From contig NZ_KE384082.1 of the NCBI RefSeq assembly GCF_000423705.1, positions 308,843 to 372,842 on the forward strand: a stretch of 64,000 nucleotides of DNA. The letters run 5' to 3'. This document shows positions 1-64,000 of the stretch, in pieces. Origin of the DNA: Stappia stellulata DSM 5886. GTDB taxonomy: Bacteria; Pseudomonadota; Alphaproteobacteria; Rhizobiales; Stappiaceae. A program made the position numbers and the translations under genes. The notes under the pieces are model-generated. The model was not told where the DNA came from, ran no database searches, and saw nothing but the letters and a program-made list of their open reading frames with translations. Every line of letters starts with the position of its first letter. Positions within the stretch are counted from its first letter, which is position 1.

Positions 1-921
1 GTCGGCATCCACCGGCGGCACCGAGATGAAATCCCGGTCGTCGGAATGGCTTGGCAGCGCCGATCCCTGCAGCGTCTTGATCCGCTCCGCGTCGGCCAGA
101 CGCGTCGACAGCGCCCGGGCGATATCCATCGTGACGTGATGGCCACCGACCGCGATCGCGTCGAGATGCACCATTTGCCCCTCGACAAAAACCGAGAGCG
201 TCGTGGTGCCGCCGCCCATGTCGACGCAGGCAACCCCCAGTTCCGTCTCGTCTTCCACCAGCGTGGACAGGCCGCTCGCATAGGGCGTCGCCACCATCGT
301 CTCCACGGCCAGGTGACCGCGGTTGATGCAAAGCTCAAGATTGCGCACCGGTGCGATCTCGGCGGTTGCGACCTGCATGTCGACGCCAAGGCGGCGCCCC
401 ATCATGCCGCGCGGATCGCGCATGCCGCGATTGCCGTCGAGCGTGTAGGAGATCGGCAGCGCATGCATCACCGCGCGGTCGTCTGCGACCGTGTGCGCAC
501 TTCCCGCCGAGAGCACGCGCTGGATGTCCGCCTCGCAAACGGACTCGCCGGCAAGTCCGACGCTCGCCGTGATGATTTCCGATCCGAGCCGCCCGCAGGT
601 CACATTGGTGATCAACGATTCCACCGTCAACCCGGCCATGCGCTCGGCCGCATCGACGGACAGACGAATGGCCTGTTCGGCCGCGTCCATATCGACGACG
701 ACGCCGCTCTTCAGCCCGCGCGAGCGCTGATAGCCGTACCCCAGAACCTCGATGGAATGGGTACGGCCGGGCAGCACGCCGTCGTCGCCGCGCGGCGTCA
801 GCTTGGCGATGAGACAGCACACCTTGGTCGAGCCGATGTCGAGCACGGAAACGACCACCGCCCGCCGGGACGGGAGCGGGCGCATGCGCGGAAGATAGAT
901 GGGAGCGTTGCGCTGCGTCAT
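1..921 (-). CDS. ftsA: Cell division protein FtsA (3' part outside the window)
   Basis: FtsA is the actin-like ATPase that tethers FtsZ filaments to the inner membrane and recruits later divisome proteins. The 307 residues visible here show the phosphate-1 loop DIGSTKVCCLIA after a short basic N-terminus. They also show the SHS2 insert region and the second phosphate-binding stretch VDMGGGTTTLSVF. The ATG at 919-921 overlaps the ftsQ stop as ATGA, so translation is probably coupled. The gene runs off the left edge, so the C-terminal amphipathic membrane helix is not visible; ftsZ normally follows. Identification is firm from motifs and from position at the end of the dcw cluster. Confidence 0.96.
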   Translation of the reverse strand, partial: MTQRNAPIYLPRMRPLPSRRAVVVSVLDIGSTKVCCLIAKLTPRGDDGVLPGRTHSIEVLGYGYQRSRGLKSGVVVDMDAAEQAIRLSVDAAERMAGLTVESLITNVTCGRLGSEIITASVGLAGESVCEADIQRVLSAGSAHTVADDRAVMHALPISYTLDGNRGMRDPRGMMGRRLGVDMQVATAEIAPVRNLELCINRGHLAVETMVATPYASGLSTLVEDETELGVACVDMGGGTTTLSVFVEGQMVHLDAIAVGGHHVTMDIARALSTRLADAERIKTLQGSALPSHSDDRDFISVPPVDAD

Positions 922-1832
922 GTGTCGGCCCCCGAGCGGCGCCTGTTGGCCGCATCCGGCGTGCCGGCCTTGCGCCGCACCGCCGCCTCGTCGGTGAGCC
1001 GCACCACAACCCGGTCCTGCAGGCGAAGGTCGATCATGGCGATGTCGCGGGCCAGCAGGCCGTTTTCCGCGTCCATCGTCACGACGTCGGCCAGTGCCCG
1101 GGCCACCCCTTCCTCGGGAAGCCGCAAGGTGATGCCGTTTTCCAAAAGCAGATCCCAGCGCCGGTCGGACACCAGGCGCGCCGCACGCACCCGCACCCTG
1201 AGCTCCGGCACGGCATCGAGCGCGTCGAGCACCTCACGGCCCCGGTATTGCGCGCCATGGCCGATCAGCATCAAGAGGTTGGCGTAACGCCCGTCGACGT
1301 CGTCGCTGATCACCCGCCCCTTGGAATCGATCACCGACAGCAGATCGCCGCGCTGCCACAGCGCATAGGCCTCGCGCTCGTCGATGCGCACCTGAAGCGT
1401 GCCGGGATAGAGCTTCTGGACCGAGACCGCGTCGACCCAGGGAATATGCGACAGCCGCTCGCGCGCCGCCGAGGCGTCGAACAGGGCAAGCGAGGTTCCC
1501 TGCTGGATTTCCAGCGCCTCGAGAATTTCGAATTCCGTGGTTTCCTTCTGCCCCGACAATTTGACGGCGGCGATCTGAAAACCGGCTGCGGAGGTGAGTG
1601 ATTCGCTCACCATTCGTCCGTAACCGCCGAGCGCAACTCCGTAAGCAATCGTTAAACCGAGGAAGGCGACGGCGCCGGCGGTGCCCGTCCAGCGCGGCAA
1701 ATCCTGCAGCACGCCGGCGGCGCGCCACAACGGGCGACGGTGCAAACGCGCGACGCCGCGACCGCGCGGCGCAAGCGCCACCTCGATCGGCAGGTCACCG
1801 TTCCGTGCCCATTTTGCCTTTAACGTCCGCAA
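918..1832 (-). CDS. ftsQ: Cell division protein FtsQ
   Basis: FtsQ is a bitopic inner-membrane protein that links early and late divisome components through its periplasmic POTRA and beta domains. The 304 residues begin with a cytoplasmic basic segment of about 45 residues. One membrane segment follows (about residues 48-68, rich in [13 protein letters not shown]), then a POTRA-like region from about 85 ([10 protein letters not shown]) and a beta-rich domain. The C-terminal tail is basic. The 5' end overlaps ddl by 13 bp and the 3' end overlaps ftsA by 4 bp. Length, topology and position agree with alphaproteobacterial FtsQ. Confidence 0.95.
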
Positions 1833-2749
1833 CTTGCGTTCTCCACCATCCAGCTTGTCAGCTCTTCAAAGGAGTGTCCTGCGTGGGCCGCGATCTCCGG
1901 CACAAGCGAGGTTTCAGTCATCCCGGGCTGTGTGTTCACTTCCAGACAGATCAGTTCGCCACCGCCTGTCGGCTGCTCGTCGAAGCGAAAATCCGCCCGT
2001 GTAACGCCCTTGCAACCGAGCGCCTGATGCGCCCTGAGACTGAGTTTCTGTACTTCTTGGTAAACAAATGGTGAAATTTCCGCCGGCAGGACGTGTTGTG
2101 ATCCGCCTGGGGCGTATTTGGCCTCATAATCATAGAAGCCGTGACCCTTCGGCATCACTTCGGTAACGCCAAGCGCGACATTGCCCATGACGGCACAGGT
2201 GAGCTCGCGACCGGGGATGTAACGCTCCACCATCACGGTGTCGCCATAGGGCCAGTCGTCGCGGAAAAGCTCCTGCGGCGGATGCTCCGCGCCTTCCCTG
2301 ACGATCAGCACGCCGAAGGATGACCCTTCCGCAACAGGCTTTGCGACATAGGGCGGCGGCAGCGCATGCGCCTTGCCCGCTTCAAGTCTGTGGAGAACCT
2401 TGTGGGCGGCAACAGGGATGCCGGCGGACTTCATCACCGCCTTGGCCTTTTCCTTGTCCATGGCAAGCGCAGACGACGCCACACCCGAATGCGTATAGGG
2501 AATGCCGAGGATCTCCAGGAGCCCCTGGATGCAGCCGTCCTCGCCGAAGGGGCCGTGCAGGGCGTTGAAGGCGACATCCGGCTTTACCCGTGTCAGCACC
2601 TCGGCGATGTCGCGGCCGACGTCGACCCGCGTCACACGGTAGCCGGCCCGCTCAAGCGCCCCCGCGCAGCCCTCGCCCGAATTGAGGCTGACCGGCCGTT
2701 CCGACGACCAGCCGCCCATCAGGACGGCGACGTGTTTTGTGTCAGCCAT
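1820..2749 (-). CDS. ddl: D-alanine--D-alanine ligase
   Basis: This cytoplasmic ATP-grasp enzyme joins two D-alanines to make the dipeptide that MurF adds to the peptidoglycan precursor. The 309 residues start [21 protein letters not shown], typical of DdlB. They carry the [15 protein letters not shown] substrate loop near 65-80, the [14 protein letters not shown]-binding stretch, and the C-terminal metal and dipeptide site [18 protein letters not shown]. The open frame extends further upstream, but the ATG at 2749 overlaps the murB stop by 8 bp and begins the family's conserved N-terminus. It sits between murB and ftsQ, the usual alphaproteobacterial order. Confidence 0.96.
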
Positions 2750-3728
2750 GGGCTGCGGCCTCTCCCTGTTCACGGCCGAGAAACGGCGCGATCGCCGGCG
2801 CTTTCCCGCCAAAGCGCCCGAGGCGCTTGATCTCCCACTCAAGCGCAACATTGCTCGTCTCAAGCACCTTGGCCCGAACGGTCTCGCCCAGCATCTCCAG
2901 GTCGTGCGCCGTGGCCTCGCCCGTGTTGATCATGAAATTGCAGTGCATGTCCGACATGCGCGCGCCGCCGATCTGCAGGCCACGGCACCCGGCCGCATCG
3001 ACCAGCTTCCACGCCGAATGGCCGTGGGGGTTCTTGAAGGTCGAGCCACCCGTTTTCTCGCGGATCGGCTGGGCCGCCTCGCGATGCGCGCCGACCTCCG
3101 CCATCTCGCGGCGTATGTCTGCCTCATCGCGCGACACGCCGCGAAACCGGCCTTGCGTGAAGATCATCTCGGCCGGCTGTCCGCTGTGGCGGTATCGGTA
3201 GGACATCTCGGCATTGGTGAGCGTCACGATCTCGCCGGCCCGCGTCACGGCCGTGAGGTCCTGCATGATCTCGCAGGTTTCGCTGCCATGCGCGCCGGCG
3301 TTCATGCGCAGCGCCCCGCCGATGCCGCCGGGAATGCCGGCGTAAAAGGCAAAGCCGCCCTGCCCCGCGCTTGCGGCCGCCTCGGCGAGCCGCCGGTCCG
3401 GAACCGCCGCGCCGGCCAGGATGCTGCCATCCTCCAGCATTTCGATATGGCCGAAGCCGCGCGCACCGAGACGGATGACGACGCCGTCGATGCCGCCGTC
3501 GCGCACCAGAAGGTTGGACCCCAGACCGATGGGAAGGACCGGAACGTCGCCCGGCAGATGCGCCAGGAACAGCGCGAGGTCGTCCGTGTCGGCCGGCTGG
3601 AACAAAAGCTCCGCCGGCCCGCCGACGCGAAACCACGTAACGCTCGACAGCGCCACGTCGGCCGTCAGCCTGCCGCGCAGGCCGATGCGATCGAGCCCGT
3701 GACGGGAAATGAGATCGGCCCCGCTCAC
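2742..3728 (-). CDS. murB: UDP-N-acetylenolpyruvoylglucosamine reductase MurB
   Basis: MurB is the FAD/NADPH enzyme that reduces UDP-GlcNAc-enolpyruvate to UDP-MurNAc in the cytoplasm. The FAD domain opens with [16 protein letters not shown] and continues with [15 protein letters not shown] and [18 protein letters not shown]. The C-terminal domain carries the catalytic-serine stretch [11 protein letters not shown] chose the GTG at 3726-3728 (328 residues) because it overlaps the murC stop as GTGA, has a G-rich ribosome site, and begins at the family N-terminus. The longer frame upstream would encode low-complexity sequence inside murC. Confidence 0.95.
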
Positions 3729-5155
3729 GAGGCCCCACCGCTGGTCTTGCTCTCGAGCGCCCGGGCGATGGCGTCCGGCAGCACCTGCGCCCATTGCGAG
3801 ATGCTTCCCGCGCCAAGACACACCACATAGTCGCCGGGCGAGGCGATGCCCGCGATGCAGCCGGCAAGATCGCCCTCACCCTCGATGGTGTGGACGTTGC
3901 GGTGGCCGCTGGCGCGGATGCCGTTGGCAAGCGCGCCGTGATCGATGCCCGCGCTCGGCTGTTCCCCGGCGGCATAGACGGGCGCGCAGATCACGTGATC
4001 GGCATCGTTGAAACAGCCGGAAAACTCGTCGAAGAGGCTTTCCAGCCGCGTGTAACGGTGCGGTTGCACGACAGCGATGACCTCGCCGGTGGCGACGGCC
4101 CGGGCGGCGGCCAGAACCGCGCGGATCTCCACCGGGTGATGGGCATAGTCGTCGAAGACATCGATGCCGCCGGCGTTGCCGGTGTGGGTGAACCGCCGCT
4201 TCACGCCGCCGAAGCTTGCGAGGCCCTGGCGGATGCGCGATGCATCGATGCCCAGTTTCCACGCCACGGCGACGGCGGCCACCGCGTTGGACACGTTGTG
4301 AAGGCCCGGCATCGGCAGCGTCAGGCTTTCGATAACCTCGCTGGTGCCGCTCAGCCGGTCGCGCAATTCCACCGAGAAGATGGAATTCACGCCGCGATTG
4401 GCCAGATCGAAGAAGCGCACGTCCGCCTGGCGGTTTTGCCCGTATGTGATCACCTGCCGGTCCTCGATGCGCCCGACCATCGCCTGGACTTCCGGATGGT
4501 CGAGGCACATCACCGCGAACCCGTAGAAGGGCACGTTCTCCACGAACTGGTGAAAGGCGGAGCGCACGCCCTCGAAGTCGCCGTAATGGTCGAGATGCTC
4601 GGGATCGATGTTGGTCACCACCGCGACATCTGCCGGCAGCTTGACGAAGGTGCCGTCGGACTCATCCGCCTCCACCACCATCCAGTCGCCCTTGCCCATG
4701 CGCGCATTGGTGCCATAGGCGTTGATGATGCCACCGTTGATCACGGTCGGATCGAGTCCGCCGGCATCGAGAAGCGCCGCGATGATCGAGGTGGTCGTGG
4801 TCTTGCCATGAGTGCCGCCGACGGCGATCGCCTGCTTGAAGCGCATCAGCTCCGCAAGCATTTCCGCGCGCCGCACCACCGGCAGGAACTTGTCACGCGC
4901 GGCCGTGAGCTCGGGGTTGTCGCGGCGGATCGCCGACGACACCACGACGACGCGCGCCGTCCCGAGATTTTCGGCGGTATGGCCGACCTTCACCGCGATG
5001 CCCTTTTCGCGCAACCGCTTGACGTTGGCGCTTTCCGACAGATCGGACCCCTGAACGGTGTAGCCGAGCGTGTGCAGCACTTCGGCGATGCCGCTCATGC
5101 CGATGCCTCCGATCCCGATGAAATGAACCGGGCCGATGTCCTGGGGCATCTTCAT
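3725..5155 (-). CDS. murC: UDP-N-acetylmuramate--L-alanine ligase MurC
   Basis: MurC adds L-alanine to UDP-MurNAc, the first step of stem-peptide assembly. The 476 residues begin [20 protein letters not shown], a nucleotide-binding glycine loop typical of MurC. The ATP P-loop GTHGKTTTT is at 114-122. Further Mur-ligase signatures are [18 protein letters not shown] and, in the C-terminal domain, DDYAHHP and QPHRYTR. The ATG at 5153-5155 overlaps the murG stop (ATGA) and has AGGAGA upstream at good spacing. A long in-frame extension upstream lies inside murG and is ignored. Confidence 0.97.
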
Positions 5156-6297
5156 GATGCGTCTCCTGATGATGTGTGTCGCGTATCGGTCGTGCGCAGC
5201 GGCCCGCCGGAGGCGATGTGTTCGGCAAGATCGGCGAGCCGGCGCACCGCGTCGGGGCGGCCGGCGCGTTTCGCGCTGTCCGCAGCCTCCGCAAGACGCC
5301 CGGGGTCCGCCATCAGCTCCGTGACAAGAGCGGCCAGGCGCGCCGGATCGAGTTCGGATTGCGCGACCGGCCAGGCGCCGCCCGCGCGGGCGAGAATATC
5401 GGCATTGCGTCCCTGGTCGTTGTCGAGCGCATGCGGCAAAGGCACCAGAACCGACGGGCGCCCGATCACCGAAAGCTCGCTGACGCTGGAGGCGCCCGAC
5501 CGGCAGACCACCAGATGCGATGCCGCGATTCTCTCTGCCATATCGGGGAAAAACGGCGCGAGTTCGGCAACGATTCCAATTCGTTCGAATGCGCTTCGCA
5601 CCCGGTCGATGTCCTCCGGACGGCACTGCTGCACCAGCCGGATCCGCGCCCGCGTTTCAGCCGGCAGACACTCCAGCGCCGGCGGAAGGCAATCGGAAAA
5701 GAACCGCGCGCCCTGCGACCCGCCGAAGACCAGAAGCTGGAACGCGCCGCCGTCCTGCGGAAGGTCATAGGGTGTTCCGGATGCCGCGATCACCGCATCG
5801 CGCACCGGGTTGCCGGTCTGCACGGTCTTTTGCGGATAGGCGCCGGCCGCCTCGCCGACGAGCGGAAAACTCGTCGCAATGGCACTGACCCGTCCGGCCA
5901 GCATGCGGTTGGCTCGCCCCATCACGGCGTTCGCCTCATGCAGCACGCTCGGCACGCCGGCCAGAAACGCCGCGAACATCGGTGGAAATGTCGGATAGCC
6001 GCCAAAGCCGACCACGGCATCGGGCTTGAGCAGCTTTATCACGCCGCGTGCCTGCCACGTGCCGCGCGCCAGCCTGTAGGCGGTGCGCGCCAGCGCGACC
6101 GGATTGCGCCCGGCAAGCGTCGCCGACGAAATCACATGAACATTGCGCGCCGGGAAATCCGCGCCATAGGCGCCGACCCGCTGGTCGGTCGCCAGCTCCA
6201 CGACATGCCCGCGCCGGATCAGCTCGGCGGCAAGCGCCTGGGCCGGAAACAGATGGCCGCCGGTTCCGCCGGCGGTGAGGAGAAAGGTCTGTGCCAT
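5152..6297 (-). CDS. murG: UDP-GlcNAc:lipid I N-acetylglucosaminyltransferase MurG
   Basis: MurG is the membrane-associated glycosyltransferase that turns lipid I into lipid II on the inner face of the cytoplasmic membrane. The 381 residues begin with the glycine-rich acceptor loop [18 protein letters not shown]. They include [10 protein letters not shown] and [12 protein letters not shown] in the N-domain. The UDP-GlcNAc site [13 protein letters not shown] and [25 protein letters not shown] are in the C-domain. It starts 8 bp after ftsW and couples to murC by an ATGA overlap. Confidence 0.97.
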
Positions 6298-6305
6298 GCC
6301 TGCTC

Positions 6306-7466
6306 TCAGGTCAGTTTGGCCGGCGACAGCCGCGACACGACCACGCTGTCGGAACGCGAGGCCTGCGGGCGCCGCCGGGTCAGCGCCAGCACGAAGCCCA
6401 TCGACAAGGCCGTCGCCAGCAGCGACGAGCCGCCGTAGGAAATGAAGGGGAGCGTCATGCCCTTGGCCGGCATCAGGTTCAGGTTCACCGCCATGTTGAT
6501 GCAGGACTGGATGCCGAAGAGAACCATCAGGCCCGCCGTCGCGAGCCGTCCGAACGGATCGGTGTCGCGCGCGGCATGGCCGAGCCCGCGCAACACGACG
6601 AAGGTGAAGACGAGCACGAGGATCAAACAGACCAGAATGCCGAATTCCTCCGCCGCCACGGCGAAAATGAAGTCCGTATGGCTTTCCGGCAGCACCCGCT
6701 TGATCGTTCCCTCCCCCGGACCGCGCCCGAACCAGCTCCCCGAAACGAAGGCCTCGATTGCCCGGTCAACGTTGAACGTGTCGCCAGAGCTTGGATCGAG
6801 GAACCGGTCGACGCGGCTTTGCACGTGCGGCAGCGTCATGTAGGCGGCGAGGATGCCACCGGCGCCGACCGCGCCGATGGGAACGATCGCCACCCACGGC
6901 AACCCGTTGAGAAAGAACAGCGCCGCGAAAACGAGCATCAGCAGCATCGTCTGGCCGAAGTCGGGCTGGGCGACAAGAAGCGCCGACGACATGACGAACA
7001 GCAGGATCGAAAACAGCGATCCCGGCACCTCGGGCCGCCGTCCGCCTTCCGACAGAAGAAAGGCCACCAGCACGATCAGCGCGGGTTTCAGGAACTCCGA
7101 GGGCTGGATCGAAAAGCCGAGGATCATCACCCAGCGCCGCGCGCCCTTGGCTTCCATGCCGATGAAAAGCGTCGCAACCATCAGGACCAGCGACACCGCA
7201 AAGACAACGAGCGCAACCCGGCGCACCATGCGCGGACTAAGCGCGGAAACGCCGAGCATCAGCGCAAGGGCGGGCACCAGGAAGATCGCCTGACGCTTGA
7301 TGAAATGATAGCTGTCGATGCCGAGGCGTTCGGCGACCGCCGGGCTTGCCGCGAACGACAGCACGACCCCGCCGATCATCAGGATCACGAACCCCGCAAA
7401 GAGGTAGCGGTCGACGGTCCACAGCCATTCCGCGAACGGGCTTCTGTCGGCACGGCTTACCATCAC
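6306..7466 (-). CDS. ftsW: Peptidoglycan glycosyltransferase FtsW
   Basis: FtsW is the SEDS-family lipid II polymerase of the divisome, working with FtsI. The 386 residues form about ten membrane segments. SEDS hallmarks are [22 protein letters not shown], the FGRGPGEG motif in the large periplasmic loop, [17 protein letters not shown], and [11 protein letters not shown] near the C-terminus. Two adjacent starts are possible: GTG at 7464-7466 (GTGA overlap with murD) or ATG at 7461-7463. AGGAG is spaced 5 bases from the GTG and 8 from the ATG, so the call may be one residue long. Surroundings and motifs separate it from RodA. Confidence 0.95.
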
Positions 7467-8872
7467 ACGCTCTCCTGTTCGTTCGCCTGCGGCACGATGC
7501 GGCGCACGGCATCGACGAAGGCACGCCCGCGAGCCTCGAAGTCCGGGAAATGGTCGAAGGACGAACAGGCGGGCGAAAGCAAAACGACAGCTTCCCCGGC
7601 CTCCGCGCGCGTGTCTGCGGCAGCGTCCCGCGCAGCCGCCTCGACGGCCGCCCCAAGCGTTCCCGAGCGTTCGAACGGGACATGCCCGTCCAGCACGCCC
7701 GAAAAGTCCTCCGCCGCCTCACCGATGAGATATGCTTTTGCGATCCGGGGGAAATGCGGCGCAAGCGGCGCAATGCCGCCGGCCTTGGCCCGACCGCCCG
7801 CGATCCAGTAGATGCGCTCGAAACTGGTCAGCGCACGCTCCGCCGCATCGGCATTGGTCGCCTTGCTGTCGTTGACGAAAAGCACCACCCCCTGCCGCCC
7901 GACCACCTGCATGCGATGGGCAAGCCCCGGGAAACAGGCGAGCCCTGCATGGATCGCCTTGTCGGTGAGCCCGAGCGCCCGGCAGACGGCAACGGCCGCC
8001 GCCGCATTCTGCGCGTTATGTGCTCCGCGCAGCGAGGTCACCGGGGCCAGATCGTAGAATTCGCGCTGCGCGCCGTCTTCGGCGACATGGAGCTTGCTCC
8101 CCTCGGCATAGACCCCGTGGGTCACCGGATGACGCACGCACAGACGCAGCGTCTCGTGCCCGGCCTGCTCCGCCCGGTCCGCCACGACCGCGCTCAGTCC
8201 GTCATCGACCCCCACGACCGCAAGCCGGCTTCCGGCGATCAGCCGTTCCTTCACCGCGGCATAATGTTCGAGCGACCCGTGCCGGTCGAGGTGGTCCGGG
8301 GTGATGTTCAGCAACACTCCGATGGAGGGATCGAGGCTCGGCGCGAGATCGATCTGATAGGAGGAGCATTCGACCACATGAACCCGCCCGCGCGCCGGCG
8401 GCAGCAGGTCGAGGATCGGCACCCCGATGTTGCCGCCCATCGCCACGTCGTGGCCGGCATGGGCAAGGCAATGGCTGATCAGCGCGGTGGTGGTCGACTT
8501 GCCGTTGGTGCCGGTGATCGCGACGAAAGGGGCGTCGGGTGCAAGCCGCTTGCGCTCCCGGCAGAACAACTCGATGTCGCCGATCACCGGAATGCCCTGC
8601 TGGCGGGCGAAATTGACGCTCCAGTGCGGTGTCGGATGCGTGAGCGGCACGCCCGGGGCCAGCACCAATGCATCGAATTTCGACCAGTTCGTCGACTTCA
8701 GGTCGACGACCGGGATCCCCGACGACGCCGCCGTCTGACGGCGTTCGGGCATGTCGTCGAAGGCGTGCACGCGCGCGCCCCCGGACAGGAGCGCATGCGC
8801 CGCCGACAGGCCCGAGGCGCCGAGCCCGAACAGGGCAACGTCGCGATCCGCGAAGGAGGTAGCCGAGATCAT
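7463..8872 (-). CDS. murD: UDP-N-acetylmuramoyl-L-alanine--D-glutamate ligase MurD
   Basis: MurD adds D-glutamate to UDP-MurNAc-L-Ala. The 469 residues show an N-terminal Rossmann-like UDP-binding domain ([15 protein letters not shown]). The ATP P-loop GTNGKST is at 121-127, followed by [19 protein letters not shown] and AHRMQVVG. The C-terminal domain has [11 protein letters not shown] and the [18 protein letters not shown] signature that is diagnostic for MurD. It lies 4 bp from mraY and overlaps ftsW. Confidence 0.97.
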
Positions 8873-8876
8873 GCGC

Positions 8877-9962
8877 TCACCTCAGCTTCAGCGTTGCAAG
8901 CCCGACCAGCGCCAGCACCACGGCGATGATCCAGAAACGGATCACCACCTGGCTTTCGGTCCAGCCGAGATGCTCGAAATGATGGTGGATCGGCGCCATC
9001 TTGAAGACGCGCTTGCCGGTGAGCTTGAAGGAGGCGACCTGCACGATTACCGAGACCGCTTCCAGCACGAAAAGGCCGCCGATGATGGCGAGCACCACCT
9101 CGTGCTTGGTGGCGACCGCAATGGCACCCAGCATGCCGCCGAGCGCCAGCGAGCCGGTGTCACCCATGAAGATCGCCGCCGGCGGCGCGTTGAACCACAG
9201 GAAGCCGAGCCCCGCCCCGATCACCGCGCCGCACAGGACGGCGAGTTCGCCGGCGCCCGGAACGTGGTGGATCTGGAGATACTCCGAAAACACCGCGTTG
9301 CCCGTCAGATAGGCGATCAGGCCGAAGGAGGCGGACGCGATCATCACCGGCACGATGGCCAGACCGTCCAGACCGTCGGTCAGATTGACGGCATTGCCCG
9401 CCCCGACGACGACGAAGGCCGCGAAGGGAATGAAGAAGATCCCGAGGTTGATCGCGAGATCCTTGAAGAAGGGAAAACCGATGGATGTTCCGTAGACATC
9501 GCCCTCGAGCAGCGTAACGCAAAAGGCCGCCGTTCCGGCGATGACGAATTCGAGGCCGAGGCGCATCCGCCCGCTGAATCCCTTGTGCGAGGCCTTCGCG
9601 ACCTTGAGGAAGTCGTCATAGAAACCGATCAGGCCGAAGCAGACGGTCACGCCGAGAACGATCCACGTGTAGGGGTTGAGAAGATTGGCCCACAGCAGCG
9701 TCGCCACGAGCATCCCCGACAGGATCATCAGCCCGCCCATCGTCGGCGTGCCCTTCTTGGTCAGGAGATGACTTTGCGGCCCGTCGGCGCGGATCGGCTG
9801 TCCATGCCCCTGGCGCGAACGCAGGGAGTTGATGATCATCGGCCCGAACAGGAAGATGAACAGCAGTGCCGTCATGATCGCGCCGCCGGTTCGGAACGTG
9901 ATGTAACGAAACACGTTGAGCGCGGAAAACTGATCGGCGAATTCGACGAGAAAATACAGCAT
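8877..9962 (-). CDS. mraY: Phospho-N-acetylmuramoyl-pentapeptide-transferase MraY
   Basis: MraY is the polytopic inner-membrane enzyme that transfers phospho-MurNAc-pentapeptide to undecaprenyl phosphate, forming lipid I. The 361 residues have about ten membrane segments. Family motifs are [12 protein letters not shown] near 90, FYDDFLKV with the catalytic aspartates, the [13 protein letters not shown] stretch, and [12 protein letters not shown]. The cytoplasmic histidine motif [12 protein letters not shown] is also present. It starts 8 bp after murEF and ends 4 bp before murD. Confidence 0.97.
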
Positions 9963-9970
9963 CGGGCGTC

Positions 9971-12900
9971 CTATTCGGCTCCGTCGTCCTCGACGGGAAA
10001 TTCGCGCTTGAGCGCCTCGACGAGCGGCCCCATCCGGGTGCCGAGCGACCCCTTGATCATGATCACGTCACCGGGGCGCACATCCTCCATAAGCAGCGGG
10101 CGCAGGCTCGCCGCTTCTTCGGAATAAGCGCCGCGCAAGTGCTTCGGCAAGAGGGTCCAGAGTTCGTGCATTCGCGCGCCGACGCAATAGACGAGATCCG
10201 CGTCGCTTTCCGTGACCGGTCCGAGCAGGTCGGCATGCAGGCGTCCTTCCGCCTCGCCGAGCTCGAGCATGTCGCCGAGCACAGCGATGCGCCGGCCGGG
10301 CCGCGAAATCGGCGTCTCCTTCAAAAGGGAGAGCGCCGCCCGCACGGAGGCCGGATTGGCATTGTAGCTTTCATCGATCACCGTCGCCTGCCCCTCCGGC
10401 AAGCGCAGGCTCACCTGCGCGCCGCGCCCCTTGGGGGCACGAAAGCCCGCAAGCGCGAGGCCCGCGAGCGCGAGGTCGCCGCCGAGTTCCGACACCGCCG
10501 CAAGCACCGCAAGGCTGTTGGTCACCAGATGCAGGCCCGGCGCGCCCACCTTGAAGGTGATCGGCTGGTCGAAAATCTGCCCGGAGATGGAGCTGCAGGC
10601 GACCTGCGCGGAGACCTTTTCGGCCTGCGCGTCGGCGGGCCCGTCGCGCCCGAAGGTGGCGATGCGCCTGACGCCGGCGCTCTTGGCCAAAAAGGTCAGC
10701 AGGTCGATCTGATCGTTGTCACGGTTGAGCAGCACCAGCCCGCCCGGCTCGAGCCCGAGAAAGATCTCGCCCTTGGCCTGCGCGATCCGCTCGACCGAGC
10801 CGAAGAACTCCAGATGCACCGCCGCGACCGTGGTGATGACGGCAACATGCGGACGCACCATCTGCACGAGCGGCGTGATTTCGCCGGCGTGGTTCATCCC
10901 GATCTCGAAGACACCGAAGGCGGTGTCCGCCGGCATGCGCGCCAGCGTCAAGGGCACGCCCCAATGATTGTTGAAGGAGGCCACCGGCGCGTGGGTCTTG
11001 CCCGACGGGTCCAGCGCCAGCTTCAGCATGTCCTTGGTGCTGGTCTTGCCGACCGAGCCGGTGACCGCGACGATCCGCGCCCGGCTGCGCGCCCGTGACG
11101 CCCGCGCCAGATCGCGCAGCCCCTCCAGTGCGTCCTCGACAATCAGATAGCGCCCCGTCTTGGGCAGATCGGGACGGCGGGCCTCGGCCACGATCGCCAG
11201 CGCCGCGCCGGCCTCAAGGGCGGCGCCCGCGAAATCGTGACCGTCGAAACGTTCGCCGACAATCGCCAGAAACGCCTCTCCCGGCTCGATCGTGCGACTG
11301 TCGATGGAAAGACCGTGGATCCGCGTGTCGGCGTCCACGCCCTCGATGCGTCCGCCCGTGGCCGCGACCATTTCCTCCAGCGTCCACAAGGGGCGCGCGT
11401 CGTCGGGCTCGGGAAGCGGCTCGAACGACTGCGACACCGGCTCGGTCGCAGCCATTGCAGCCGCCGCCGCAGCGGCAGGGAGCACCGCATCCGCAATATC
11501 AAGCGGCGCGCCGGTCCGGTCTTCCGCGTCGGTCCGGTCTTCCAGGTCGGTCCGGTCTTCCGGGTCGGTCTGATCCTCCGCGTCGGTCTCGGTCGGCTGC
11601 GAAAGGGCGTCGACGTTCTCTTCGCGGAGTTCCGTTTCCTCCGCCTCGCCAGGCTCGCCCTCACCGATACCGGTCGCCAAGACATCGGGTTCGTCGACCT
11701 CGGTGTCGGTGCGGATGTCGGCCTCGGCTTCCACCTCGCCTGGCTCGCCCGCGTTTTCGTTGTCGTCTTCGCCATCCGCCGCCCGCGTATCGGAAACGCC
11801 CGCGTCCTCGCCATCGGCGAACAGGGCATCGTCTACGCTAGCGGCACTGACCGCGTCATCCGCATCGACTTCGCCGTCCGCTTCGCCGACGACGTCGGCG
11901 GCGGGCCCGGTATCGTCTTGCGGGACCGCGCCGGCATCGGCGAAGATCCCTTCGTCGGTCTGCCCGGGTTCCGCAGCTGCGGCGGGCACGTTGCCCTCGT
12001 TTCGGCCGATGTCGCCGCCGAGTTCATCGAAAAGAGCTGCCGCGAGTTCATCGTCCAGCGACGTGATGTTCGCGTCGAGGCCCTCTGCAGACGTCTCTTC
12101 CGCAGCCTTTTCCCCGACCGCAACCTCCCGGTGCTCCCGGGGTGCCTCGCCGGACAGCAGGGTTGCAAAGTCGAGCTCGAAATCTCCCCCCTCGTCCTCG
12201 GAGGCGGCGAACAGGTCGCTCTCCGCGATGGCGGCAAGGGCATCGCGCGCGACCGCATGATCGGAAAACGGAAGAACCTCGGTGCCGACGGTCTGCCCCG
12301 GCTCGTGTCCCTTGCCGGCGATACACAGCACGTCGCCTGCCTGCAACATGCCGACCGCGGCCTCGATGGCATCCCGCCGATCGCCGATTTCCAGCGCGCC
12401 GGGTGCGGCCTCGACGATTGCGGCGCGGATCGCGGCCGGATTCTCGCTGCGCGGATTGTCGTCGGTGACGATCACGACGTCCGCCTGACGCGCAGCGGCC
12501 GCCCCCATCAGGGACCGCTTGCCCGCATCGCGGTCGCCGCCGGCGCCGAAGACCACAATCAGCCGGCCCTTTGTAAAGGGACGCAGCGCGGCAAGCGCCG
12601 TGTCGAGCGCATCCGGCTTGTGGGCGTAGTCGACGAAGACCAGCGCGCCATCGTCGCTCTCGCCGACAAGTTCCAGCCGTCCCGGCGCACCTTCGAGATT
12701 TTCCAGCGCCTCCAGCGCCACATCGGTCTTGACGCCACCGGCAATCGCCAGGCCCGCCGCGATCAGCGCGTTGGAGACCTGGAACCTCCCGGCCAGCGGC
12801 AGCCGGATCTCGCGCGGCCCGGCGTCCGTCTCCAGGCTCAGGATCTGGACGAACCCGTCGTGACGAATGTCCCTGAGCGCGATGTCCGACCCGCCGTCGC

Positions 12901-13684
12901 CGACGGTGAAGAGCGGCAACCCGCGATCGCGCGCCACCGCCATCACCCGGTCGGCATAGGGCGCCTCCGGCTCCAGAACGACAGGGCGACCATCCGGAAG
13001 CAGCGTGTCGAACAGGCGCAGCTTGGCAGCGAGATAGTCTTCGACGCCCGCGTGATAATCGAGATGATCGCGCCCGAGATTGGTGAACCCCGCCGCCGCG
13101 AAGCGCACGCCGTCGAGCCGGCGCTGGTCGAGACCATGGCTGGAGGCTTCCAGGGCGGCATGGGTAATGCGGTCATGCGCGAGGCGCGCCAGGGTTTCGT
13201 GCAACGAGACCGGGTCGGGCGTCGTCAACCCGCCGTAATTCGCACCGGCGCTCGTCACCGTTCCGATGGTGCCGAGGCTTGCCGCCTTGTTGCCGGCGGC
13301 GGCAAAGATCTGCCGCGCAAAGACCGCAACCGACGTCTTGCCGCTGGTTCCGGTCACCGCGACAACCGTGTCGGGCTGACCGGCGTGGAACCGCGCGGCC
13401 ATCAGCGCCAGGGTACGGCGCGGATCGTCGCTGACGATGACGGGAAAGCCGTCGCCAAGGCTTGAAAGGGTTTCAGCCGGCACATCCGCGCCGACAAGCA
13501 CGGCGCCCGCTCCGGCGGTGCGTGCGTCTTCGATAAACCGGGTTCCGTCGCTCGTCGCGCCCTTCAGGGCAGCGAAGAGGTATCCGTGCGAGACCGTTCG
13601 GCTGTCGGCGGACAATCCGGCGATTTCGGTTTCGAACTCGGGTGCGGCGAGCACCTGTTCGCCGGCGAGGTCCTTGAGCAGCAT
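9971..13684 (-). CDS. murEF: Bifunctional MurE-MurF ligase with long acidic linker
   Basis: One uninterrupted 1237-residue frame carries two consecutive stem-peptide ligases. Residues 1-488 are MurE: P-loop TGTSGKTS at 111-118 and DDNPRSE near 409, the DNPR signature of enzymes that add meso-diaminopimelate. Residues 765-1237 are MurF, which adds D-Ala-D-Ala: P-loop TGSVGKTST at 875-883, [11 protein letters not shown] and [11 protein letters not shown]. Between them, about residues 489-764 are Asp/Glu/Ala/Gly-rich with few hydrophobics. They include four DxEDxT hexapeptides (701-724) and a poly-Ala run. I chose the ATG at 13682-13684 because it begins MLLKDLAG, the family N-terminus; no strong ribosome site is visible. 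It lies 82 bp after ftsI and 8 bp before mraY. Both active sites look intact. Confidence 0.96.
11513..11584 (-). repeat. Four 18-bp tandem repeats in the murEF linker
   Basis: Four adjacent 18-bp units (starting at 11513, 11531, 11549 and 11567 on the plus strand) share the core GGTCCGGTCTTCC. The first three are nearly identical and the fourth is degenerate. In the coding frame they give the hexapeptides [18 protein letters not shown] and DAEDRT. Because the unit is a multiple of three, copy number can change without breaking the fusion. Confidence 0.9.
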
Positions 13685-13766
13685 TTTGTGCGCCAATATC
13701 TTGTGTGCGTCGTCATCGGGAGAAGACGCGAACCTTTGGTGCGACCCCGGTTCGCGACGGCTCCGG

Positions 13767-15482
13767 TCAGTAGGCGATTGAAACGGTCTCCGTTTTATCT
13801 CCGAATTTGGGCAAAACACCCAATGTGGGGGCAATGCGCCGAATAATCGCGGATGTCGTGGGCGCGGTGTTCAGGCCGGCGGTGGCGCCGACGCCCTCGC
13901 GCTCGGATTTGGGTTCGTCGAGCACGACCAGCACGACGTAGCGCGGATCGTCCATCGGAAAGGCGGACAGGAAGGAGTTGCGACGCTTGCCGTTCACATA
14001 GCGGCCGTTCTCGATCTTCTCCGCCGTACCGGTCTTGCCGCCGACCACATAACCGGGAACCTCGGCGCGACGGCCGGATCCTTTCAGCACGTTGAGACGG
14101 AACAGGTAGCGCATGATCTCGCTCGTCTTGGGATCGATCACCTGTTGGGCGAGCTTTCTCGCCTCCGCCTCGCTGCGCGGCGTGAACGTCGGGGGAATGA
14201 GCCGTCCGCCGTTGACAAGTGCGGCGGTTGCCACCGCCGTCTGCATCGGGGTGACGGAAATGCCGTGACCGAAGGAGATTGTCATCGCGGCAAGTTCGTT
14301 CCACTTCGGCGGCAGCAGCGGCGTCGCGACCTCCGGAAGCTCCGTCTCCATGCGCGTGGTCAGCCCGATGCGCTCCATGAAAGCCTGCTGCGTATCGACA
14401 CCCGCGGCCAGCATCATCTTCGCCGTTCCGATGTTGGACGAATAGATGAAGGTCTCCGCGACCGAGAGAATGCGGCGCTTTCCGTAAAAGTCGTTGATCG
14501 TGCGGCGGCCGACGCGCAAGGGACGCGTGGCGTCGAAACTGTCGTCCATCGTCACCTTGCCGCTGTCGAGCGCCATGGCGACGGTAAAGCCCTTGAACAC
14601 GGACCCCATCTCGAACACACCGCCGGTGGCACGGTTGAGGCGGTTCTTCTCCAGTGCCTGCGCCCGGTCGTTGGGATCGAAGTCGGGGAGCGACGACATG
14701 CCAACGACTTCGCCTGTGTGCACGTCGAGCACGATGCCGATGCCGGCGATTGCCCGGTAACGCTCCAGCGCTTTCGCCAGTTCGTCGCGCACCACGTGCT
14801 GGACCCGAAGATCCACGGAGAGGCTGACGCCCTCCATCGGACGGCGGTCGCTCGCGAACCCGAGTTCCTGGAGATCGCCGAGCCAGGCCTTGTCGACGGC
14901 AAGCTCCATCCCGGAGATGCCCTTGTTGTCGACATTGACCGAGCCGACGATGTGGCTTGCGGTCGGGCCGCCCGGATAAAAGCGGCTGTTTTCCTCCAGG
15001 AAACCGATGCCCGGAATGCCGAGATCGTGGAGCCTTGTGCGCTGGCGCGGTGTCAGTTCGCGCTTCAACCAGATGAAGCCGGCATTGCTGGCGAGCCGCC
15101 GGCGCACGGCGTCGGTTCCAAGGTCAGGCAGAACGCTGGCGATGCCTTCCAGTGCCTCGTCGACATCGATGATCTTGCGCGGCTCCGCATAGAGCGAGGC
15201 GGTCTTGATGTCGGTCGCTAGGATCTGGCCGTTGCGGTCGAGGAGATCCGGACGCGAGGCGGCAACACTGTCCTGGGCCGAGATGTAGGAGGCGGTCTCC
15301 GCCTCCTCGCTCATCCCGAGCATGATCAGCCGGCCGCCGATGGCGAGATAGACCAGCGCGAAAACGCCCATGGCCATATAGACGCGCGAACGCACGGCCC
15401 GCGTGGAGGGGCCGCGCGGCACATGCCGCTCGCCGACCGTACGGCGCTGGAGAAAGGAGACGGGCTGATCGTTCTTCGTCAT
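13767..15482 (-). CDS. ftsI: Peptidoglycan D,D-transpeptidase FtsI (PBP3)
   Basis: FtsI is the septal class B penicillin-binding protein that cross-links new peptidoglycan with FtsW. The 571 residues have a cytoplasmic tail and one membrane anchor at about 34-56. A PBP dimer domain beginning RPDLLDRNGQILATD follows, then the transpeptidase domain. The three catalytic motifs are visible: SVFK at 294-297, SSN at 348-350 and KTGT at 483-486. It lies 10 bp after ftsL and 82 bp before murEF, the longest gap inside the cluster. Confidence 0.97.
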   Translation of the reverse strand: MTKNDQPVSFLQRRTVGERHVPRGPSTRAVRSRVYMAMGVFALVYLAIGGRLIMLGMSEEAETASYISAQDSVAASRPDLLDRNGQILATDIKTASLYAEPRKIIDVDEALEGIASVLPDLGTDAVRRRLASNAGFIWLKRELTPRQRTRLHDLGIPGIGFLEENSRFYPGGPTASHIVGSVNVDNKGISGMELAVDKAWLGDLQELGFASDRRPMEGVSLSVDLRVQHVVRDELAKALERYRAIAGIGIVLDVHTGEVVGMSSLPDFDPNDRAQALEKNRLNRATGGVFEMGSVFKGFTVAMALDSGKVTMDDSFDATRPLRVGRRTINDFYGKRRILSVAETFIYSSNIGTAKMMLAAGVDTQQAFMERIGLTTRMETELPEVATPLLPPKWNELAAMTISFGHGISVTPMQTAVATAALVNGGRLIPPTFTPRSEAEARKLAQQVIDPKTSEIMRYLFRLNVLKGSGRRAEVPGYVVGGKTGTAEKIENGRYVNGKRRNSFLSAFPMDDPRYVVLVVLDEPKSEREGVGATAGLNTAPTTSAIIRRIAPTLGVLPKFGDKTETVSIAY

Positions 15483-15492
15483 CTCGGCTCCC

Positions 15493-15849
15493 CTATCTCA
15501 CCACCGGCTGCGCGCCGGCATAGCCGCCGAGCGACGACGGACCGCCGATCGGCTCGAGCTGCATCGGCTTGATCGGCACATCCTCGATGCGGGTGATCTG
15601 CTCGACCTCCAGCGGTTGAAGGTTAAGGTGGTCGTTGTAGCGTTCGACCAGTCGCTGCAGGCGGCCCGGATCGTTCAGCAGGCTCCATTCGGCACGCAGA
15701 AGCTTGAGCTGCTCGCGCTCCTCGTCGATGCGCTGCTGCAGATTGGCGACGCGCTCCGCCGCCCGCTCCGCATCGTGCTTCATGTCGTAGACGGTGGCCG
15801 CCGCGGCCAGCACGCCGATCACCAGAAAAACGTTCAAGTAGCGTGTCAT
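15493..15849 (-). CDS. ftsL: Cell division protein FtsL
   Basis: This 118-residue bitopic protein has an N-terminal membrane segment (MTRYLNVFLVIGVLAAAATVY). A coiled-coil-prone periplasmic region, about residues 24-55, follows with heptad-like leucines (RVANLQQRIDEEREQLKLLRAEW). Then comes the NDPGRLQRLVERY motif common in alphaproteobacterial FtsL. FtsL forms the FtsQLB subcomplex that activates FtsWI. I chose the ATG at 15849, 4 bp after the rsmH stop; upstream in-frame starts lie inside rsmH and encode non-conserved sequence. Low family conservation makes position part of the evidence. Confidence 0.92.
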   Translation of the reverse strand: MTRYLNVFLVIGVLAAAATVYDMKHDAERAAERVANLQQRIDEEREQLKLLRAEWSLLNDPGRLQRLVERYNDHLNLQPLEVEQITRIEDVPIKPMQLEPIGGPSSLGGYAGAQPVVR

Positions 15850-15853
15850 CGCT

Positions 15854-16894
15854 CTACCCTTCCGCCTGCTCGAGGGAGGCAAGGCGCGGAACGCCGAGAT
15901 TGTCCGGCATGTCGGTTCGTGCCGGCGCGTCGGTGCGCAAGCCCGCCCGCAAACGTGCCGAGCGCGCGCGCGGATTGTCGCGGACCTCGGTCTCGCCCGC
16001 CTCGCGCGCGCCCTTGAAGGCGAGCTCGAAGGTCGGCGGCGGCACGTCGGTTTCCGGCAGATGGCGCGATCCGCCGGCACGTGTCCTTGTGCGATCGGCC
16101 AGGAAGCGCTTGACGATCCGGTCCTCCAGGCTGTGGAAGGTCACGACGACCAGACGCCCGCCCGGAGCCAGGATCCGCTCGGCAGCCGCCAACGCATCGA
16201 CGATCTGCTCCAGCTCGCGGTTCACATACATGCGCAGCGCCTGGAAGGTGCGCGTCGCCGGGTGGATCTGCTTGCCCTTGAACGAGCGGCCGACGACTTT
16301 CTCGACGACCGCCGCCAGATCGGACGTACGCGCAAACGGCGCCTGCGCGCGACGGTCGCAGATGGCCCGCGACACCGCGGACGCGCGCTTTTCCTCGCCC
16401 AGAATGCCGATCACCCGGGTCAGGTCGCGCTGCGGCATCAAGTTGGCGACATCCGCAGCGGACAGCCCTTTTCGTTCCATGCGCATGTCGAGCGGACCGT
16501 CGTTGCGAAACGAAAACCCGCGCTCCGCCTGATCGAGCTGCATCGAGGAGACGCCAAGATCGAGCACCACCCCTTCCACGGCCGACAGGCCAAGGGCGCG
16601 CACATGCGCGTCAAGGTCGGAGAACCGCCCCTCGACCAGATCGAGACGGCCAGCCGACTGCGCGACGAGCGGCGCGCCGCCGGCAATCGCGTCGGGATCG
16701 CGGTCGATGGCGACAACCCTCGCACCGGTTTCCAGGATCGCGCGGGAATAGCCGCCGGCGCCGAAGGTGCCATCGACAATTGTGTCGCCGGGTCTTGCGG
16801 CGAGCGCGTCGAGCACTTCCGCCAGAAGCACCGGCACATGGGGCCGTTTCGGTGACGCTTCGGAACTGTCGGGTCGGGTCGCTGCGGCCATCAT
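15854..16894 (-). CDS. rsmH: 16S rRNA (cytosine1402-N4)-methyltransferase RsmH
   Basis: RsmH (MraW) methylates N4 of C1402 in the ribosomal P site using S-adenosylmethionine. The 346 residues include [13 protein letters not shown], the SAM loop [14 protein letters not shown] near 42-55 and AIDRDPDAI. Family signatures are [36 protein letters not shown] and [16 protein letters not shown]. Two tandem ATGs occur; the first, at 16892-16894, overlaps the mraZ stop as ATGA. The position after mraZ is the standard start of a dcw cluster. Confidence 0.96.
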
Positions 16895-17352
16895 GCAGCC
16901 CCCGCCGCTTTTGCCGATTGCTGGGCCAGCACGTCCATGGCGCGCTTCATCGCGTCCGCGCGATGCGCCCGGAACCGCTCCGGCTCCCAGATCTGAAACT
17001 TGTACCCCTGCCCGACGAAGGTGACCTGAGTGTCGAGACAGGCATGGTGGCGCTGCTCCTCGCTGAGCATCACCCGACCGTCGCCATCGATCTTCAGGGT
17101 TTCGCTGGCGCCGTAGAAGGCCGTCGACAGGGCATCGTGATCCTCCGTCAGTGTGGCGACGCCAAGCAGACGCTTCTCGATCTGGGCAACGAGTTGATTT
17201 CCACCGGCATCGATTGCCGGATGATGCGGAGAGGGAAAGCAGTAGAGACCTTCGAAACCGTCGCGCACAAGCGCCTGACGAAAAGGCGCAGGAACGGAAA
17301 CGCGCCCCTTGGCGTCGAGCCGATTTGTGTAATGCGACACGAAGCCGGCCAT
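16891..17352 (-). CDS. mraZ: Transcriptional regulator MraZ
   Basis: MraZ is an AbrB-like DNA-binding protein that represses its own dcw operon in enterobacteria. The 153 residues hold two SpoVT/AbrB-type repeats: [22 protein letters not shown] near the N-terminus and [24 protein letters not shown] near residue 80, each with the characteristic DxxGR core. It is the first gene of the cluster and has an untranslated leader of about 160 bp. The upstream TGGG repeats (17520-17564) suggest the same autoregulation here. Confidence 0.95.
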
Positions 17353-17519
17353 TCGATCTCTCGCCCCACGGCCGGACAGCTACTGCCCGGCTCCAGCCAA
17401 ACCCCCACTCACCGGACAAACGGATAACGCGCACCGCAGCGACCCCCGCTGCGGTCGGAACTCTTCCCTGATCCGTTGTTTGCCTTTGACCCGCCGCCTC
17501 ACGTCGAAACGGGATGATT

Positions 17520-17564
17520 TGGGATAGCATGGGACCTCATGGGCGTCAATGGAATCCGATGGTT
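17520..17564 (+). promoter_or_regulatory. MraZ-type operator: TGGGN repeats at 10-bp period
   Basis: Read on the plus strand, TGGGA (17520), TGGGA (17530) and TGGGC (17540) are followed in phase by two weaker copies, TGGAA (17550) and TGGTT (17560). In E. coli, MraZ binds TGGGN direct repeats separated by five bases. The period here is exactly the same, and the array covers the predicted mraZ promoter. The repeats read on the strand opposite to mraZ; I could not check whether this matches relatives. Confidence 0.7.
17521..17549 (-). promoter_or_regulatory. Predicted sigma70-type promoter of mraZ/dcw operon
   Basis: On the minus strand a -35 box TTGACG (plus coordinates 17544-17549) is followed after 17 bp by TATCCC (17521-17526). 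This would start transcription near 17513, about 160 bp upstream of the mraZ ATG. It lies within the MraZ-like repeats, which is the arrangement expected for repression by promoter occlusion. Predicted from sequence only. Confidence 0.6.
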
Positions 17565-17873
17565 TGACTCCCCTCCCCAAGGCGTATGGTGCGCCGTAAA
17601 ACAGTTATCCACGGTTAAGCTTAAGAATGAGTTGCGAAAAACAAAATGGCACGTGCGGCGCACAAATCCGCGATTCCGGACGCAAAATCCCAATGCTGCG
17701 GCGCACATCGCTCCACAGCTTCGCCACCGATGGTAAACGGACCGTTACCGGTTCCGCGCCGCCGACGCGCTGAAGCCCCCATCGGGCATGGATCGGCATG
17801 GGATGGTCTGGAGCGGGACGGCATGGGCGAGACGGCGGGACGCGCGCCGAAAAATGCTGGAAGCGGGGAAAAT

Positions 17874-18268
17874 GTCAGTCGGCCTCTAAGCCGGGTTCTG
17901 TATGGCGCGGCGCAAGCGCCGCACGCGACGACCATTCATCTGGGACGTTCGTTGCCGAACGCCTCACGCAACCTACCCGGGCGACTGGCCTGGAAACGGG
18001 CCGGAACCGCGAGGTTCCGCGTCGCCCCTATTCGGTTTTGCTCCCGGTGGGGTTTACCGTGCCGCTTCCGTTACCGGTCGCGCGGTGGGCTCTTACCCCA
18101 CCCTTTCACCCTTACCGGGGCCTGAGCCCCGGCGGTTTGCTTTCTGTGGCACTTTCCCTGGGGTTGCCCCCGCCGGGCGTTACCCGGCACCGTTTTTCCG
18201 TGGAGCCCGGACTTTCCTCCCCCGCGACGTTTCCGTGCTTGCGGGAGCGGCCGTCCAGCCGACTGACC
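17874..18268 (-). ncRNA. rnpB: RNase P RNA (type A)
   Basis: The minus strand carries bacterial RNase P RNA landmarks: GAGGAAAGTCCGGGCTCC near the 5' part, the ACAGAAA stretch, GGTAAGGGTGAAAGGGTG, and ACAGAACCCGGCTTA near the 3' end. The termini pair perfectly over 10 bp as helix P1 (GTCAGTCGGC with GCCGACTGAC), which sets the ends to within a few bases. RNase P RNA is the catalytic subunit that trims tRNA 5' leaders. Open frames predicted across it on the plus strand are spurious. Confidence 0.96.
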
Positions 18269-18274
18269 CGCGAC

Positions 18275-18302
18275 ACCTAAGCGTCGCCCGCGCCGCGGTC
18301 AA
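18275..18302 (-). promoter_or_regulatory. Predicted rnpB promoter
   Basis: On the minus strand TTGACC (18297-18302) is followed after 16 bp by TTAGGT (18275-18280). Transcription would start at about 18268, matching the 5' end deduced from helix P1. The promoter sits in the short gap after the MocR gene stop. Confidence 0.6.
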
Positions 18303-18328
18303 GCAACCCTTTCGTCCGACGGATCATT

Positions 18329-19783
18329 TCAACCGGACCGCTGCGCGTCGAGCGCCGCCGCCACCGCCGCGACGCAAGCGGCGGCATCGGCTTGCGTCGC
18401 CGATGCAAAGCCGATCACAAGGCCGCGCGCGTCTGCTTCCAGCGCATAGGCGGACAGGGCGGCCACACCGAACCCGCGCGCGTTCACCGCGTCCGCGAGG
18501 CGCCGGTCGTCGACGCCCCCAGCAAACCGGGCCGCCAGCTGGACGCCACCGACCGGATCCGCCACCTGAACCCGGTTGCCGAGCGCGGCCCGCAAGGCGC
18601 CGGCCAGAAAGCGACCCCGCGTGCGGTAGAGCGTCCTGATCCGCTTCAGATGGGCGCGGAAGAGCCCTCCGTCGATGAAATCGGCGAGCGCCGCCTGCGG
18701 GATCGCCCCGGCATAAAGGCCGGCGGCACGCTGCGCGGCGGCGAGCGGCGCGACCAGATGCGGCGGCACCACCATATAGGCGAGCCGCAGGCCCGGGATC
18801 ATGCTCTTGGCAAAGGTGCCGAGATAGATCGCCTCCGTCCCTTCGGCGAGCCCCTGCAAGGCGGCGACAGGACGGCCTTCGAACAGGAACTCGCTGTCGT
18901 AATCGTCCTCAAGCACGACCGCTCCGCTGCGCCTGGCCGTTTCCAGCAGCGCGAGCCGGCGCGGCAAGGGCATGCGCGCGCCCATCGGATACTGATGCGA
19001 CGGCGTCACGTAGATCAGGCGCGGCGGCATCGCCGGATCGGCCATCGCCGACACATCCGCGCCGTGTTCGTCGACCGGCATCGCCGCGATGCGCAATCCG
19101 GCGGTGGTAAAGGCCGCCCTGGCGCCGAGATAGCCGGGATCCTCCAGCCACACCGTGTCTCCGGGGTCGGCGAGACAGGTGGCAAGCAACGACAGGCCGG
19201 CCTGCGTCGAAGGCGTGATCAGGATGGTGTCGGAACGGGCCCGCACCCCGCGCTCCGCCGCAAGGTAGCGCGCCAGAACCTCTTTCAGGACAGTGAGCCC
19301 GGAAGGTTGATCGTAAAACAGGCCGGCGGAGGGGATCGTGCGCGCGGCCCGGCGCAGGCAGCGTCCCCAGGCATCGCGCGGAAAGCAATCGAGCGCCGGT
19401 GTGCCGGGTTCGAGCCGGCCGCCGGTGATCCTGCCGGTCGCCGCCCAGGGATTGGCTGCCGCACGTTGCCCGCGCTGCGACAGCGCGGATCTTTCCGGCG
19501 GCGGCCCGTCCCGCGCCTCTGTTGGCATCCGGGGAAGCGTCTCGGCGATGCGCGGGGCCGCCCCCGGGCGCACCGTCACGACCCCTTCGGCGACGAGCAG
19601 CTCATAGGCCGCCGTCACCGTGTTGCGCGACACCTCCAGCGCGCCCGCAAGCCTGCGGCTGGAGGGCAGCTTGCCGCCTGCCGGCAAACGCCCGTCGCCA
19701 ATTGCCGAACGCAAGCCCCGATAGATCTGCTCCGACAGCGGAACAGCGCTGTCACGCGACAGGGAAAGACCGGCGGTCTCCAT
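18329..19783 (-). CDS. MocR-type (GntR/aminotransferase) transcriptional regulator
   Basis: The 484 residues fuse an N-terminal GntR winged helix (about 12-80: LSEQIYRGLRSAIGDGRLPAGGKLPSSRRLAGALEVSRNTV) to a fold-type I aminotransferase domain. This is the MocR architecture. The PLP-lysine region is FAKSMIPGLRLAYM, and LEDDYDSEF is the usual PLP-ring aspartate motif. MocR proteins sense PLP or amino compounds; PdxR, the best known, controls vitamin B6 genes. The gene diverges from a PPOX-family/PaiB pair, a common arrangement that suggests it controls them. I chose the ATG at 19783, where homology begins. The exact ligand is not deducible. Confidence 0.9.
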   Translation of the reverse strand: METAGLSLSRDSAVPLSEQIYRGLRSAIGDGRLPAGGKLPSSRRLAGALEVSRNTVTAAYELLVAEGVVTVRPGAAPRIAETLPRMPTEARDGPPPERSALSQRGQRAAANPWAATGRITGGRLEPGTPALDCFPRDAWGRCLRRAARTIPSAGLFYDQPSGLTVLKEVLARYLAAERGVRARSDTILITPSTQAGLSLLATCLADPGDTVWLEDPGYLGARAAFTTAGLRIAAMPVDEHGADVSAMADPAMPPRLIYVTPSHQYPMGARMPLPRRLALLETARRSGAVVLEDDYDSEFLFEGRPVAALQGLAEGTEAIYLGTFAKSMIPGLRLAYMVVPPHLVAPLAAAQRAAGLYAGAIPQAALADFIDGGLFRAHLKRIRTLYRTRGRFLAGALRAALGNRVQVADPVGGVQLAARFAGGVDDRRLADAVNARGFGVAALSAYALEADARGLVIGFASATQADAAACVAAVAAALDAQRSG

Positions 19784-19790
19784 AACTGGA

Positions 19791-19821
19791 ACTTTCAAAA
19801 AATGAAAAGCGGCACTTTTCA
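19791..19821. promoter_or_regulatory. Candidate MocR operator repeats
   Basis: The 109-bp divergent gap contains ACTTTCA (19791), its near-inverted copy TGAAAAG (19803) and a direct copy ACTTTTCA (19814). MocR/PdxR proteins commonly bind paired direct or inverted repeats in such gaps. Assignment to this regulator is inferred from location. Confidence 0.5.
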
Positions 19822-19892
19822 GGAGCCACTTGCATGGCACATTCCGCCTGTCGAGGAAAAGGCCCAAGGCACACGAAATCAGGGACAGCATC

Positions 19893-20603
19893 ATGAACGA
19901 GACCGCGACACCCACCGCATCCGAACCCCGGCCCCCGTCCCATGCAAGGATCAGGGCACGCAAACGCGCGGTGTCGGAAAGCGCCGAAGCCTGGGCCGTG
20001 CTGGACCGGGCGGCTCTCTCGCACGTCGGCTTCATCGACGCCGGACGTCCAATGGTGATCCCGATGATCCATGCGCGGATCGGCGAGACGATCTACCTCC
20101 ATGGTGCCAGGGCGACCCGGATCGTCAAGCAGCTTGGCGGCGGCGTTCCGGTCTGCCTGACGGCGACCCTGCTCGACGGACTGGTTCTGGCGCGGTCGGC
20201 CTTCCACCATTCCATGAACTATCGCTGTGTCATGGCGCATGGCGCCGCCCGGCAGGTGGCCGACCCGGCGGAAAAGCATCAAGCACTCGTTGCGTTGACC
20301 GATCACCTCTTGCCCGGGCGCTGGGACGAAGTTCGCCCGATGAGCGCCAAGGAAGAACGCGCCACCGGCGTAATCGCGCTCGATGTCGACCACATCACGA
20401 TGAAGCGGCGGGACGGTCCGCCGGTCGATGACGCGGAGGATTACGCATTGCCGATCTGGGCCGGGGTGATCGATGTTGCCAGACGGGCTATGGCGGTGCA
20501 CCCCGATCCGGCCCTCGCGACATCCGTGCCGCGCCCCGCCTCCCTCGACGCTTTCATAAACGCCCGCAACGCTCCGACAAGACCGGATGGAGAAAACGAC
20601 TGA
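19893..20603 (+). CDS. Pyridoxamine 5'-phosphate oxidase-family flavoprotein
   Basis: The 236 residues form a split-barrel flavin-binding domain of the PPOX/NimA-like type. After a basic tail, AWAVLDRAALSHVGFIDAGRPMVIPMIHARIGETIYLHGARATR is the family core, followed by LVLARSAFHHSMNYRCVMAHG. Related proteins are often annotated as pyridoxamine oxidase-like or 5-nitroimidazole-reductase-like; the substrate cannot be read from sequence. The ATG at 19893 has a GGGA ribosome site 8 bases upstream and starts the conserved part. The stop overlaps the next start (TGATG). Divergence from the MocR gene suggests control by it. Confidence 0.85.
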   Translation: MNETATPTASEPRPPSHARIRARKRAVSESAEAWAVLDRAALSHVGFIDAGRPMVIPMIHARIGETIYLHGARATRIVKQLGGGVPVCLTATLLDGLVLARSAFHHSMNYRCVMAHGAARQVADPAEKHQALVALTDHLLPGRWDEVRPMSAKEERATGVIALDVDHITMKRRDGPPVDDAEDYALPIWAGVIDVARRAMAVHPDPALATSVPRPASLDAFINARNAPTRPDGEND

Positions 20604-21241
20604 TGTATGCAAGCGGGGCGAGCCGTGTCACGGACCGCGCCATGCTGATCGAGGCAATGCGCGAGGTCCGGCTTGCCGCCGTGTTCACCGGCGAAGGTGG
20701 CCTCGCCTGCACCCAGGTGCCGATGGTGGTCGACGAACAGGCCGATGGCGCGGTTCGACTGCGCGGTCACGTCGCCCGCGCCAATCCGCATTGGCGCGTG
20801 ATCGGAAACGGAATTCCGGCGCTGGTGCTGTTTCAGGGGCCGCATGCCTATGTCTCGCCCGGCTGGTACGAGACCAAGCGCGAAACCGGCAAGGCGGTTC
20901 CCACCTGGGCCTATATCGCCGTCGAGGCGCGCGGGCAGCTTTCCACCATCGACGACCCGGCGGCGCTCACCGCCATGCTCGATGCCCTCACCGACCAGAA
21001 CGAGGCCGATCAGGCCGAGCCCTGGGCGATGACCGACCCGCCGGCCGACTATATCGAGCGGATGCTGCGCGGGATCGTCGGCATCGAGATGCGTGTCGAG
21101 GCGCTCGACGGGGTCTGGAAACTCAACCAGGCCAAAAGCGCCGCCGACAGGGCCGGCACGGTGCGCGGGCTTTCGGGAGCATCGCGGGAAGCGGCGCGCG
21201 CACTGGCGCGGCTCATCCCGACGGACCCGCCCGGAACCTGA
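20603..21241 (+). CDS. FMN-binding PaiB-family protein
   Basis: This 212-residue protein matches the PaiB family of FMN-binding split-barrel proteins, often called negative transcriptional regulators after Bacillus PaiB. Visible family features are LACTQVPMVVDEQ, LRGHVARANPHW, LVLFQGPHAYVSPGWYETK and VPTWAYIAVEARG, then a C-terminal helical part (GIVGIEMRVEALDGVWKLNQ). Its ATG shares the A of the previous stop, so the two flavoproteins are translationally coupled. It converges on the next gene with only a 5-bp gap. Confidence 0.87.
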   Translation: MYASGASRVTDRAMLIEAMREVRLAAVFTGEGGLACTQVPMVVDEQADGAVRLRGHVARANPHWRVIGNGIPALVLFQGPHAYVSPGWYETKRETGKAVPTWAYIAVEARGQLSTIDDPAALTAMLDALTDQNEADQAEPWAMTDPPADYIERMLRGIVGIEMRVEALDGVWKLNQAKSAADRAGTVRGLSGASREAARALARLIPTDPPGT

Positions 21242-21246
21242 GTGTC

Positions 21247-21744
21247 CTAGCTGTCGAGCAGGCGCTTGACCTTGGAGCAATAGCGGCGGCTGACCGGGTT
21301 CATGCGCTTAGCGTAGTGGCCGGCGTTGTAGCGCAGGATCGTGCCGCACAGGTCGCCGCCGGCGCGCTTGTGGGCGCCCGCCAGATAGCTCATGCCGTAT
21401 TTGATGTTGGTCTTGGGATCGTAGAGCGCGCGCGCACCGCCGCGAAAGCCTTCGCCGCGTGCCGTCTGGGGCTTGATCTGCATCAGCCCGATTTCACCGG
21501 CGCGGCCGCGCGCCTTGGGATTGTAATTGCTTTCGACCCGCACGATGGCGTGAGCGAGATCGGCGGAAATTCCGTGCTTTTTTGCCTCGGCACGGATCAT
21601 CGCATCGTACTTCTGCGCCTTCGCGCCGGCCTCCAGAATCGCCGGATTGACCGTCGTCGTGGACACCGCCGAAGATTGGCAGGCGCCGGCGGCCAGCCCC
21701 AGAAAAAGCGCTGCGATGAGTTTCGTGCGGTTTGCAATCGTCAT
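21247..21744 (-). CDS. Lipoprotein lytic transglycosylase (SLT domain)
   Basis: The 165 residues begin with a lipoprotein signal peptide (AALFLGLAAGACQSS, lipobox cysteine near 22). A single SLT-type lysozyme-like domain follows. The catalytic glutamate lies in HAIVRVESNYNPKA, followed by GEIGLMQIKPQTAR and the C-terminal LRYNAGHYAKR. Such enzymes cleave the MurNAc-GlcNAc bond to make 1,6-anhydro ends. The ATG at 21744 has GAAGG 8 bases upstream and gives the correct signal peptide. An amidase gene lies upstream on the same strand, but the 214-bp gap suggests separate transcription. Confidence 0.88.
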   Translation of the reverse strand: MTIANRTKLIAALFLGLAAGACQSSAVSTTTVNPAILEAGAKAQKYDAMIRAEAKKHGISADLAHAIVRVESNYNPKARGRAGEIGLMQIKPQTARGEGFRGGARALYDPKTNIKYGMSYLAGAHKRAGGDLCGTILRYNAGHYAKRMNPVSRRYCSKVKRLLDS

Positions 21745-21958
21745 GTACTCGACCTTCAAGACCATTCGTCGTCGTTGTGAGGGCGGGGGTATGACGCTGG
21801 GGTAAGTCCAAAATCCGGCGCTAAAAATCACGAAATGTTACGTAGAAATTGGCGAAATTGCGCAGGAAACTGGTGATTTTGGACTCTATGGCGAGATCTT
21901 GGCACGAATTGCACGAGAACGCGGCGAGGGGTTGTCCCCTCTTTGATCCCTCTCTCGA

Positions 21959-22720
21959 CTAGGCTGACGCGGGCCTGTTTTGCAACAATCGGTGAAGGCT
22001 CGTGATCGTCGACATGTCCGCGATGCCGTCGACCCGCTCAGGGCGGAAATGACGCTGGAACGCGGTGACCGCCAGACGCGTTGCCGTATCGTAGACGCCG
22101 TCGATTGCGACCTCATAGCCAAAGAGCGCCAGCATCGACTGCAACGCCTCGACCGGCTGACCGCTGTCGCCCTGCTGGAAAAAACGCCCCCCGGAGATCG
22201 GCTCGGGCTCCAGCCACTGGCCCACGCCGGCACGCGCGAGCGCATCCCAGGGAAACAGCTCGCCCGGATCTTCCTTGCGCGCCGGTGCGACGTCGGAATG
22301 CGCCAGCACCCGCTCGGCAGGGATGTCGTGCCGCCGGCAGATATCGAGGCAAAGCGCGGCGACCACCTCGACCTGGTCGCCCGGGAACGGCCGATAGCCG
22401 TTTTCATGGCCCGGATTGACGATCTCGACGCCGATGGAGCGGTCGTTGAGATTGCGGGCGCCCTGCCAGAAGGAGACGCCCGCATGCCAGGCGCGGCGTG
22501 CCTCCGGCACGAGTTGGTGCAGCGCGCCGTCTTCTTCGACGACGTAATGCGCCGAGACCTCGGCGCGCGGGTCGCACAGCCGCCGGATCGCCGCCTCCGC
22601 GCCGGTCATGCCGGTGTAGTGCAGGATCAGCGTGTCGATCCGGCATCCGTCCGGGCGCGCGGCGTGGTTCGGCGAGGGGCGCAGGCGCGCCGGCAGGGAG
22701 GTGTCCGTCTTCTGGCTCAT
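21959..22720 (-). CDS. N-acetylmuramoyl-L-alanine amidase with peptidoglycan-binding domain
   Basis: The 253 residues comprise an amidase_2 (AmpD-like) zinc domain (about 20-160) and a C-terminal PG_binding_1 helical domain (about 185-250: GQPVEALQSMLALFGYEVAIDGVYDTATRLAVTAFQRHFRPERVDG). Zinc ligands are likely H34 (LILHYTG), H141 (VLAHSDV) and D151 (KEDPG). These enzymes cut the MurNAc-L-Ala amide bond of peptidoglycan or its fragments. No signal peptide is apparent, so it may act on imported muropeptides like AmpD/AmiD. The ATG at 22720 begins MSQKTDTSLPARLRPSPNHAA, typical of the family. Confidence 0.88.
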   Translation of the reverse strand: MSQKTDTSLPARLRPSPNHAARPDGCRIDTLILHYTGMTGAEAAIRRLCDPRAEVSAHYVVEEDGALHQLVPEARRAWHAGVSFWQGARNLNDRSIGVEIVNPGHENGYRPFPGDQVEVVAALCLDICRRHDIPAERVLAHSDVAPARKEDPGELFPWDALARAGVGQWLEPEPISGGRFFQQGDSGQPVEALQSMLALFGYEVAIDGVYDTATRLAVTAFQRHFRPERVDGIADMSTITSLHRLLQNRPASA

Positions 22721-22796
22721 GCGGGATCCGTTCGGGGTAAAGCGATGGCGCGGCGATACCGCCGCGCCCGCGCGCTGTCCAGCGCTTCGTTGGAAA

Positions 22797-23495
22797 TCAC
22801 ATCCCGCGTTCGGCTTCGATCTTGGCATAGGCGCCGTTCAGCGCCGCCAGACGGTCGCTGGCGATGCGCACGAACTCCTCCGGCACGCCACGTGCCACCA
22901 GCCGGTCGGGATGGGTCTCGGTGACGAGCTTGCGGTAATGGCGCTTGATCTCGGCATCCGAGGCCTCCGGGCCGATGCCGAGCATGACATAGGGGTCGGC
23001 GCCGTCGCGGGTGTGCCGCGCCACGATCTGGTCGAAAGCGCGCGCGTCCAGCCCGAAGATCTCCGCGACCCGGCGCAGATAGGCCACCTCGTGCTCATGC
23101 ACCACGCCATCGGCCTTGGCGATGTGAAACAGCACGTCGAGAATGTCGATGCGGATGTCGGATTCTTCGGGAAAGAGCGCGGCCAGCCGCTCCGCATAGG
23201 TTTCGAACCCGGCGACATCCTGCTTGGCCAGATTGAACAGCCGCGCGACATTGCGTTCTTCGCCCTCCGGGATGTCGAAGACGTCGAGAAAGGCGATTTC
23301 CTCTTCGCCGGTGACGACGCCATCCGCCTTTGCCATCTTGGCCGAGAGCGCGATCATCGCCACGGTAAAGGCGACCGAGCGGTCCTCGCGTCCGTCGCCC
23401 GCCGTGACGATGAACTGGACGATGCGGTCGACCACGTGAATGCCGCCGGCGCCGATCTGCGCGGCAATCATGCTGATGCGGGACCAGATGCTCAC
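22797..23495 (-). CDS. TerB-DnaJ domain protein (DjlA-like co-chaperone)
   Basis: The 232 residues hold a TerB-like helical domain (about 40-150, with the two acidic helices AKADGVVTGEEEIAFLDVF and AKADGVVHEHEVAYLRRV). A C-terminal J domain (about 165-232) contains the HPD tripeptide in TETHPDRLVARG. This order is that of DjlA, a membrane-linked partner of DnaK, but no clear N-terminal membrane helix is seen. The likely start is GTG at 23493-23495, with AGGGG upstream; an ATG eight codons later is the alternative. It precedes the amidase by 76 bp on the same strand. Confidence 0.85.
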   Translation of the reverse strand: MSIWSRISMIAAQIGAGGIHVVDRIVQFIVTAGDGREDRSVAFTVAMIALSAKMAKADGVVTGEEEIAFLDVFDIPEGEERNVARLFNLAKQDVAGFETYAERLAALFPEESDIRIDILDVLFHIAKADGVVHEHEVAYLRRVAEIFGLDARAFDQIVARHTRDGADPYVMLGIGPEASDAEIKRHYRKLVTETHPDRLVARGVPEEFVRIASDRLAALNGAYAKIEAERGM

Positions 23496-23700
23496 GGTGG
23501 CCGGCCCCTATCCGCTCTGATGCGAGACGCAGCGAAGCCGGCAGCCGGCACGCGCCGCTGCGGTGCGCGCCCCGCCTTCCGGCTCACCCCCGACCGGATT
23601 GTCACGTCGCTTCATGATGATTGCCCCGACTCGCGAATTGGCGTTCCCCTGCCTGATAGCACAGCTTCACGCGCCGGTTGAGACCCGGCGGCACGGTTCT

Positions 23701-25116
23701 TCAGGAGGGGCCCGGTGCCGGCATTGCCCCGGTCATCGCACCCGCGTCGACGATCCGGTCGAAGGTCTCCGCATCGACATGGCCGAGCGCCAGCGCCGCC
23801 TCGCGCAAGGTGGTGCCCTCGTGATGCGCGTGATGGGCGATCTCCGCCGCCTTGTCGTAGCCGATCTCCGGGGTCAGCGCGGTCACCAGCATCAAGGACT
23901 GCGACACGGTTTGCGCCAGCCGGGCCTCGTTGGCCTGCGTTCCCTCGATGGCGTGGCGGGTGAAATGCTCCATGCCGTCGGCGAGCAGCCGGCAGCCGGT
24001 CACGACGTTATAGCCGATCAGCGGCTTGTAGACGTTCATCTCCAGCAGACCGCCGGCGCCGGCCATCCCCGTTGCCGCATCCAGCCCGCAAACCTCCAGC
24101 GTCAGCATCGCCAGCGCCTCGCATTGGGTCGGATTGACCTTGCCCGGCATGATCGAGGAGCCGGGTTCGTTTTCCGGCAGGAGAAGCTCGGCGAAACCGG
24201 CGCGCGGGCCGCAGGACAAAAGCCGAATGTCATTGGCGATCTTGTGCAAGGACACGGCCAGCGTGCGCAACACGCCCGACGCCATCACCATCGCGTCATG
24301 CGCCCCCATCACCGTGAACTTGTTGGTCGCGGTCCGAAACGGCAGTCCGGTCTGGTTGGCAAGATCCTCCGCCACCATCCTGTCGAAGCCGTCCGGCGCA
24401 TTGAGACCGGTCCCCACCGCCGTCCCGCCGATGGCGAGCGGCATCAGCCCGTCGCGGGCGAAGGCGAGCCGCGCGAGATTGTCGTCGAGCATGCCGGCGT
24501 AGCCTGCGAACTCCTGGCCGAGCGTCATCGGCACCGCGTCCTGCATATGCGTGCGGCCGATCTTGACCAGACCCGACCAGGCCTCCGCCTTGGCGCGCAG
24601 CGCATCGCGCAGGAGACGCACCGCCGGAATCACCCGCGTCTCGATCATGACCGCTGCGGCGATATTGAGCGCGGTCGGCACGACGTCGTTGGAGGATTGC
24701 GAACGATTGACGTGATCGTTGGGATGAACCGGGTCCTTGGCTCCGAGCGTCCCGCCGGTCATCTCGATCGCCCGGTTGGCGATCACCTCGTTGACGTTCA
24801 TGTTGGCCTGGGTGCCGGACCCGGTCATCCACACGCTCAGGGGAAACTCGCCGTCGTGACGGGCTGCGACGATCTCCTCCGCAGCGGCGACGATCAGCCG
24901 CGCCCGGTCCGCGTCCAGGGTCCCGAGCTGGAGATTGGCGCGGGCGGCGGCGGCCTTGATCCGTGCAAGCGCATGGACGATCTCGATGGGAAAGCCCTCC
25001 CGTCCGATCGCGAAATTGTGGCGCGCGCGTTCCGTCTGCGCGCCCCAGTATCGCTCGGCCGGCACCTCGACGGCGCCCATGGAGTCTGTCTCGCGGCGTG
25101 TCGGTCCCGTGATCAT
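23701..25116 (-). CDS. fumC: Class II fumarate hydratase
   Basis: FumC interconverts fumarate and malate in the TCA cycle without an iron-sulfur cluster. The 471 residues show [60 protein letters not shown] and the lyase signature [15 protein letters not shown]. The [14 protein letters not shown] region and overall length favour fumarase over aspartase. The ATG at 25116 has AAGGAG at good spacing. The upstream 152-bp gap separates it from the divergent GGDEF-EAL gene. Confidence 0.95.
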
Positions 25117-25268
25117 CGAAATCTCCTTGTCGTATGTTGCCCTCAAGGCGTCCCGGGAGCAGGCGTCAAACCGACCGGCGGGCGCCATCTGGATTCAGGG
25201 TCTGGAAACTTCCCCCTGTCATAATCTTCCAGGCTTGGGGATGACCTCCCGGTTCGGGGGGAAACAGG

Positions 25269-27413
25269 GTGAAAGACGTGCGCAATATCGGGAAACTGGC
25301 GGGAGTTTTCGCCGGATTTATGATCGTGGTGACCTTCGCGGGTGCAATCCACGGCGCGAACCTGTGGTTTTCCCACTCCCTTTACGCCCGTGACGCGATG
25401 GATGCAGCCACGCGCTTCGAACGCGAGTTGCAAGACTACATCAAGACCGCCGGAGGCAGCACGGCAAATTCGTCCGCGGTCAGATCCGGCCTTCGCTCCT
25501 CCATCGACACCTGGAACTCGGACGCCCCCGACAGTGAGATGCCGTATGTGGCGCCGGCCAAACTCGAGCATCTGGTCGACGGGTTCCTGCGCCACCTCCT
25601 TGTCCATGACGACATGCACGCCCGGTCCGTTGTCTGGTTCGCCGCCGGGGACGCGAGCGAAGCGCTTGCCGGCCGCCGGGAAGGGACGCTTCCCGCCGAC
25701 GGGCGCACGCGCAAGACCGGGTCCACTTCCGGCCTTCTGCCCTTGCTGAAGGAGATGCTCGCAACCCGGCAACCCGCCATCGAGGTCGCGCACAACCTGA
25801 TCGGCCCGCCGAGCGAACCGAGCCTGATCGCCCTGCCGATCCTCAACGGCTCGCAGATCGCCGGTGCCATCGTGCTCATCCAGGACCAGGCGACGACCGG
25901 TGTCTTTCTGACGGAGTTTCTCCGGTTCGGCCTTGCGATCCTGATTGGGCTTTGCGCCACCGCGATGCTGCTTGCCGGCTTCTTCGTTTGGGTGCGTTTT
26001 CGCGACCGGCTCAAGGACAGCCAGACAATCCAGTTCCTCGCCCATCACGATGCGCTGACCGGCCTGCCCAACCGCACGGTCTTTGCGACCAAGCTCAACG
26101 AGGCGCTGCGTCTGGCTCATGCCAAGGCGACGAACATCGCCGTGATGCTGATCGACGTCGACAAATTCAAGAAGATCAACGACACCCACGGCCATGCCGT
26201 GGGCGACCTGTTCCTGCAGGTCATTTCGGACCGGCTGCGCTCGGTTTTCGGCAATCACACCGTGGCGCGGCTTTCCGGCGACGAGTTCGCGGTCCTGATC
26301 GCGACCGACACCGACCGCAAAACGCTGACGCGCCTCGCGGCAACCATGATCGAGGCGACCCGCACACCGACGAGGATCAGCGGCAAGGATCTCCAGATCT
26401 CCCTGTCGATCGGCGTGGCGCAGGCCCGCGAGGCGACCTGGCGGGCATCGCGGCTGCTGCATTGCGCCGACCTTGCACTTTACCGGGCCAAACACTCCGG
26501 CCGCTCGACGTTCAAATGGTACTCCCCGGACATGGATGCCGAGGCGCAGCGGCGCAAGGAGCTGGAGGCGGATCTGCGACAGGCGCTGGCGCAGGACGAG
26601 TTCCGCCTCCTGTACCAGCCGCAATTCGCGCTCGGCGACCTTCGCCTGTCCGGCTATGAGACGCTGCTGCGCTGGGAACATCCCGAAAAGGGGACGATCT
26701 CGCCGACCGTCTTCATTCCCATCGCGGAGGAAGCCGGGCTGATCGAGGAAATCGGCTCCTGGGTGCTCAACCGGGCCTGCGTGGAGGCCGCAGCCTGGAC
26801 GGATGTATCGCTGACGATTGCGGTCAACGTCTCTCCGGCACAGTTCCGGCCGGGCAAGACCGAGGAACGCGTGGCCCAGGCGCTTGCGACAAGCGGTCTC
26901 GAACCGGGCCGGCTGGAAATCGAGATCACGGAAAGCCTTTTGATTTCCGATACCGAGGCGGTGGTGAAGACGCTGACCCATGTGCGCGAGATGGGCGTAT
27001 CTGTTGCCATGGACGATTTCGGCACGGGCTATTCCAGCCTGAGCTACCTGTCGCGCTTCCCCTTCGACACGATCAAGATCGACCGTTCCTTCGTGGCGAC
27101 GCTGGGCAAGAACCGCACGACCGACGCCGTCGTGGCGTCCATCGTCGGGCTGGGGCGTTCGCTCGGTGTCACCATCACCGCCGAGGGCGTGGAGAACGAG
27201 GACCAGGTGACCCTGCTGCGCGCCACCGGCTGCGACAAGGTCCAGGGCTTCCTGCTCGGCCGGCCGATGGACCTTACGGAAAACGATCCGGCCACCGCCC
27301 AGGCGCGGGTCCCGGTGCTGGATCTTGATGCCGAACCCGACGCGGGCGCGGAAGACGACGACACCGCCACGGCCGGCCAGAAGACCGAGACCGTCAGGAC
27401 GCAAGTCGCCTGA
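25269..27413 (+). CDS. Membrane GGDEF-EAL cyclic-di-GMP enzyme
   Basis: The 714 residues have an N-terminal membrane segment (about 8-30), a periplasmic sensor region (about 35-215) and a second membrane segment (about 218-243). A GGDEF domain (about 255-420) and an EAL domain (about 430-690) follow. The GGDEF signature reads SGDEF (336-340), close to consensus. The EAL signature reads ETL (464-466) with the catalytic glutamate kept. NVSP, ITESLL, DDFGTGYSS, IKIDRSF and AEGVENE are intact, so phosphodiesterase activity is likely. The periplasmic part has no domain I recognise. GTG start at 25269. It presumably adjusts c-di-GMP in response to an external signal. Confidence 0.9.
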   Translation: MKDVRNIGKLAGVFAGFMIVVTFAGAIHGANLWFSHSLYARDAMDAATRFERELQDYIKTAGGSTANSSAVRSGLRSSIDTWNSDAPDSEMPYVAPAKLEHLVDGFLRHLLVHDDMHARSVVWFAAGDASEALAGRREGTLPADGRTRKTGSTSGLLPLLKEMLATRQPAIEVAHNLIGPPSEPSLIALPILNGSQIAGAIVLIQDQATTGVFLTEFLRFGLAILIGLCATAMLLAGFFVWVRFRDRLKDSQTIQFLAHHDALTGLPNRTVFATKLNEALRLAHAKATNIAVMLIDVDKFKKINDTHGHAVGDLFLQVISDRLRSVFGNHTVARLSGDEFAVLIATDTDRKTLTRLAATMIEATRTPTRISGKDLQISLSIGVAQAREATWRASRLLHCADLALYRAKHSGRSTFKWYSPDMDAEAQRRKELEADLRQALAQDEFRLLYQPQFALGDLRLSGYETLLRWEHPEKGTISPTVFIPIAEEAGLIEEIGSWVLNRACVEAAAWTDVSLTIAVNVSPAQFRPGKTEERVAQALATSGLEPGRLEIEITESLLISDTEAVVKTLTHVREMGVSVAMDDFGTGYSSLSYLSRFPFDTIKIDRSFVATLGKNRTTDAVVASIVGLGRSLGVTITAEGVENEDQVTLLRATGCDKVQGFLLGRPMDLTENDPATAQARVPVLDLDAEPDAGAEDDDTATAGQKTETVRTQVA

Positions 27414-27463
27414 TCCCGAGAAACTTTGACGCAGCCAACCCCGTGGCCGGCGTCTTCGGCAGC

Positions 27464-28006
27464 CTACATCGCCGCGGCGGCACGGGCGGCCTGGTCGTAG
27501 TGGCCGGACACGGAGCGCAGCATCGCGGCGAGACGCGACAGTTCGACCTCGTCCATTCCCAGATCCTTGACCGGCTCGACCAGAAGCGCCTCGCGCAGGC
27601 GGCGGTACTCCATGCAAGTGGCCTCGCCCGCAGCGGTGATCGCAACGGTCTTTTCCTTGCCCCGCCGTCCCGTCTCGACGAGCTTCGCCTTTTGCAGCTT
27701 CTTCAGCGCATAAGTGACCGTGTGCGTGTCCTCGATGTTGAGGACGAGACAGATGTCGGCAAGCGACTTCGGCCGCCCGCGGTGATTGACGGAATGCAGC
27801 ACCAGCGTGTCGAGCGGACTCATGCCGGGCGCACCGGCGGCCGCCATGCAGCGCACCATCCAGCGGTGATAGGCGTTGACCATCATGGTCATCGCGAATT
27901 CCACCTCCGAAAGCGCGGGCATCGCGCCCGAGGCGAGATGGGCGGCGGAGACGACCGGGCCGACACCACCGTGCGGGCCATCGGCGGTTGGGAGCGGATC
28001 TGACAT
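27464..28006 (-). CDS. MarR-type winged-helix regulator
   Basis: The 180 residues contain a winged-helix DNA-binding domain (about 55-150). The recognition region is SLADICLVLNIEDTHTVTYALKKLQKAKLVETGRRGKEKTVAITAAG, followed by helices that probably dimerise. This resembles MarR relatives in the HTH_27 group. The gene lies 69 bp downstream of the Asp/Glu racemase-like gene on the same strand, so the two may be co-transcribed. It is the only regulator beside the catabolic cluster at 28-37 kb and the best local candidate to control it. The ATG at 28006 is preferred over an upstream TTG. Confidence 0.82.
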   Translation of the reverse strand: MSDPLPTADGPHGGVGPVVSAAHLASGAMPALSEVEFAMTMMVNAYHRWMVRCMAAAGAPGMSPLDTLVLHSVNHRGRPKSLADICLVLNIEDTHTVTYALKKLQKAKLVETGRRGKEKTVAITAAGEATCMEYRRLREALLVEPVKDLGMDEVELSRLAAMLRSVSGHYDQAARAAAAM

Positions 28007-28075
28007 CAAGCTTTCTGCCTCGCGTGCAACGGGCTGTCAGGCTACGGCAGGAAACGCCGCAAGGGCAACCGGGGA

Positions 28076-28795
28076 TCAGCCCTCCGGCACCGGAAAGCGC
28101 AAAGGAGCCAGTCCGGCCTGAAACCAATTGATGAAACTGACAATGGAATAGACCGGCAGGCCGGTGGCCTCCGCGATATCGGCCGCATAGGGCGCCATAT
28201 TCGTGCACTCCAGCACGATCGCGCCCACCTCCGGATGCCGATCGACCAGCGCGCGCGCGCCAAGCACATTGTCGGCGCGCGCAGCGGCCACATCGAATTG
28301 AGCTGCATTGTCGAGAATGGCGCGGGTAAAGACGCGCCCGCCTTCCGTTCCGCCGACCGGCGTGTCGCGCGCGCACCCTGCGGCATCGAGATGCGCGCCC
28401 GTCAGCGCCGGCGCGGAGATGGTGAGAATGCCGCACCGCCGGCCCGGCGGCAGCAGTCGGTCGACGAAGGGCACCTGCATCAGCGAGGACGCGGCAACCG
28501 GCACGCCGAGCGCCGCCTTCAGTTCGTCCTGAAACAGCGACAGCAATCCGCAGGAGGTGGTGATGCCGCCAACGCCTTCGCGCACGAGCGCGCGGCCGGC
28601 GGTCACGAAGGCCTCAAGCAGCCCCTCCGCCCGCTCCTCGACCACCCGGGTCGGCGAGGCCTGCGGCACGACGGCATAGCGGACGGGAAAATCGAAACTC
28701 CGCGCGTTGCCGATATCGCCGGGAATGCGCGGAAACCGTGTGTCGAGCATCAGGATGCCGACGGCGGGACGCGGGGTGTCAAAGCTGGAAACCAT
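28076..28795 (-). CDS. Aspartate/glutamate racemase-family protein
   Basis: The 239 residues match the Asp/Glu/hydantoin racemase superfamily, which use two cysteines to invert or isomerise substrates without cofactor. The paired cysteines are visible: C82 in GGITTSCGLLSLFQ and C197 in IVLECTNMAPY. The family includes Asp/Glu racemases, hydantoin racemase and maleate isomerase; sequence alone does not choose among them. Its neighbours (FAD amino-acid oxidase, TRAP transporter, 5-oxoprolinase) suggest a glutamate- or 5-oxoproline-related stereoisomer. It is divergent from the oxidase gene across a 242-bp control region. Confidence 0.82.
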   Translation of the reverse strand: MVSSFDTPRPAVGILMLDTRFPRIPGDIGNARSFDFPVRYAVVPQASPTRVVEERAEGLLEAFVTAGRALVREGVGGITTSCGLLSLFQDELKAALGVPVAASSLMQVPFVDRLLPPGRRCGILTISAPALTGAHLDAAGCARDTPVGGTEGGRVFTRAILDNAAQFDVAAARADNVLGARALVDRHPEVGAIVLECTNMAPYAADIAEATGLPVYSIVSFINWFQAGLAPLRFPVPEG

Positions 28796-28920
28796 CGTTC
28801 ACATGTCCATTGGCAGCACCCGAGGTCACGGGCCGACCGCACCCCGTTTTGGCAAGGGCACGAGAAGACGGCGCAACGCGGCCGAGGTCAAGCGCCCGGG
28901 GAGCCTGGCACTCCGGAAAT

Positions 28921-28948
28921 AGGTTGCGCGCGAAACATTATGCAACCT
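28921..28948. promoter_or_regulatory. Inverted repeat in racemase/oxidase divergent control region
   Basis: AGGTTGC (28921-28927) and GCAACCT (28942-28948) form a perfect 7-bp inverted repeat with a 14-bp spacer. It lies in the AT-rich part of the 242-bp gap between two divergent genes and has no T-tract, so an operator is more likely than a terminator. The 17-bp shared motif follows 18 bp downstream. Confidence 0.5.
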
Positions 28949-28966
28949 CTCAAATATACCGAGAAG

Positions 28967-28983
28967 TTATCGACAAATTATTG
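28967..28983 (+). promoter_or_regulatory. Shared 17-bp AT-rich motif, copy 1
   Basis: The sequence TTATCGACAAATTATTG lies 54 bp upstream of the GTG of the FAD oxidoreductase. It differs at one base from the copy at 33488-33504 upstream of the 5-oxoprolinase gene. It is followed directly by a TTGACA box (28981-28986). A shared operator for one regulon is the simplest reading. Confidence 0.55.
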
Positions 28984-29037
28984 ACAGAGGCCCTGTCAGA
29001 AAGGACACTCCCTGGAACGTGCGCAAGGGGGGACTGC

Positions 29038-30291
29038 GTGAACGACAAGCGTTTGAACGTGGCCGTCATCGGAGCCGGCATTGTCGGCGTCGCAACCGCG
29101 ATCTGGCTCGCGCGCGACGGGCACGACGTGACCCTTGTCGACCGGATCGCGCCCGGAGAAGCGACCTCTCACGGCAATGGCGGCGTGCTGGCCTCCTGCG
29201 CGGTTGTGCCGGTGACGGTGCCGGGGCTGCCGGCCAAGGCGCCGCGCATGCTTCTCGACCGCCAGAGCCCGCTTTTCCTGCGCTGGTCCTATCTTCCCAA
29301 ACTCCTGCCCTGGCTGGGGAAATACCTGTCCCATTGCACGGAAGCGGAAACAGCCCGCATCGCCACCGCGCTTCTGCCCGTGATCGGCGACAGCCTCGAA
29401 CAGCACCAGGCGCTCGCGAGGGGAACCGGCGCGGAACGCTGGTTGCGTGAAAGCGACTATCTCTATGTCTACCGCGACCGGGCCGCTTTCGAGGCCGACG
29501 GTTTCGCCTGGACGCTGCGCCGCGCGGCCGGCTTTCGCTGGGACACACTGGAAAACGGCGCACTCCAGGATTACGAGCCGCTGATCGGGCCGGACAACCG
29601 CTTTGCCGTCCGCCTGCCGCACCATGGCGTGATCGGCGACCCGGGCCGCTATGTGGCGGATCTCGCCACCCATTTCGAAAGCCTCGGCGGGCGCATCCAG
29701 CGCGCCGACATTCGCGGGTTTCGCTTCGAGGACGGTCGGCTCGCGGCCCTTGAGAGCGATGCCGGCGCCATCGATTGCGACCGCGCGGTGCTCGCCGCCG
29801 GTGTCTGGTCGAAGGATCTCGGCCGCCAGCTCGGCATCGACGTGCCGATGGAAAGCGAACGCGGCTACCACCTGGAGTTGGAGGCGCCCAGCGCCTACCC
29901 TTGCGCACCGCTGATGATGACGGCCGGAAAATTCGTCGCCACCCCGATGGACGGCCGCATCCGCCTGGCCGGCATCGTCGAGTTCGGCGGGCTGGACGCC
30001 GGGCCGAGCGATGCCCCCTTCAAGGTGCTGGAGAGCCAGGCCCGGCGGGCGATGCCGGCGCTGAAATGGAAGTCGCTCACCCGCTGGATGGGCCACCGTC
30101 CGGCGCCGGCCGATTCCATTCCCGTCATCGGCCCCTCGCCGCGTCACAAGGATGTGCTGATGGCCTTCGGACACCACCATGTCGGCCTGACCGGCGGCCC
30201 GCGCAGCGGCCGGCTCGTTGCCGATCTCGTTGCAGGTCGTCCGCCCAACATCGACATCGCCCCCTATTCGCCCGAACGGTTCGCCGTCTAG
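29038..30291 (+). CDS. FAD-dependent amino-acid oxidoreductase (DadA-like)
   Basis: The 417 residues form a DAO-type flavoprotein. The N-terminal dinucleotide-binding loop is VAVIGAGIVGVATAIWLARDGHDVTLVDR, followed by GEATSHGNGGVLA. The C-terminal FAD contact is FGHHHVGLTGGPRSGRLVADLVAG. The fold and length match DadA-type D-amino-acid dehydrogenases and related secondary-amine oxidases; substrate is not certain. The GTG at 29038 follows AAGGGGGGA and matches the conserved start. The cluster context (racemase, TRAP transporter, 5-oxoprolinase) makes a D-amino acid or imino acid plausible. It leads a plus-strand set with the transporter 123 bp downstream. Confidence 0.85.
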   Translation: MNDKRLNVAVIGAGIVGVATAIWLARDGHDVTLVDRIAPGEATSHGNGGVLASCAVVPVTVPGLPAKAPRMLLDRQSPLFLRWSYLPKLLPWLGKYLSHCTEAETARIATALLPVIGDSLEQHQALARGTGAERWLRESDYLYVYRDRAAFEADGFAWTLRRAAGFRWDTLENGALQDYEPLIGPDNRFAVRLPHHGVIGDPGRYVADLATHFESLGGRIQRADIRGFRFEDGRLAALESDAGAIDCDRAVLAAGVWSKDLGRQLGIDVPMESERGYHLELEAPSAYPCAPLMMTAGKFVATPMDGRIRLAGIVEFGGLDAGPSDAPFKVLESQARRAMPALKWKSLTRWMGHRPAPADSIPVIGPSPRHKDVLMAFGHHHVGLTGGPRSGRLVADLVAGRPPNIDIAPYSPERFAV

Positions 30292-30414
30292 AGTGAATGC
30301 ACGCGCGCCCCCGGCCGCAACAACAAGAGATCCGGCGCAAAGCCGGTAACCTGGAGACAGATTTCGCGCCCCCGCTCAAAGGCGAGGCGCGCAAAACTGG
30401 AGGAGAAACAGAAA

Positions 30415-31413
30415 ATGAAGACACTCGTCAAAGCCCCCCGCCTTGCTTCGGCAGCCCTGGCCTCGACCGCCCTTGTCGCGGTGGCCTTCGCCGCGCCGGC
30501 CTCGGCGGAAAAATGGGACATGCCGCTGGCCTATTCGGCCTCCAACTTCCATTCCGAGAACGCGGCGGTTTTCGCGGCCTGCGTCACGGACGGCACCGGC
30601 GGCGCCATCGAGATCGTCACCCATCCGGGCGGATCGCTGTTCGGCGGCGCGGAAATCAAGCGCGCGATCCAGACCGGCCAGGTGCAGATCGGCGAGCGCC
30701 TGCTGTCCGCCCATGCCAATGAGGACCCTCTGTTCGGAATCGACAGCATTCCCTTCCTCGCCACCTCCTTCGACGACAGCGTCAATCTTTGGTCGGCGGC
30801 CGAAGAGGCTGTCGGCTCCGCGCTGGAAGAGCAGAACCTGGTGATGCTCTACACCGTGCCGTGGCCGCCCCAGGGCATGTATTTCAACAAGCCGGTCGAT
30901 TCGGTGGCCGACATGGAAGGCCTGAAGTTCCGCGCCTACAACGCCGCGACCGCAAAACTCGCCGAACTGACCGGCATGCTGCCGGTGCAGATCGAGGCGG
31001 CGGAAGTCTCGCAGGCCTTCGCCACCGGCGTCGCGGAATCGATGATCTCCTCCGGCGCCACCGGCTATGACCGCAAGCTTTGGGAAAACGTCTCGCATTT
31101 CTATGCGGTCGACGCCTGGCTGCCGCGCAACGCCGTGATGGTGAACAAGGACGCCTGGGACGGTCTGTCCGACGCCAACAAGGACGTCGTGCGCGGCTGT
31201 GCCGACACCGCCGAGGCGGAAGGTCTGGAGAAGGCCAAGGCCTACACCACCCTCACGCTGGAGGGGCTGGCGTCCAACGGCATGACGGTCGCCGACCCGA
31301 GCGACCGGCTCAAGGCGGATCTGGCCAAGATCGGCGAGACGATGACGGCTGAATGGCTTGAGTCGGCCGGCGACAAGGGCAAGGCCATCGTCGACGCCTA
31401 CAAGGCGAAGTAA
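30415..31413 (+). CDS. TRAP transporter substrate-binding protein (DctP family)
   Basis: The 332 residues start with a Sec signal peptide cleaved after ASA near 31. The protein is a periplasmic DctP-type receptor that delivers an organic anion to the Q/M membrane subunits. Family features include HPGGSLFGGAEIKRAIQTGQVQIGE and the substrate-carboxylate region GLKFRAYNAATAKLAELTGMLPVQIEAAEVSQAFATGVAE, with the conserved arginine of FRAY. GGAGGAG precedes the ATG. The ligand is inferred only: some DctP proteins of Bordetella bind pyroglutamate, which fits the 5-oxoprolinase downstream. A hairpin follows the gene. Confidence 0.92.
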   Translation: MKTLVKAPRLASAALASTALVAVAFAAPASAEKWDMPLAYSASNFHSENAAVFAACVTDGTGGAIEIVTHPGGSLFGGAEIKRAIQTGQVQIGERLLSAHANEDPLFGIDSIPFLATSFDDSVNLWSAAEEAVGSALEEQNLVMLYTVPWPPQGMYFNKPVDSVADMEGLKFRAYNAATAKLAELTGMLPVQIEAAEVSQAFATGVAESMISSGATGYDRKLWENVSHFYAVDAWLPRNAVMVNKDAWDGLSDANKDVVRGCADTAEAEGLEKAKAYTTLTLEGLASNGMTVADPSDRLKADLAKIGETMTAEWLESAGDKGKAIVDAYKAK

Positions 31414-31429
31414 CAAGGGCGAAATGCTC

Positions 31430-31462
31430 CGGCGGCCGCGAAGCGCGTCTTCGCGGCCGCCG
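31430..31462 (+). promoter_or_regulatory. Intercistronic hairpin between dctP and dctQ
   Basis: A perfect 14-bp GC-rich stem (31430-31443 with 31449-31462) closes a 5-base loop. No T-tract follows, so it is probably not a full terminator. Such a stem could protect the 3' end of the receptor message or partly attenuate, giving more binding protein than membrane subunits. Confidence 0.6.
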
Positions 31463-31521
31463 TCCCTTGCGTCCGGCACCGGCCCGAACGCCGGCTTGCC
31501 ACCAAACCATCGGACGGACCC

Positions 31522-32055
31522 ATGACAGCTCTCGGACGCGGATTGCGCCGGTTCCTGGACGGCCTGTATCTCCTCGGCGGCGCGCTTGCCGCCCTCAGCC
31601 TCGTCGCGATTCTCGCAATCATCGTGGGCCAGATGGTGGCGCGCTGGACCGGACTGACCTTTCCCGGCGCCACAAGCTACGCCGGCTACGCCATGGCGGC
31701 GGCCTCCTTCTTCGCCTTTGCCCATGCGCTCAACCGCGGCGCCCACATCCGCGTCAGCATCTTGCTCAACGCGCTCGGGTCCGGGCGCCGCTGGCTGGAA
31801 ATCTGGTGTTTCGCCATCGGCACGGCGCTTGCCTGGTTCCTCGCCCGCTACGCGATCAAGGCGACCTACTGGTCGTGGAAATTCAACGACATCAGCCAGG
31901 GACAGGATGCGACCCCGCTATGGATCCCGCAAACGGCCATGGCGGCCGGGTCCGTGCTGCTTGCCATTGCGATGACCGACCATTTCATCCGCGTTCTTTT
32001 CCTTGGCGATGCGGGCATTGAGTCCGACACCGCCGAACAGAGCCACGGAGAGTGA
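31522..32055 (+). CDS. TRAP transporter small permease (DctQ family)
   Basis: The 177 residues have four predicted membrane helices (about 18-40, 50-72, 90-112 and 135-158), the DctQ topology. Family features are VARWTGLTFPGATSYAGYAMAAASFFAFAHALNRGAHIRV and the IPQ motif in TPLWIPQTAMAAGSVL. DctQ couples the receptor to the large permease in sodium-driven uptake. The stop overlaps the start of the large subunit by one base. Confidence 0.92.
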   Translation: MTALGRGLRRFLDGLYLLGGALAALSLVAILAIIVGQMVARWTGLTFPGATSYAGYAMAAASFFAFAHALNRGAHIRVSILLNALGSGRRWLEIWCFAIGTALAWFLARYAIKATYWSWKFNDISQGQDATPLWIPQTAMAAGSVLLAIAMTDHFIRVLFLGDAGIESDTAEQSHGE

Positions 32056-33368
32056 TGGCCATGGAATCGCTCGCCCCCGTCATCCTCTTCCTTTTCGTCC
32101 TGTTCCTGCTTCTCGGCACCGGTGTCTGGGTCGGTCTCGCCCTCGTCGGCGTTGCCTTCGTCGGCGTGGAACTCTTCACCTCCCGCCCGGCGGGCGATGC
32201 CATGATCACGGTGATCTGGGCCTCGTCGTCGTCCTGGACGCTGACGGCCCTGCCGCTGTTCATCTGGATGGGCGAAATCCTCTATCGAACGCGCCTGTCG
32301 GAGGACATGTTCAAGGGCCTGTCGCCCTTCATGGCACGCCTGCCGGGCGGGCTCGTTCACACCAACATCGTCGGCTGCACGGTGTTCGCCGCCGTCTCCG
32401 GCTCCTCGGCCGCGACGTTGACGACGGTCGGCAAGATGTCGATCCCCGAACTCAGGCGACGCAATTATCCCGAACACATGGTGATCGGCACGCTCGCGGG
32501 CGCTGCGACGCTCGGGCTGATGATCCCGCCCTCGCTGATCCTGATCGTCTACGGGGTGACCATCAACGAATCCATCACCAAGCTGTTCATGGCCGGCGTC
32601 CTGCCGGGGCTCGTGCTCGCCGCCATGTTCATGGGCTATGTGGCGATCTACGCGAAGCTGTCGAAAAACTACAAGCCGGACCCCGAGCCGCCCATGACCT
32701 TCACGGAAAAGGTCCGCAATGCCCGCTTCCTGATCCCGGTGATGATGCTGATCCTCACCGTGATCGGCTCGATGTATGCAGGCCTTGCAACGGCGACGGA
32801 GGCCGCTGCCATCGGCGTGATCGGAGCGCTCACCCTCGCCGCCTGGCAGGGATCGCTCAACTGGAAGACCTTCATCGACAGCCTGATGGGTGCAACCCGC
32901 ACTTCCGCGATGATCGCGCTGATTCTCGCGGGCGCTGCCTTCCTGACGCTGTCGATGGGCTTCACCGGGCTGCCGCGTGCGATTGCGGAATTCATCGCCT
33001 CGATGGAGTTGTCGCGCTTTGAACTCTTGATGGCGCTTCTCGTCTTCTACATCGTCATCGGCTGCTTTCTCGACGGCATCTCCGCCGTGGTGCTGACGAT
33101 GGCCGTGGTGGAGCCGATGGTGCGCGCCGCCGGCATCGACATGATCTGGTTCGGCATCTTCGTGGTGATCGTCGTGGAAATGGCGCAGATCACCCCGCCG
33201 ATCGGCTTCAACCTCTTCGTGCTCCAGGGCATCACCCGGCACGAGATGGGCTATATCTCCAAGGCGGCCCTGCCGATGTTCGCGATCATGGTGGCGATGG
33301 TCTTCGTGCTGATCGCCGTTCCGGAACTCGCCACCTGGCTTCCCGACAACATGCGCAACCGCCCGTGA
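32055..33368 (+). CDS. TRAP transporter large permease (DctM family)
   Basis: The 437 residues have about twelve membrane segments and are the ion-coupled transport subunit. Typical DctM stretches are LPLFIWMGEILYRTRLSEDMFKGL, VSGSSAATLTTVGKMSIPELRRRNY, GLMIPPSLILIVYG, and ITPPIGFNLFVLQGIT near the C-terminus. The ATG at 32055 shares a base with the dctQ stop; a GTG one codon earlier overlaps by 4 bp and is the alternative. A terminator-like hairpin follows within 35 bp. Confidence 0.93.
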   Translation: MAMESLAPVILFLFVLFLLLGTGVWVGLALVGVAFVGVELFTSRPAGDAMITVIWASSSSWTLTALPLFIWMGEILYRTRLSEDMFKGLSPFMARLPGGLVHTNIVGCTVFAAVSGSSAATLTTVGKMSIPELRRRNYPEHMVIGTLAGAATLGLMIPPSLILIVYGVTINESITKLFMAGVLPGLVLAAMFMGYVAIYAKLSKNYKPDPEPPMTFTEKVRNARFLIPVMMLILTVIGSMYAGLATATEAAAIGVIGALTLAAWQGSLNWKTFIDSLMGATRTSAMIALILAGAAFLTLSMGFTGLPRAIAEFIASMELSRFELLMALLVFYIVIGCFLDGISAVVLTMAVVEPMVRAAGIDMIWFGIFVVIVVEMAQITPPIGFNLFVLQGITRHEMGYISKAALPMFAIMVAMVFVLIAVPELATWLPDNMRNRP

Positions 33369-33399
33369 AAGGGAAAACCTGTCACGAATAGCCTCATCG

Positions 33400-33434
33400 A
33401 AAACGCCCCGTTTGCCTGTCGAGCGGGGCGTTTT
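33400..33434. terminator. Rho-independent terminator after the TRAP operon
   Basis: AAAACGCCCCG (33400-33410) pairs with CGGGGCGTTTT (33424-33434) across a 13-base loop. The stem is GC-rich and flanked by A and T runs, so it could work in both directions. It separates the transporter genes from the independently promoted 5-oxoprolinase gene. Confidence 0.75.
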
Positions 33435-33479
33435 GCATATCGGCCGGGAGAACGGCAAAATTTCCGCAACGGTTTTTCG

Positions 33480-33508
33480 TTGACATTTTATCGATAAATT
33501 ATTGGAAT
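33480..33508 (+). promoter_or_regulatory. Predicted promoter of the 5-oxoprolinase gene
   Basis: TTGACA (33480-33485) is followed after exactly 17 bp by TGGAAT (33503-33508), a good sigma70-type match. It gives a start near 33515, about 80 bp upstream of the ATG. The 17-bp shared motif fills the spacer, so a bound regulator would block RNA polymerase. Confidence 0.65.
33488..33504 (+). promoter_or_regulatory. Shared 17-bp AT-rich motif, copy 2
   Basis: TTATCGATAAATTATTG matches copy 1 (28967-28983) at 16 of 17 positions and contains the 10-bp palindrome TTATCGATAA. It lies between the -35 and -10 boxes of the predicted 5-oxoprolinase promoter, a classic repressor position. Confidence 0.6.
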
Positions 33509-33594
33509 GAGGGCGAGGCATTGCCGAAGGTGCAGCGTTTGCGGGACGCGCAGCGCGACCATGACGGCCAAGGACAAACTGGGAGACACGCATC

Positions 33595-36500
33595 ATGACG
33601 AGCGCGAAGTGGGATTTCTGGATCGACCGTGGCGGCACCTTCACCGACATCGTGGCGCGCACCCCCGACGGCGGGATCAAGGCGCACAAGGTGCTCTCGG
33701 AGAACCCGGAAGCCTATCGCGATGCCGCCATCCAGGGCATTCGCGACCTGATGGAGATCGCCCCCGACGAGCGTATCCCGGCCGAGAAGATCTCCGCCGT
33801 CAAGATGGGCACCACCGTTGCCACCAATGCGCTGCTGGAGCGCAAGGGCGACCGCACGCTTCTGATCACCACCCGGGGCTTCCGCGACGCACTGGAGATC
33901 GGCTACCAGGCACGCCCCGACATCTTTGCCAAGGAAATCATCAAGCCGGAACTGCTCTACGAGCGCGTCGTCGAGGTCAGTGAGCGCGTGCGCGCCGACG
34001 GCACGGTCGAGGGCGAACCGGACCTCGCCGCCGTCGAGACGGAGCTCAAGGCCGCCTTCGACAGCGGCATCCGCTCCGCGGCAATCGTCTTCATGCATGC
34101 CTACGCCTTTCCCGAGCACGAGCGGCGCGTCGCCGAGGTCGCCCGCAAGATCGGCTTCACCCAGGTCTCCGTCAGCCACGAGGTCTCGCCGCTGATGAAG
34201 CTCGTCGGGCGCGGCGACACCACCGTGGTCGACGCCTATCTCTCGCCGATCCTGCGCCGCTACGTCGAACAGGTCGCAAGCGAGCTGCAGATCGAGGGCA
34301 CCGACTGCCGGCTGATGTTCATGCAGTCGTCGGGCGGCCTGACGGCGGCGGACCTGTTCCAGGGCAAGGACGCCATTCTCTCCGGTCCCGCCGGCGGCGT
34401 TGTCGGCGCGGTGGAAACCTCGAAGATGGCCGGCTTCGATGCCGTCATCGGCTTCGACATGGGCGGCACCTCGACGGACGTTTCCCACTTCAACGGCGAA
34501 TACGAACGCGCCTTCGAGACGGAAGTCGCGGGCGTGCGGATGCGCGCGCCGATGATGATGATCCACACGGTCGCGGCCGGCGGCGGATCGATCCTTCACT
34601 ACAAGGACGGCCGCTTTCAGGTCGGTCCCGACAGCGCCGGCGCCAATCCCGGTCCCGCCTGCTACCGGCGCGGCGGCCAGCTCGCCGTCACCGACGCCAA
34701 TGTCATGGTCGGCAAGCTGCGCCCGGACTTCTTCCCGAGGATCTTCGGACCGGGCCGCGACGAGCCGCTCGACCGCGACGCGGTGGTCGAGAAATTCGAG
34801 ACGATGGCCGCCGAGATCGGCGACGGGCGCACCGGCGCGGAGGTCGCGGAAGGCTTCCTCAAGATCGCCGTTGAAAACATGGCCAACGCCATCAAGAAGA
34901 TCTCCGTGCAGCGCGGCTATGACGTCACCGACTATGCGCTGACCTGCTTCGGCGGCGCCGGCGGCCAGCACGCCTGTTCGGTCGCCGACAGCCTTGGCAT
35001 GACCACGGTGATCGTCCATCCGCTTTCGGGCATCCTCTCCGCCTACGGCATGGGGCTCGCCGACATTCGCGCCACCCGCCAGCAGGCGGTCGTGCGGCGT
35101 CTGGAAGACGGCGCGCTCGCCGATCTCGCGACGCTTGCCGGCAAGCTGCGCGACGAGACCCGCAAGGAGGTCTCCTCGCAAGGGGTGCCCGCATCCGAGG
35201 TCCGCGACCTCCCGCGCGCCTTGCTGCGCTACGAGGGAACCGACACGCCGATCGCCGTTGCCTATGTCGAAAACGACATCGACGCCATGGTCGCGGCCTT
35301 CGCGGAAGCGCACCGCGCCCAGTTCGGCTTCGTCTACGAAAACAAGCCGATCGTCGTGGAAGCGCTCGAAGTGGAATCGGTCGGCGGCGGTTCCGGCATC
35401 GCCGAAGAGGACGGACCGCTCAACGACAACGTCCCGACGGCACGGGAAACCGGTGAAATCTTCGCCGGCGGCGACTGGCATGACGCCGGCTTCTTTGCCC
35501 GCGACGACCTGAAGCCCGGCAACACGGTGAAGGGGCCCGCCCTCATCATCGAGCCGCATCAGACCATCGTCGTCGAGCCGGGCTGGGAAGCGGAGATCAC
35601 CGCCAAGGATCACGTCGTGCTGAAGCGGGTGGAAACGCTTGCCCGCGTCGAGGCCATCGGCACCAAGGCCGATCCGGTCATGCTCGAGGTCTTCAACAAC
35701 CTCTTCATGTCGATCGCCGAACAGATGGGCGTGACGCTGCAAAACACCGCCTATTCGGTCAACGTGAAGGAGCGGCTCGACTTCTCCTGCGCGGTGTTCG
35801 ACGCCTCCGGCGCACTCGTCGCCAACGCGCCGCACATGCCGGTCCACCTGGGGTCGATGGACCGCTCGGTCGAGACCGTGATCAAGCTCAACGAGGGCAA
35901 GATCAGGCCCGGCGACGTCTTCGCGCTCAACGCGCCCTATAACGGCGGCACCCACCTGCCCGACATCACCGTGGTGTCGCCCGTCTTCGACGACGCGGGC
36001 AAGGAGATCCTGTTCTGGGCGGCCTCGCGCGGCCACCATGCCGACGTCGGCGGCTCGGCGCCCGGCTCCATGACCCCGCTCGCCACCACGGTGGACGAGG
36101 AAGGCGTGCTCATCGACAACTTCAAACTCGTCGATCAGGGCCGGTTCCGCGAGGAAGCGCTTGTCGAGCTTTTGACCGATCATCCGTGGCCGGTTCGCAA
36201 CGCCACCCAGAACGTCGCCGACCTGAAGGCGCAGATCGCGGCCAACGAAAAGGGCGTGAAGGAACTGCGCAAGATGGTCGCCCACTTCGGCCTCGACGTC
36301 GTGCAGGCCTACATGGGCCACGTCCAGGACAACGCCGAGGAAAGCGTGCGCCGGGTGATCGAGGCGCTTGCCGACAGCTCCTTCGAGTATCCGACCGATC
36401 AGGGCGCGGTGATCAAGGTGAAGATCACCGTCGACAAGGAGAGCCGCGAGGCGACCGTCGACTTCACCGGCACGAGCGAGGTGAAGGCGAACAACTTCAA

Positions 36501-37197
36501 CGCGCCCGAACCGGTCACCCGCGCGGCGGTGCTTTACTGCTTCCGCGTGATGGTGGAAGGCCACATCCCGATGAACGCGGGCTGCCTGCGTCCGATCAAC
36601 ATCGTCATCCCGGACGGCTGCATGCTCAAGCCGACCTACCCGGCAGCCGTCGTTGCCGGCAATGTGGAGACAAGCCAGCACGTCACCAATGCGCTCTTCG
36701 GCGCGCTGAAGGCCATGGCCAACAGCCAGGGCACGATGAACAATCTGACCTTCGGCAACGACACCCACCAGTACTACGAGACGCTGTGCTCCGGCTCGCC
36801 CGCCGGTCCCGGCTTCAACGGCACGGACGGCGTGCATGTGCACATGACCAACTCGCGCCTGACCGATCCGGAGGTGCTGGAATTCCGCTACCCGGTTCTG
36901 CTGGAGGACTTCCACATCCGCGAGGGATCGGGCGGCACGGGCAAATGGTCGGCCGGCAACGGCACGAAGCGCACGATCCGCTTCCTGGAGGAAATGGAAC
37001 TGGCGATCCTGTCGTCGCATCGCACCCTGTCGCCGAAAGGCATGGAGGGCGGCAATGACGGTGAACTCGGTCGGACGCTGGTGCGCCGCGCCGACGGAAC
37101 CACGGAAGAACTGAAGGGCTGCGACCAGACCGTGCTGAAGGCGGGCGAGGCCGTGACCGTCATCACCCCGACGGCGGGCGGATGGGGCAAGGCCTGA
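33595..37197 (+). CDS. 5-oxoprolinase (ATP-hydrolysing), HyuA-HyuB fusion
   Basis: This 1200-residue protein joins a hydantoinase A/oxoprolinase domain (about 1-680) to a hydantoinase B/oxoprolinase domain (about 690-1195), the architecture of eukaryote-like OplAH. The N-terminal nucleotide site is [14 protein letters not shown]. Others are [43 protein letters not shown] and [19 protein letters not shown]. The B part begins [23 protein letters not shown] and includes [23 protein letters not shown]. OplAH hydrolyses 5-oxo-L-proline to glutamate with ATP; N-methylhydantoinase is the alternative. Single-chain fusion and neighbours favour 5-oxoprolinase. GGGAG precedes the ATG. Confidence 0.88.
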
Positions 37198-37543
37198 TCA
37201 ACAGGCGCCCGCCCTCCCCGGCGAACAATCCGAGAAAAAGGAACCGGCCTCCGCCACGCGGGGGCCGGTTTTTTTGCGTTTCGCATATCTGCGAATCAGG
37301 CGATTCCGACAAGGACAACATGCATTCGAACCGACCGAATTGAAATCACAGGTAGATTTCGAAAAAAATGCAATTCAAATAAGCAATTGAGAGTATTGGT
37401 GATTTCACTCTTGAAGTTCAGTATATGCAACAATTCAATCCCAATAGATACATAAATTATCGAATGTTTACAATTTACTCTGCGTAATGGGTGGATGCGA
37501 CACAACCCTCGATGAATGCCCGGTGCGGCAGAAGAGCAGCACG
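37198..37543. other. Intergenic region between 5-oxoprolinase and the chemoreceptor
   Basis: After the terminator at 37242-37275, about 200 bp (37280-37490) are markedly AT-rich for this window. They contain many AATT and TTTAC-like runs and no gene. The stretch presumably holds the chemoreceptor promoter, but I see no confident -35/-10 pair. An in-frame ATG at 37487 would add 19 residues to the chemoreceptor but has no ribosome site. Confidence 0.6.
37242..37275 (+). terminator. Strong rho-independent terminator of the 5-oxoprolinase gene
   Basis: A 13-bp stem (37242-37254 with 37258-37270, one G-T pair) with a 3-base loop is followed by a run of seven Ts ending at 37275. It is the clearest terminator in the window. 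Confidence 0.9.
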
Positions 37544-39307
37544 ATGCAGATCAACGCAATCGGAAAACCAGATCTTTCAACCGTATCCGCCAAAGTCCTC
37601 GGGCTGGTCGGGTTCCTGAGCATCATGATGATTGTCATCGCCGGCGTCGGCCTGACGCAGATGAATGGAATCGGCCAGGAACTGGAAGAGATCGCCGAGG
37701 AAACCGTCCCCCTGACGACGAATGTCTCGAAGGTGAGCCTGCACCAGCTCGAACAGGCCCTCCTGGTCGAGCGGCTCCTGCGCGTTGGAAATGTGTCTAC
37801 CGCGTCGGCGGCTGGCGAAATGGACCGTCTGGCGGACACGCTGTTCGCACTCGCCTCGAAGGTCGAGGCGGAAATTCTTCTCGCCGAAGAGATCGCGGGA
37901 AAAGGGATAGCGATCGCCCAGACCGACGCACAGCGCGCCAAATACACCGACGTTCTCGCGCAATTGAAGAAGATCGAGATCGAACACAAGGCCTATGACG
38001 AACACATCCACGAAATCGTCGAGCATCTGCGCTCGGGTGACATGCCGAGTGCGGAGAGGCTGTCCGCCGACCTTGAGATCGAACAGGCGCGCCTGAACGC
38101 CGAACTTGCCGCGCTCAGCGAGCAGCTGAACCGCTTCATGACCGAATCCAGCCAGACCGCCCGGGCCCACGAGGAACAGGGCCTCATGCTGATGGGCATG
38201 GTTTCGCTCGTCGCCATCGTCGCGGGGCTCGGGCTTGCGATCCTGATCGCGGTCTTCGGAATCAGCCGCCCGCTCAAGGCCGTCGTCAACGCGCTGAACC
38301 GGCTCGCACAAAACGACACGTCGGTAAAACTGGACATCCGCGCCGGGGGCGAGATCGGCGAGCTGGCGACGGCGTTTGCGGAATTTCGCGAAAAGACCAT
38401 CGAGATCCAGCGCCTTCACGCTCAAGCCAAGGAGGAGGAAGAGCGCATCGAGCTGGAAAAGCGCGAGGCCACCATGCGTCTGGCCGATAATCTCGAGACG
38501 ACCGTCAAGCGCGTGTCGAACGGCATCACCGCAGCCGTCATGGAACTGCAGGCGACCGCGCGGCAAATGGCCGAAAACGCGGAACTGACCTCCAGCAACG
38601 CCGGCACCGTGTCGGCCGCGGCCGAACAATCCTCGACCGGCGTCCAGACCGTCGCAAGCGCCGCGGAGGAACTCTCCGCCTCGATCGCCGAAATCAGCCG
38701 CCAGGTGACCGCCGCGCTCTCCGCAACCGGGCAAACCAACCAAAACGCCCGCCATTCGAGCGAGACCGTGACGGGCCTGTCCGAGTCCGCCAGCCGGATC
38801 GACGACGTGGTCAAGCTCATCAACGACATTTCGGACCAGACCAACCTGCTGGCGCTGAACGCCACCATCGAGGCGGCCCGTGCTGGCGAGGCCGGCAAGG
38901 GTTTTGCCGTCGTTGCCGGAGAGGTCAAGGCGCTTGCCGGGCAGACCGGACAGGCGACCGAGGACATCAGCTCCCAGGTGCAGGCGATGCAAACGGGCGC
39001 GGCGAACACCTCGCGGTCGATTTCCGCCGTCGTCGAGGCGATCAACCAGATCAACGACCAGATCTCCTCCATCGCCTCCGCGGTTGAGGAACAGACCGCC
39101 GTCACGGCCGAAATCGCGCGCAATGTCAGCGAAGTCGCGGCCGGAAGCAGCGAGATCACCCGCACGATCAGCTCGGTCAGTTCCCGTGCCGTCGATTCGA
39201 GCGCCGGTGCCCGGCAGGTGCTGTCGACGGTCGAAAGCCTGTGCGAACAGTCCACCCTGCTTCAGCAGGAACTGGATACGTTTCTGGGCAACATCCGCGC
39301 GGCGTAA
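37544..39307 (+). CDS. Methyl-accepting chemotaxis protein
   Basis: The 587 residues have a membrane segment near the N-terminus ([20 protein letters not shown]) and a helical periplasmic sensor of about 160 residues. A second membrane segment ([20 protein letters not shown]), a HAMP domain ([20 protein letters not shown]...) and a cytoplasmic signalling domain follow. The hairpin tip is [42 protein letters not shown]. It reports ligand binding to CheA/CheW. I prefer the ATG at 37544, with AGAAGAG upstream, over 37487. Ligand is unknown; proximity to the 5-oxoproline cluster is suggestive, but a terminator separates them. Confidence 0.92.
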
Positions 39308-39377
39308 CGGCACCGCCGTCCCGCGACACGACCGGAGCCGCGTGCCGGAACGGTTTCTGGGACCAAAAGTGAGACCG

Positions 39378-39764
39378 TCACACCAGTCCCAGCCAAAGGA
39401 GCGCGAGCGCGCCCACCGCGATGCTGGCGAAGGTGAGGGTCATCCCGCAAACGCGGATCGCGATCCTCTCGTTTTCCTGCGATACCCCATAGGCATGCAG
39501 GAAACGTCCGCCGAGCAACGACAGGCCGAGCACATGAACCAGCAAGCCGGGCGCGCCCTGGATTTCCGCCATAGCGGCAAGGAGCAGCGCTAGCGGACCA
39601 TATTCCGCGGCGTTCGCCTGGACGCGGATCCGGCGCAAGAGACCCGGATCGCCGCCGTCGCCAAGCGCTGTCAGCGTCTTGACCCGGCTGCGCGCCACAC
39701 GGGCGCTCAGGACAAGAAAGAACAGCGCGAAAACGGCGGCGTAGACAGAGGTGATCGCGACCAT
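39378..39764 (-). CDS. MAPEG-family membrane protein
   Basis: The 128 residues have four predicted membrane helices and match the MAPEG family (microsomal glutathione S-transferase-like). Typical features are LSARVARSRVKTLTALGDGGDPGLLRRIRVQANAAEYGPLALLLAAMAE and the LGGRFLHAYG stretch. Bacterial members are small integral membrane proteins, some with glutathione-dependent activity; specific function here is unknown. The ATG at 39764 has GGAGG 7 bases upstream. Confidence 0.88.
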   Translation of the reverse strand: MVAITSVYAAVFALFFLVLSARVARSRVKTLTALGDGGDPGLLRRIRVQANAAEYGPLALLLAAMAEIQGAPGLLVHVLGLSLLGGRFLHAYGVSQENERIAIRVCGMTLTFASIAVGALALLWLGLV

Positions 39765-39828
39765 TGGAGGTCCTCCGGTTGAAGCGCGACCCGACGGGGC
39801 GTGTCGCAAGGTGGCGGGCAGGTGCCGT

Positions 39829-40818
39829 CTACCGGCCGGTCGCGGCGAACATCCAGTTGAGAATCAGACGCCAGTCGGTCATGCGGATCGGCGTTCCGTG
39901 GGTTCCCGTCTCGAACAGCGCGAACCGGGCCGGATAGCGCGGATTGCGCGCCTTGAGCCGTTCGAAGAAGCCGGCCTGCTTCTTCCAGTCATAGACCTTG
40001 TCCCAGCTTCCGTGGCCGAAATAGACCGGCAGGCGGGCGTTGCGAAAGGTGGCGCTGGACAGGAACCCCTCGTCCCAGGTCGATCCCATCAAGAGAACCC
40101 CGCCGAGCATCGAAGACGCCGCGCCATCCTTGGCCAGCCGCCAGCACAGCGCGCCGCCCATCGATCCGCAGGCGACATAGACGCGTGCGCCCGGCGACTG
40201 GCGGGTGTAGTGACGCATCAACGCCTTGACGTCGGCCTCGCCCTGCCCCTTGAAATCCTTGACGTCGAGCGTCAGATAAATGCCGGAATTGCGGACCATC
40301 AGGTTCTTGATGCGATTGAAATTTCCGCCGAAACTGACGTCATTCATTCCCTGAAATCTGTTACCGCCTTGCCCGTGCACGTAAATCACGATCGACTTTG
40401 CGCCACGCGGCCGACCCACACGCATGTAACTGATCGTGCGGCCGTTGGCGGAGAGCGTCAGGTCCTCCTGCGTGCCGCGGGGTTTCATCGAGACATATTC
40501 GCCATGCACCTGCCGCTCCCACACCTTGTCCCGGCGGTGGATGTCGCGGCGCTTGTCGTAGTCGACGATGACAAAGGAATCCTGCGGCTTGCCGGCAAGC
40601 ATGCCCGGATAATCGAAGAGGCGGTCCTTGAACGGCGCGAGCCTGTATTGCGCCGCCGCCGGGGCGGACACCCCCATGCACAGGGCGAGGGCGAAAACGA
40701 CAACGCCGGCGCGGGAGCACCCGTGCCGAAGGCTGCGTAGAAAGCGGAAACTGGAAGTCACGCGTCGGGTCTCCCTCAAGGTCGCGTCATTGTCGAACAT
40801 CGGTCGCAAAAGGATCAT
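39829..40818 (-). CDS. Exported alpha/beta-hydrolase
   Basis: The 329 residues carry an N-terminal signal peptide after a long basic region (VVVFALALCMGVSAPAAAQ, cleavage near 57). An alpha/beta-hydrolase fold follows: oxyanion region IVIYVHGQGGNRF, nucleophile elbow ACGSMGGALCW with GSMGG, and a late histidine candidate in ETGTHGTPIR. The acid is probably in VYFGHGSWDKVYDW. Substrate is unknown. The ATG at 40818 overlaps the upstream stop as ATGA, which argues for co-translation; an ATG six codons later gives a more usual signal peptide. Confidence 0.78.
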   Translation of the reverse strand: MILLRPMFDNDATLRETRRVTSSFRFLRSLRHGCSRAGVVVFALALCMGVSAPAAAQYRLAPFKDRLFDYPGMLAGKPQDSFVIVDYDKRRDIHRRDKVWERQVHGEYVSMKPRGTQEDLTLSANGRTISYMRVGRPRGAKSIVIYVHGQGGNRFQGMNDVSFGGNFNRIKNLMVRNSGIYLTLDVKDFKGQGEADVKALMRHYTRQSPGARVYVACGSMGGALCWRLAKDGAASSMLGGVLLMGSTWDEGFLSSATFRNARLPVYFGHGSWDKVYDWKKQAGFFERLKARNPRYPARFALFETGTHGTPIRMTDWRLILNWMFAATGR

Positions 40819-41603
40819 TCCCCCTCTCGGGCCTGTTTCGCAAGGTCAACGAGACGCGGGCGAAGCTCTTCCGCCCGAACCAGGGGCGGCTCGAAGGCGA
40901 GCCGTGCGACGCGGTCGCCGTCGACAAAATCGAGCCCCTGCGGATCGAGCGAGGAAAGCGACCACGCCCCCTCGCCCGCCCGTGCCAGCTCTTGGGCATA
41001 AAGCCGCACGGCATCGGCATGATCGGCTTGCATGTGGGCGATGGCCGGGGCTTCGATCTCCATGAATTCCGCAAGGCCCGTGCGCTCCAACAGCAAATCC
41101 GAAGGCATCAGCTCATAGGCCTTTCCGAAGCCGCCGTTGAGGCTGGCGCGCTCAACTCTGACCCGAAAGAAGGAAAAATCGGCGAAATCGGCATAGAGCT
41201 TCGCCTTGGGGTGGCGCATGAGATAGCGCCGCCGGACATGGCGGTGGACCGGGTCGTCCGCCGCAACCGGTGTGGCCGTGCCGACCAGAGTGAGGCGCGG
41301 ATGGGCGAGCGGATCGCCCTTGCCGGGTTCGCCGACCAAAAGCGAACATCGCGGATCCGCCTCCAATGCCTGCGTGTGCCGGGACAGCGTTGAAATCAGC
41401 ATCACCGGCGTGCCGTCCATCTCGGTGGCGAGCGCGACGCGCGACACGAAGGGCGATCCGTCCTGCGGGTCGAGCACGCCCAGCGCGCCGAAGCGGGCGC
41501 GGCGTAGCAGATCGCGCGCCAACGTGCGCGCCGCATCGTCCGTGGGCCGGATCGGATCGGTTTTCTTCGTGCCGTTGGCGATGGCAGGGCCTCCAAACAA
41601 CAA
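40815..41603 (-). CDS. HugZ-like PPOX-family protein with DUF2470 domain
   Basis: The 262-residue frame has an N-terminal split-barrel flavin/haem-binding domain (about 30-170: RARFGALGVLDPQDGSPFVSRVALATEMDGTP). A C-terminal DUF2470-type helical domain (about 180-255) contains HMQADHADAVRLYAQ. This is the HugZ/HutZ layout, some members of which bind or degrade haem. The start is unusual: no ATG precedes the conserved region. Translation may begin at TTG (41601-41603), but GGAGG sits inside the frame six bases downstream of it and is positioned for a start at an ATC codon. The hydrolase gene follows with a 4-bp overlap. Confidence 0.8.
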   Translation of the reverse strand: MLFGGPAIANGTKKTDPIRPTDDAARTLARDLLRRARFGALGVLDPQDGSPFVSRVALATEMDGTPVMLISTLSRHTQALEADPRCSLLVGEPGKGDPLAHPRLTLVGTATPVAADDPVHRHVRRRYLMRHPKAKLYADFADFSFFRVRVERASLNGGFGKAYELMPSDLLLERTGLAEFMEIEAPAIAHMQADHADAVRLYAQELARAGEGAWSLSSLDPQGLDFVDGDRVARLAFEPPLVRAEELRPRLVDLAKQAREGE

Positions 41604-41842
41604 GATCGCGCTTTCCTTGCGGGCACCCGGACCTTGTGTTCGCCCGCCCGCGCGTCGCGTCTGTTTTGCCCGCGCTCACGATGCAATGCAAACCCCGAGC
41701 GGCATGCCGCGGCGGCTCATCGCGGCGCGCGCGGCGCCAACGGGCCACGCTCCTGCCACATTGAAAGCCGTCCATGTCTCCAAATGGCACGATTGGCGGC
41801 CCTTGTCGCGCCGGCCGATCCGTTTGTGAAAGGAGACCCGTC

Positions 41843-42394
41843 ATGTCCCTTGTTCCGCGCCTTGTCCGCACATCCCGTGCCGGCACACGATGGGCCGGCC
41901 TGCGTCTCGGTCTTGCCGGCGCGCTTGCGCTTGCACTCGCGATGCCGCTTGCGCCGCAAACCGCGTCCGCGCAACCCGACACAGTGCTCAGCAAGCCCTA
42001 TGCGGGAGGCTACGGGGTGCGCCGTCATCGTGGCCAGCGCCTTTACCGGCATGCGCCGCGACGCGCCTATCGACCGCACCGTGCCTATCGACCGCACCGC
42101 GCCTACAGGCCCTATCGCCGCTACCGCGGGGCGCCGCGGTACGGCAGCGGCGTCTATTTCGGCTATGGCGGAAACGGTGCCGCGGCGGCCGGGATCATCG
42201 GCCTTGCCACAGGCCTGATCGCGCAGCAGGCACTTGCCCCCCGGCGCTATGCGCCGCCGGCGCGGCACGGCTATCGCGGGAGGGCCGCCTGGACGCCGGA
42301 ATGGTATGCCTACTGCTCGCGCAAGTACCGCAGCTTCAATCCGCGCACCGGCTATTACCTCGCCTATTCCGGGCGCTACCGGTTCTGCCGCTGA
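41843..42394 (+). CDS. BA14K-family exported protein 1
   Basis: The 183 residues have a signal peptide (LGLAGALALALAMPLAPQTASAQ, cleavage near 43) and an Arg/Tyr/His-rich region with three RAYRPHR-like repeats (about 74-95). A glycine-rich hydrophobic patch (about 112-130) precedes the BA14K signature WTPEWYAYCSRKYRSFNPRT plus a C-terminal FCR. BA14K is a Brucella immunoreactive 14-kDa antigen family with proposed lectin-like behaviour. AGGAG precedes the ATG. A paralogue follows 112 bp downstream. Confidence 0.88.
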   Translation: MSLVPRLVRTSRAGTRWAGLRLGLAGALALALAMPLAPQTASAQPDTVLSKPYAGGYGVRRHRGQRLYRHAPRRAYRPHRAYRPHRAYRPYRRYRGAPRYGSGVYFGYGGNGAAAAGIIGLATGLIAQQALAPRRYAPPARHGYRGRAAWTPEWYAYCSRKYRSFNPRTGYYLAYSGRYRFCR

Positions 42395-42506
42395 CGCGGT
42401 CGCTTTCCTGAACGGCGCATGAACGCCTGTCTCAGGACCGGTTCAACTGCCGGGTGGCATCTTCGGGTCATCGTCGTTACAGCGACACACCGAAGGAGCC
42501 GCCCAC

Positions 42507-43037
42507 ATGTCCGCGTCCACCAGATTCCAGAGCCTGTCCTCCCGCCTTCTCGTCGCCACGCTCGCCGGTGCGATGTTGCTCCCTTCCTTTTCCGTCGCCG
42601 AGGCCGGTGGCGGTCGCAAGCAATGGCGCAACCATGGTGGCGGCCAACATCAGGCCGTCCGGCCCAACCGCGGCAATCGCCATCAAAACCGCCACAACAA
42701 CCGCCATCGCAATCGCAACCGGAACAATGACGACATCGGCGCGGCGCTGGCCATTGGCGTAATCGGTCTTGCCGCCGGCGCCTTTCTCGGGTCGGCGATG
42801 AGCGGTCCCGAATACATCGACCAAGATCCGGTCTATGCGCCCCGCCATCCGCGCAACTACGGCCCGGCGCGCGACACACGTCGCTACCGCCCGGCAGCCC
42901 CCGTTGTCGTCGGCGCAAACCGCCCGGCGCCCTGGACCCCCGAGTGGTATCGCTACTGCGACGCCAAGTACAAGAGCTTCAACCCGCGCACCGGACGCTT
43001 CACGGCCTACTCCGGCCAGCAGAAGCTCTGCCGCTGA
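42507..43037 (+). CDS. BA14K-family exported protein 2
   Basis: The 176 residues repeat the layout of the upstream gene. They have a signal peptide (LLVATLAGAMLLPSFSVAEAG), then an Asn/Arg/His-rich low-complexity region (about 55-75). A glycine-rich hydrophobic patch (IGAALAIGVIGLAAGAFLGSAM) and the C-terminal signature WTPEWYRYCDAKYKSFNPRT follow, ending LCR. AAGGAG precedes the ATG. The two C-termini are clearly homologous while the middles differ (Arg/Tyr/His versus Asn/Arg/His), which suggests an old tandem duplication with a fast-changing centre. Confidence 0.88.
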   Translation: MSASTRFQSLSSRLLVATLAGAMLLPSFSVAEAGGGRKQWRNHGGGQHQAVRPNRGNRHQNRHNNRHRNRNRNNDDIGAALAIGVIGLAAGAFLGSAMSGPEYIDQDPVYAPRHPRNYGPARDTRRYRPAAPVVVGANRPAPWTPEWYRYCDAKYKSFNPRTGRFTAYSGQQKLCR

Positions 43038-43221
43038 CCCAACGCCACCTCCCCCGCCCCTCGCGTTTCGCCGGCAAGATCCCCTTGCCGGCGAAGCCGT
43101 ATCCGCACATCGACCCAACGGTTTGACCGGTGTCAACGACACGCCTGCCGCAGCGTGATACATCTTGTCCGGTAACGAGAACCGGCCTTCAGGCCGGACA
43201 CCAGACAAGGCGGACCTTGCA

Positions 43222-44274
43222 ATGCCGGCACAAAAGACCGACGACACCACCCCCATCGATCCCGACACCTTGCAGAACGACAAGCCTGCCGTCGAGGCGA
43301 CACAACAGCCACAGGCGGTCGACGACGGCGCCGATGCGGCCGAGGAAAATGCCGAGGTCCGGCACCGCAAGGCAATCGAGGCCGGTGCGGCGCGCCGCCA
43401 CACGCTTGCCGCGCTGCGCCACGACCCGCAGGCCGTGCGCGACATTTTCGAGAGCGGCGCCTATCCCTATGCCGACAAGATGCGCCGCAAGGCCTACGAG
43501 ACCCAGAAGGCCGCGCTCCAGGTGGAACTCCTGAAGGCCCAGCGCTGGGTGGAAGAAACCGGCCAGAAGGTCGTTCTTCTGTTCGAGGGACGCGACGCAG
43601 CCGGCAAGGGCGGCACCATCAAACGCTTCATGGAACACATGAACCCGCGGGCCGCGCGGGTGGTTGCCCTGACCAAACCGTCCGACCGCGAACGCACGCA
43701 GTGGTACTTTCAGCGTTACATCGAATGGCTTCCCGCCGGCGGCGAAATCGTTTTCTTCGACCGCTCCTGGTACAATCGCGCCGGCGTCGAGCGGGTGATG
43801 AATTTCTGCACGCCGAACGACTACCTCGACTTCATGCGCCAGTGCCCGCAGTTCGAACAGATGCTGGCCCAATCCGGAATCCGCCTGTTCAAGTACTGGT
43901 TCTCGGTCTCGCGCGAGGAACAGCGTCGCCGCTTCAAGGCGCGCGAGACGGATCCGCTGAAACAGTGGAAGCTCTCGCCCATCGACCGGGCGTCGATGGA
44001 TCTGTGGGATGACTACACCGAGGCCAAGGAGGCGATGTTCTTCTACACCGACACCGCCGACGCGCCCTGGACCGTGGTCAAGTCGGACGACAAGAAGCGC
44101 GCCCGGCTGAACTGCATGCGGCATTTCCTGGCGAACCTGCCCTATCCGAACAAGGACCTTTCGGTCGTGCGTGCACCCGACAACCTGATAGTCGGGACCA
44201 GCTCCCACGTGATCGGCCGCGACAGCCATATTCTCGGAAAGACACTGCATCCGGAGAAAAAACGCGGCGGCTAG
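43222..44274 (+). CDS. ppk2: Polyphosphate kinase 2
   Basis: PPK2 uses polyphosphate to phosphorylate nucleotides. The 350 residues carry the Walker A loop FEGRDAAGKGGTIKRF, the Walker B/catalytic stretch FFDRSWYNRAGVERVM, and the lid region ARETDPLKQWKLSPIDRASMDLWDDYTEAKEAMF. The acidic N-terminal 60 residues are variable. Whether it prefers GDP or ADP cannot be told reliably from sequence. The ATG at 43222 follows AAGGCGG; a TTG 57 bp upstream is in frame but lacks support. Confidence 0.93.
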   Translation: MPAQKTDDTTPIDPDTLQNDKPAVEATQQPQAVDDGADAAEENAEVRHRKAIEAGAARRHTLAALRHDPQAVRDIFESGAYPYADKMRRKAYETQKAALQVELLKAQRWVEETGQKVVLLFEGRDAAGKGGTIKRFMEHMNPRAARVVALTKPSDRERTQWYFQRYIEWLPAGGEIVFFDRSWYNRAGVERVMNFCTPNDYLDFMRQCPQFEQMLAQSGIRLFKYWFSVSREEQRRRFKARETDPLKQWKLSPIDRASMDLWDDYTEAKEAMFFYTDTADAPWTVVKSDDKKRARLNCMRHFLANLPYPNKDLSVVRAPDNLIVGTSSHVIGRDSHILGKTLHPEKKRGG

Positions 44275-44340
44275 TTGCTGCAAATGCTTGAAGTCCCTGA
44301 GATTGTCGGCAAGATCTGATTCCAGATTTGGGAGGAATCG

Positions 44341-45603
44341 ATGCTGTCAGCCCTTGACGTCGCACGCAGACTGGACGCAGGCACCCTGTCGCTCGACGCG
44401 CTCTACGACGAAGTCGAAGCGGCAATTGCCCGACGGGAGGAGGAGATCGGCGCCTTCGTCTCGGTGGATATTGCCGCTGCGCGGACAGCCGCGCACGGCG
44501 CCTACGGCCCCCTTGCCGGCATGCCGATCGGCGTGAAGGACAACATCGAGACCGGCGACCGGGCAACCGCCTACGGCTCCGCCATCCACCAGGGGTATCG
44601 CCCCGCCGTCGATGCGGCCGTCGTCGCGCTCGCGCGCCGGGCGGGCGCCACGATCGTCGGCAAGACGGTCACGACGGAGTTTGCCTTCTTCAGCCCCGGC
44701 CCGACGCGCAACCCGCACAATCTGGAACACACGCCGGGCGGCTCCTCGTCCGGATCGGCCGCCGGCGTCGCGGCCGGCTTCTTTCCCCTCGGGCTTGGCA
44801 CCCAGACGGGCGGCTCCGTTGTGCGCCCGGCCGCGTTTTGCGGGATCGCAGGCTTCAAGCCGAGCTTCGGCTGCCTGCCGACGGTCGGCGTCAAGATCTT
44901 CTCCTGGTCGCTCGATACCGTCGGCATTTTCGCAAGGAGCATCGCCGACGCCGCGTTCGGTGCCGGCGTGCTGGCCGACCGCGACTGGCGGGTGGATGGT
45001 GAAGTGCCGGCACCGCCGCGCCTCGGCTTCGTCGAGCCGCAACCCTGGGCGCAGGCCGACGAGGAAATGGCGGTCGCGCTCGAACGCGTGCGCATCGCCG
45101 CCGAACGCGCCGGCGCCGCGATCAGGCCGGTCGCGCTGCCGCCGGTCCTTCGCGAGGCCTTTGCCGCACATCAGACGATCCAGGACTATGAAGCCACCCG
45201 CGCGCTCGCCGCGGAAGTGGATCTCTGTCCGGAAAAACTGAGCCCGGTTCTGCGACAGACGCTCGACGCCGGCGCCGCCATCACCGCAACCGCCTATGAC
45301 GACGCGCAACGCACCGCCGACCAGGCGCGCCGCGCCTTCGCCGACATCCTGTCGGAGGTGGATGTGCTGGTGACACCCTCAGCGCCGGGCGCGGCTCCCA
45401 TCGGGCTGGCCTCGACGGGCTCGTCGGTTTTCAACCGTGTCTGGACGCTGATCGGGGCACCCTCGGCCAATGTTCCGGGCATGACGGGTGCGACAGGACT
45501 GCCGCTCGGCGTTCAGACCATCGGCGCGGTCGGGGCGGACGGCAAGATGCTGAAGGCCGCGCACTGGCTTGAAAAGTGCGTTGCCGCCGCTGCGGACAAT
45601 TGA
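44341..45603 (+). CDS. Amidase signature-family hydrolase
   Basis: The 420 residues show the amidase-signature fold with its Ser-cisSer-Lys triad. The lysine is K66 in PIGVKDNIETGD. The cis-serine lies in the GGSSSGSAAG stretch (about 135), and the nucleophile is S159 in GTQTGGSVVRPA. The usual Asp of GTDTGGS is Gln here. It is shorter than GatA (about 480-490) and stands alone, so it is probably a small-molecule amidase rather than the glutamyl-tRNA amidotransferase subunit. Substrate unknown. AGGAAT lies just upstream of the ATG. Confidence 0.87.
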   Translation: MLSALDVARRLDAGTLSLDALYDEVEAAIARREEEIGAFVSVDIAAARTAAHGAYGPLAGMPIGVKDNIETGDRATAYGSAIHQGYRPAVDAAVVALARRAGATIVGKTVTTEFAFFSPGPTRNPHNLEHTPGGSSSGSAAGVAAGFFPLGLGTQTGGSVVRPAAFCGIAGFKPSFGCLPTVGVKIFSWSLDTVGIFARSIADAAFGAGVLADRDWRVDGEVPAPPRLGFVEPQPWAQADEEMAVALERVRIAAERAGAAIRPVALPPVLREAFAAHQTIQDYEATRALAAEVDLCPEKLSPVLRQTLDAGAAITATAYDDAQRTADQARRAFADILSEVDVLVTPSAPGAAPIGLASTGSSVFNRVWTLIGAPSANVPGMTGATGLPLGVQTIGAVGADGKMLKAAHWLEKCVAAAADN

Positions 45604-45627
45604 GCCGGACCGTCGCTTGCTGCGCAA

Positions 45628-46704
45628 TCAGGCCTTGGCGGGAAGTTTCATTTTCTGCGCCATCGCCTTGAAGGCAACGCGGGCCGCCTCTTCGGTGAGG
45701 TCCCCGTATTTGCGCATCGCCTCGCTCGAGGCCGAGGACGACAGGCGCATCCGCTTGGCGCGCATGCGCACGATCCGCATGTAGGCCTCGTCGGAAACCC
45801 CGCCGAGCCGGCAGAGGAACAGGATCGGCATGTCGTCCTCGCGAAACACCAGCGGCACCACGACATTGTCGGGCCAGTCGACGGTGCGGGCCAGAAGCTG
45901 CCCAAGCTCGAAGGCGCGATCCTTGTCCGCGAAAGCGACAACCGCCGTATCGATGGGAACGGAGCCGGCAACTGCGGCATCGATCAGCTGCTCGGTCTTC
46001 GACTTGGCGCCGTTGAACTCGCGCAACTGGATCTCGACCTCCCGCGCGGCGCGTTCGGCAATCGCCTTGACCAGCACTTCGTTGACATTGAGGTCCTTGA
46101 TACGCTGCGCCAGCTCGCGCGACAGGAAGGGCACAAGGCGCTCCGCCGAGCTTTCGGGCAGATCCACCCGTTCGCTAAGGGCCTGCTGAAGCTCCATGTC
46201 CTTGCGCGCCCGCGCGACCAGAAGATCGAAGGAATCCACGCCGATCACGGCGGAATGATTGCGGGTCAATGCGTGCAGCACCTGCGGTTCGCCCCGCTGC
46301 GCCAGAACCCGGGTCAGCACGGGCTTGATCGCCTTGCGCTGCGACAGCACCAGCAAATGACTTGCGGGAGCCCCTTCCGCAATCTCCGCGAAGTCCTGGT
46401 CGGACAATCCGCGCCCCTGCTCAAGCACGGGGGCTGCAACGTCGAGGTCCTGATCCGCGCCCAGCGCCTTGAGCAGGTCCTTCGGTGCGCCGTCGTCGTC
46501 CGCGATCCGCTGCGACAACGCGGAGCGCGCCGCGCACTCGAGCCGGTCGAGCACGCGCAACACGATGTCTCCGAACACAAGACTGACACGCTCGCGCTCA
46601 TCGTCCGGAGCTCGACAGAACAAGTCCGTGAGCGCCGAGACCAGTTCACCCGTACTTTCGGCGGAACCGTTGCGCGCCAACTCTGCCAGCTGCGTCGCAT
46701 TCAT
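45628..46704 (-). CDS. DUF2336-domain protein 1
   Basis: The 358 residues are almost wholly helical, with HEAT-like repeats (for example VLTRVLAQRGEPQVLHALTRNHSAVIG), and match the DUF2336 family found mainly in alphaproteobacteria. No catalytic motif, signal peptide or membrane segment is seen. The biochemical role is unknown to me. The C-terminal part (VSDEAYMRIVRMRAKRMR) is basic. The ATG at 46704 has AAGGA 7 bases upstream. A second protein of the same family and length lies at 56729-57802. Confidence 0.8.
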   Translation of the reverse strand: MNATQLAELARNGSAESTGELVSALTDLFCRAPDDERERVSLVFGDIVLRVLDRLECAARSALSQRIADDDGAPKDLLKALGADQDLDVAAPVLEQGRGLSDQDFAEIAEGAPASHLLVLSQRKAIKPVLTRVLAQRGEPQVLHALTRNHSAVIGVDSFDLLVARARKDMELQQALSERVDLPESSAERLVPFLSRELAQRIKDLNVNEVLVKAIAERAAREVEIQLREFNGAKSKTEQLIDAAVAGSVPIDTAVVAFADKDRAFELGQLLARTVDWPDNVVVPLVFREDDMPILFLCRLGGVSDEAYMRIVRMRAKRMRLSSSASSEAMRKYGDLTEEAARVAFKAMAQKMKLPAKA

Positions 46705-47034
46705 TGTGTTTTCCTTCACGAGCGTTTCAGGAAAAAAATAATTTGATGAGGTTTCATTCTCGTTAACCGGCTAAAACACAAATCGACGCCAGTACTCCGC
46801 TTCCAACGCTACGGAAGATCGAAGGTGCATTCGCGCGCTCCACTGCCGGGCCGGCAACAGGCCGCGACGCGTTGTCGCGCCGCCACACACCCAAGTTGGC
46901 GGGCCAGCGCGCAGAACAGGCCCGCTCCGCAAAAATTTGCCCCGTGTGCATTGCAGCGCAGCATCTTTTTCGCTTTGCGCGACCGCGCGGGTAACATACC
47001 ATTAACACATAGAAGGAATGCGGGAGGCCAAACC
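46705..47034. other. Intergenic region between DUF2336 gene and small membrane peptide
   Basis: These 330 bp hold no supported gene. The DUF2336-proximal 90 bp are AT-rich and probably contain that gene's promoter on minus. The plus-oriented part ends with an AT-rich stretch (46990-47020) and the GGAGG ribosome site of the small peptide gene at 47035. No strong promoter pair stands out. Confidence 0.55.
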
Positions 47035-47118
47035 ATGACACTTGTCCGCAATCTGAATGTACTCGCCGTTTTCGCCGCCTTTGTCTTCGTGGCTGCGATT
47101 GTGGTCGGGCTTCTCTAG
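47035..47118 (+). CDS. 27-residue single-pass membrane peptide
   Basis: An ATG at 47035 with GGAGG seven bases upstream opens a 27-codon frame ending in TAG. The peptide has a short polar start with one arginine (MTLVRNLN) and then an almost unbroken hydrophobic helix to the C-terminus (VLAVFAAFVFVAAIVVGLL), so it should insert in the inner membrane. A hairpin terminator follows 51 bp downstream, making a self-contained transcription unit. Function is unknown. It is called a gene because of the ribosome site, composition and flanking signals, not length. Confidence 0.65.
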   Translation: MTLVRNLNVLAVFAAFVFVAAIVVGLL

Positions 47119-47169
47119 GCGCCCGGACGCCACATGAGACAGACCGCGCTCCACGCGCGGGACACTTCT

Positions 47170-47200
47170 GCGGAGCGTTTCAATCAGCGAAACGCTCCGC
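47170..47200 (+). terminator. Hairpin terminator after small membrane peptide gene
   Basis: GCGGAGCGTTTC (47170-47181) pairs perfectly with GAAACGCTCCGC (47189-47200) across a 7-base loop. The following T-rich stretch is interrupted (TTGCCGTTTCTT), so termination may be moderate. Confidence 0.65.
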
Positions 47201-47307
47201 TTGCCGTTTCTTCGCTTTCCGTTCCAAGCTGCCGGACACCGCTCAGTCTACCGCTCGGTCTGAAGAGTCCGACGGGATCACGCCCCGCAGCTGCCACGGC
47301 GGATTGT

Positions 47308-47347
47308 CTTGCGATATCGCACGCGCACTTGCGATATCGCACGCGCA
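47308..47347. repeat. Two tandem 20-bp repeats each holding a 10-bp palindrome
   Basis: Two identical, directly adjacent 20-bp units occupy 47308-47327 and 47328-47347. Each contains the perfect palindrome GCGATATCGC followed by ACGCGCA. The palindromes are exactly 20 bp apart, about two helical turns. They lie between the small peptide's terminator and the 3' end of azoR (stop at 47391). Confidence 0.85.
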
Positions 47348-47390
47348 GATGACGGACCGATGACCCCGCAGAACAAAGATCGCCGGCGTC

Positions 47391-48005
47391 TCAGGCCGCG
47401 ATCGGGCGCGTTGTCGCCGCGCGCAGGTCGTCCTCGGCTTCGGCCAGGCGCTCTTCCGCGCCGAACAGGAGCCGGTCGGCTGCAATCACCGTCACGTCGG
47501 TGATGCCGATGAAGCCCAGGATGTGCTTGAGAAAGCCGGTGGCGAAATCGATCTCCGACCCGACCGCTGTCCCGCCGGAGGCAAGCACCAGTATGGCCCG
47601 CTTGCCCGTCAGCAGACCTTCCGCTCCGTTCTCCGTGTAGCGGAACGTTACGCCCACGCGGGCGACCAGATCCACCCAGGCCTTCAGCGCGGCGGGAATG
47701 CCGAAATTGTACATCGGCACGCCGATGACAAGCACGTCGGCGGCCTTGACCTCGGCGACCAGCGTGTCGGACAGCGCAAGCCGCGCCGCCTGCTCCGCCG
47801 TGCGGTCAGCCGGGGCGGTGAAATTCGCACCCACCCAGCCCTCATCGACAACGGGCAGGCCGGCGGCAACGTCGCGAACGACGGTGGTGACCCCGGAACC
47901 GCTTTCGGCGAGGCCGGCAATAGTGCGGTCCGTCAGACGGCGGGTCACGGAATCCTGGCGACGGGCGGACGAATCGACCCTCAGGATCGTCAGGGAACTG
48001 GTCAT
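47391..48005 (-). CDS. azoR: FMN-dependent NADH-azoreductase
   Basis: AzoR is a flavodoxin-fold FMN quinone/azo reductase thought to protect against quinone and thiol stress. The 204 residues begin with the flavodoxin-like strand and phosphate loop TILRVDSSARRQDSVTRRL. They include VIGVPMYNFGIPAALKAWVDLVARVGVTFRYT, the FMN-ring region, and LVLASGGTAVGSEIDFATGFLKHILGFIGITDV. The ATG at 48005 follows GGAG at a 6-base spacing. It appears to be a single-gene unit. Confidence 0.92.
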   Translation of the reverse strand: MTSSLTILRVDSSARRQDSVTRRLTDRTIAGLAESGSGVTTVVRDVAAGLPVVDEGWVGANFTAPADRTAEQAARLALSDTLVAEVKAADVLVIGVPMYNFGIPAALKAWVDLVARVGVTFRYTENGAEGLLTGKRAILVLASGGTAVGSEIDFATGFLKHILGFIGITDVTVIAADRLLFGAEERLAEAEDDLRAATTRPIAA

Positions 48006-48127
48006 CTCATTCTCCAGAAGTTTGCGGGGTCGAAGGCGACACCGTTTCTTGCATCTGAAGATATGGCCAAGAACCAAAACGGATTAGCCCATGTTTTGTG
48101 AACGATCTATTCAGCCCGGGGGACGTG

Positions 48128-48161
48128 AAAAAACGCCCGCGCGGAGGCGTTCCGCGCGGGC
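48128..48161 (-). terminator. Rho-independent terminator of the metF-metH operon
   Basis: On the minus strand an 11-bp GC stem (48151-48161 with 48135-48145) closes a 5-base loop and leads into a T-run (complement of the A-run at 48128-48133). It lies 33 bp after the metH stop. Confidence 0.88.
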
Positions 48162-48194
48162 CTACGGATCGTGTGTCCGGACGACGGGCGAATT

Positions 48195-51100
48195 CTACTC
48201 CGCCGCTTCCAGCTTCACCGGATCGTAGTTGAGGATCGGCGCCAGCCAGCGCTCCGCCGTTGCCAGGTCCCAGCCCTTGCGCGCCGCATAATCCTCGATC
48301 TGGTCGCGCTCGATGCGTCCGACGCCGAAGTAATGGCTGTCGGGATGAGCGAAATAGAGACCCGACACGGACGACCCCGGCCACATGGCATAGCTCTCGG
48401 TGAGAATGATGCCGGCGGTGTTCGGCGCGTCCATCAGATCGAACAGCGTGCCCTTTTCGGTGTGATCGGGCTGGGCGGGATAGCCCGGTGCCGGGCGAAT
48501 GCCCTGGTAGCGCTCGGCAATGAGGTCCTCGACGGCGAGAGCCTCGTCCGGCGCATAGCCCCAAAGCGTCTTGCGCACCCGTTCGTGCAGCCGTTCGGCG
48601 AAGGCTTCCGCCAGACGGTCGCTGAGCGCCTGGGCCAGGATCTTGTTGTAGTCGTCGTCTGCCTCGACGTGGCGCGAGACAAGCTCGTCCTCGCCGTGAC
48701 CGGCCGTGACCGCGAAGCCGCCGAGATAATCGGCAATGCCGCTGTCCTCGCCGGCGACGAAATCCGAAAGCGCCAGGTTGGCGCGCCCGCCCTGCCCGCG
48801 CTGCATCTGCTGGCGCAGCGTGTGCAGCACGGTTCGCTCGCGCGCGCGCTCTTCATCCTCGAACAGCACGATGTCGTCGCCCCGGCTCGCCGCCGGCCAG
48901 AAGCCGACCACCCCCTTCGGGGTCAGGAGACGGTCGCGGACGATCTCGTCGAGCATGCGCCGCGCATCGTCGAACAGAGCCGTGGCCGCCGGTCCGTAGC
49001 GGTTGTCGGTCAGGACAGCCGGATAGGTGCCCTTGATCTCCCAGGTGGAGAAGAAGGGCGTCCAGTCGATGGCGCTCGCAAGATCCTCAAGCGACACGTC
49101 GTCGATGACCTTCGTCCCCAGGAAGGACGGGGCGACGGGCGTATAGGCGTCGAAACCCGGCTTGAAGCTGTTGCTCCGCGCCTGGGCAAGCGACGTGCGC
49201 TTGCCGCCCGAGCGCGAGCGCGCATGGGTTTCCGCCGCCTTGACGTATTCCGCGCGCACGCCCTCGATGTAGCCGTCGCGATTGTCCTCGCTCATGAGCT
49301 TGGAGACGACGCCGACCGCCCGGCTCGCATCGGTGACATAGACCGCCTGCGAGCGCTTGTAGTTCGGGTGGATCTTCACAGCCGTGTGGATCAGGCTCGT
49401 GGTCGCCCCGCCGATCAGCAGCGGCACGTCGAAGCCTTCGCGTTCCATCTCGGCCGCGACGTTGCACATCTCGTCGAGCGACGGCGTGATCAGGCCGGAC
49501 AGGCCGATGATATCGACCTTTTCCTTCTTTGCCGTTTCCAGGATCTTCGCCGCCGGCACCATGACGCCGAGATCGACAACGTCGAAATTGTTGCACTGGA
49601 GCACGACGCCGACGATGTTCTTGCCGATGTCGTGAACGTCGCCCTTGACGGTGGCCATCAGAATCCTGCCGTTGCTCGGCATGTCCTCGATGCCCTGCTC
49701 GCGCTTCTCCGCTTCCATGTAGGGCATCAGATAGGCAACCGCCTGCTTCATCACGCGGGCGGATTTCACCACCTGCGGCAGGAACATCTTGCCGGCGCCG
49801 AAAAGGTCGCCGACGACGTTCATGCCGTCCATCAGCGGTCCCTCGATCACATGCAGCGGACGTGTCGCGGACGCACGCGCCTCTTCCACGTCGGTGTCGA
49901 TGTAATCGGTGATGCCGTTGATCAGCGCATGCTCGAGACGCTTGCCGACGGGCCACTCGCGCCAGGCGAGATCCTGAACCCGCTGCTTGCCGCCCTTGCC
50001 CTTGAAGCGCTCGGCCGCATCCAGCAGCCGGTCGGTCGCATCCGAGCGGCGGTTGAGCACGATGTCCTCGGCGAGATCGCGCAGTTCGGCGTCGAGGTCG
50101 TCATAGACGGCAAGCTGGCCGGCGTTGACGATGCCCATGTCCATGCCCGCCTGAATGGCATGATACAGGAACACGGAGTGCATCGCCTCGCGCACCGGCT
50201 CGTTGCCGCGGAAGGAGAACGACAGGTTCGACACGCCGCCCGACACATGCGCATGCGGCAGGTTCTCACGGATGAAGCGCGTCGCCTCGATGAAATCGAC
50301 GCCGTAGTTGTCGTGCTCGGGAATGCCGGTCGCGACCGCGAAGACGTTGGGGTCGAAGATGATGTCTTCCGGCGGGAAGCCGACCTCGTTGACGAGCAGC
50401 TCATAGGAGCGCTTGCAGATCTCGGTCTTGCGCGCCTGGGTATCCGCCTGTCCGTCCTCGTCGAACGCCATGACGACAACGGCGGCCCCGTAGCGGCGCA
50501 CCAGCTTCGCCTGGGCGATGAAAGCCTCGACCCCCTCCTTCATGGAGATGGAGTTGACCACCGCCTTGCCCTGGACGCACTTCAGCCCGGCCTCGATCAC
50601 CTCCCACTTGGAGCTGTCGATCATCACCGGAACGCGGGCGATGTCCGGCTCGGCCGCAACAAGGTTCAGGAAGGTGACCATCGCGTCCTGGGAATCGAGC
50701 AGTCCCTCGTCCATGTTGACGTCGATGATCTGGGCGCCGTTTTCCACCTGGCTGCGGGCAACCTCCAGCGCGGTGTCATAGTCGCCGTTCTTGATCAGCT
50801 TGCGAAACCGCGCGGAGCCGGTGACGTTGGTGCGCTCGCCGACGTTGACGAAATTCGTCTCCGGCGTGATCACAAAGGGCTCAAGACCGGAGAGACGCAT
50901 GCGACAGGGGGGCTCGGCAAGCGCGCGCGGCGCATGCGGCGCCACCGCCTCGGCGATCGCGCGGATGTGCTCCGGCGTCGTGCCGCAGCAGCCGCCGACG
51001 ATGTTGACCAGGCCGCTCTTGGCAAACTCGCCGACCAGATCGGCCATCGCCTCGGGGCTTTCGTCGTATTCGCCGAATTCGTTGGGCAGGCCGGCGTTCG

Positions 51101-51926
51101 GATAGGCGCTGACCAGCGTGTCGCAGATGCGCGACAGCTCGGCAACATGGGCGCGCATTTCCTTGGCGCCCAGCGCGCAGTTCAGCCCGAAGGAGAAGGG
51201 GCTCGAATGGCGCAGCGAATTCCAGAACGCCTCCGGCGTCTGGCCCGACAGCGTGCGTCCCGACAGATCCGTGATGGTGCCGGAGATCATCACCGGCAGC
51301 TTGCGCCCGATGTCCTCAAACACCTCGTCGATGGCAAAGAGCGCGGCCTTGGCGTTCAGCGTGTCGAAGATCGTCTCGACCAGAAGCAGGTCGGCGCCGC
51401 CCTCGATCAGTCCGCGCGTGGCTTGCGCATAGGCGACCTTCATTTCGTCGAAGGAGACCGCGCGAAAGCCCGGATTGTTGACGTCCGGCGAGATCGACAG
51501 CGTCCGGTTCGTCGGCCCGAGCGCGCCGGCGACGAAGCGCGGACGATGGGGCTCGCGTTCTGTCACGATGTCGCAGGCGGCCCGCGCCACCCGCGCGCCC
51601 TCAAGGTTCAACTCGTAGGCGATCTCCTCCATGCCGTAATCGGCCTGGGCGATGGTGGTGGAGGAGAAGGTGTTGGTCTCGACGATGTCCGCGCCGGCCT
51701 CCAGATAGGCCACGTGGATGTCGCGGATCGCCGCGCCCTGGGTCAGGTTCAAGAGGTCGTTGTTGCCCTGCAGGTCGCTTTTCCAGTCCTTGAAGCGGTC
51801 GCCGCGAAACCCGGCCTCGTCCAGCTTCAGGTCCTGGATCATCGTCCCCATGCCGCCATCGAGAACGAGAATGCGCTCGCGGGCGGCGGCATTGAGGATC
51901 GCCGCTGCGTTCTTTGAATTGGTCAT
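48195..51926 (-). CDS. metH: Cobalamin-dependent methionine synthase
   Basis: MetH transfers the methyl group of 5-methyltetrahydrofolate to homocysteine through cobalamin. The 1243 residues contain all four modules. The homocysteine domain has [12 protein letters not shown] and the zinc-site [14 protein letters not shown]. The folate domain begins [16 protein letters not shown]. The B12 domain carries [14 protein letters not shown] with the lower-ligand histidine. The AdoMet reactivation domain has [15 protein letters not shown]. The ATG at 51924-51926 begins [11 protein letters not shown], 8 bp after metF; longer in-frame sequence lies inside metF. No cobalamin riboswitch was seen; control appears to come from the upstream regulator. 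Confidence 0.97.
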
Positions 51927-51934
51927 GTCTGCTC

Positions 51935-52849
51935 TCAGGCCGCCTGCTTTTCTTCCGGCGCCGGGCGCAGGCCCAGCGTGTGACAGATCGCATAGGTCAG
52001 TTCGGCACGGTTCATCGTGTAGAAATGAAAGTCGCTTACGCCCCGGTCGACCAGATCGAGCACCTGCTCGCAGGCGACCGCGGAGGCGACCAGCTTGCGC
52101 GTCTCCACGTCCTGGTCGAGCCCGGCGAAGCGCCGCACCAGCCAGTCCGGGATCGAGGTGCCGCATTTCGCGGAAAACACCATGGTCGTCTCGAAATTGA
52201 CGATCGGCAGAATTCCCGGGACGATCGGGATGTCGATCCCGGCCGCGCGGACCTTTTCCATGAAGGTCTCGAACAGGTCGTTGTCGAAGAAATACTGGGT
52301 GATCGCCCGTGTCGCGCCGGCGTCGACCTTGCGCTTCAGGTTGTCGATCTCGGTCGACCAGTCCGGGCTTTCGGGATGGCGCTCGGGATAGGCGGAGACG
52401 GAGACCTCGAAATCGCCGACGCGGCGAATGCCTTCCACCAGATCGCAGGAATAGGCGTAGCCGTCGGGCTGCGGCTTGTAGATTGCGCCGATGCCCTCCA
52501 CCGGATCGCCGCGCAGCGCCACGATGTGCTTGACGCCGAGCGCCTGGTAGTCGCGCACGATGGCGTCGACCTCATCGCGCGAGGAGCCGACGCAGGTCAG
52601 ATGCGCGGCCGGCGCAAGATCGGTCTCGCGCAGGATGCGTTCCACCGTGCGGTGGGTGCGCTCGCGCGTCGAACCGCCCGCGCCATAGGTGACCGACACG
52701 AAGTTCGGCGACAACGGCTGCAACCGCTGCACCGCGCGCCACAACGAGGCTTCCATCTTTTCCGACTTGGGCGGGAAAAACTCGAAGGACACGGAGACAT
52801 CTGTACCCGAGCCGAGCTCGAAGCGGCGGAACTTGTCAGTGGACGGCAT
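51935..52849 (-). CDS. metF: Methylenetetrahydrofolate reductase
   Basis: MetF reduces 5,10-methylenetetrahydrofolate to the 5-methyl form used by MetH, with FAD and NAD(P)H. The 304 residues show the TIM-barrel family features [43 protein letters not shown], and the [19 protein letters not shown] stretch. It starts 1 bp after the regulator's stop and ends 8 bp before metH, so the three genes form one operon for the methyl cycle. Confidence 0.96.
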
Positions 52850-52850
52850 G

Positions 52851-53876
52851 TCAGGCGACCTCCTGGGTCATGTTGAGCTCCGGCAGATCCGACACAATGC
52901 GCGGATCGCGGGCCAGCCAGATGGTGACGGTGAGGCGATCGGCATCCCCGGCTTCAGGCGCCAGATCGCGGGTGAGAGTGACATCGAGGCCGGCATCGCC
53001 AAGCCATCGGTCCATTTGCTCATGCGCGAAGCCCAGGCGCCGGTGGGCGTGGGTATCGCGCAGGAATTCGAGATTATGCGGTGCGAAATCGACGATCAGC
53101 AGGCGCCCGCCGGGGCGCAGCGCACGCGCCGCCTCCTCGATGGCGCGGCCGGGATCGTCGAGATAATGCAGCACCTGATGGATCGAGATCAGGTCGAAAC
53201 TGTCGGTGGGAACGTTGAGCGCGTGAATGTCGCCCTGGCGCACCTGCGCGCTCTTCACGCCCTGGCGCGCCAGATTGGCGCGGGCGACGGTCAGCATGTC
53301 GTGGCTGGCGTCGATACCGAGCGCCTGGCCGTATTGATCGCTCAGAAGCGACAGCAGACTGCCGGTGCCGGTGCCGAGATCCAGCATGGAGCCGAAGGGC
53401 CTGTCGCCGATGGCCGTGCGGATCGCCTCCTCCACCGCGGCCTCGGGCACATGAAGCGAGCGCTCCTGGTCCCAGGTCTTGGCCTTGGAGGCGAAGAAGG
53501 CCGCCGCCGCTTCCGCCTTGGCGCGGCGCGTCGCGGCAAGCCGCACGCGGTCCCCGGCCAGCACCGCGTCCTGCGGATCGAGGCGCGACAGAAGCAGACG
53601 AACCAGATCGCCCATTGCCCCGTCACCGAGGCGATAGAACACCCAGGCGCCCTCGGGAAACCGCTGCACCAGGCCGGCCTCCGTCAGAAGCTTGAGATGG
53701 CGCGAGATGCGCGGCTGGCTCTGGCCAAGAATGACGGTGGCGTCCTTGACCGTCAGTTCGCCATCCGCCAACAGCGCCAGAAGCCTCAGGCGCGTCGCCT
53801 CGCCAGCGTTGCGCAGGCCGGCGAGAAGGCTTTCAAGGCTGAGTTGATCGAGGCTGGTCTGTGTAATGTCGGACAT
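52851..53876 (-). CDS. ArsR-type regulator fused to SAM methyltransferase domain
   Basis: The 341 residues start with an ArsR winged helix (about 15-100: NAGEATRLRLLALLADGELTVKDATVILGQSQPRISRHLKLLTEAGLV). A class I methyltransferase domain (about 160-290) has motif I MLDLGTGTGSLL, followed by GIDASHDML and LRPGGRLLIVDF. Proteins of this layout in Proteobacteria control methionine and SAM-recycling genes (SahR/SamR type), sensing S-adenosylmethionine or S-adenosylhomocysteine. Position as first gene before metF and metH, with a perfect palindrome just upstream, supports autoregulation and control of the operon. Whether the second domain still methylates anything is unknown. Confidence 0.9.
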   Translation of the reverse strand: MSDITQTSLDQLSLESLLAGLRNAGEATRLRLLALLADGELTVKDATVILGQSQPRISRHLKLLTEAGLVQRFPEGAWVFYRLGDGAMGDLVRLLLSRLDPQDAVLAGDRVRLAATRRAKAEAAAAFFASKAKTWDQERSLHVPEAAVEEAIRTAIGDRPFGSMLDLGTGTGSLLSLLSDQYGQALGIDASHDMLTVARANLARQGVKSAQVRQGDIHALNVPTDSFDLISIHQVLHYLDDPGRAIEEAARALRPGGRLLIVDFAPHNLEFLRDTHAHRRLGFAHEQMDRWLGDAGLDVTLTRDLAPEAGDADRLTVTIWLARDPRIVSDLPELNMTQEVA

Positions 53877-53897
53877 GCCGAACCCTTGTGACTAAGA

Positions 53898-53915
53898 TAT
53901 AAAGATATCTTTATA
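53898..53915. promoter_or_regulatory. 18-bp perfect palindrome: operator of the met operon
   Basis: TATAAAGATATCTTTATA is a perfect 18-bp palindrome 21 bp upstream of the ATG of the ArsR-methyltransferase gene. Its position and symmetry fit the binding site of a dimeric ArsR-type repressor. I infer that the adjacent regulator binds it to control metF and metH. The TATA-like content may also overlap the -10 region. Confidence 0.75.
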
Positions 53916-53984
53916 CCTATATCGCACGCCGTTCAAGCCTTGCGTTTCCGGCGGCGACGGATCCCTTGCGATCCCGCAATGCGG

Positions 53985-54233
53985 AAACGGGGTGCCGGAC
54001 ATGCCGGCACCCCGTCAGAGTGATGAAAACCCCTGAAGAATCGTCATCCCGGCCGAATGCAATGAGAGCCGGGATCGGGGAAGCACTGCCTGTCGGCTTC
54101 TTTTGGCTCGAAAATTATAGGCCTTTGGCTCTCCGATACCGGGTCGCGCTGACGCTTGCCCGGTATGACGCCTGGAGCAACTCCACCTTTGTCAGCAGCC
54201 TGACGGGGTGCCGGACATGCCGGCACCCCGTTT
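53985..54233. repeat. MITE-like palindromic element with hairpin terminal inverted repeats
   Basis: A 249-bp element is bounded by 34-bp inverted copies (53985-54018 and 54200-54233). Each copy is itself a 10-bp hairpin (GGGGTGCCGG with CCGGCACCCC) flanked by AAAC outside and GTCAG inside. The 181-bp core holds two more hairpins with about 14-base loops, around CCCGGC/GCCGGG (54046-54075) and ACCGGG/CCCGGT (about 54137-54166). Its outermost arms CGTCAT (54042) and ATGACG (54165) are also inverted. There is no coding capacity. No target-site duplication is obvious. Confidence 0.75.
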
Positions 54234-54279
54234 TGTCGAGTGCATTTCGCGCCCTACGACCGTTCCCGACAGCGGCCGG

Positions 54280-56580
54280 CTAGCGGCCGTCGGCGGCCGC
54301 CGCCGTGCCGGGCGCTTGCCCGTCTTCCAGTGTCGGAAGCACGGCGCCGCCAATCGCCTTTTTCTCCGCTTCGGAAAATTCGCGCTGATCGTTGGGATCC
54401 TGAGACACGCGAACGGTGACCTCGCGGTGGGCGAAATGGATGCCCTCGCGCTCGCACAGGTCGCGGATGCCGGCATAGACCACCTTGCGCAATTCGAACT
54501 GGTCGCCCGGCCGGGTCATGAACTTGACGCGCACGATCATCGCCGAATCCTCGAGCGCCGTGACGCCCTGCGACTTCACCGGCTGCAGGAACTTCGGCCC
54601 GTATTCGGGATGCTCGAGCAGCCCCTGGCCGAACTTCTTGATCAGCTTGCGCATCTTCTCAACGTCGGTGTCATAGGTGACGCGGAAGGCGAGTTTCATC
54701 ACCGCCCAGTCGCGCGAGTAGTTTTTCACAAACTTGATCTCGCCGAAGGGCACGGTGTTCAGCGGCCCGTTGTGATGGCGAAGCTGCATCGAGCGGATCG
54801 AGATTTTCTCCACCGTCCCCTTCACGTCGCCGATGTCGATGTATTCGCCCTTGCGAAAGGCATCGTCGACCAGAAAGAACGCCCCGGAGAAAATGTCGCG
54901 AATGAGCGTTTGCGCACCAAAGCCGACCGCCAGACCGACGACACCGGCGCCGGCGAAGAGCGGAGCGATATTCACGCCGATTTGCGACAGGGCGATCATG
55001 CCGGCGATCACCACAATGGAGATCAGCAGGAAATTGCGGAAGATCGGCAGCAGGGTCGCCAGCCGGCTTTCGCCGGCCCCGCCGATCTCGTTGTCGTCGG
55101 TTGCCTTGTCGGGCGACGAGACCTCTTTCTTGATCTGGCTGTCGATCGTCAAGGCGGTGGCCCGATAGGCCATGTGGCCGATGAAGACGATCACGCCGAT
55201 CTCGAACAGGTTGGTGGCAATCGACGCATCGCCAACGAGCGGAACGCCCCAGGCCGTCAACAGATACGCCACCGCCGCGACAAGGGCGATGATCGCCGCG
55301 CCATGATCGAGCAATGCGCGATAGGGCTTGCGAGCGGCCTCCGCCTCAAGCGTTTCCGCATGGGCCTGGGCCTCCACGGCGGCAGGCTCGGCGGGTTCGC
55401 CCTCGCTTGCGGCCGCGCGCAACAGATCCTGTTCCGCCTTTTCGCGCGCCGCCTCGCTGTCCAGGCGGGGCAAAAGCCACCTGTCGATCGCCAGAACCAT
55501 GAGGCCATAGAGAACGGCAAAGACCAGCAGACAGAAGACCGGCGCGCCGACCAGTCCGAGCGCCGCCGGCTTTTCAAGCAGGACCCGAACGGACGTCACC
55601 AGAAAGGCGCCGAGGAAATACACGACGGTGACGGGCAGCCACAAGAGCGTCAGGCTGCGGCGCCACGCCTCGCGACCCGCTGCATCCGCATCCGGCCCCG
55701 ACACCAGCCGGGTGATCGGTTTGCGGTAGACAATGACGACGGCGCTCAGCGCCAGACAACTGAAGGCCGTGGTCCCGATCAGCGCCAGTTTGTGGGCGTT
55801 GGGATCGAGCCCCATGAGCGCCATCCATCTGCACAGGCCGAAAAACGCGTAGGCCACCCCTGCAACCGCAATCAGGGAGCGGTAGAGACCATGCGCATCG
55901 CCGTCGTCCAGCCGCAGCAGCCGATAGGCCGACGCACCCGGCGCGAAGACATTGAGAAAGACAAGGCGCAACAGCAGGACGACGAATAGGGATTCAAGAC
56001 CGATAAATGCCGACGCACGGGAGGGGTCGTGACCGGACACCCCCGCCAGCACCACCACGGTCGCGACAGCCATGAATGCCAGCGCGGCCACGCCCATCAC
56101 CAGCGCGCGTGTGAACAGGAAGGCAATCTTGGTGGCCCGGTCCGACGGGTCGGGGCTGTAGAGATGCAAAAACCTGTGCTGGCCCCAACGTTCCGTCAGC
56201 CGCAGGGCTGCGGTGCCGGCCGCGATCCCGATCAGCAGCACCAGCCCGGTGGTCCAGAGCCAGCCAAGCGTTCCATCGGGGGAGCGCTGAATCAGCGTCT
56301 GACGCGCAAGGCTGGGAAAATCCGTCGCCGCCGCCAGCGTGCGTTCGAACGCATCGCGCACCTCGAAGGTCCGGGTCATCCTGCTCGGACCGGCGGCGGC
56401 ATCGGCCGCCGGTTGCGCGGCCGTCTGGACGGTGGACGGCGGCGCGGCCGTGCCTCCCGCCCCCTGCGCAAAGGCACCGTCACTCACCGACCCGAAAAAG
56501 GCCGCGATCGCAACCGCAAGAACAGCAAGGGCCAGACCTCGAAACCCTTTCGGGCACCGCAGGTCGTTTTTCTTTGTCAT
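54280..56580 (-). CDS. MscS-family mechanosensitive channel, large type
   Basis: The 766 residues have a signal peptide, a periplasmic segment and about ten membrane helices, followed by an MscS domain (about 510-700). The pore helix and beta-domain entry are LFAGAGVVGLAVGFGAQTLIRDIFSGAFFLVDDAFRKGEYIDIGDVKGTVEKISIRSMQLRHHNGPLNTVPFGEI, rich in the Gly/Ala packing expected of MscS. Such channels open under membrane tension to release solutes in hypo-osmotic shock. The length places it with larger YbiO/YnaI-like relatives. ATG at 56580; the ribosome site is weak. Confidence 0.9.
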   Translation of the reverse strand: MTKKNDLRCPKGFRGLALAVLAVAIAAFFGSVSDGAFAQGAGGTAAPPSTVQTAAQPAADAAAGPSRMTRTFEVRDAFERTLAAATDFPSLARQTLIQRSPDGTLGWLWTTGLVLLIGIAAGTAALRLTERWGQHRFLHLYSPDPSDRATKIAFLFTRALVMGVAALAFMAVATVVVLAGVSGHDPSRASAFIGLESLFVVLLLRLVFLNVFAPGASAYRLLRLDDGDAHGLYRSLIAVAGVAYAFFGLCRWMALMGLDPNAHKLALIGTTAFSCLALSAVVIVYRKPITRLVSGPDADAAGREAWRRSLTLLWLPVTVVYFLGAFLVTSVRVLLEKPAALGLVGAPVFCLLVFAVLYGLMVLAIDRWLLPRLDSEAAREKAEQDLLRAAASEGEPAEPAAVEAQAHAETLEAEAARKPYRALLDHGAAIIALVAAVAYLLTAWGVPLVGDASIATNLFEIGVIVFIGHMAYRATALTIDSQIKKEVSSPDKATDDNEIGGAGESRLATLLPIFRNFLLISIVVIAGMIALSQIGVNIAPLFAGAGVVGLAVGFGAQTLIRDIFSGAFFLVDDAFRKGEYIDIGDVKGTVEKISIRSMQLRHHNGPLNTVPFGEIKFVKNYSRDWAVMKLAFRVTYDTDVEKMRKLIKKFGQGLLEHPEYGPKFLQPVKSQGVTALEDSAMIVRVKFMTRPGDQFELRKVVYAGIRDLCEREGIHFAHREVTVRVSQDPNDQREFSEAEKKAIGGAVLPTLEDGQAPGTAAAADGR

Positions 56581-56728
56581 CTGGTCTATCCCCGAAAAAA
56601 TCCACGCGCGACAGGCGCCGGTTTTCTTGGGGCAAGACTAGTCGGAACCGTGCGACAAATCCACGCAACAACCGGGGAACTGCGAATGCTCTCCCCGTTT
56701 TCCGCCTGAACCGTGCCGGGTTGCGAAA

Positions 56729-57802
56729 TCAACTCGCCAGCCGGCCCTGCCACTCGTTGAGCAGCAGGCGTGCCGACTGCGGAATGATCGACGCATAGCG
56801 CTCGACCACCCTGGCCCGCTCGGCCGCCGGCAGGCGGTAGCGCCACGGACCGATGGTCAGAAGCTTGTCGACGGTCGCCACATGCAGTCCGCAGGCCTTT
56901 GCCACGATCAGGAAAGGATCGGTGTCGAGCCGCACCATCCAGTGCTTCGCCTCTTCCAGTCCGATGTCGCCCAGCATGGCGAAAACCGCCACGACCTCGG
57001 CGAAACGGTCGTCCTCGGCAAACCGCAGCAGGGTCTGCTCGTCCAGTCCGGGACCGCGGGCGACCGCAAGGACCCGGCCCATGGCCGTCTCGAAATCATA
57101 GCGCTGCAGCCAGAACTCGTTCGACAGGCGTTGCGCCGCCGCCTTCGCCGCCGCCGGCATCGCTTCCGCTCCCGAGCTCACCGCCTCGAACAGACGGATG
57201 CGCACGCGTTCGCCGGCCAGCTCGGCGAGACGCGAGATTTCCGCTTCCTGCAGATCGGCGCGTTCGGCAAGGGCAAGCTGCAGATCCTCATCGATCCCGG
57301 CCGCATCCAGGAGCCGGGACACACCGCCGGACGACAGGCTCGCACCCGCATTTTCGGCAACCGCCCGCTTCACCGGCACGCTGCCCTCGTCGACAAGCAC
57401 GTCCGTGACCAGTTCGGACAGAATATCGCGGGTGGCAATCGCCATGCGGTGATCGTCGCCGCAGTCGCGGGCAATCTCGATCAGGTCGACGTCGCGAAGC
57501 ACGGTGGAGCTTTCGAGCAAGGGACGGGCAACCGAAATGTCGTCCTGCGCCAACCTGCGCACCGTCTTTTCGGGCGCGCGGCGCAATTTTGCCAACCGGT
57601 CGGCGATAAACTCGCGCGCTTGCGCCTCAACCATGTCCGACAGTTTCACCAACACATGGTCGTAGGTTTCGATCTGCTCGTCCGAACAGGTCTCCGAGGT
57701 GAACGAAAAGAGCGTCGCGACGTTCCGCGCCAGATCGTTGCGCCGAGACATATCGCCTTCCCGCGCCAAGGCCTCGAAGTTTACAAGCTCCGTATTCGCC
57801 AT
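56729..57802 (-). CDS. DUF2336-domain protein 2
   Basis: The 357 residues match DUF2336, an all-helical family common in alphaproteobacteria. The start MANTELVNFEALAREGDMSRRNDLARNVATLFSFTSE resembles paralogue 1 at 45628-46704 in position of helices, and the lengths differ by one residue. Internal repeats around ARPLLESSTVLRDVDLIEIARDCGDDHRMAIATR suggest HEAT-like solenoids. No enzymatic motif or membrane segment is visible. I chose the ATG at 57802; another three codons upstream is possible. Function is unknown. The upstream 240 bp are AT-rich. Confidence 0.8.
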   Translation of the reverse strand: MANTELVNFEALAREGDMSRRNDLARNVATLFSFTSETCSDEQIETYDHVLVKLSDMVEAQAREFIADRLAKLRRAPEKTVRRLAQDDISVARPLLESSTVLRDVDLIEIARDCGDDHRMAIATRDILSELVTDVLVDEGSVPVKRAVAENAGASLSSGGVSRLLDAAGIDEDLQLALAERADLQEAEISRLAELAGERVRIRLFEAVSSGAEAMPAAAKAAAQRLSNEFWLQRYDFETAMGRVLAVARGPGLDEQTLLRFAEDDRFAEVVAVFAMLGDIGLEEAKHWMVRLDTDPFLIVAKACGLHVATVDKLLTIGPWRYRLPAAERARVVERYASIIPQSARLLLNEWQGRLAS

Positions 57803-58041
57803 GATCACCATTGCCTTGCTATAGATCCTGAATTCACGATTCGATGAATAGCACGCACCAAATGAACAAAAATAAATCGACATCCGTAAATACTTACTAT
57901 CTCTTAAAACGAACAAGAATAAAATTTTCGCCAGTTTTTGCTAAATTTCGAAGTATCGGGATCGCGACGGATGACAAATCACCGGTTTCGGGGAACCATG
58001 CGCGCGACGCGGCGCATCGCGACCGACACCGGGAGGATCGA

Positions 58042-58545
58042 ATGACCCCACCCTTGGAAAAACCGCCAAGGCCTGGAGAAAAGTTTTTGGCGACGGACCC
58101 GGCAAACATGCCTGTGGACGCCGGCCTTGTGTTCATCGGTCACATCGAGACGCCCTGGAAGACGACGCGCGACTGCCCCCGCAACGGGCGCGGCAGCGAG
58201 GCCGTTTGCCGGGTCCATGTCCGGCAGGCGTTCCGTGAAGGACTGGCGTCGGTGGAAACCTGCAGCCATCTCTATCGGCTCTACTGGATGCATGAGGCCC
58301 GCCGCGACCTGATCGTTCAGGCGCCGTCCTTCACCGAGAAGACCCACGGCAGTTTCGCGCTGCGCTCGCCGATCCGGCCGAATCCGGTCGCGCTTTCGGT
58401 CGTGGAACTGGTGACGATGCGCAACGACGGGTTCGACGCGCGCGGTCTGGATTGCGTGAACGGCACGCCGCTGATCGACATCAAGCCCTATTTCGCCGGC
58501 ACCGACAGCGTGCCGCAGGCCCGCGTGGGCTGGCGTGAGGGTTAG
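58042..58545 (+). CDS. trmO: tRNA m6t6A37 methyltransferase TrmO
   Basis: TrmO (TsaA) methylates N6 of threonylcarbamoyl-adenosine 37 in some tRNAs using SAM. The 167 residues form the family's beta-barrel: VFIGHIETPWKTTRDCPRN near 30-50, YRLYWMHEARRDLIVQAP, and the signature GSFALRSPIRPNPVALSVVELV, then GTPLIDIKPYF. GGGAGG precedes the ATG at 58042; a 198-bp in-frame extension upstream is AT-rich and not conserved-looking. The neighbouring acyltransferase ends 4 bp away on the other strand. Confidence 0.9.
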   Translation: MTPPLEKPPRPGEKFLATDPANMPVDAGLVFIGHIETPWKTTRDCPRNGRGSEAVCRVHVRQAFREGLASVETCSHLYRLYWMHEARRDLIVQAPSFTEKTHGSFALRSPIRPNPVALSVVELVTMRNDGFDARGLDCVNGTPLIDIKPYFAGTDSVPQARVGWREG

Positions 58546-58549
58546 CGCT

Positions 58550-59617
58550 TCAGGCGGCCCTGATCCGGGCCAGGGCGAACGACCGCAGCCCGGCGCCGAG
58601 CGCGCGCACGCCCCGTGCTGCGGGCGTCTCCACGACGAGCGAGACGAGAAGCGCGGCCGCGATCAGGCTCGCGATCAGCGCCATTGACGTGACCGCGAAG
58701 CCGAGGATCGGCACGAACAGGAAATACGCCGCATACCCGATATGCTGATGCAGCAGATAGAAGGGGTAGGTCGCCCGCCCGGCAAGCGAGACGGCGGCAA
58801 CCGGCAGCGCACGCGCCGGCAGCCGCACCAGCAGGACAAGCATCGCCAGCCCGCCGGCAACGCTTCCCAGAACGACCGGAACCGAAAACGCCGCGCCGAC
58901 ATAGAGGTCGGGAAGCCGGGCCGCAAACGCCGCCGCTCCGGCGAGCGACTGCACGAAGGCTGCAACGAGCACGACCCCGGCTGCCGCCTCCTTGCGCTCC
59001 AGGGCGCGCAACATCATGCCGAAGGCGAAAAAGCCGGCGAAATCGGTGAGCAGCAGGCGGCGCAACAAGTCGCTTCCGAAAACCGCCAGGTCGAGCGCCG
59101 CGATCACCAGCCAGACGGCCGCGATCCAGACCTGCCAGTTGCGCCACACCCGCACCACCATCAACAGCCCCACCCAGGCATAGAAGATGATTTCCACGAC
59201 GATGGACCAATAGGCCCCGTCCATGAAGGGCTGCCCGAGGAACGGCGCCAGCATCGTCAGGTTTGCCAGATAGGGCGCAAGGCCCGCCGGAAGCCCGAGA
59301 CCGGGCACGGCAAGCATCACCAATGCGGTCAGGCTCATGCACACGACAAACGTCGGCCACAGGCGCGCGACGCGCGCGACCGCGAAACCATAGGCGTCGC
59401 GCCCCTCCGTCGAGATCGAGATGACATAGCCGGAAATGGCGAAAAAGATCGACACGCCGAGATAGCCGTAACGCGCCAGTTCGCCCGGCTCCACCGCCAT
59501 CAGCGGCCCCGCCTCGCCGGTGACCTGCATTCGAAAGCCGAAATGGAACCAGGCGACGGCTGCGACGGCCAGGACCCGCAACACATCCAGTCCGGGGCGG
59601 CGGGTGGCCGTGTTCAT
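58550..59617 (-). CDS. Acyltransferase family 3 membrane protein
   Basis: The 355 residues have about ten membrane segments and match the acyltransferase_3 family, which acetylates or acylates surface sugars and lipids. The N-terminus carries the catalytic-histidine region LDVLRVLAVAAVAWFHFGFR. YLGVSIFFAISGYVIS and YPFYLLHQHIGYAAYF are further family features. The ATG at 59617 is preferred over a longer frame. It diverges from oxyR across 154 bp. The acceptor molecule is not deducible. Confidence 0.88.
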   Translation of the reverse strand: MNTATRRPGLDVLRVLAVAAVAWFHFGFRMQVTGEAGPLMAVEPGELARYGYLGVSIFFAISGYVISISTEGRDAYGFAVARVARLWPTFVVCMSLTALVMLAVPGLGLPAGLAPYLANLTMLAPFLGQPFMDGAYWSIVVEIIFYAWVGLLMVVRVWRNWQVWIAAVWLVIAALDLAVFGSDLLRRLLLTDFAGFFAFGMMLRALERKEAAAGVVLVAAFVQSLAGAAAFAARLPDLYVGAAFSVPVVLGSVAGGLAMLVLLVRLPARALPVAAVSLAGRATYPFYLLHQHIGYAAYFLFVPILGFAVTSMALIASLIAAALLVSLVVETPAARGVRALGAGLRSFALARIRAA

Positions 59618-59735
59618 GCTCTCAATCCCCTTGCACACACATGACGCAGCATCCCGGATGCGGGTTAAGGGGAGTTGAAAGTTCCCGCGGGGCCGTCCAT
59701 TTGCCGCCCCCGCCAACCCCATCAGGCACAGCCAC

Positions 59736-59754
59736 ATTGATTTGCGTCATCGAT
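59736..59754. promoter_or_regulatory. Possible LysR-type box in the oxyR/acyltransferase gap
   Basis: ATTGAT (59736-59741) and ATCGAT (59749-59754) form an imperfect dyad with a 7-bp spacer, 18 bp upstream of the oxyR ATG. This is a plausible autoregulatory LysR-type site, but the match to a full OxyR site is weak. Confidence 0.3.
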
Positions 59755-59771
59755 AAGAATACTTGTCGAAG

Positions 59772-60713
59772 ATGCTCACGCTCAGACAGCTTCGCTATTT
59801 CGACGCCCTTGCCCGGCATCTGCACTTCGGCCGTGCCGCCGATGCGGTGTCGGTGTCGCAACCCGCGCTCTCGATGCAGATCCGCGAACTCGAGGCAACG
59901 CTCGGCATTGCGCTGGTCGAGCGCCAGCCCAATGCCGTGCGCCTGACGGAACAGGGCCGCGAGATCGCCCGACGGGCCGCGCGCATCCTGGCCGAAACCC
60001 GCGACCTGCTCGACTACGGACGTCACGCCGGCGAAGTGCTGACGGGATCGCTGCGGCTCGGCATCATCCCCTCGATCGCGCCCTACCTGCTGCCGCGTGT
60101 GCTGCCGGCACTGACGCAGGCCTACCCGAATGTCGACCTGCAGGTGCGCGAAACCTTGACGCAGGGACTTCTGAGCGAGCTCAATCAGGGCAATCTCGAT
60201 GTCATCCTTGCCGCTCTTCCGCTCGAGGGAACCGACATCGAAAGCCGCGCGCTGTTCGACGACCGCTTCCTGCTTGCCGTGCGCAACCGCCCCGATCTCG
60301 ACGAACGCACGCGGGTTCCCCCGTCGAGCGTCGACGGATCGACACTTCTTTTGCTTGAGGAAGGCCACTGCCTGCGCGACCAGGCGCTGAACTATTGCGA
60401 GGGCGTGCGTCCGGAAGGCCGTTCGACCTTCGGCGCGACGAGCCTGTCGACGGTGATGCAGATGGTGGCCGCGGGCTACGGGGTAACGCTTCTGCCCGAG
60501 CTTTGTGCGTCGGTGGAGGTGCGGGACGACCGGGTCAGCCTGCTGCGTTTCACCGATCCGCAACCGCAACGCAGTGTCGGCCTTGCCTGGCGCCGCTCGT
60601 CGCCGCGCAAGCAGGATTTCGATGCGCTCGGGGCGTGCATCCTCGGCGCCCTTGGGCAGTCGCCCCCCGCCCCGCCCCACGGCAACCGGGGATTGCCTGC
60701 GACAGCATCTTGA
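59772..60713 (+). CDS. oxyR: Peroxide-sensing LysR-type regulator OxyR
   Basis: The 313 residues begin with a LysR winged helix (MLTLRQLRYFDALARHLHFGRAADAVSVSQPALSMQIRELE) and continue with the LysR effector domain. Two cysteines, C200 and C209, sit in EEGHCLRDQALNYCE and match in spacing and context the redox pair C199/C208 of E. coli OxyR. Hydrogen peroxide oxidises them to a disulfide that activates target genes. The ATG at 59772 is preferred to an upstream TTG. The usual katG or ahpC neighbour is absent in this window. Confidence 0.92.
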   Translation: MLTLRQLRYFDALARHLHFGRAADAVSVSQPALSMQIRELEATLGIALVERQPNAVRLTEQGREIARRAARILAETRDLLDYGRHAGEVLTGSLRLGIIPSIAPYLLPRVLPALTQAYPNVDLQVRETLTQGLLSELNQGNLDVILAALPLEGTDIESRALFDDRFLLAVRNRPDLDERTRVPPSSVDGSTLLLLEEGHCLRDQALNYCEGVRPEGRSTFGATSLSTVMQMVAAGYGVTLLPELCASVEVRDDRVSLLRFTDPQPQRSVGLAWRRSSPRKQDFDALGACILGALGQSPPAPPHGNRGLPATAS

Positions 60714-60745
60714 CATTGTAGTCCGGGCACGTCGCAATCGCCGCC

Positions 60746-61366
60746 ATGATCGTAGGCACCGACGTTTCCACCCTCGGCGGCATAGCCGTGCTTTTCCGCG
60801 TCCTGGACACGCAGGCGCGCGCCGCCTTCGTCCTCGACCGCATGGCCAGGGTTACCGCGCAAAACGACTTCGCCAGGCAGCTCAGAGAGACGAAAAACCT
60901 GTTCACGCCCTGCGACCGCACCGGCGACCGGCTGGAATTTGTCAATCCGATCGCCCAGCGCGCGTTTTCCGGCGCGCTCTTCGCCGTACTCGATCCCACC
61001 GGCGGCACGAAACAGGCGCTCGACATGACGCTGGCCACCGCCACGCGGCCGCTGCTGGCCGAACTTCATCCCGTCGCACTGCCCTCCGCCACGCCCTGCC
61101 CACCGGCCACCTGCGCGATCCTGATCCTGACGCATCTGGACATGGTGCCGGCCGCATTGGGCGCCCGGCTGCGCATGGTGTTTTCGCTCACGCAGCGCGA
61201 AACGGCGGTGGCCGCGTCGCTCGCCTCTCCCAGGACCGAGACGGAAATCGCCGAAGGGCTGAACATCAGCGCGAACACGCTGCGCACGCATCGAAAGACG
61301 ATCTACGCCAAACTCGGTGTCGCCAGCCGCGCGGAGTTCGCCGCCCTGATGGCGCGGCTTGTCTGA
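60746..61366 (+). CDS. LuxR-type HTH protein, possibly 5'-truncated
   Basis: The 206 residues end in a LuxR-type helix-turn-helix (about 145-203: FSLTQRETAVAASLASPRTETEIAEGLNISANTLRTHRKTIYAKLGVASRAEFAALM). Upstream is a PAS-like remnant (AAFVLDRMARVTAQNDFARQL). Relatives of this layout are usually longer, with a further N-terminal sensor part. Here the frame opens 32 bp after the oxyR stop with no ribosome site, so the gene may have lost its 5' end or be read through from oxyR. The DNA-binding part looks intact. Confidence 0.7.
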   Translation: MIVGTDVSTLGGIAVLFRVLDTQARAAFVLDRMARVTAQNDFARQLRETKNLFTPCDRTGDRLEFVNPIAQRAFSGALFAVLDPTGGTKQALDMTLATATRPLLAELHPVALPSATPCPPATCAILILTHLDMVPAALGARLRMVFSLTQRETAVAASLASPRTETEIAEGLNISANTLRTHRKTIYAKLGVASRAEFAALMARLV

Positions 61367-61376
61367 AGAGCTCGGG

Positions 61377-61694
61377 ATGCAACGGGGAGGCACCAGACGG
61401 CAAAAGGAGATGCGCAAACAGCTCCGCCTGCTTGCGCCACGCATCCCATTTGCCGATTCAGAACCTGTGATCGAGACGGCGCTTGCCGGCCATCTGCGCC
61501 ATCTGCCGCCGTCCATCGCGCTCTGGCAGGCGCTGTCGGCGCATGTGCGCCATGAGCACACCGACTATGACGCGCTCCTCGACGACGGCTACGACCGGGA
61601 CGCGGCCCGCTTTTTCGTCATCGACGACATGAACGCCGTGCTGGAAGGCTGGGGATCGGCACGCCGCCTCACGGCCGAGGAAGACGCGGTCTGA
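61377..61694 (+). CDS. DUF2293-domain protein
   Basis: The 105 residues match DUF2293, small proteins of unknown function in alphaproteobacteria and some fungi. The core is LAPRIPFADSEPVIETALAGHLRHLPPSIALWQALSAHVRHEHTDYDALLDDGYDRDAARFFVIDDMNAVLEGWG. The density of His/Tyr/Asp near HVRHEHTDYDALLDDGYDRDAARFFV is a family hallmark. The ATG at 61377 lies 10 bp after the preceding stop; an upstream TTG overlaps that gene. It converges on the MOSC gene with 4 bp between stops. Confidence 0.82.
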   Translation: MQRGGTRRQKEMRKQLRLLAPRIPFADSEPVIETALAGHLRHLPPSIALWQALSAHVRHEHTDYDALLDDGYDRDAARFFVIDDMNAVLEGWGSARRLTAEEDAV

Positions 61695-61698
61695 CGCC

Positions 61699-62316
61699 TC
61701 AGCGGTAGAGCCAGTGCTCGGGCACATGGGCGACGACCTCTTCGCCGGGCCGGATCACGCCGGGACGTTCGACATAGGCGACGAGGCCGCGCTGCCGCCG
61801 GGCAAGCCTGGCGAACATCAGGTCCAGCCCCTCCCGGTCCGGATACTGCGCGGCAATCGCGCCACCCGCGATGCGGCACGGACTGTTGTCGCCGTCAACG
61901 CGCAGCACCACCCCGCCCGCGAAGACCATCCGCGTGCGCGGCGGAAGCAGCGTCAGCCGCGGCAGCCCTTCGGTCAGGACATTGGCGCCAATCCAGCCGG
62001 CGTCGACACGTTCGACATCCATGGCTTCGGCGATCGCGGCAAGTTCTTCCAGCGAGACGATGGAGATCTGGCGCTCGTTGCACATCTCCGTGCCGCGCGC
62101 ATACCAGGGCTCCCGCCCGCCCGACTTGCGGGTGAAGCCGGCATGGCGGTCGCCTGCAATCCCCTCGAAGCCGAGTTTCAGGGCGGCCGTCCAGCGGGTC
62201 TGGAAGTCGTCGGGATCGGGGGTCGCATAGACCCTGGAGACCAGGCCCCTCACCTTGCGCGCCGGCTCGATCTCGAGGTCGTCGGTGGTTTCCCGTCCGA
62301 AAAGATCCGCAGTCAT
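61699..62316 (-). CDS. MOSC-domain protein
   Basis: The 205 residues match MOSC (molybdenum cofactor sulfurase C-terminal) domain proteins such as YiiM-like reductases. The barrel begins VRGLVSRVYATP. It includes LGFEGIAGDRHAG, ISIVSLEELAAIAEAM, VDAGWIGANVLTEGLP and LRVDGDNSPCRIAG with the conserved cysteine that may bind the cofactor. No iron-sulfur or other fused domain is present. The ATG at 62316 begins MTADLFGRE; upstream in-frame sequence is low-complexity arginine-rich and rejected. Substrate is unknown. Confidence 0.87.
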   Translation of the reverse strand: MTADLFGRETTDDLEIEPARKVRGLVSRVYATPDPDDFQTRWTAALKLGFEGIAGDRHAGFTRKSGGREPWYARGTEMCNERQISIVSLEELAAIAEAMDVERVDAGWIGANVLTEGLPRLTLLPPRTRMVFAGGVVLRVDGDNSPCRIAGGAIAAQYPDREGLDLMFARLARRQRGLVAYVERPGVIRPGEEVVAHVPEHWLYR

Positions 62317-62446
62317 CGCGCGCCGCCCTCGCCTCTGCCGGCGACCTCCGCCGCCATTCGCATCCTGCCGCTCTTTAAAGACGAAACCGGCCGGAAAGAA
62401 AACCCGGGTGCCGACGGCGCGGACAGCCCGTGCCCGGGCGCGAACC

Positions 62447-62476
62447 AAAACGGCGGGCCCGGTCGGGCCCGCCGTT
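62447..62476 (-). terminator. Rho-independent terminator of ettA
   Basis: A near-perfect inverted repeat (62449-62461 with 62464-62476, up to 13 bp) is followed on the minus strand by TTTT (complement of 62447-62450). It lies 30 bp after the ettA stop. Confidence 0.85.
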
Positions 62477-62505
62477 GGCGGTATTCAAGCTATCAGCGAG
62501 AAGGA

Positions 62506-64000
<1,495 letters not shown>

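Follow-up and report, generated by a model that had tools for sequence, protein, structure and literature searches.

What does a long, strongly acidic segment do between two consecutive enzymes of cell wall synthesis in certain marine bacteria, and how often has such an arrangement arisen? The question is raised by murEF, a gene in the window (the whole stretch of 64,000 nucleotides that was analysed) that carries in one reading frame both MurE and MurF, the ligases that make consecutive peptidoglycan precursors.

The murEF gene and its two ligase halves

The translated murEF frame begins with an ATG at position 13684, extends over 1237 residues and contains its sole stop codon at the end (Table 1). 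The surroundings are those of an ordinary dcw cluster on the minus strand, with rsmH, ftsL, an ftsI-type gene, murEF, mraY, murD, ftsW, murG and murC; the FtsI and FtsW assignments, whose scores are below the cut-offs, were made partly by position. Five matches were obtained in the genome with the Mur_ligase_M domain. Two are the halves of murEF, two fall in the cluster's own murC and murD, and the fifth is on contig 5, so that this search found no second murE or murF beside murEF. Both ligases are in a single stop-free frame in all 31 complete sequences, the window's included, from three genera of Stappiaceae. As the 30 further complete sequences keep the frame open, the murEF frame is not an accident of assembly. 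Two additional murEF sequences, those of G001 and G064, are interrupted by contig ends and stand outside the 31. In a tblastn search of plasmid records, none covered 80% of the MurEF protein, and E. coli genomes gave no match in a near search.

Table 1. Features of the murEF locus, in positions of the window
Feature	Positions	Strand	Basis or remark
Upstream FtsI/PBP-type gene	13767..15482	minus	transpeptidase-family matches all below cut-offs; FtsI by position
murEF	9971..13684	minus	1237 codons and stop; start residue conserved in 5-row alignment
MurE part, residues 1-488, meso-diaminopimelate-adding type	12221..13684	minus	NF001124
MurE putative P-loop, residues 112-118 (GTSGKTS)	13331..13351	minus	G112, T113, G115, K116, S118 invariant in 29 rows
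MurE DNPR motif, residues 409-412	12449..12460	minus	invariant in 29 rows
Acidic linker, residues 489-762 by homology, 274 residues	11399..12220	minus	D+E 31%, K+R 4%, net charge -75
Weakly predicted helix in linker, residues 543-554 (within [14 protein letters not shown])	12023..12058	minus	DSSP, both models; block pLDDT about 46 and 51
MurF part, residues 763-1237	9974..11398	minus	NF010693, pLDDT, Foldseek
MurF putative P-loop, residues 876-883 (GSVGKTST)	11036..11059	minus	G876, S877, G879, K880, T881 invariant in 29 rows
mraY, downstream of murEF after an 8-base gap	8877..9962	minus	TIGR00445, 404 bits against a cut-off of 192
murG, after murD and ftsW	5152..6297	minus	TIGR01133, 260 bits against a cut-off of 250

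The NCBIfam profile of MurE (NF001124) matches residues 13-487 with 715.4 bits against a cut-off of 476, and that of MurF (NF010693) matches residues 764-1234 with 731.1 bits against 544. Pfam finds two Mur ligase middle domains and two C-terminal domains in the chain. The first-pass annotation had described one frame of 1237 residues with a complete-looking MurE and MurF in the order of the pathway, and both parts of this description agree with the single terminal stop, the open frame of the 31 sequences and the full-length profile matches. The NCBIfam family of bifunctional MurE/MurF proteins, NF008896, scores 830.3 bits, below its equivalog cut-off of 1023; although MurEF is not filed as a member, it is predicted to work like the proteins of this family. 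The motifs that we take to be P-loops are present in both halves, and we assume a role of the DNPR motif of MurE in DAP specificity and, likewise, the role of the P-loop lysine.

The protein was modelled with AlphaFold2 in two overlapping pieces, residues 1-790 and 485-1237, with 29 alignment rows each. The mean pLDDT of MurE is 80-98 in most ten-residue blocks of residues 1-490, with three blocks at 69-77, and that of MurF is mostly above 90. The best Foldseek match of the second piece is the MurF structure 4qf5 (E 1.8e-39); PDB 8f5d, by its title a MurE-MurF architecture, is also found.

A side observation concerns the charge of the MurE core. Its means lie between -17.7 and -24.7 in the fused genera of Stappiaceae, which makes it more acidic there than in the unfused genera, with means between -5.9 and -12; the cores of the outgroups f13 (-20) and f18 (-16) are acidic as well.

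The acidic linker in Stappiaceae

A long acidic joint, low in hydrophobic residues, had been placed by the first-pass annotation at 11393-12220 (about 276 residues), and homology gives a segment of 274 residues with nearly the same limits (Table 1). Among the window's frames of at least 150 residues, the most acidic stretch of 100 residues (net -36) is found in this linker; the runner-up (net -22) belongs to a putative plus-strand frame opposite mraY. A prediction of the linker's disorder and structure had been proposed, together with the idea that the joint lets the two enzymes move freely. In the AlphaFold models the ligases fold with high confidence, and the pLDDT of residues 495-758 is below 50 almost throughout in both pieces. 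The linker is predicted to be disordered, and such freedom of movement would fit this prediction.

The distribution of the fusion was followed in scans of 60 relatives and the window's own genome, in a family scan of 87 genomes from seven genera, and in fetched stretches that were read individually. The genera are labelled g1 (the window's genus) to g7; g2 includes Roseibium, g4 Pannonibacter, g6 holds Pseudovibrio, and g7 includes G019, which matches Stappia sediminis. The 31 complete fused sequences comprise 13 from g1, with the window, 3 from g7 and 15 from g6. The MurF frames of the other four genera are of separate size, at most 637 residues in all 54 genomes (g2 45, g3 1, g4 5, g5 3), in line with the earlier remark that most relatives have separate murE and murF genes.

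The linker is 116-691 residues long in 30 of the 31 sequences, with a D+E fraction of 0.23-0.40 and a K+R fraction of 0.01-0.06. The exception is G065, a member of g6 with just 16 residues between the ligases; the other 14 of the 15 complete g6 sequences carry a long acidic linker. The long spacer is therefore not indispensable. Tandem tracts of the types (EA)n, (EP)n and (AD)n occur in the linkers. The linker of G063 (L166), with its 691 residues, contains a very long (EA)n tract. A DNA pattern for (EA)4 has 90 overlapping hits in G063 and 7 in G018, all of which, among the matches listed, are within the murEF linker; those of G063 span positions 845140-845696 of its contig 1, inside murEF. 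Elsewhere, one hit each is found in 7 of 14 other genomes, that of the window's genome being outside murEF. The reversed pattern (90 hits in G063, 8 in G018) is no control in these two genomes because such a tract is expected to match both ways; it has three hits in G019.

In ten close pairs, not all of them independent because some have a member in common, the linker has a dN/dS of 0.13-0.42, against 0.02-0.11 for the ligases. Charge-changing replacements in the linker number 90 of 334 in nine pairs (27% against 49% expected, P = 5e-16), where the expectation was taken from the codons and the synonymous spectrum, and codons with more than one changed base were left out. Changes to or from K or R alone are not significantly depleted (25 of 334, 7.5% against 10.2%, P = 0.12). 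The ratio that expresses this bias against charge changes is 0.39 in the linker and 0.50 in the ligases, which served as the comparison set; since the ligases show the same bias, only part of it is special to the linker. The avoidance of charge changes is a general habit of proteins, and the linker's ratio lies only a little below the ligase value. On these comparisons, the composition of the linker tends to be kept while its sequence drifts.

A shared linker motif was considered as a common element and rejected, as neither of two motifs is found beyond shuffled sequences in the linkers of the Pseudovibrio group. An unsupervised motif of 13 residues, trained on nine g1 and g7 linkers, was not found in eight linkers of this group (P 0.14-0.85); it had beaten 12 shuffled training sets, the shuffles having been given fewer starts and two of the nine linkers being close relatives. 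A helix motif built by hand, and chosen after the sequences had been seen, failed in the Pseudovibrio group (Fisher P = 0.24 over six linkers; one of eight at P 0.049), and this comparison found no sharing of the helix at residues 543-554 with Pseudovibrio. In three g1 linkers outside its build set, the hand-built motif gave P values of 0.17, 0.14 and 0.018. That no shared motif was found fits selection on composition. The local density of hydrophobic residues is not above that of shuffled linkers in 18 of 19 cases, the exception being G071 (P 0.009); spacings of 4 and 5 between hydrophobic residues are in excess (z 5.7 and 3.2).

Other fusions and the number of fusion events

Fusions of MurE and MurF are known from other bacteria. 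The enzyme of Bordetella pertussis, according to those parts of its description that were consulted (PMC6420597), is likewise one chain in pathway order; it is an elongated, flexible molecule in which both halves are active, and it interacts with MurG. Its joint has about 20 residues, against the 274 strongly acidic ones of the window's MurEF. The same parts of that paper name Pseudovibrio among the fused genera, contain no mention of the length or charge of the Pseudovibrio linker, and state as an open question whether the Mur ligases act as a complex. A search of the PMC literature, into which subscription journals largely do not fall, turned up a single paper centred on a MurE-MurF fusion, the one on B. 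pertussis, and nothing on a long acidic MurE-MurF linker. While the fusion itself was already known, the conserved acidic spacer, predicted to be disordered, and its probable repeated evolution seem to be new.

The structure of murE and murF was compared across the order Hyphomicrobiales, as had been proposed for this locus, in a sample of 199 genomes (184 matched), where MurF frames longer than 900 residues outside the family were taken as candidates. Among the matches listed there are 23, of which 22 were read. Nine of these are chance frames, whereas in 13 MurE and MurF are truly fused, through joints of about 0-18 residues. In a sample of the class (114 genomes, 96 matched), three of six candidates proved to be fusions; the joint is near 0 in two of them, and in the third it has 59 residues and is not acidic. 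In a sample of the phylum (150 genomes, 139 matched), none of six further frames above 800 residues is a MurE-MurF fusion. The census covers frames above these thresholds of 900 (order) and 800 residues (phylum). MurE-MurF fusion thus recurs in Alphaproteobacteria, and among the sampled genomes the long acidic joint was encountered only in Stappiaceae. The 16 other verified alphaproteobacterial fusions resemble MurEF in having both ligases in one frame but differ in their joints of about 0-59 residues, none of which is both longer than 10 residues and acidic; neither the joint of 59 residues nor those of 13-18 are acidic.

The length of an open frame proved to be misleading as evidence of fusion, as MurF often stands in a chance open frame. 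The frames that the whole-protein query gave for G039, G041, G043 and G044 had been counted across stop codons, and an apparent FtsI-MurE-MurF triple frame in G046 is due to chance, its first 680 or so residues resembling out-of-frame sequence. Three loci (L257, L258 and L259, of G419, G467 and G429) carry MurF-like domains on the C-terminal side of frames of 1070-1246 residues that have no MurE; some 600-700 residues ahead of the Mur domains are without a Pfam match at E 0.001, and one of the three also has a PGA_cap domain.

The junctions of the unfused genes bear on the number of events within the family. In 16 of the 54 unfused Stappiaceae genomes the junction was read, and murE and murF overlap in all of them, by ATGA in 15 and by TGATG in one; the outgroups, genus g5 and family f13, have the same ATGA overlap. 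No acidic tail was found on the separate MurE or MurF at these junctions. Unfused murF starts 2-4 codons ahead of an LW that is conserved in MurF, and none of the 31 fused genes has a start codon at that place. Start codons at least five codons before this LW, or after it, are found in most fused genes, and internal initiation within murEF is possible. Each of the 13 complete g1 sequences has an ATG six codons after the L of the LW; in the window this is codon 772 of murEF (11369-11371), which comes straight after GGAGGAA and is a possible internal start.

In the MurEF tree, g6 stands apart from g1 and g7, which together are sisters of the unfused g2, g3 and g4, and the tree of RpoB and DnaE agrees. 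When all fused sequences are forced into one clade, MurEF rejects the arrangement (AU p = 0.010), RpoB and DnaE do not (AU p = 0.137), and RpoB and DnaE with CarB added reject it strongly (AU p = 6e-5). The exact position of g6 varies with the genes used, as the addition of CarB moves it next to g2, g3 and g4. IleS was left out of the trees on account of an apparently divergent copy in g1 (L297-L301), which groups with g5 (support 80 and 67) and not with the genera closest to g1; the copy may have been transferred or be a paralogue.

The best reading of these data, though not a proven one, is that the genes fused twice independently, with an acidic spacer in each case: no usable tree makes the fused lineages sisters, and a later split of a fused gene would need to recreate the overlap. 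A single ancient fusion in the family, whose clade of g1, g7 and g6 was missed by the trees or which was split again in the ancestor of Roseibium, Pannonibacter and their relatives, is rather improbable. It has in its favour that a fusion and a split are as many events as two fusions, that both lineages carry acidic linkers, that RpoB and DnaE by themselves tolerate one fused clade, and that a tree of RpoB grouped g1, g6 and g7, with a support of 35 in a tree flawed by wrong reading frames for some sequences. Yet the unfused genera share their ATGA overlap with g5 and f13, the separate enzymes were read without a leftover acidic tail, and the two other tests reject the clade. The suggestion that the fusion is a lineage marker has to be corrected, since the two groups of the family that carry it are not united as a clade by the usable trees (that of Pseudovibrio, fused as in the window, is placed apart by the gene tree) and fusions with short joints are found in further families of the order.

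A proposed flexible anionic tether

It is possible to describe how the two halves of MurEF might work together. The reading that we favour, with moderate confidence, is that the long polyanionic spacer, disordered as the models predict, is a flexible tether that joins two independently folded ligases and is selected for its composition rather than its sequence. The spacer would hold MurE and MurF at equal numbers and close to each other at high concentration, and would thus make permanent what coupled translation across the ancestral ATGA overlap had achieved. Its charge would keep the chain open and prevent the two ligases from colliding with or adhering to each other. The genes would have fused in two separate lineages, each of which then lengthened its spacer, in part because short repeats, among them (EA)n, (EP)n and (AD)n, expanded.

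Several of the observations would also be expected if, once the genes were fused, any soluble unstructured insert was tolerated, with slippage lengthening it and purifying selection removing only sticky or basic residues, so that the linker has no positive role. The range from 16 to 691 residues within one genus, the tandem tracts, the want of a motif common to the linkers, a charge conservation only mildly above that of the ligases, and hydrophobic clusters whose density does not exceed that of shuffled sequences in 18 of 19 linkers all agree with such a near-neutral expansion. It accounts less readily for the fact that 30 of the 31 linkers stay above 115 residues, or for two lineages having reached the same composition when none of the 16 other fusions has a joint that is both longer than 10 residues and acidic, and it is on balance the less likely course. 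More doubtful still is a recruitment platform, in which the linker would bind basic partners (MurG, MraY or the membrane division machinery) by its charge or by short helices. The interaction of the B. pertussis enzyme, with its joint of about 20 residues, with MurG is in keeping with recruitment (PMC6420597, as consulted in part), as are the weak helix in the two models and the excess of hydrophobic spacings. MurG, however, is not more basic in fused species: its net charge is +3 in the window and +2, +4 and +6 in three fused relatives, against a mean of +5.8 in 69 unfused loci (80 loci compared, with a MurG of sufficient length in 3 of the 4 fused and 69 of the 76 unfused). The motifs of the g1 and g7 linkers are also absent, beyond shuffles, from those of the Pseudovibrio group. 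The earlier proposal that the joint recruits MurG or MraY thus finds no backing here.

A bolder reading goes beyond the tether. A polyanionic disordered region that an essential enzyme pair acquired twice independently could be a selected physical element whose length is set by repeat expansion and not by sequence, for example a charge brush that tunes how the enzymes of the cytoplasmic Mur pathway are spaced, crowded or locally clustered; this we regard as rather improbable. Either way, the natural set of fused genes, with spacers of 16-691 residues, beside related genera with overlapping separate genes makes both tethering and spacer charge testable, and the MurEF linkers offer a clean case for the study of composition-level selection on disordered linkers.

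Another enzyme of the pathway shows an unusual charge in some of the fused species. The MurD of two Pseudovibrio genomes (L067 and L070) is unusually acidic, with net charges of -31 and -26, whereas 70 unfused relatives have a mean of -10; in two other fused loci MurD is ordinary (-9 and -11).
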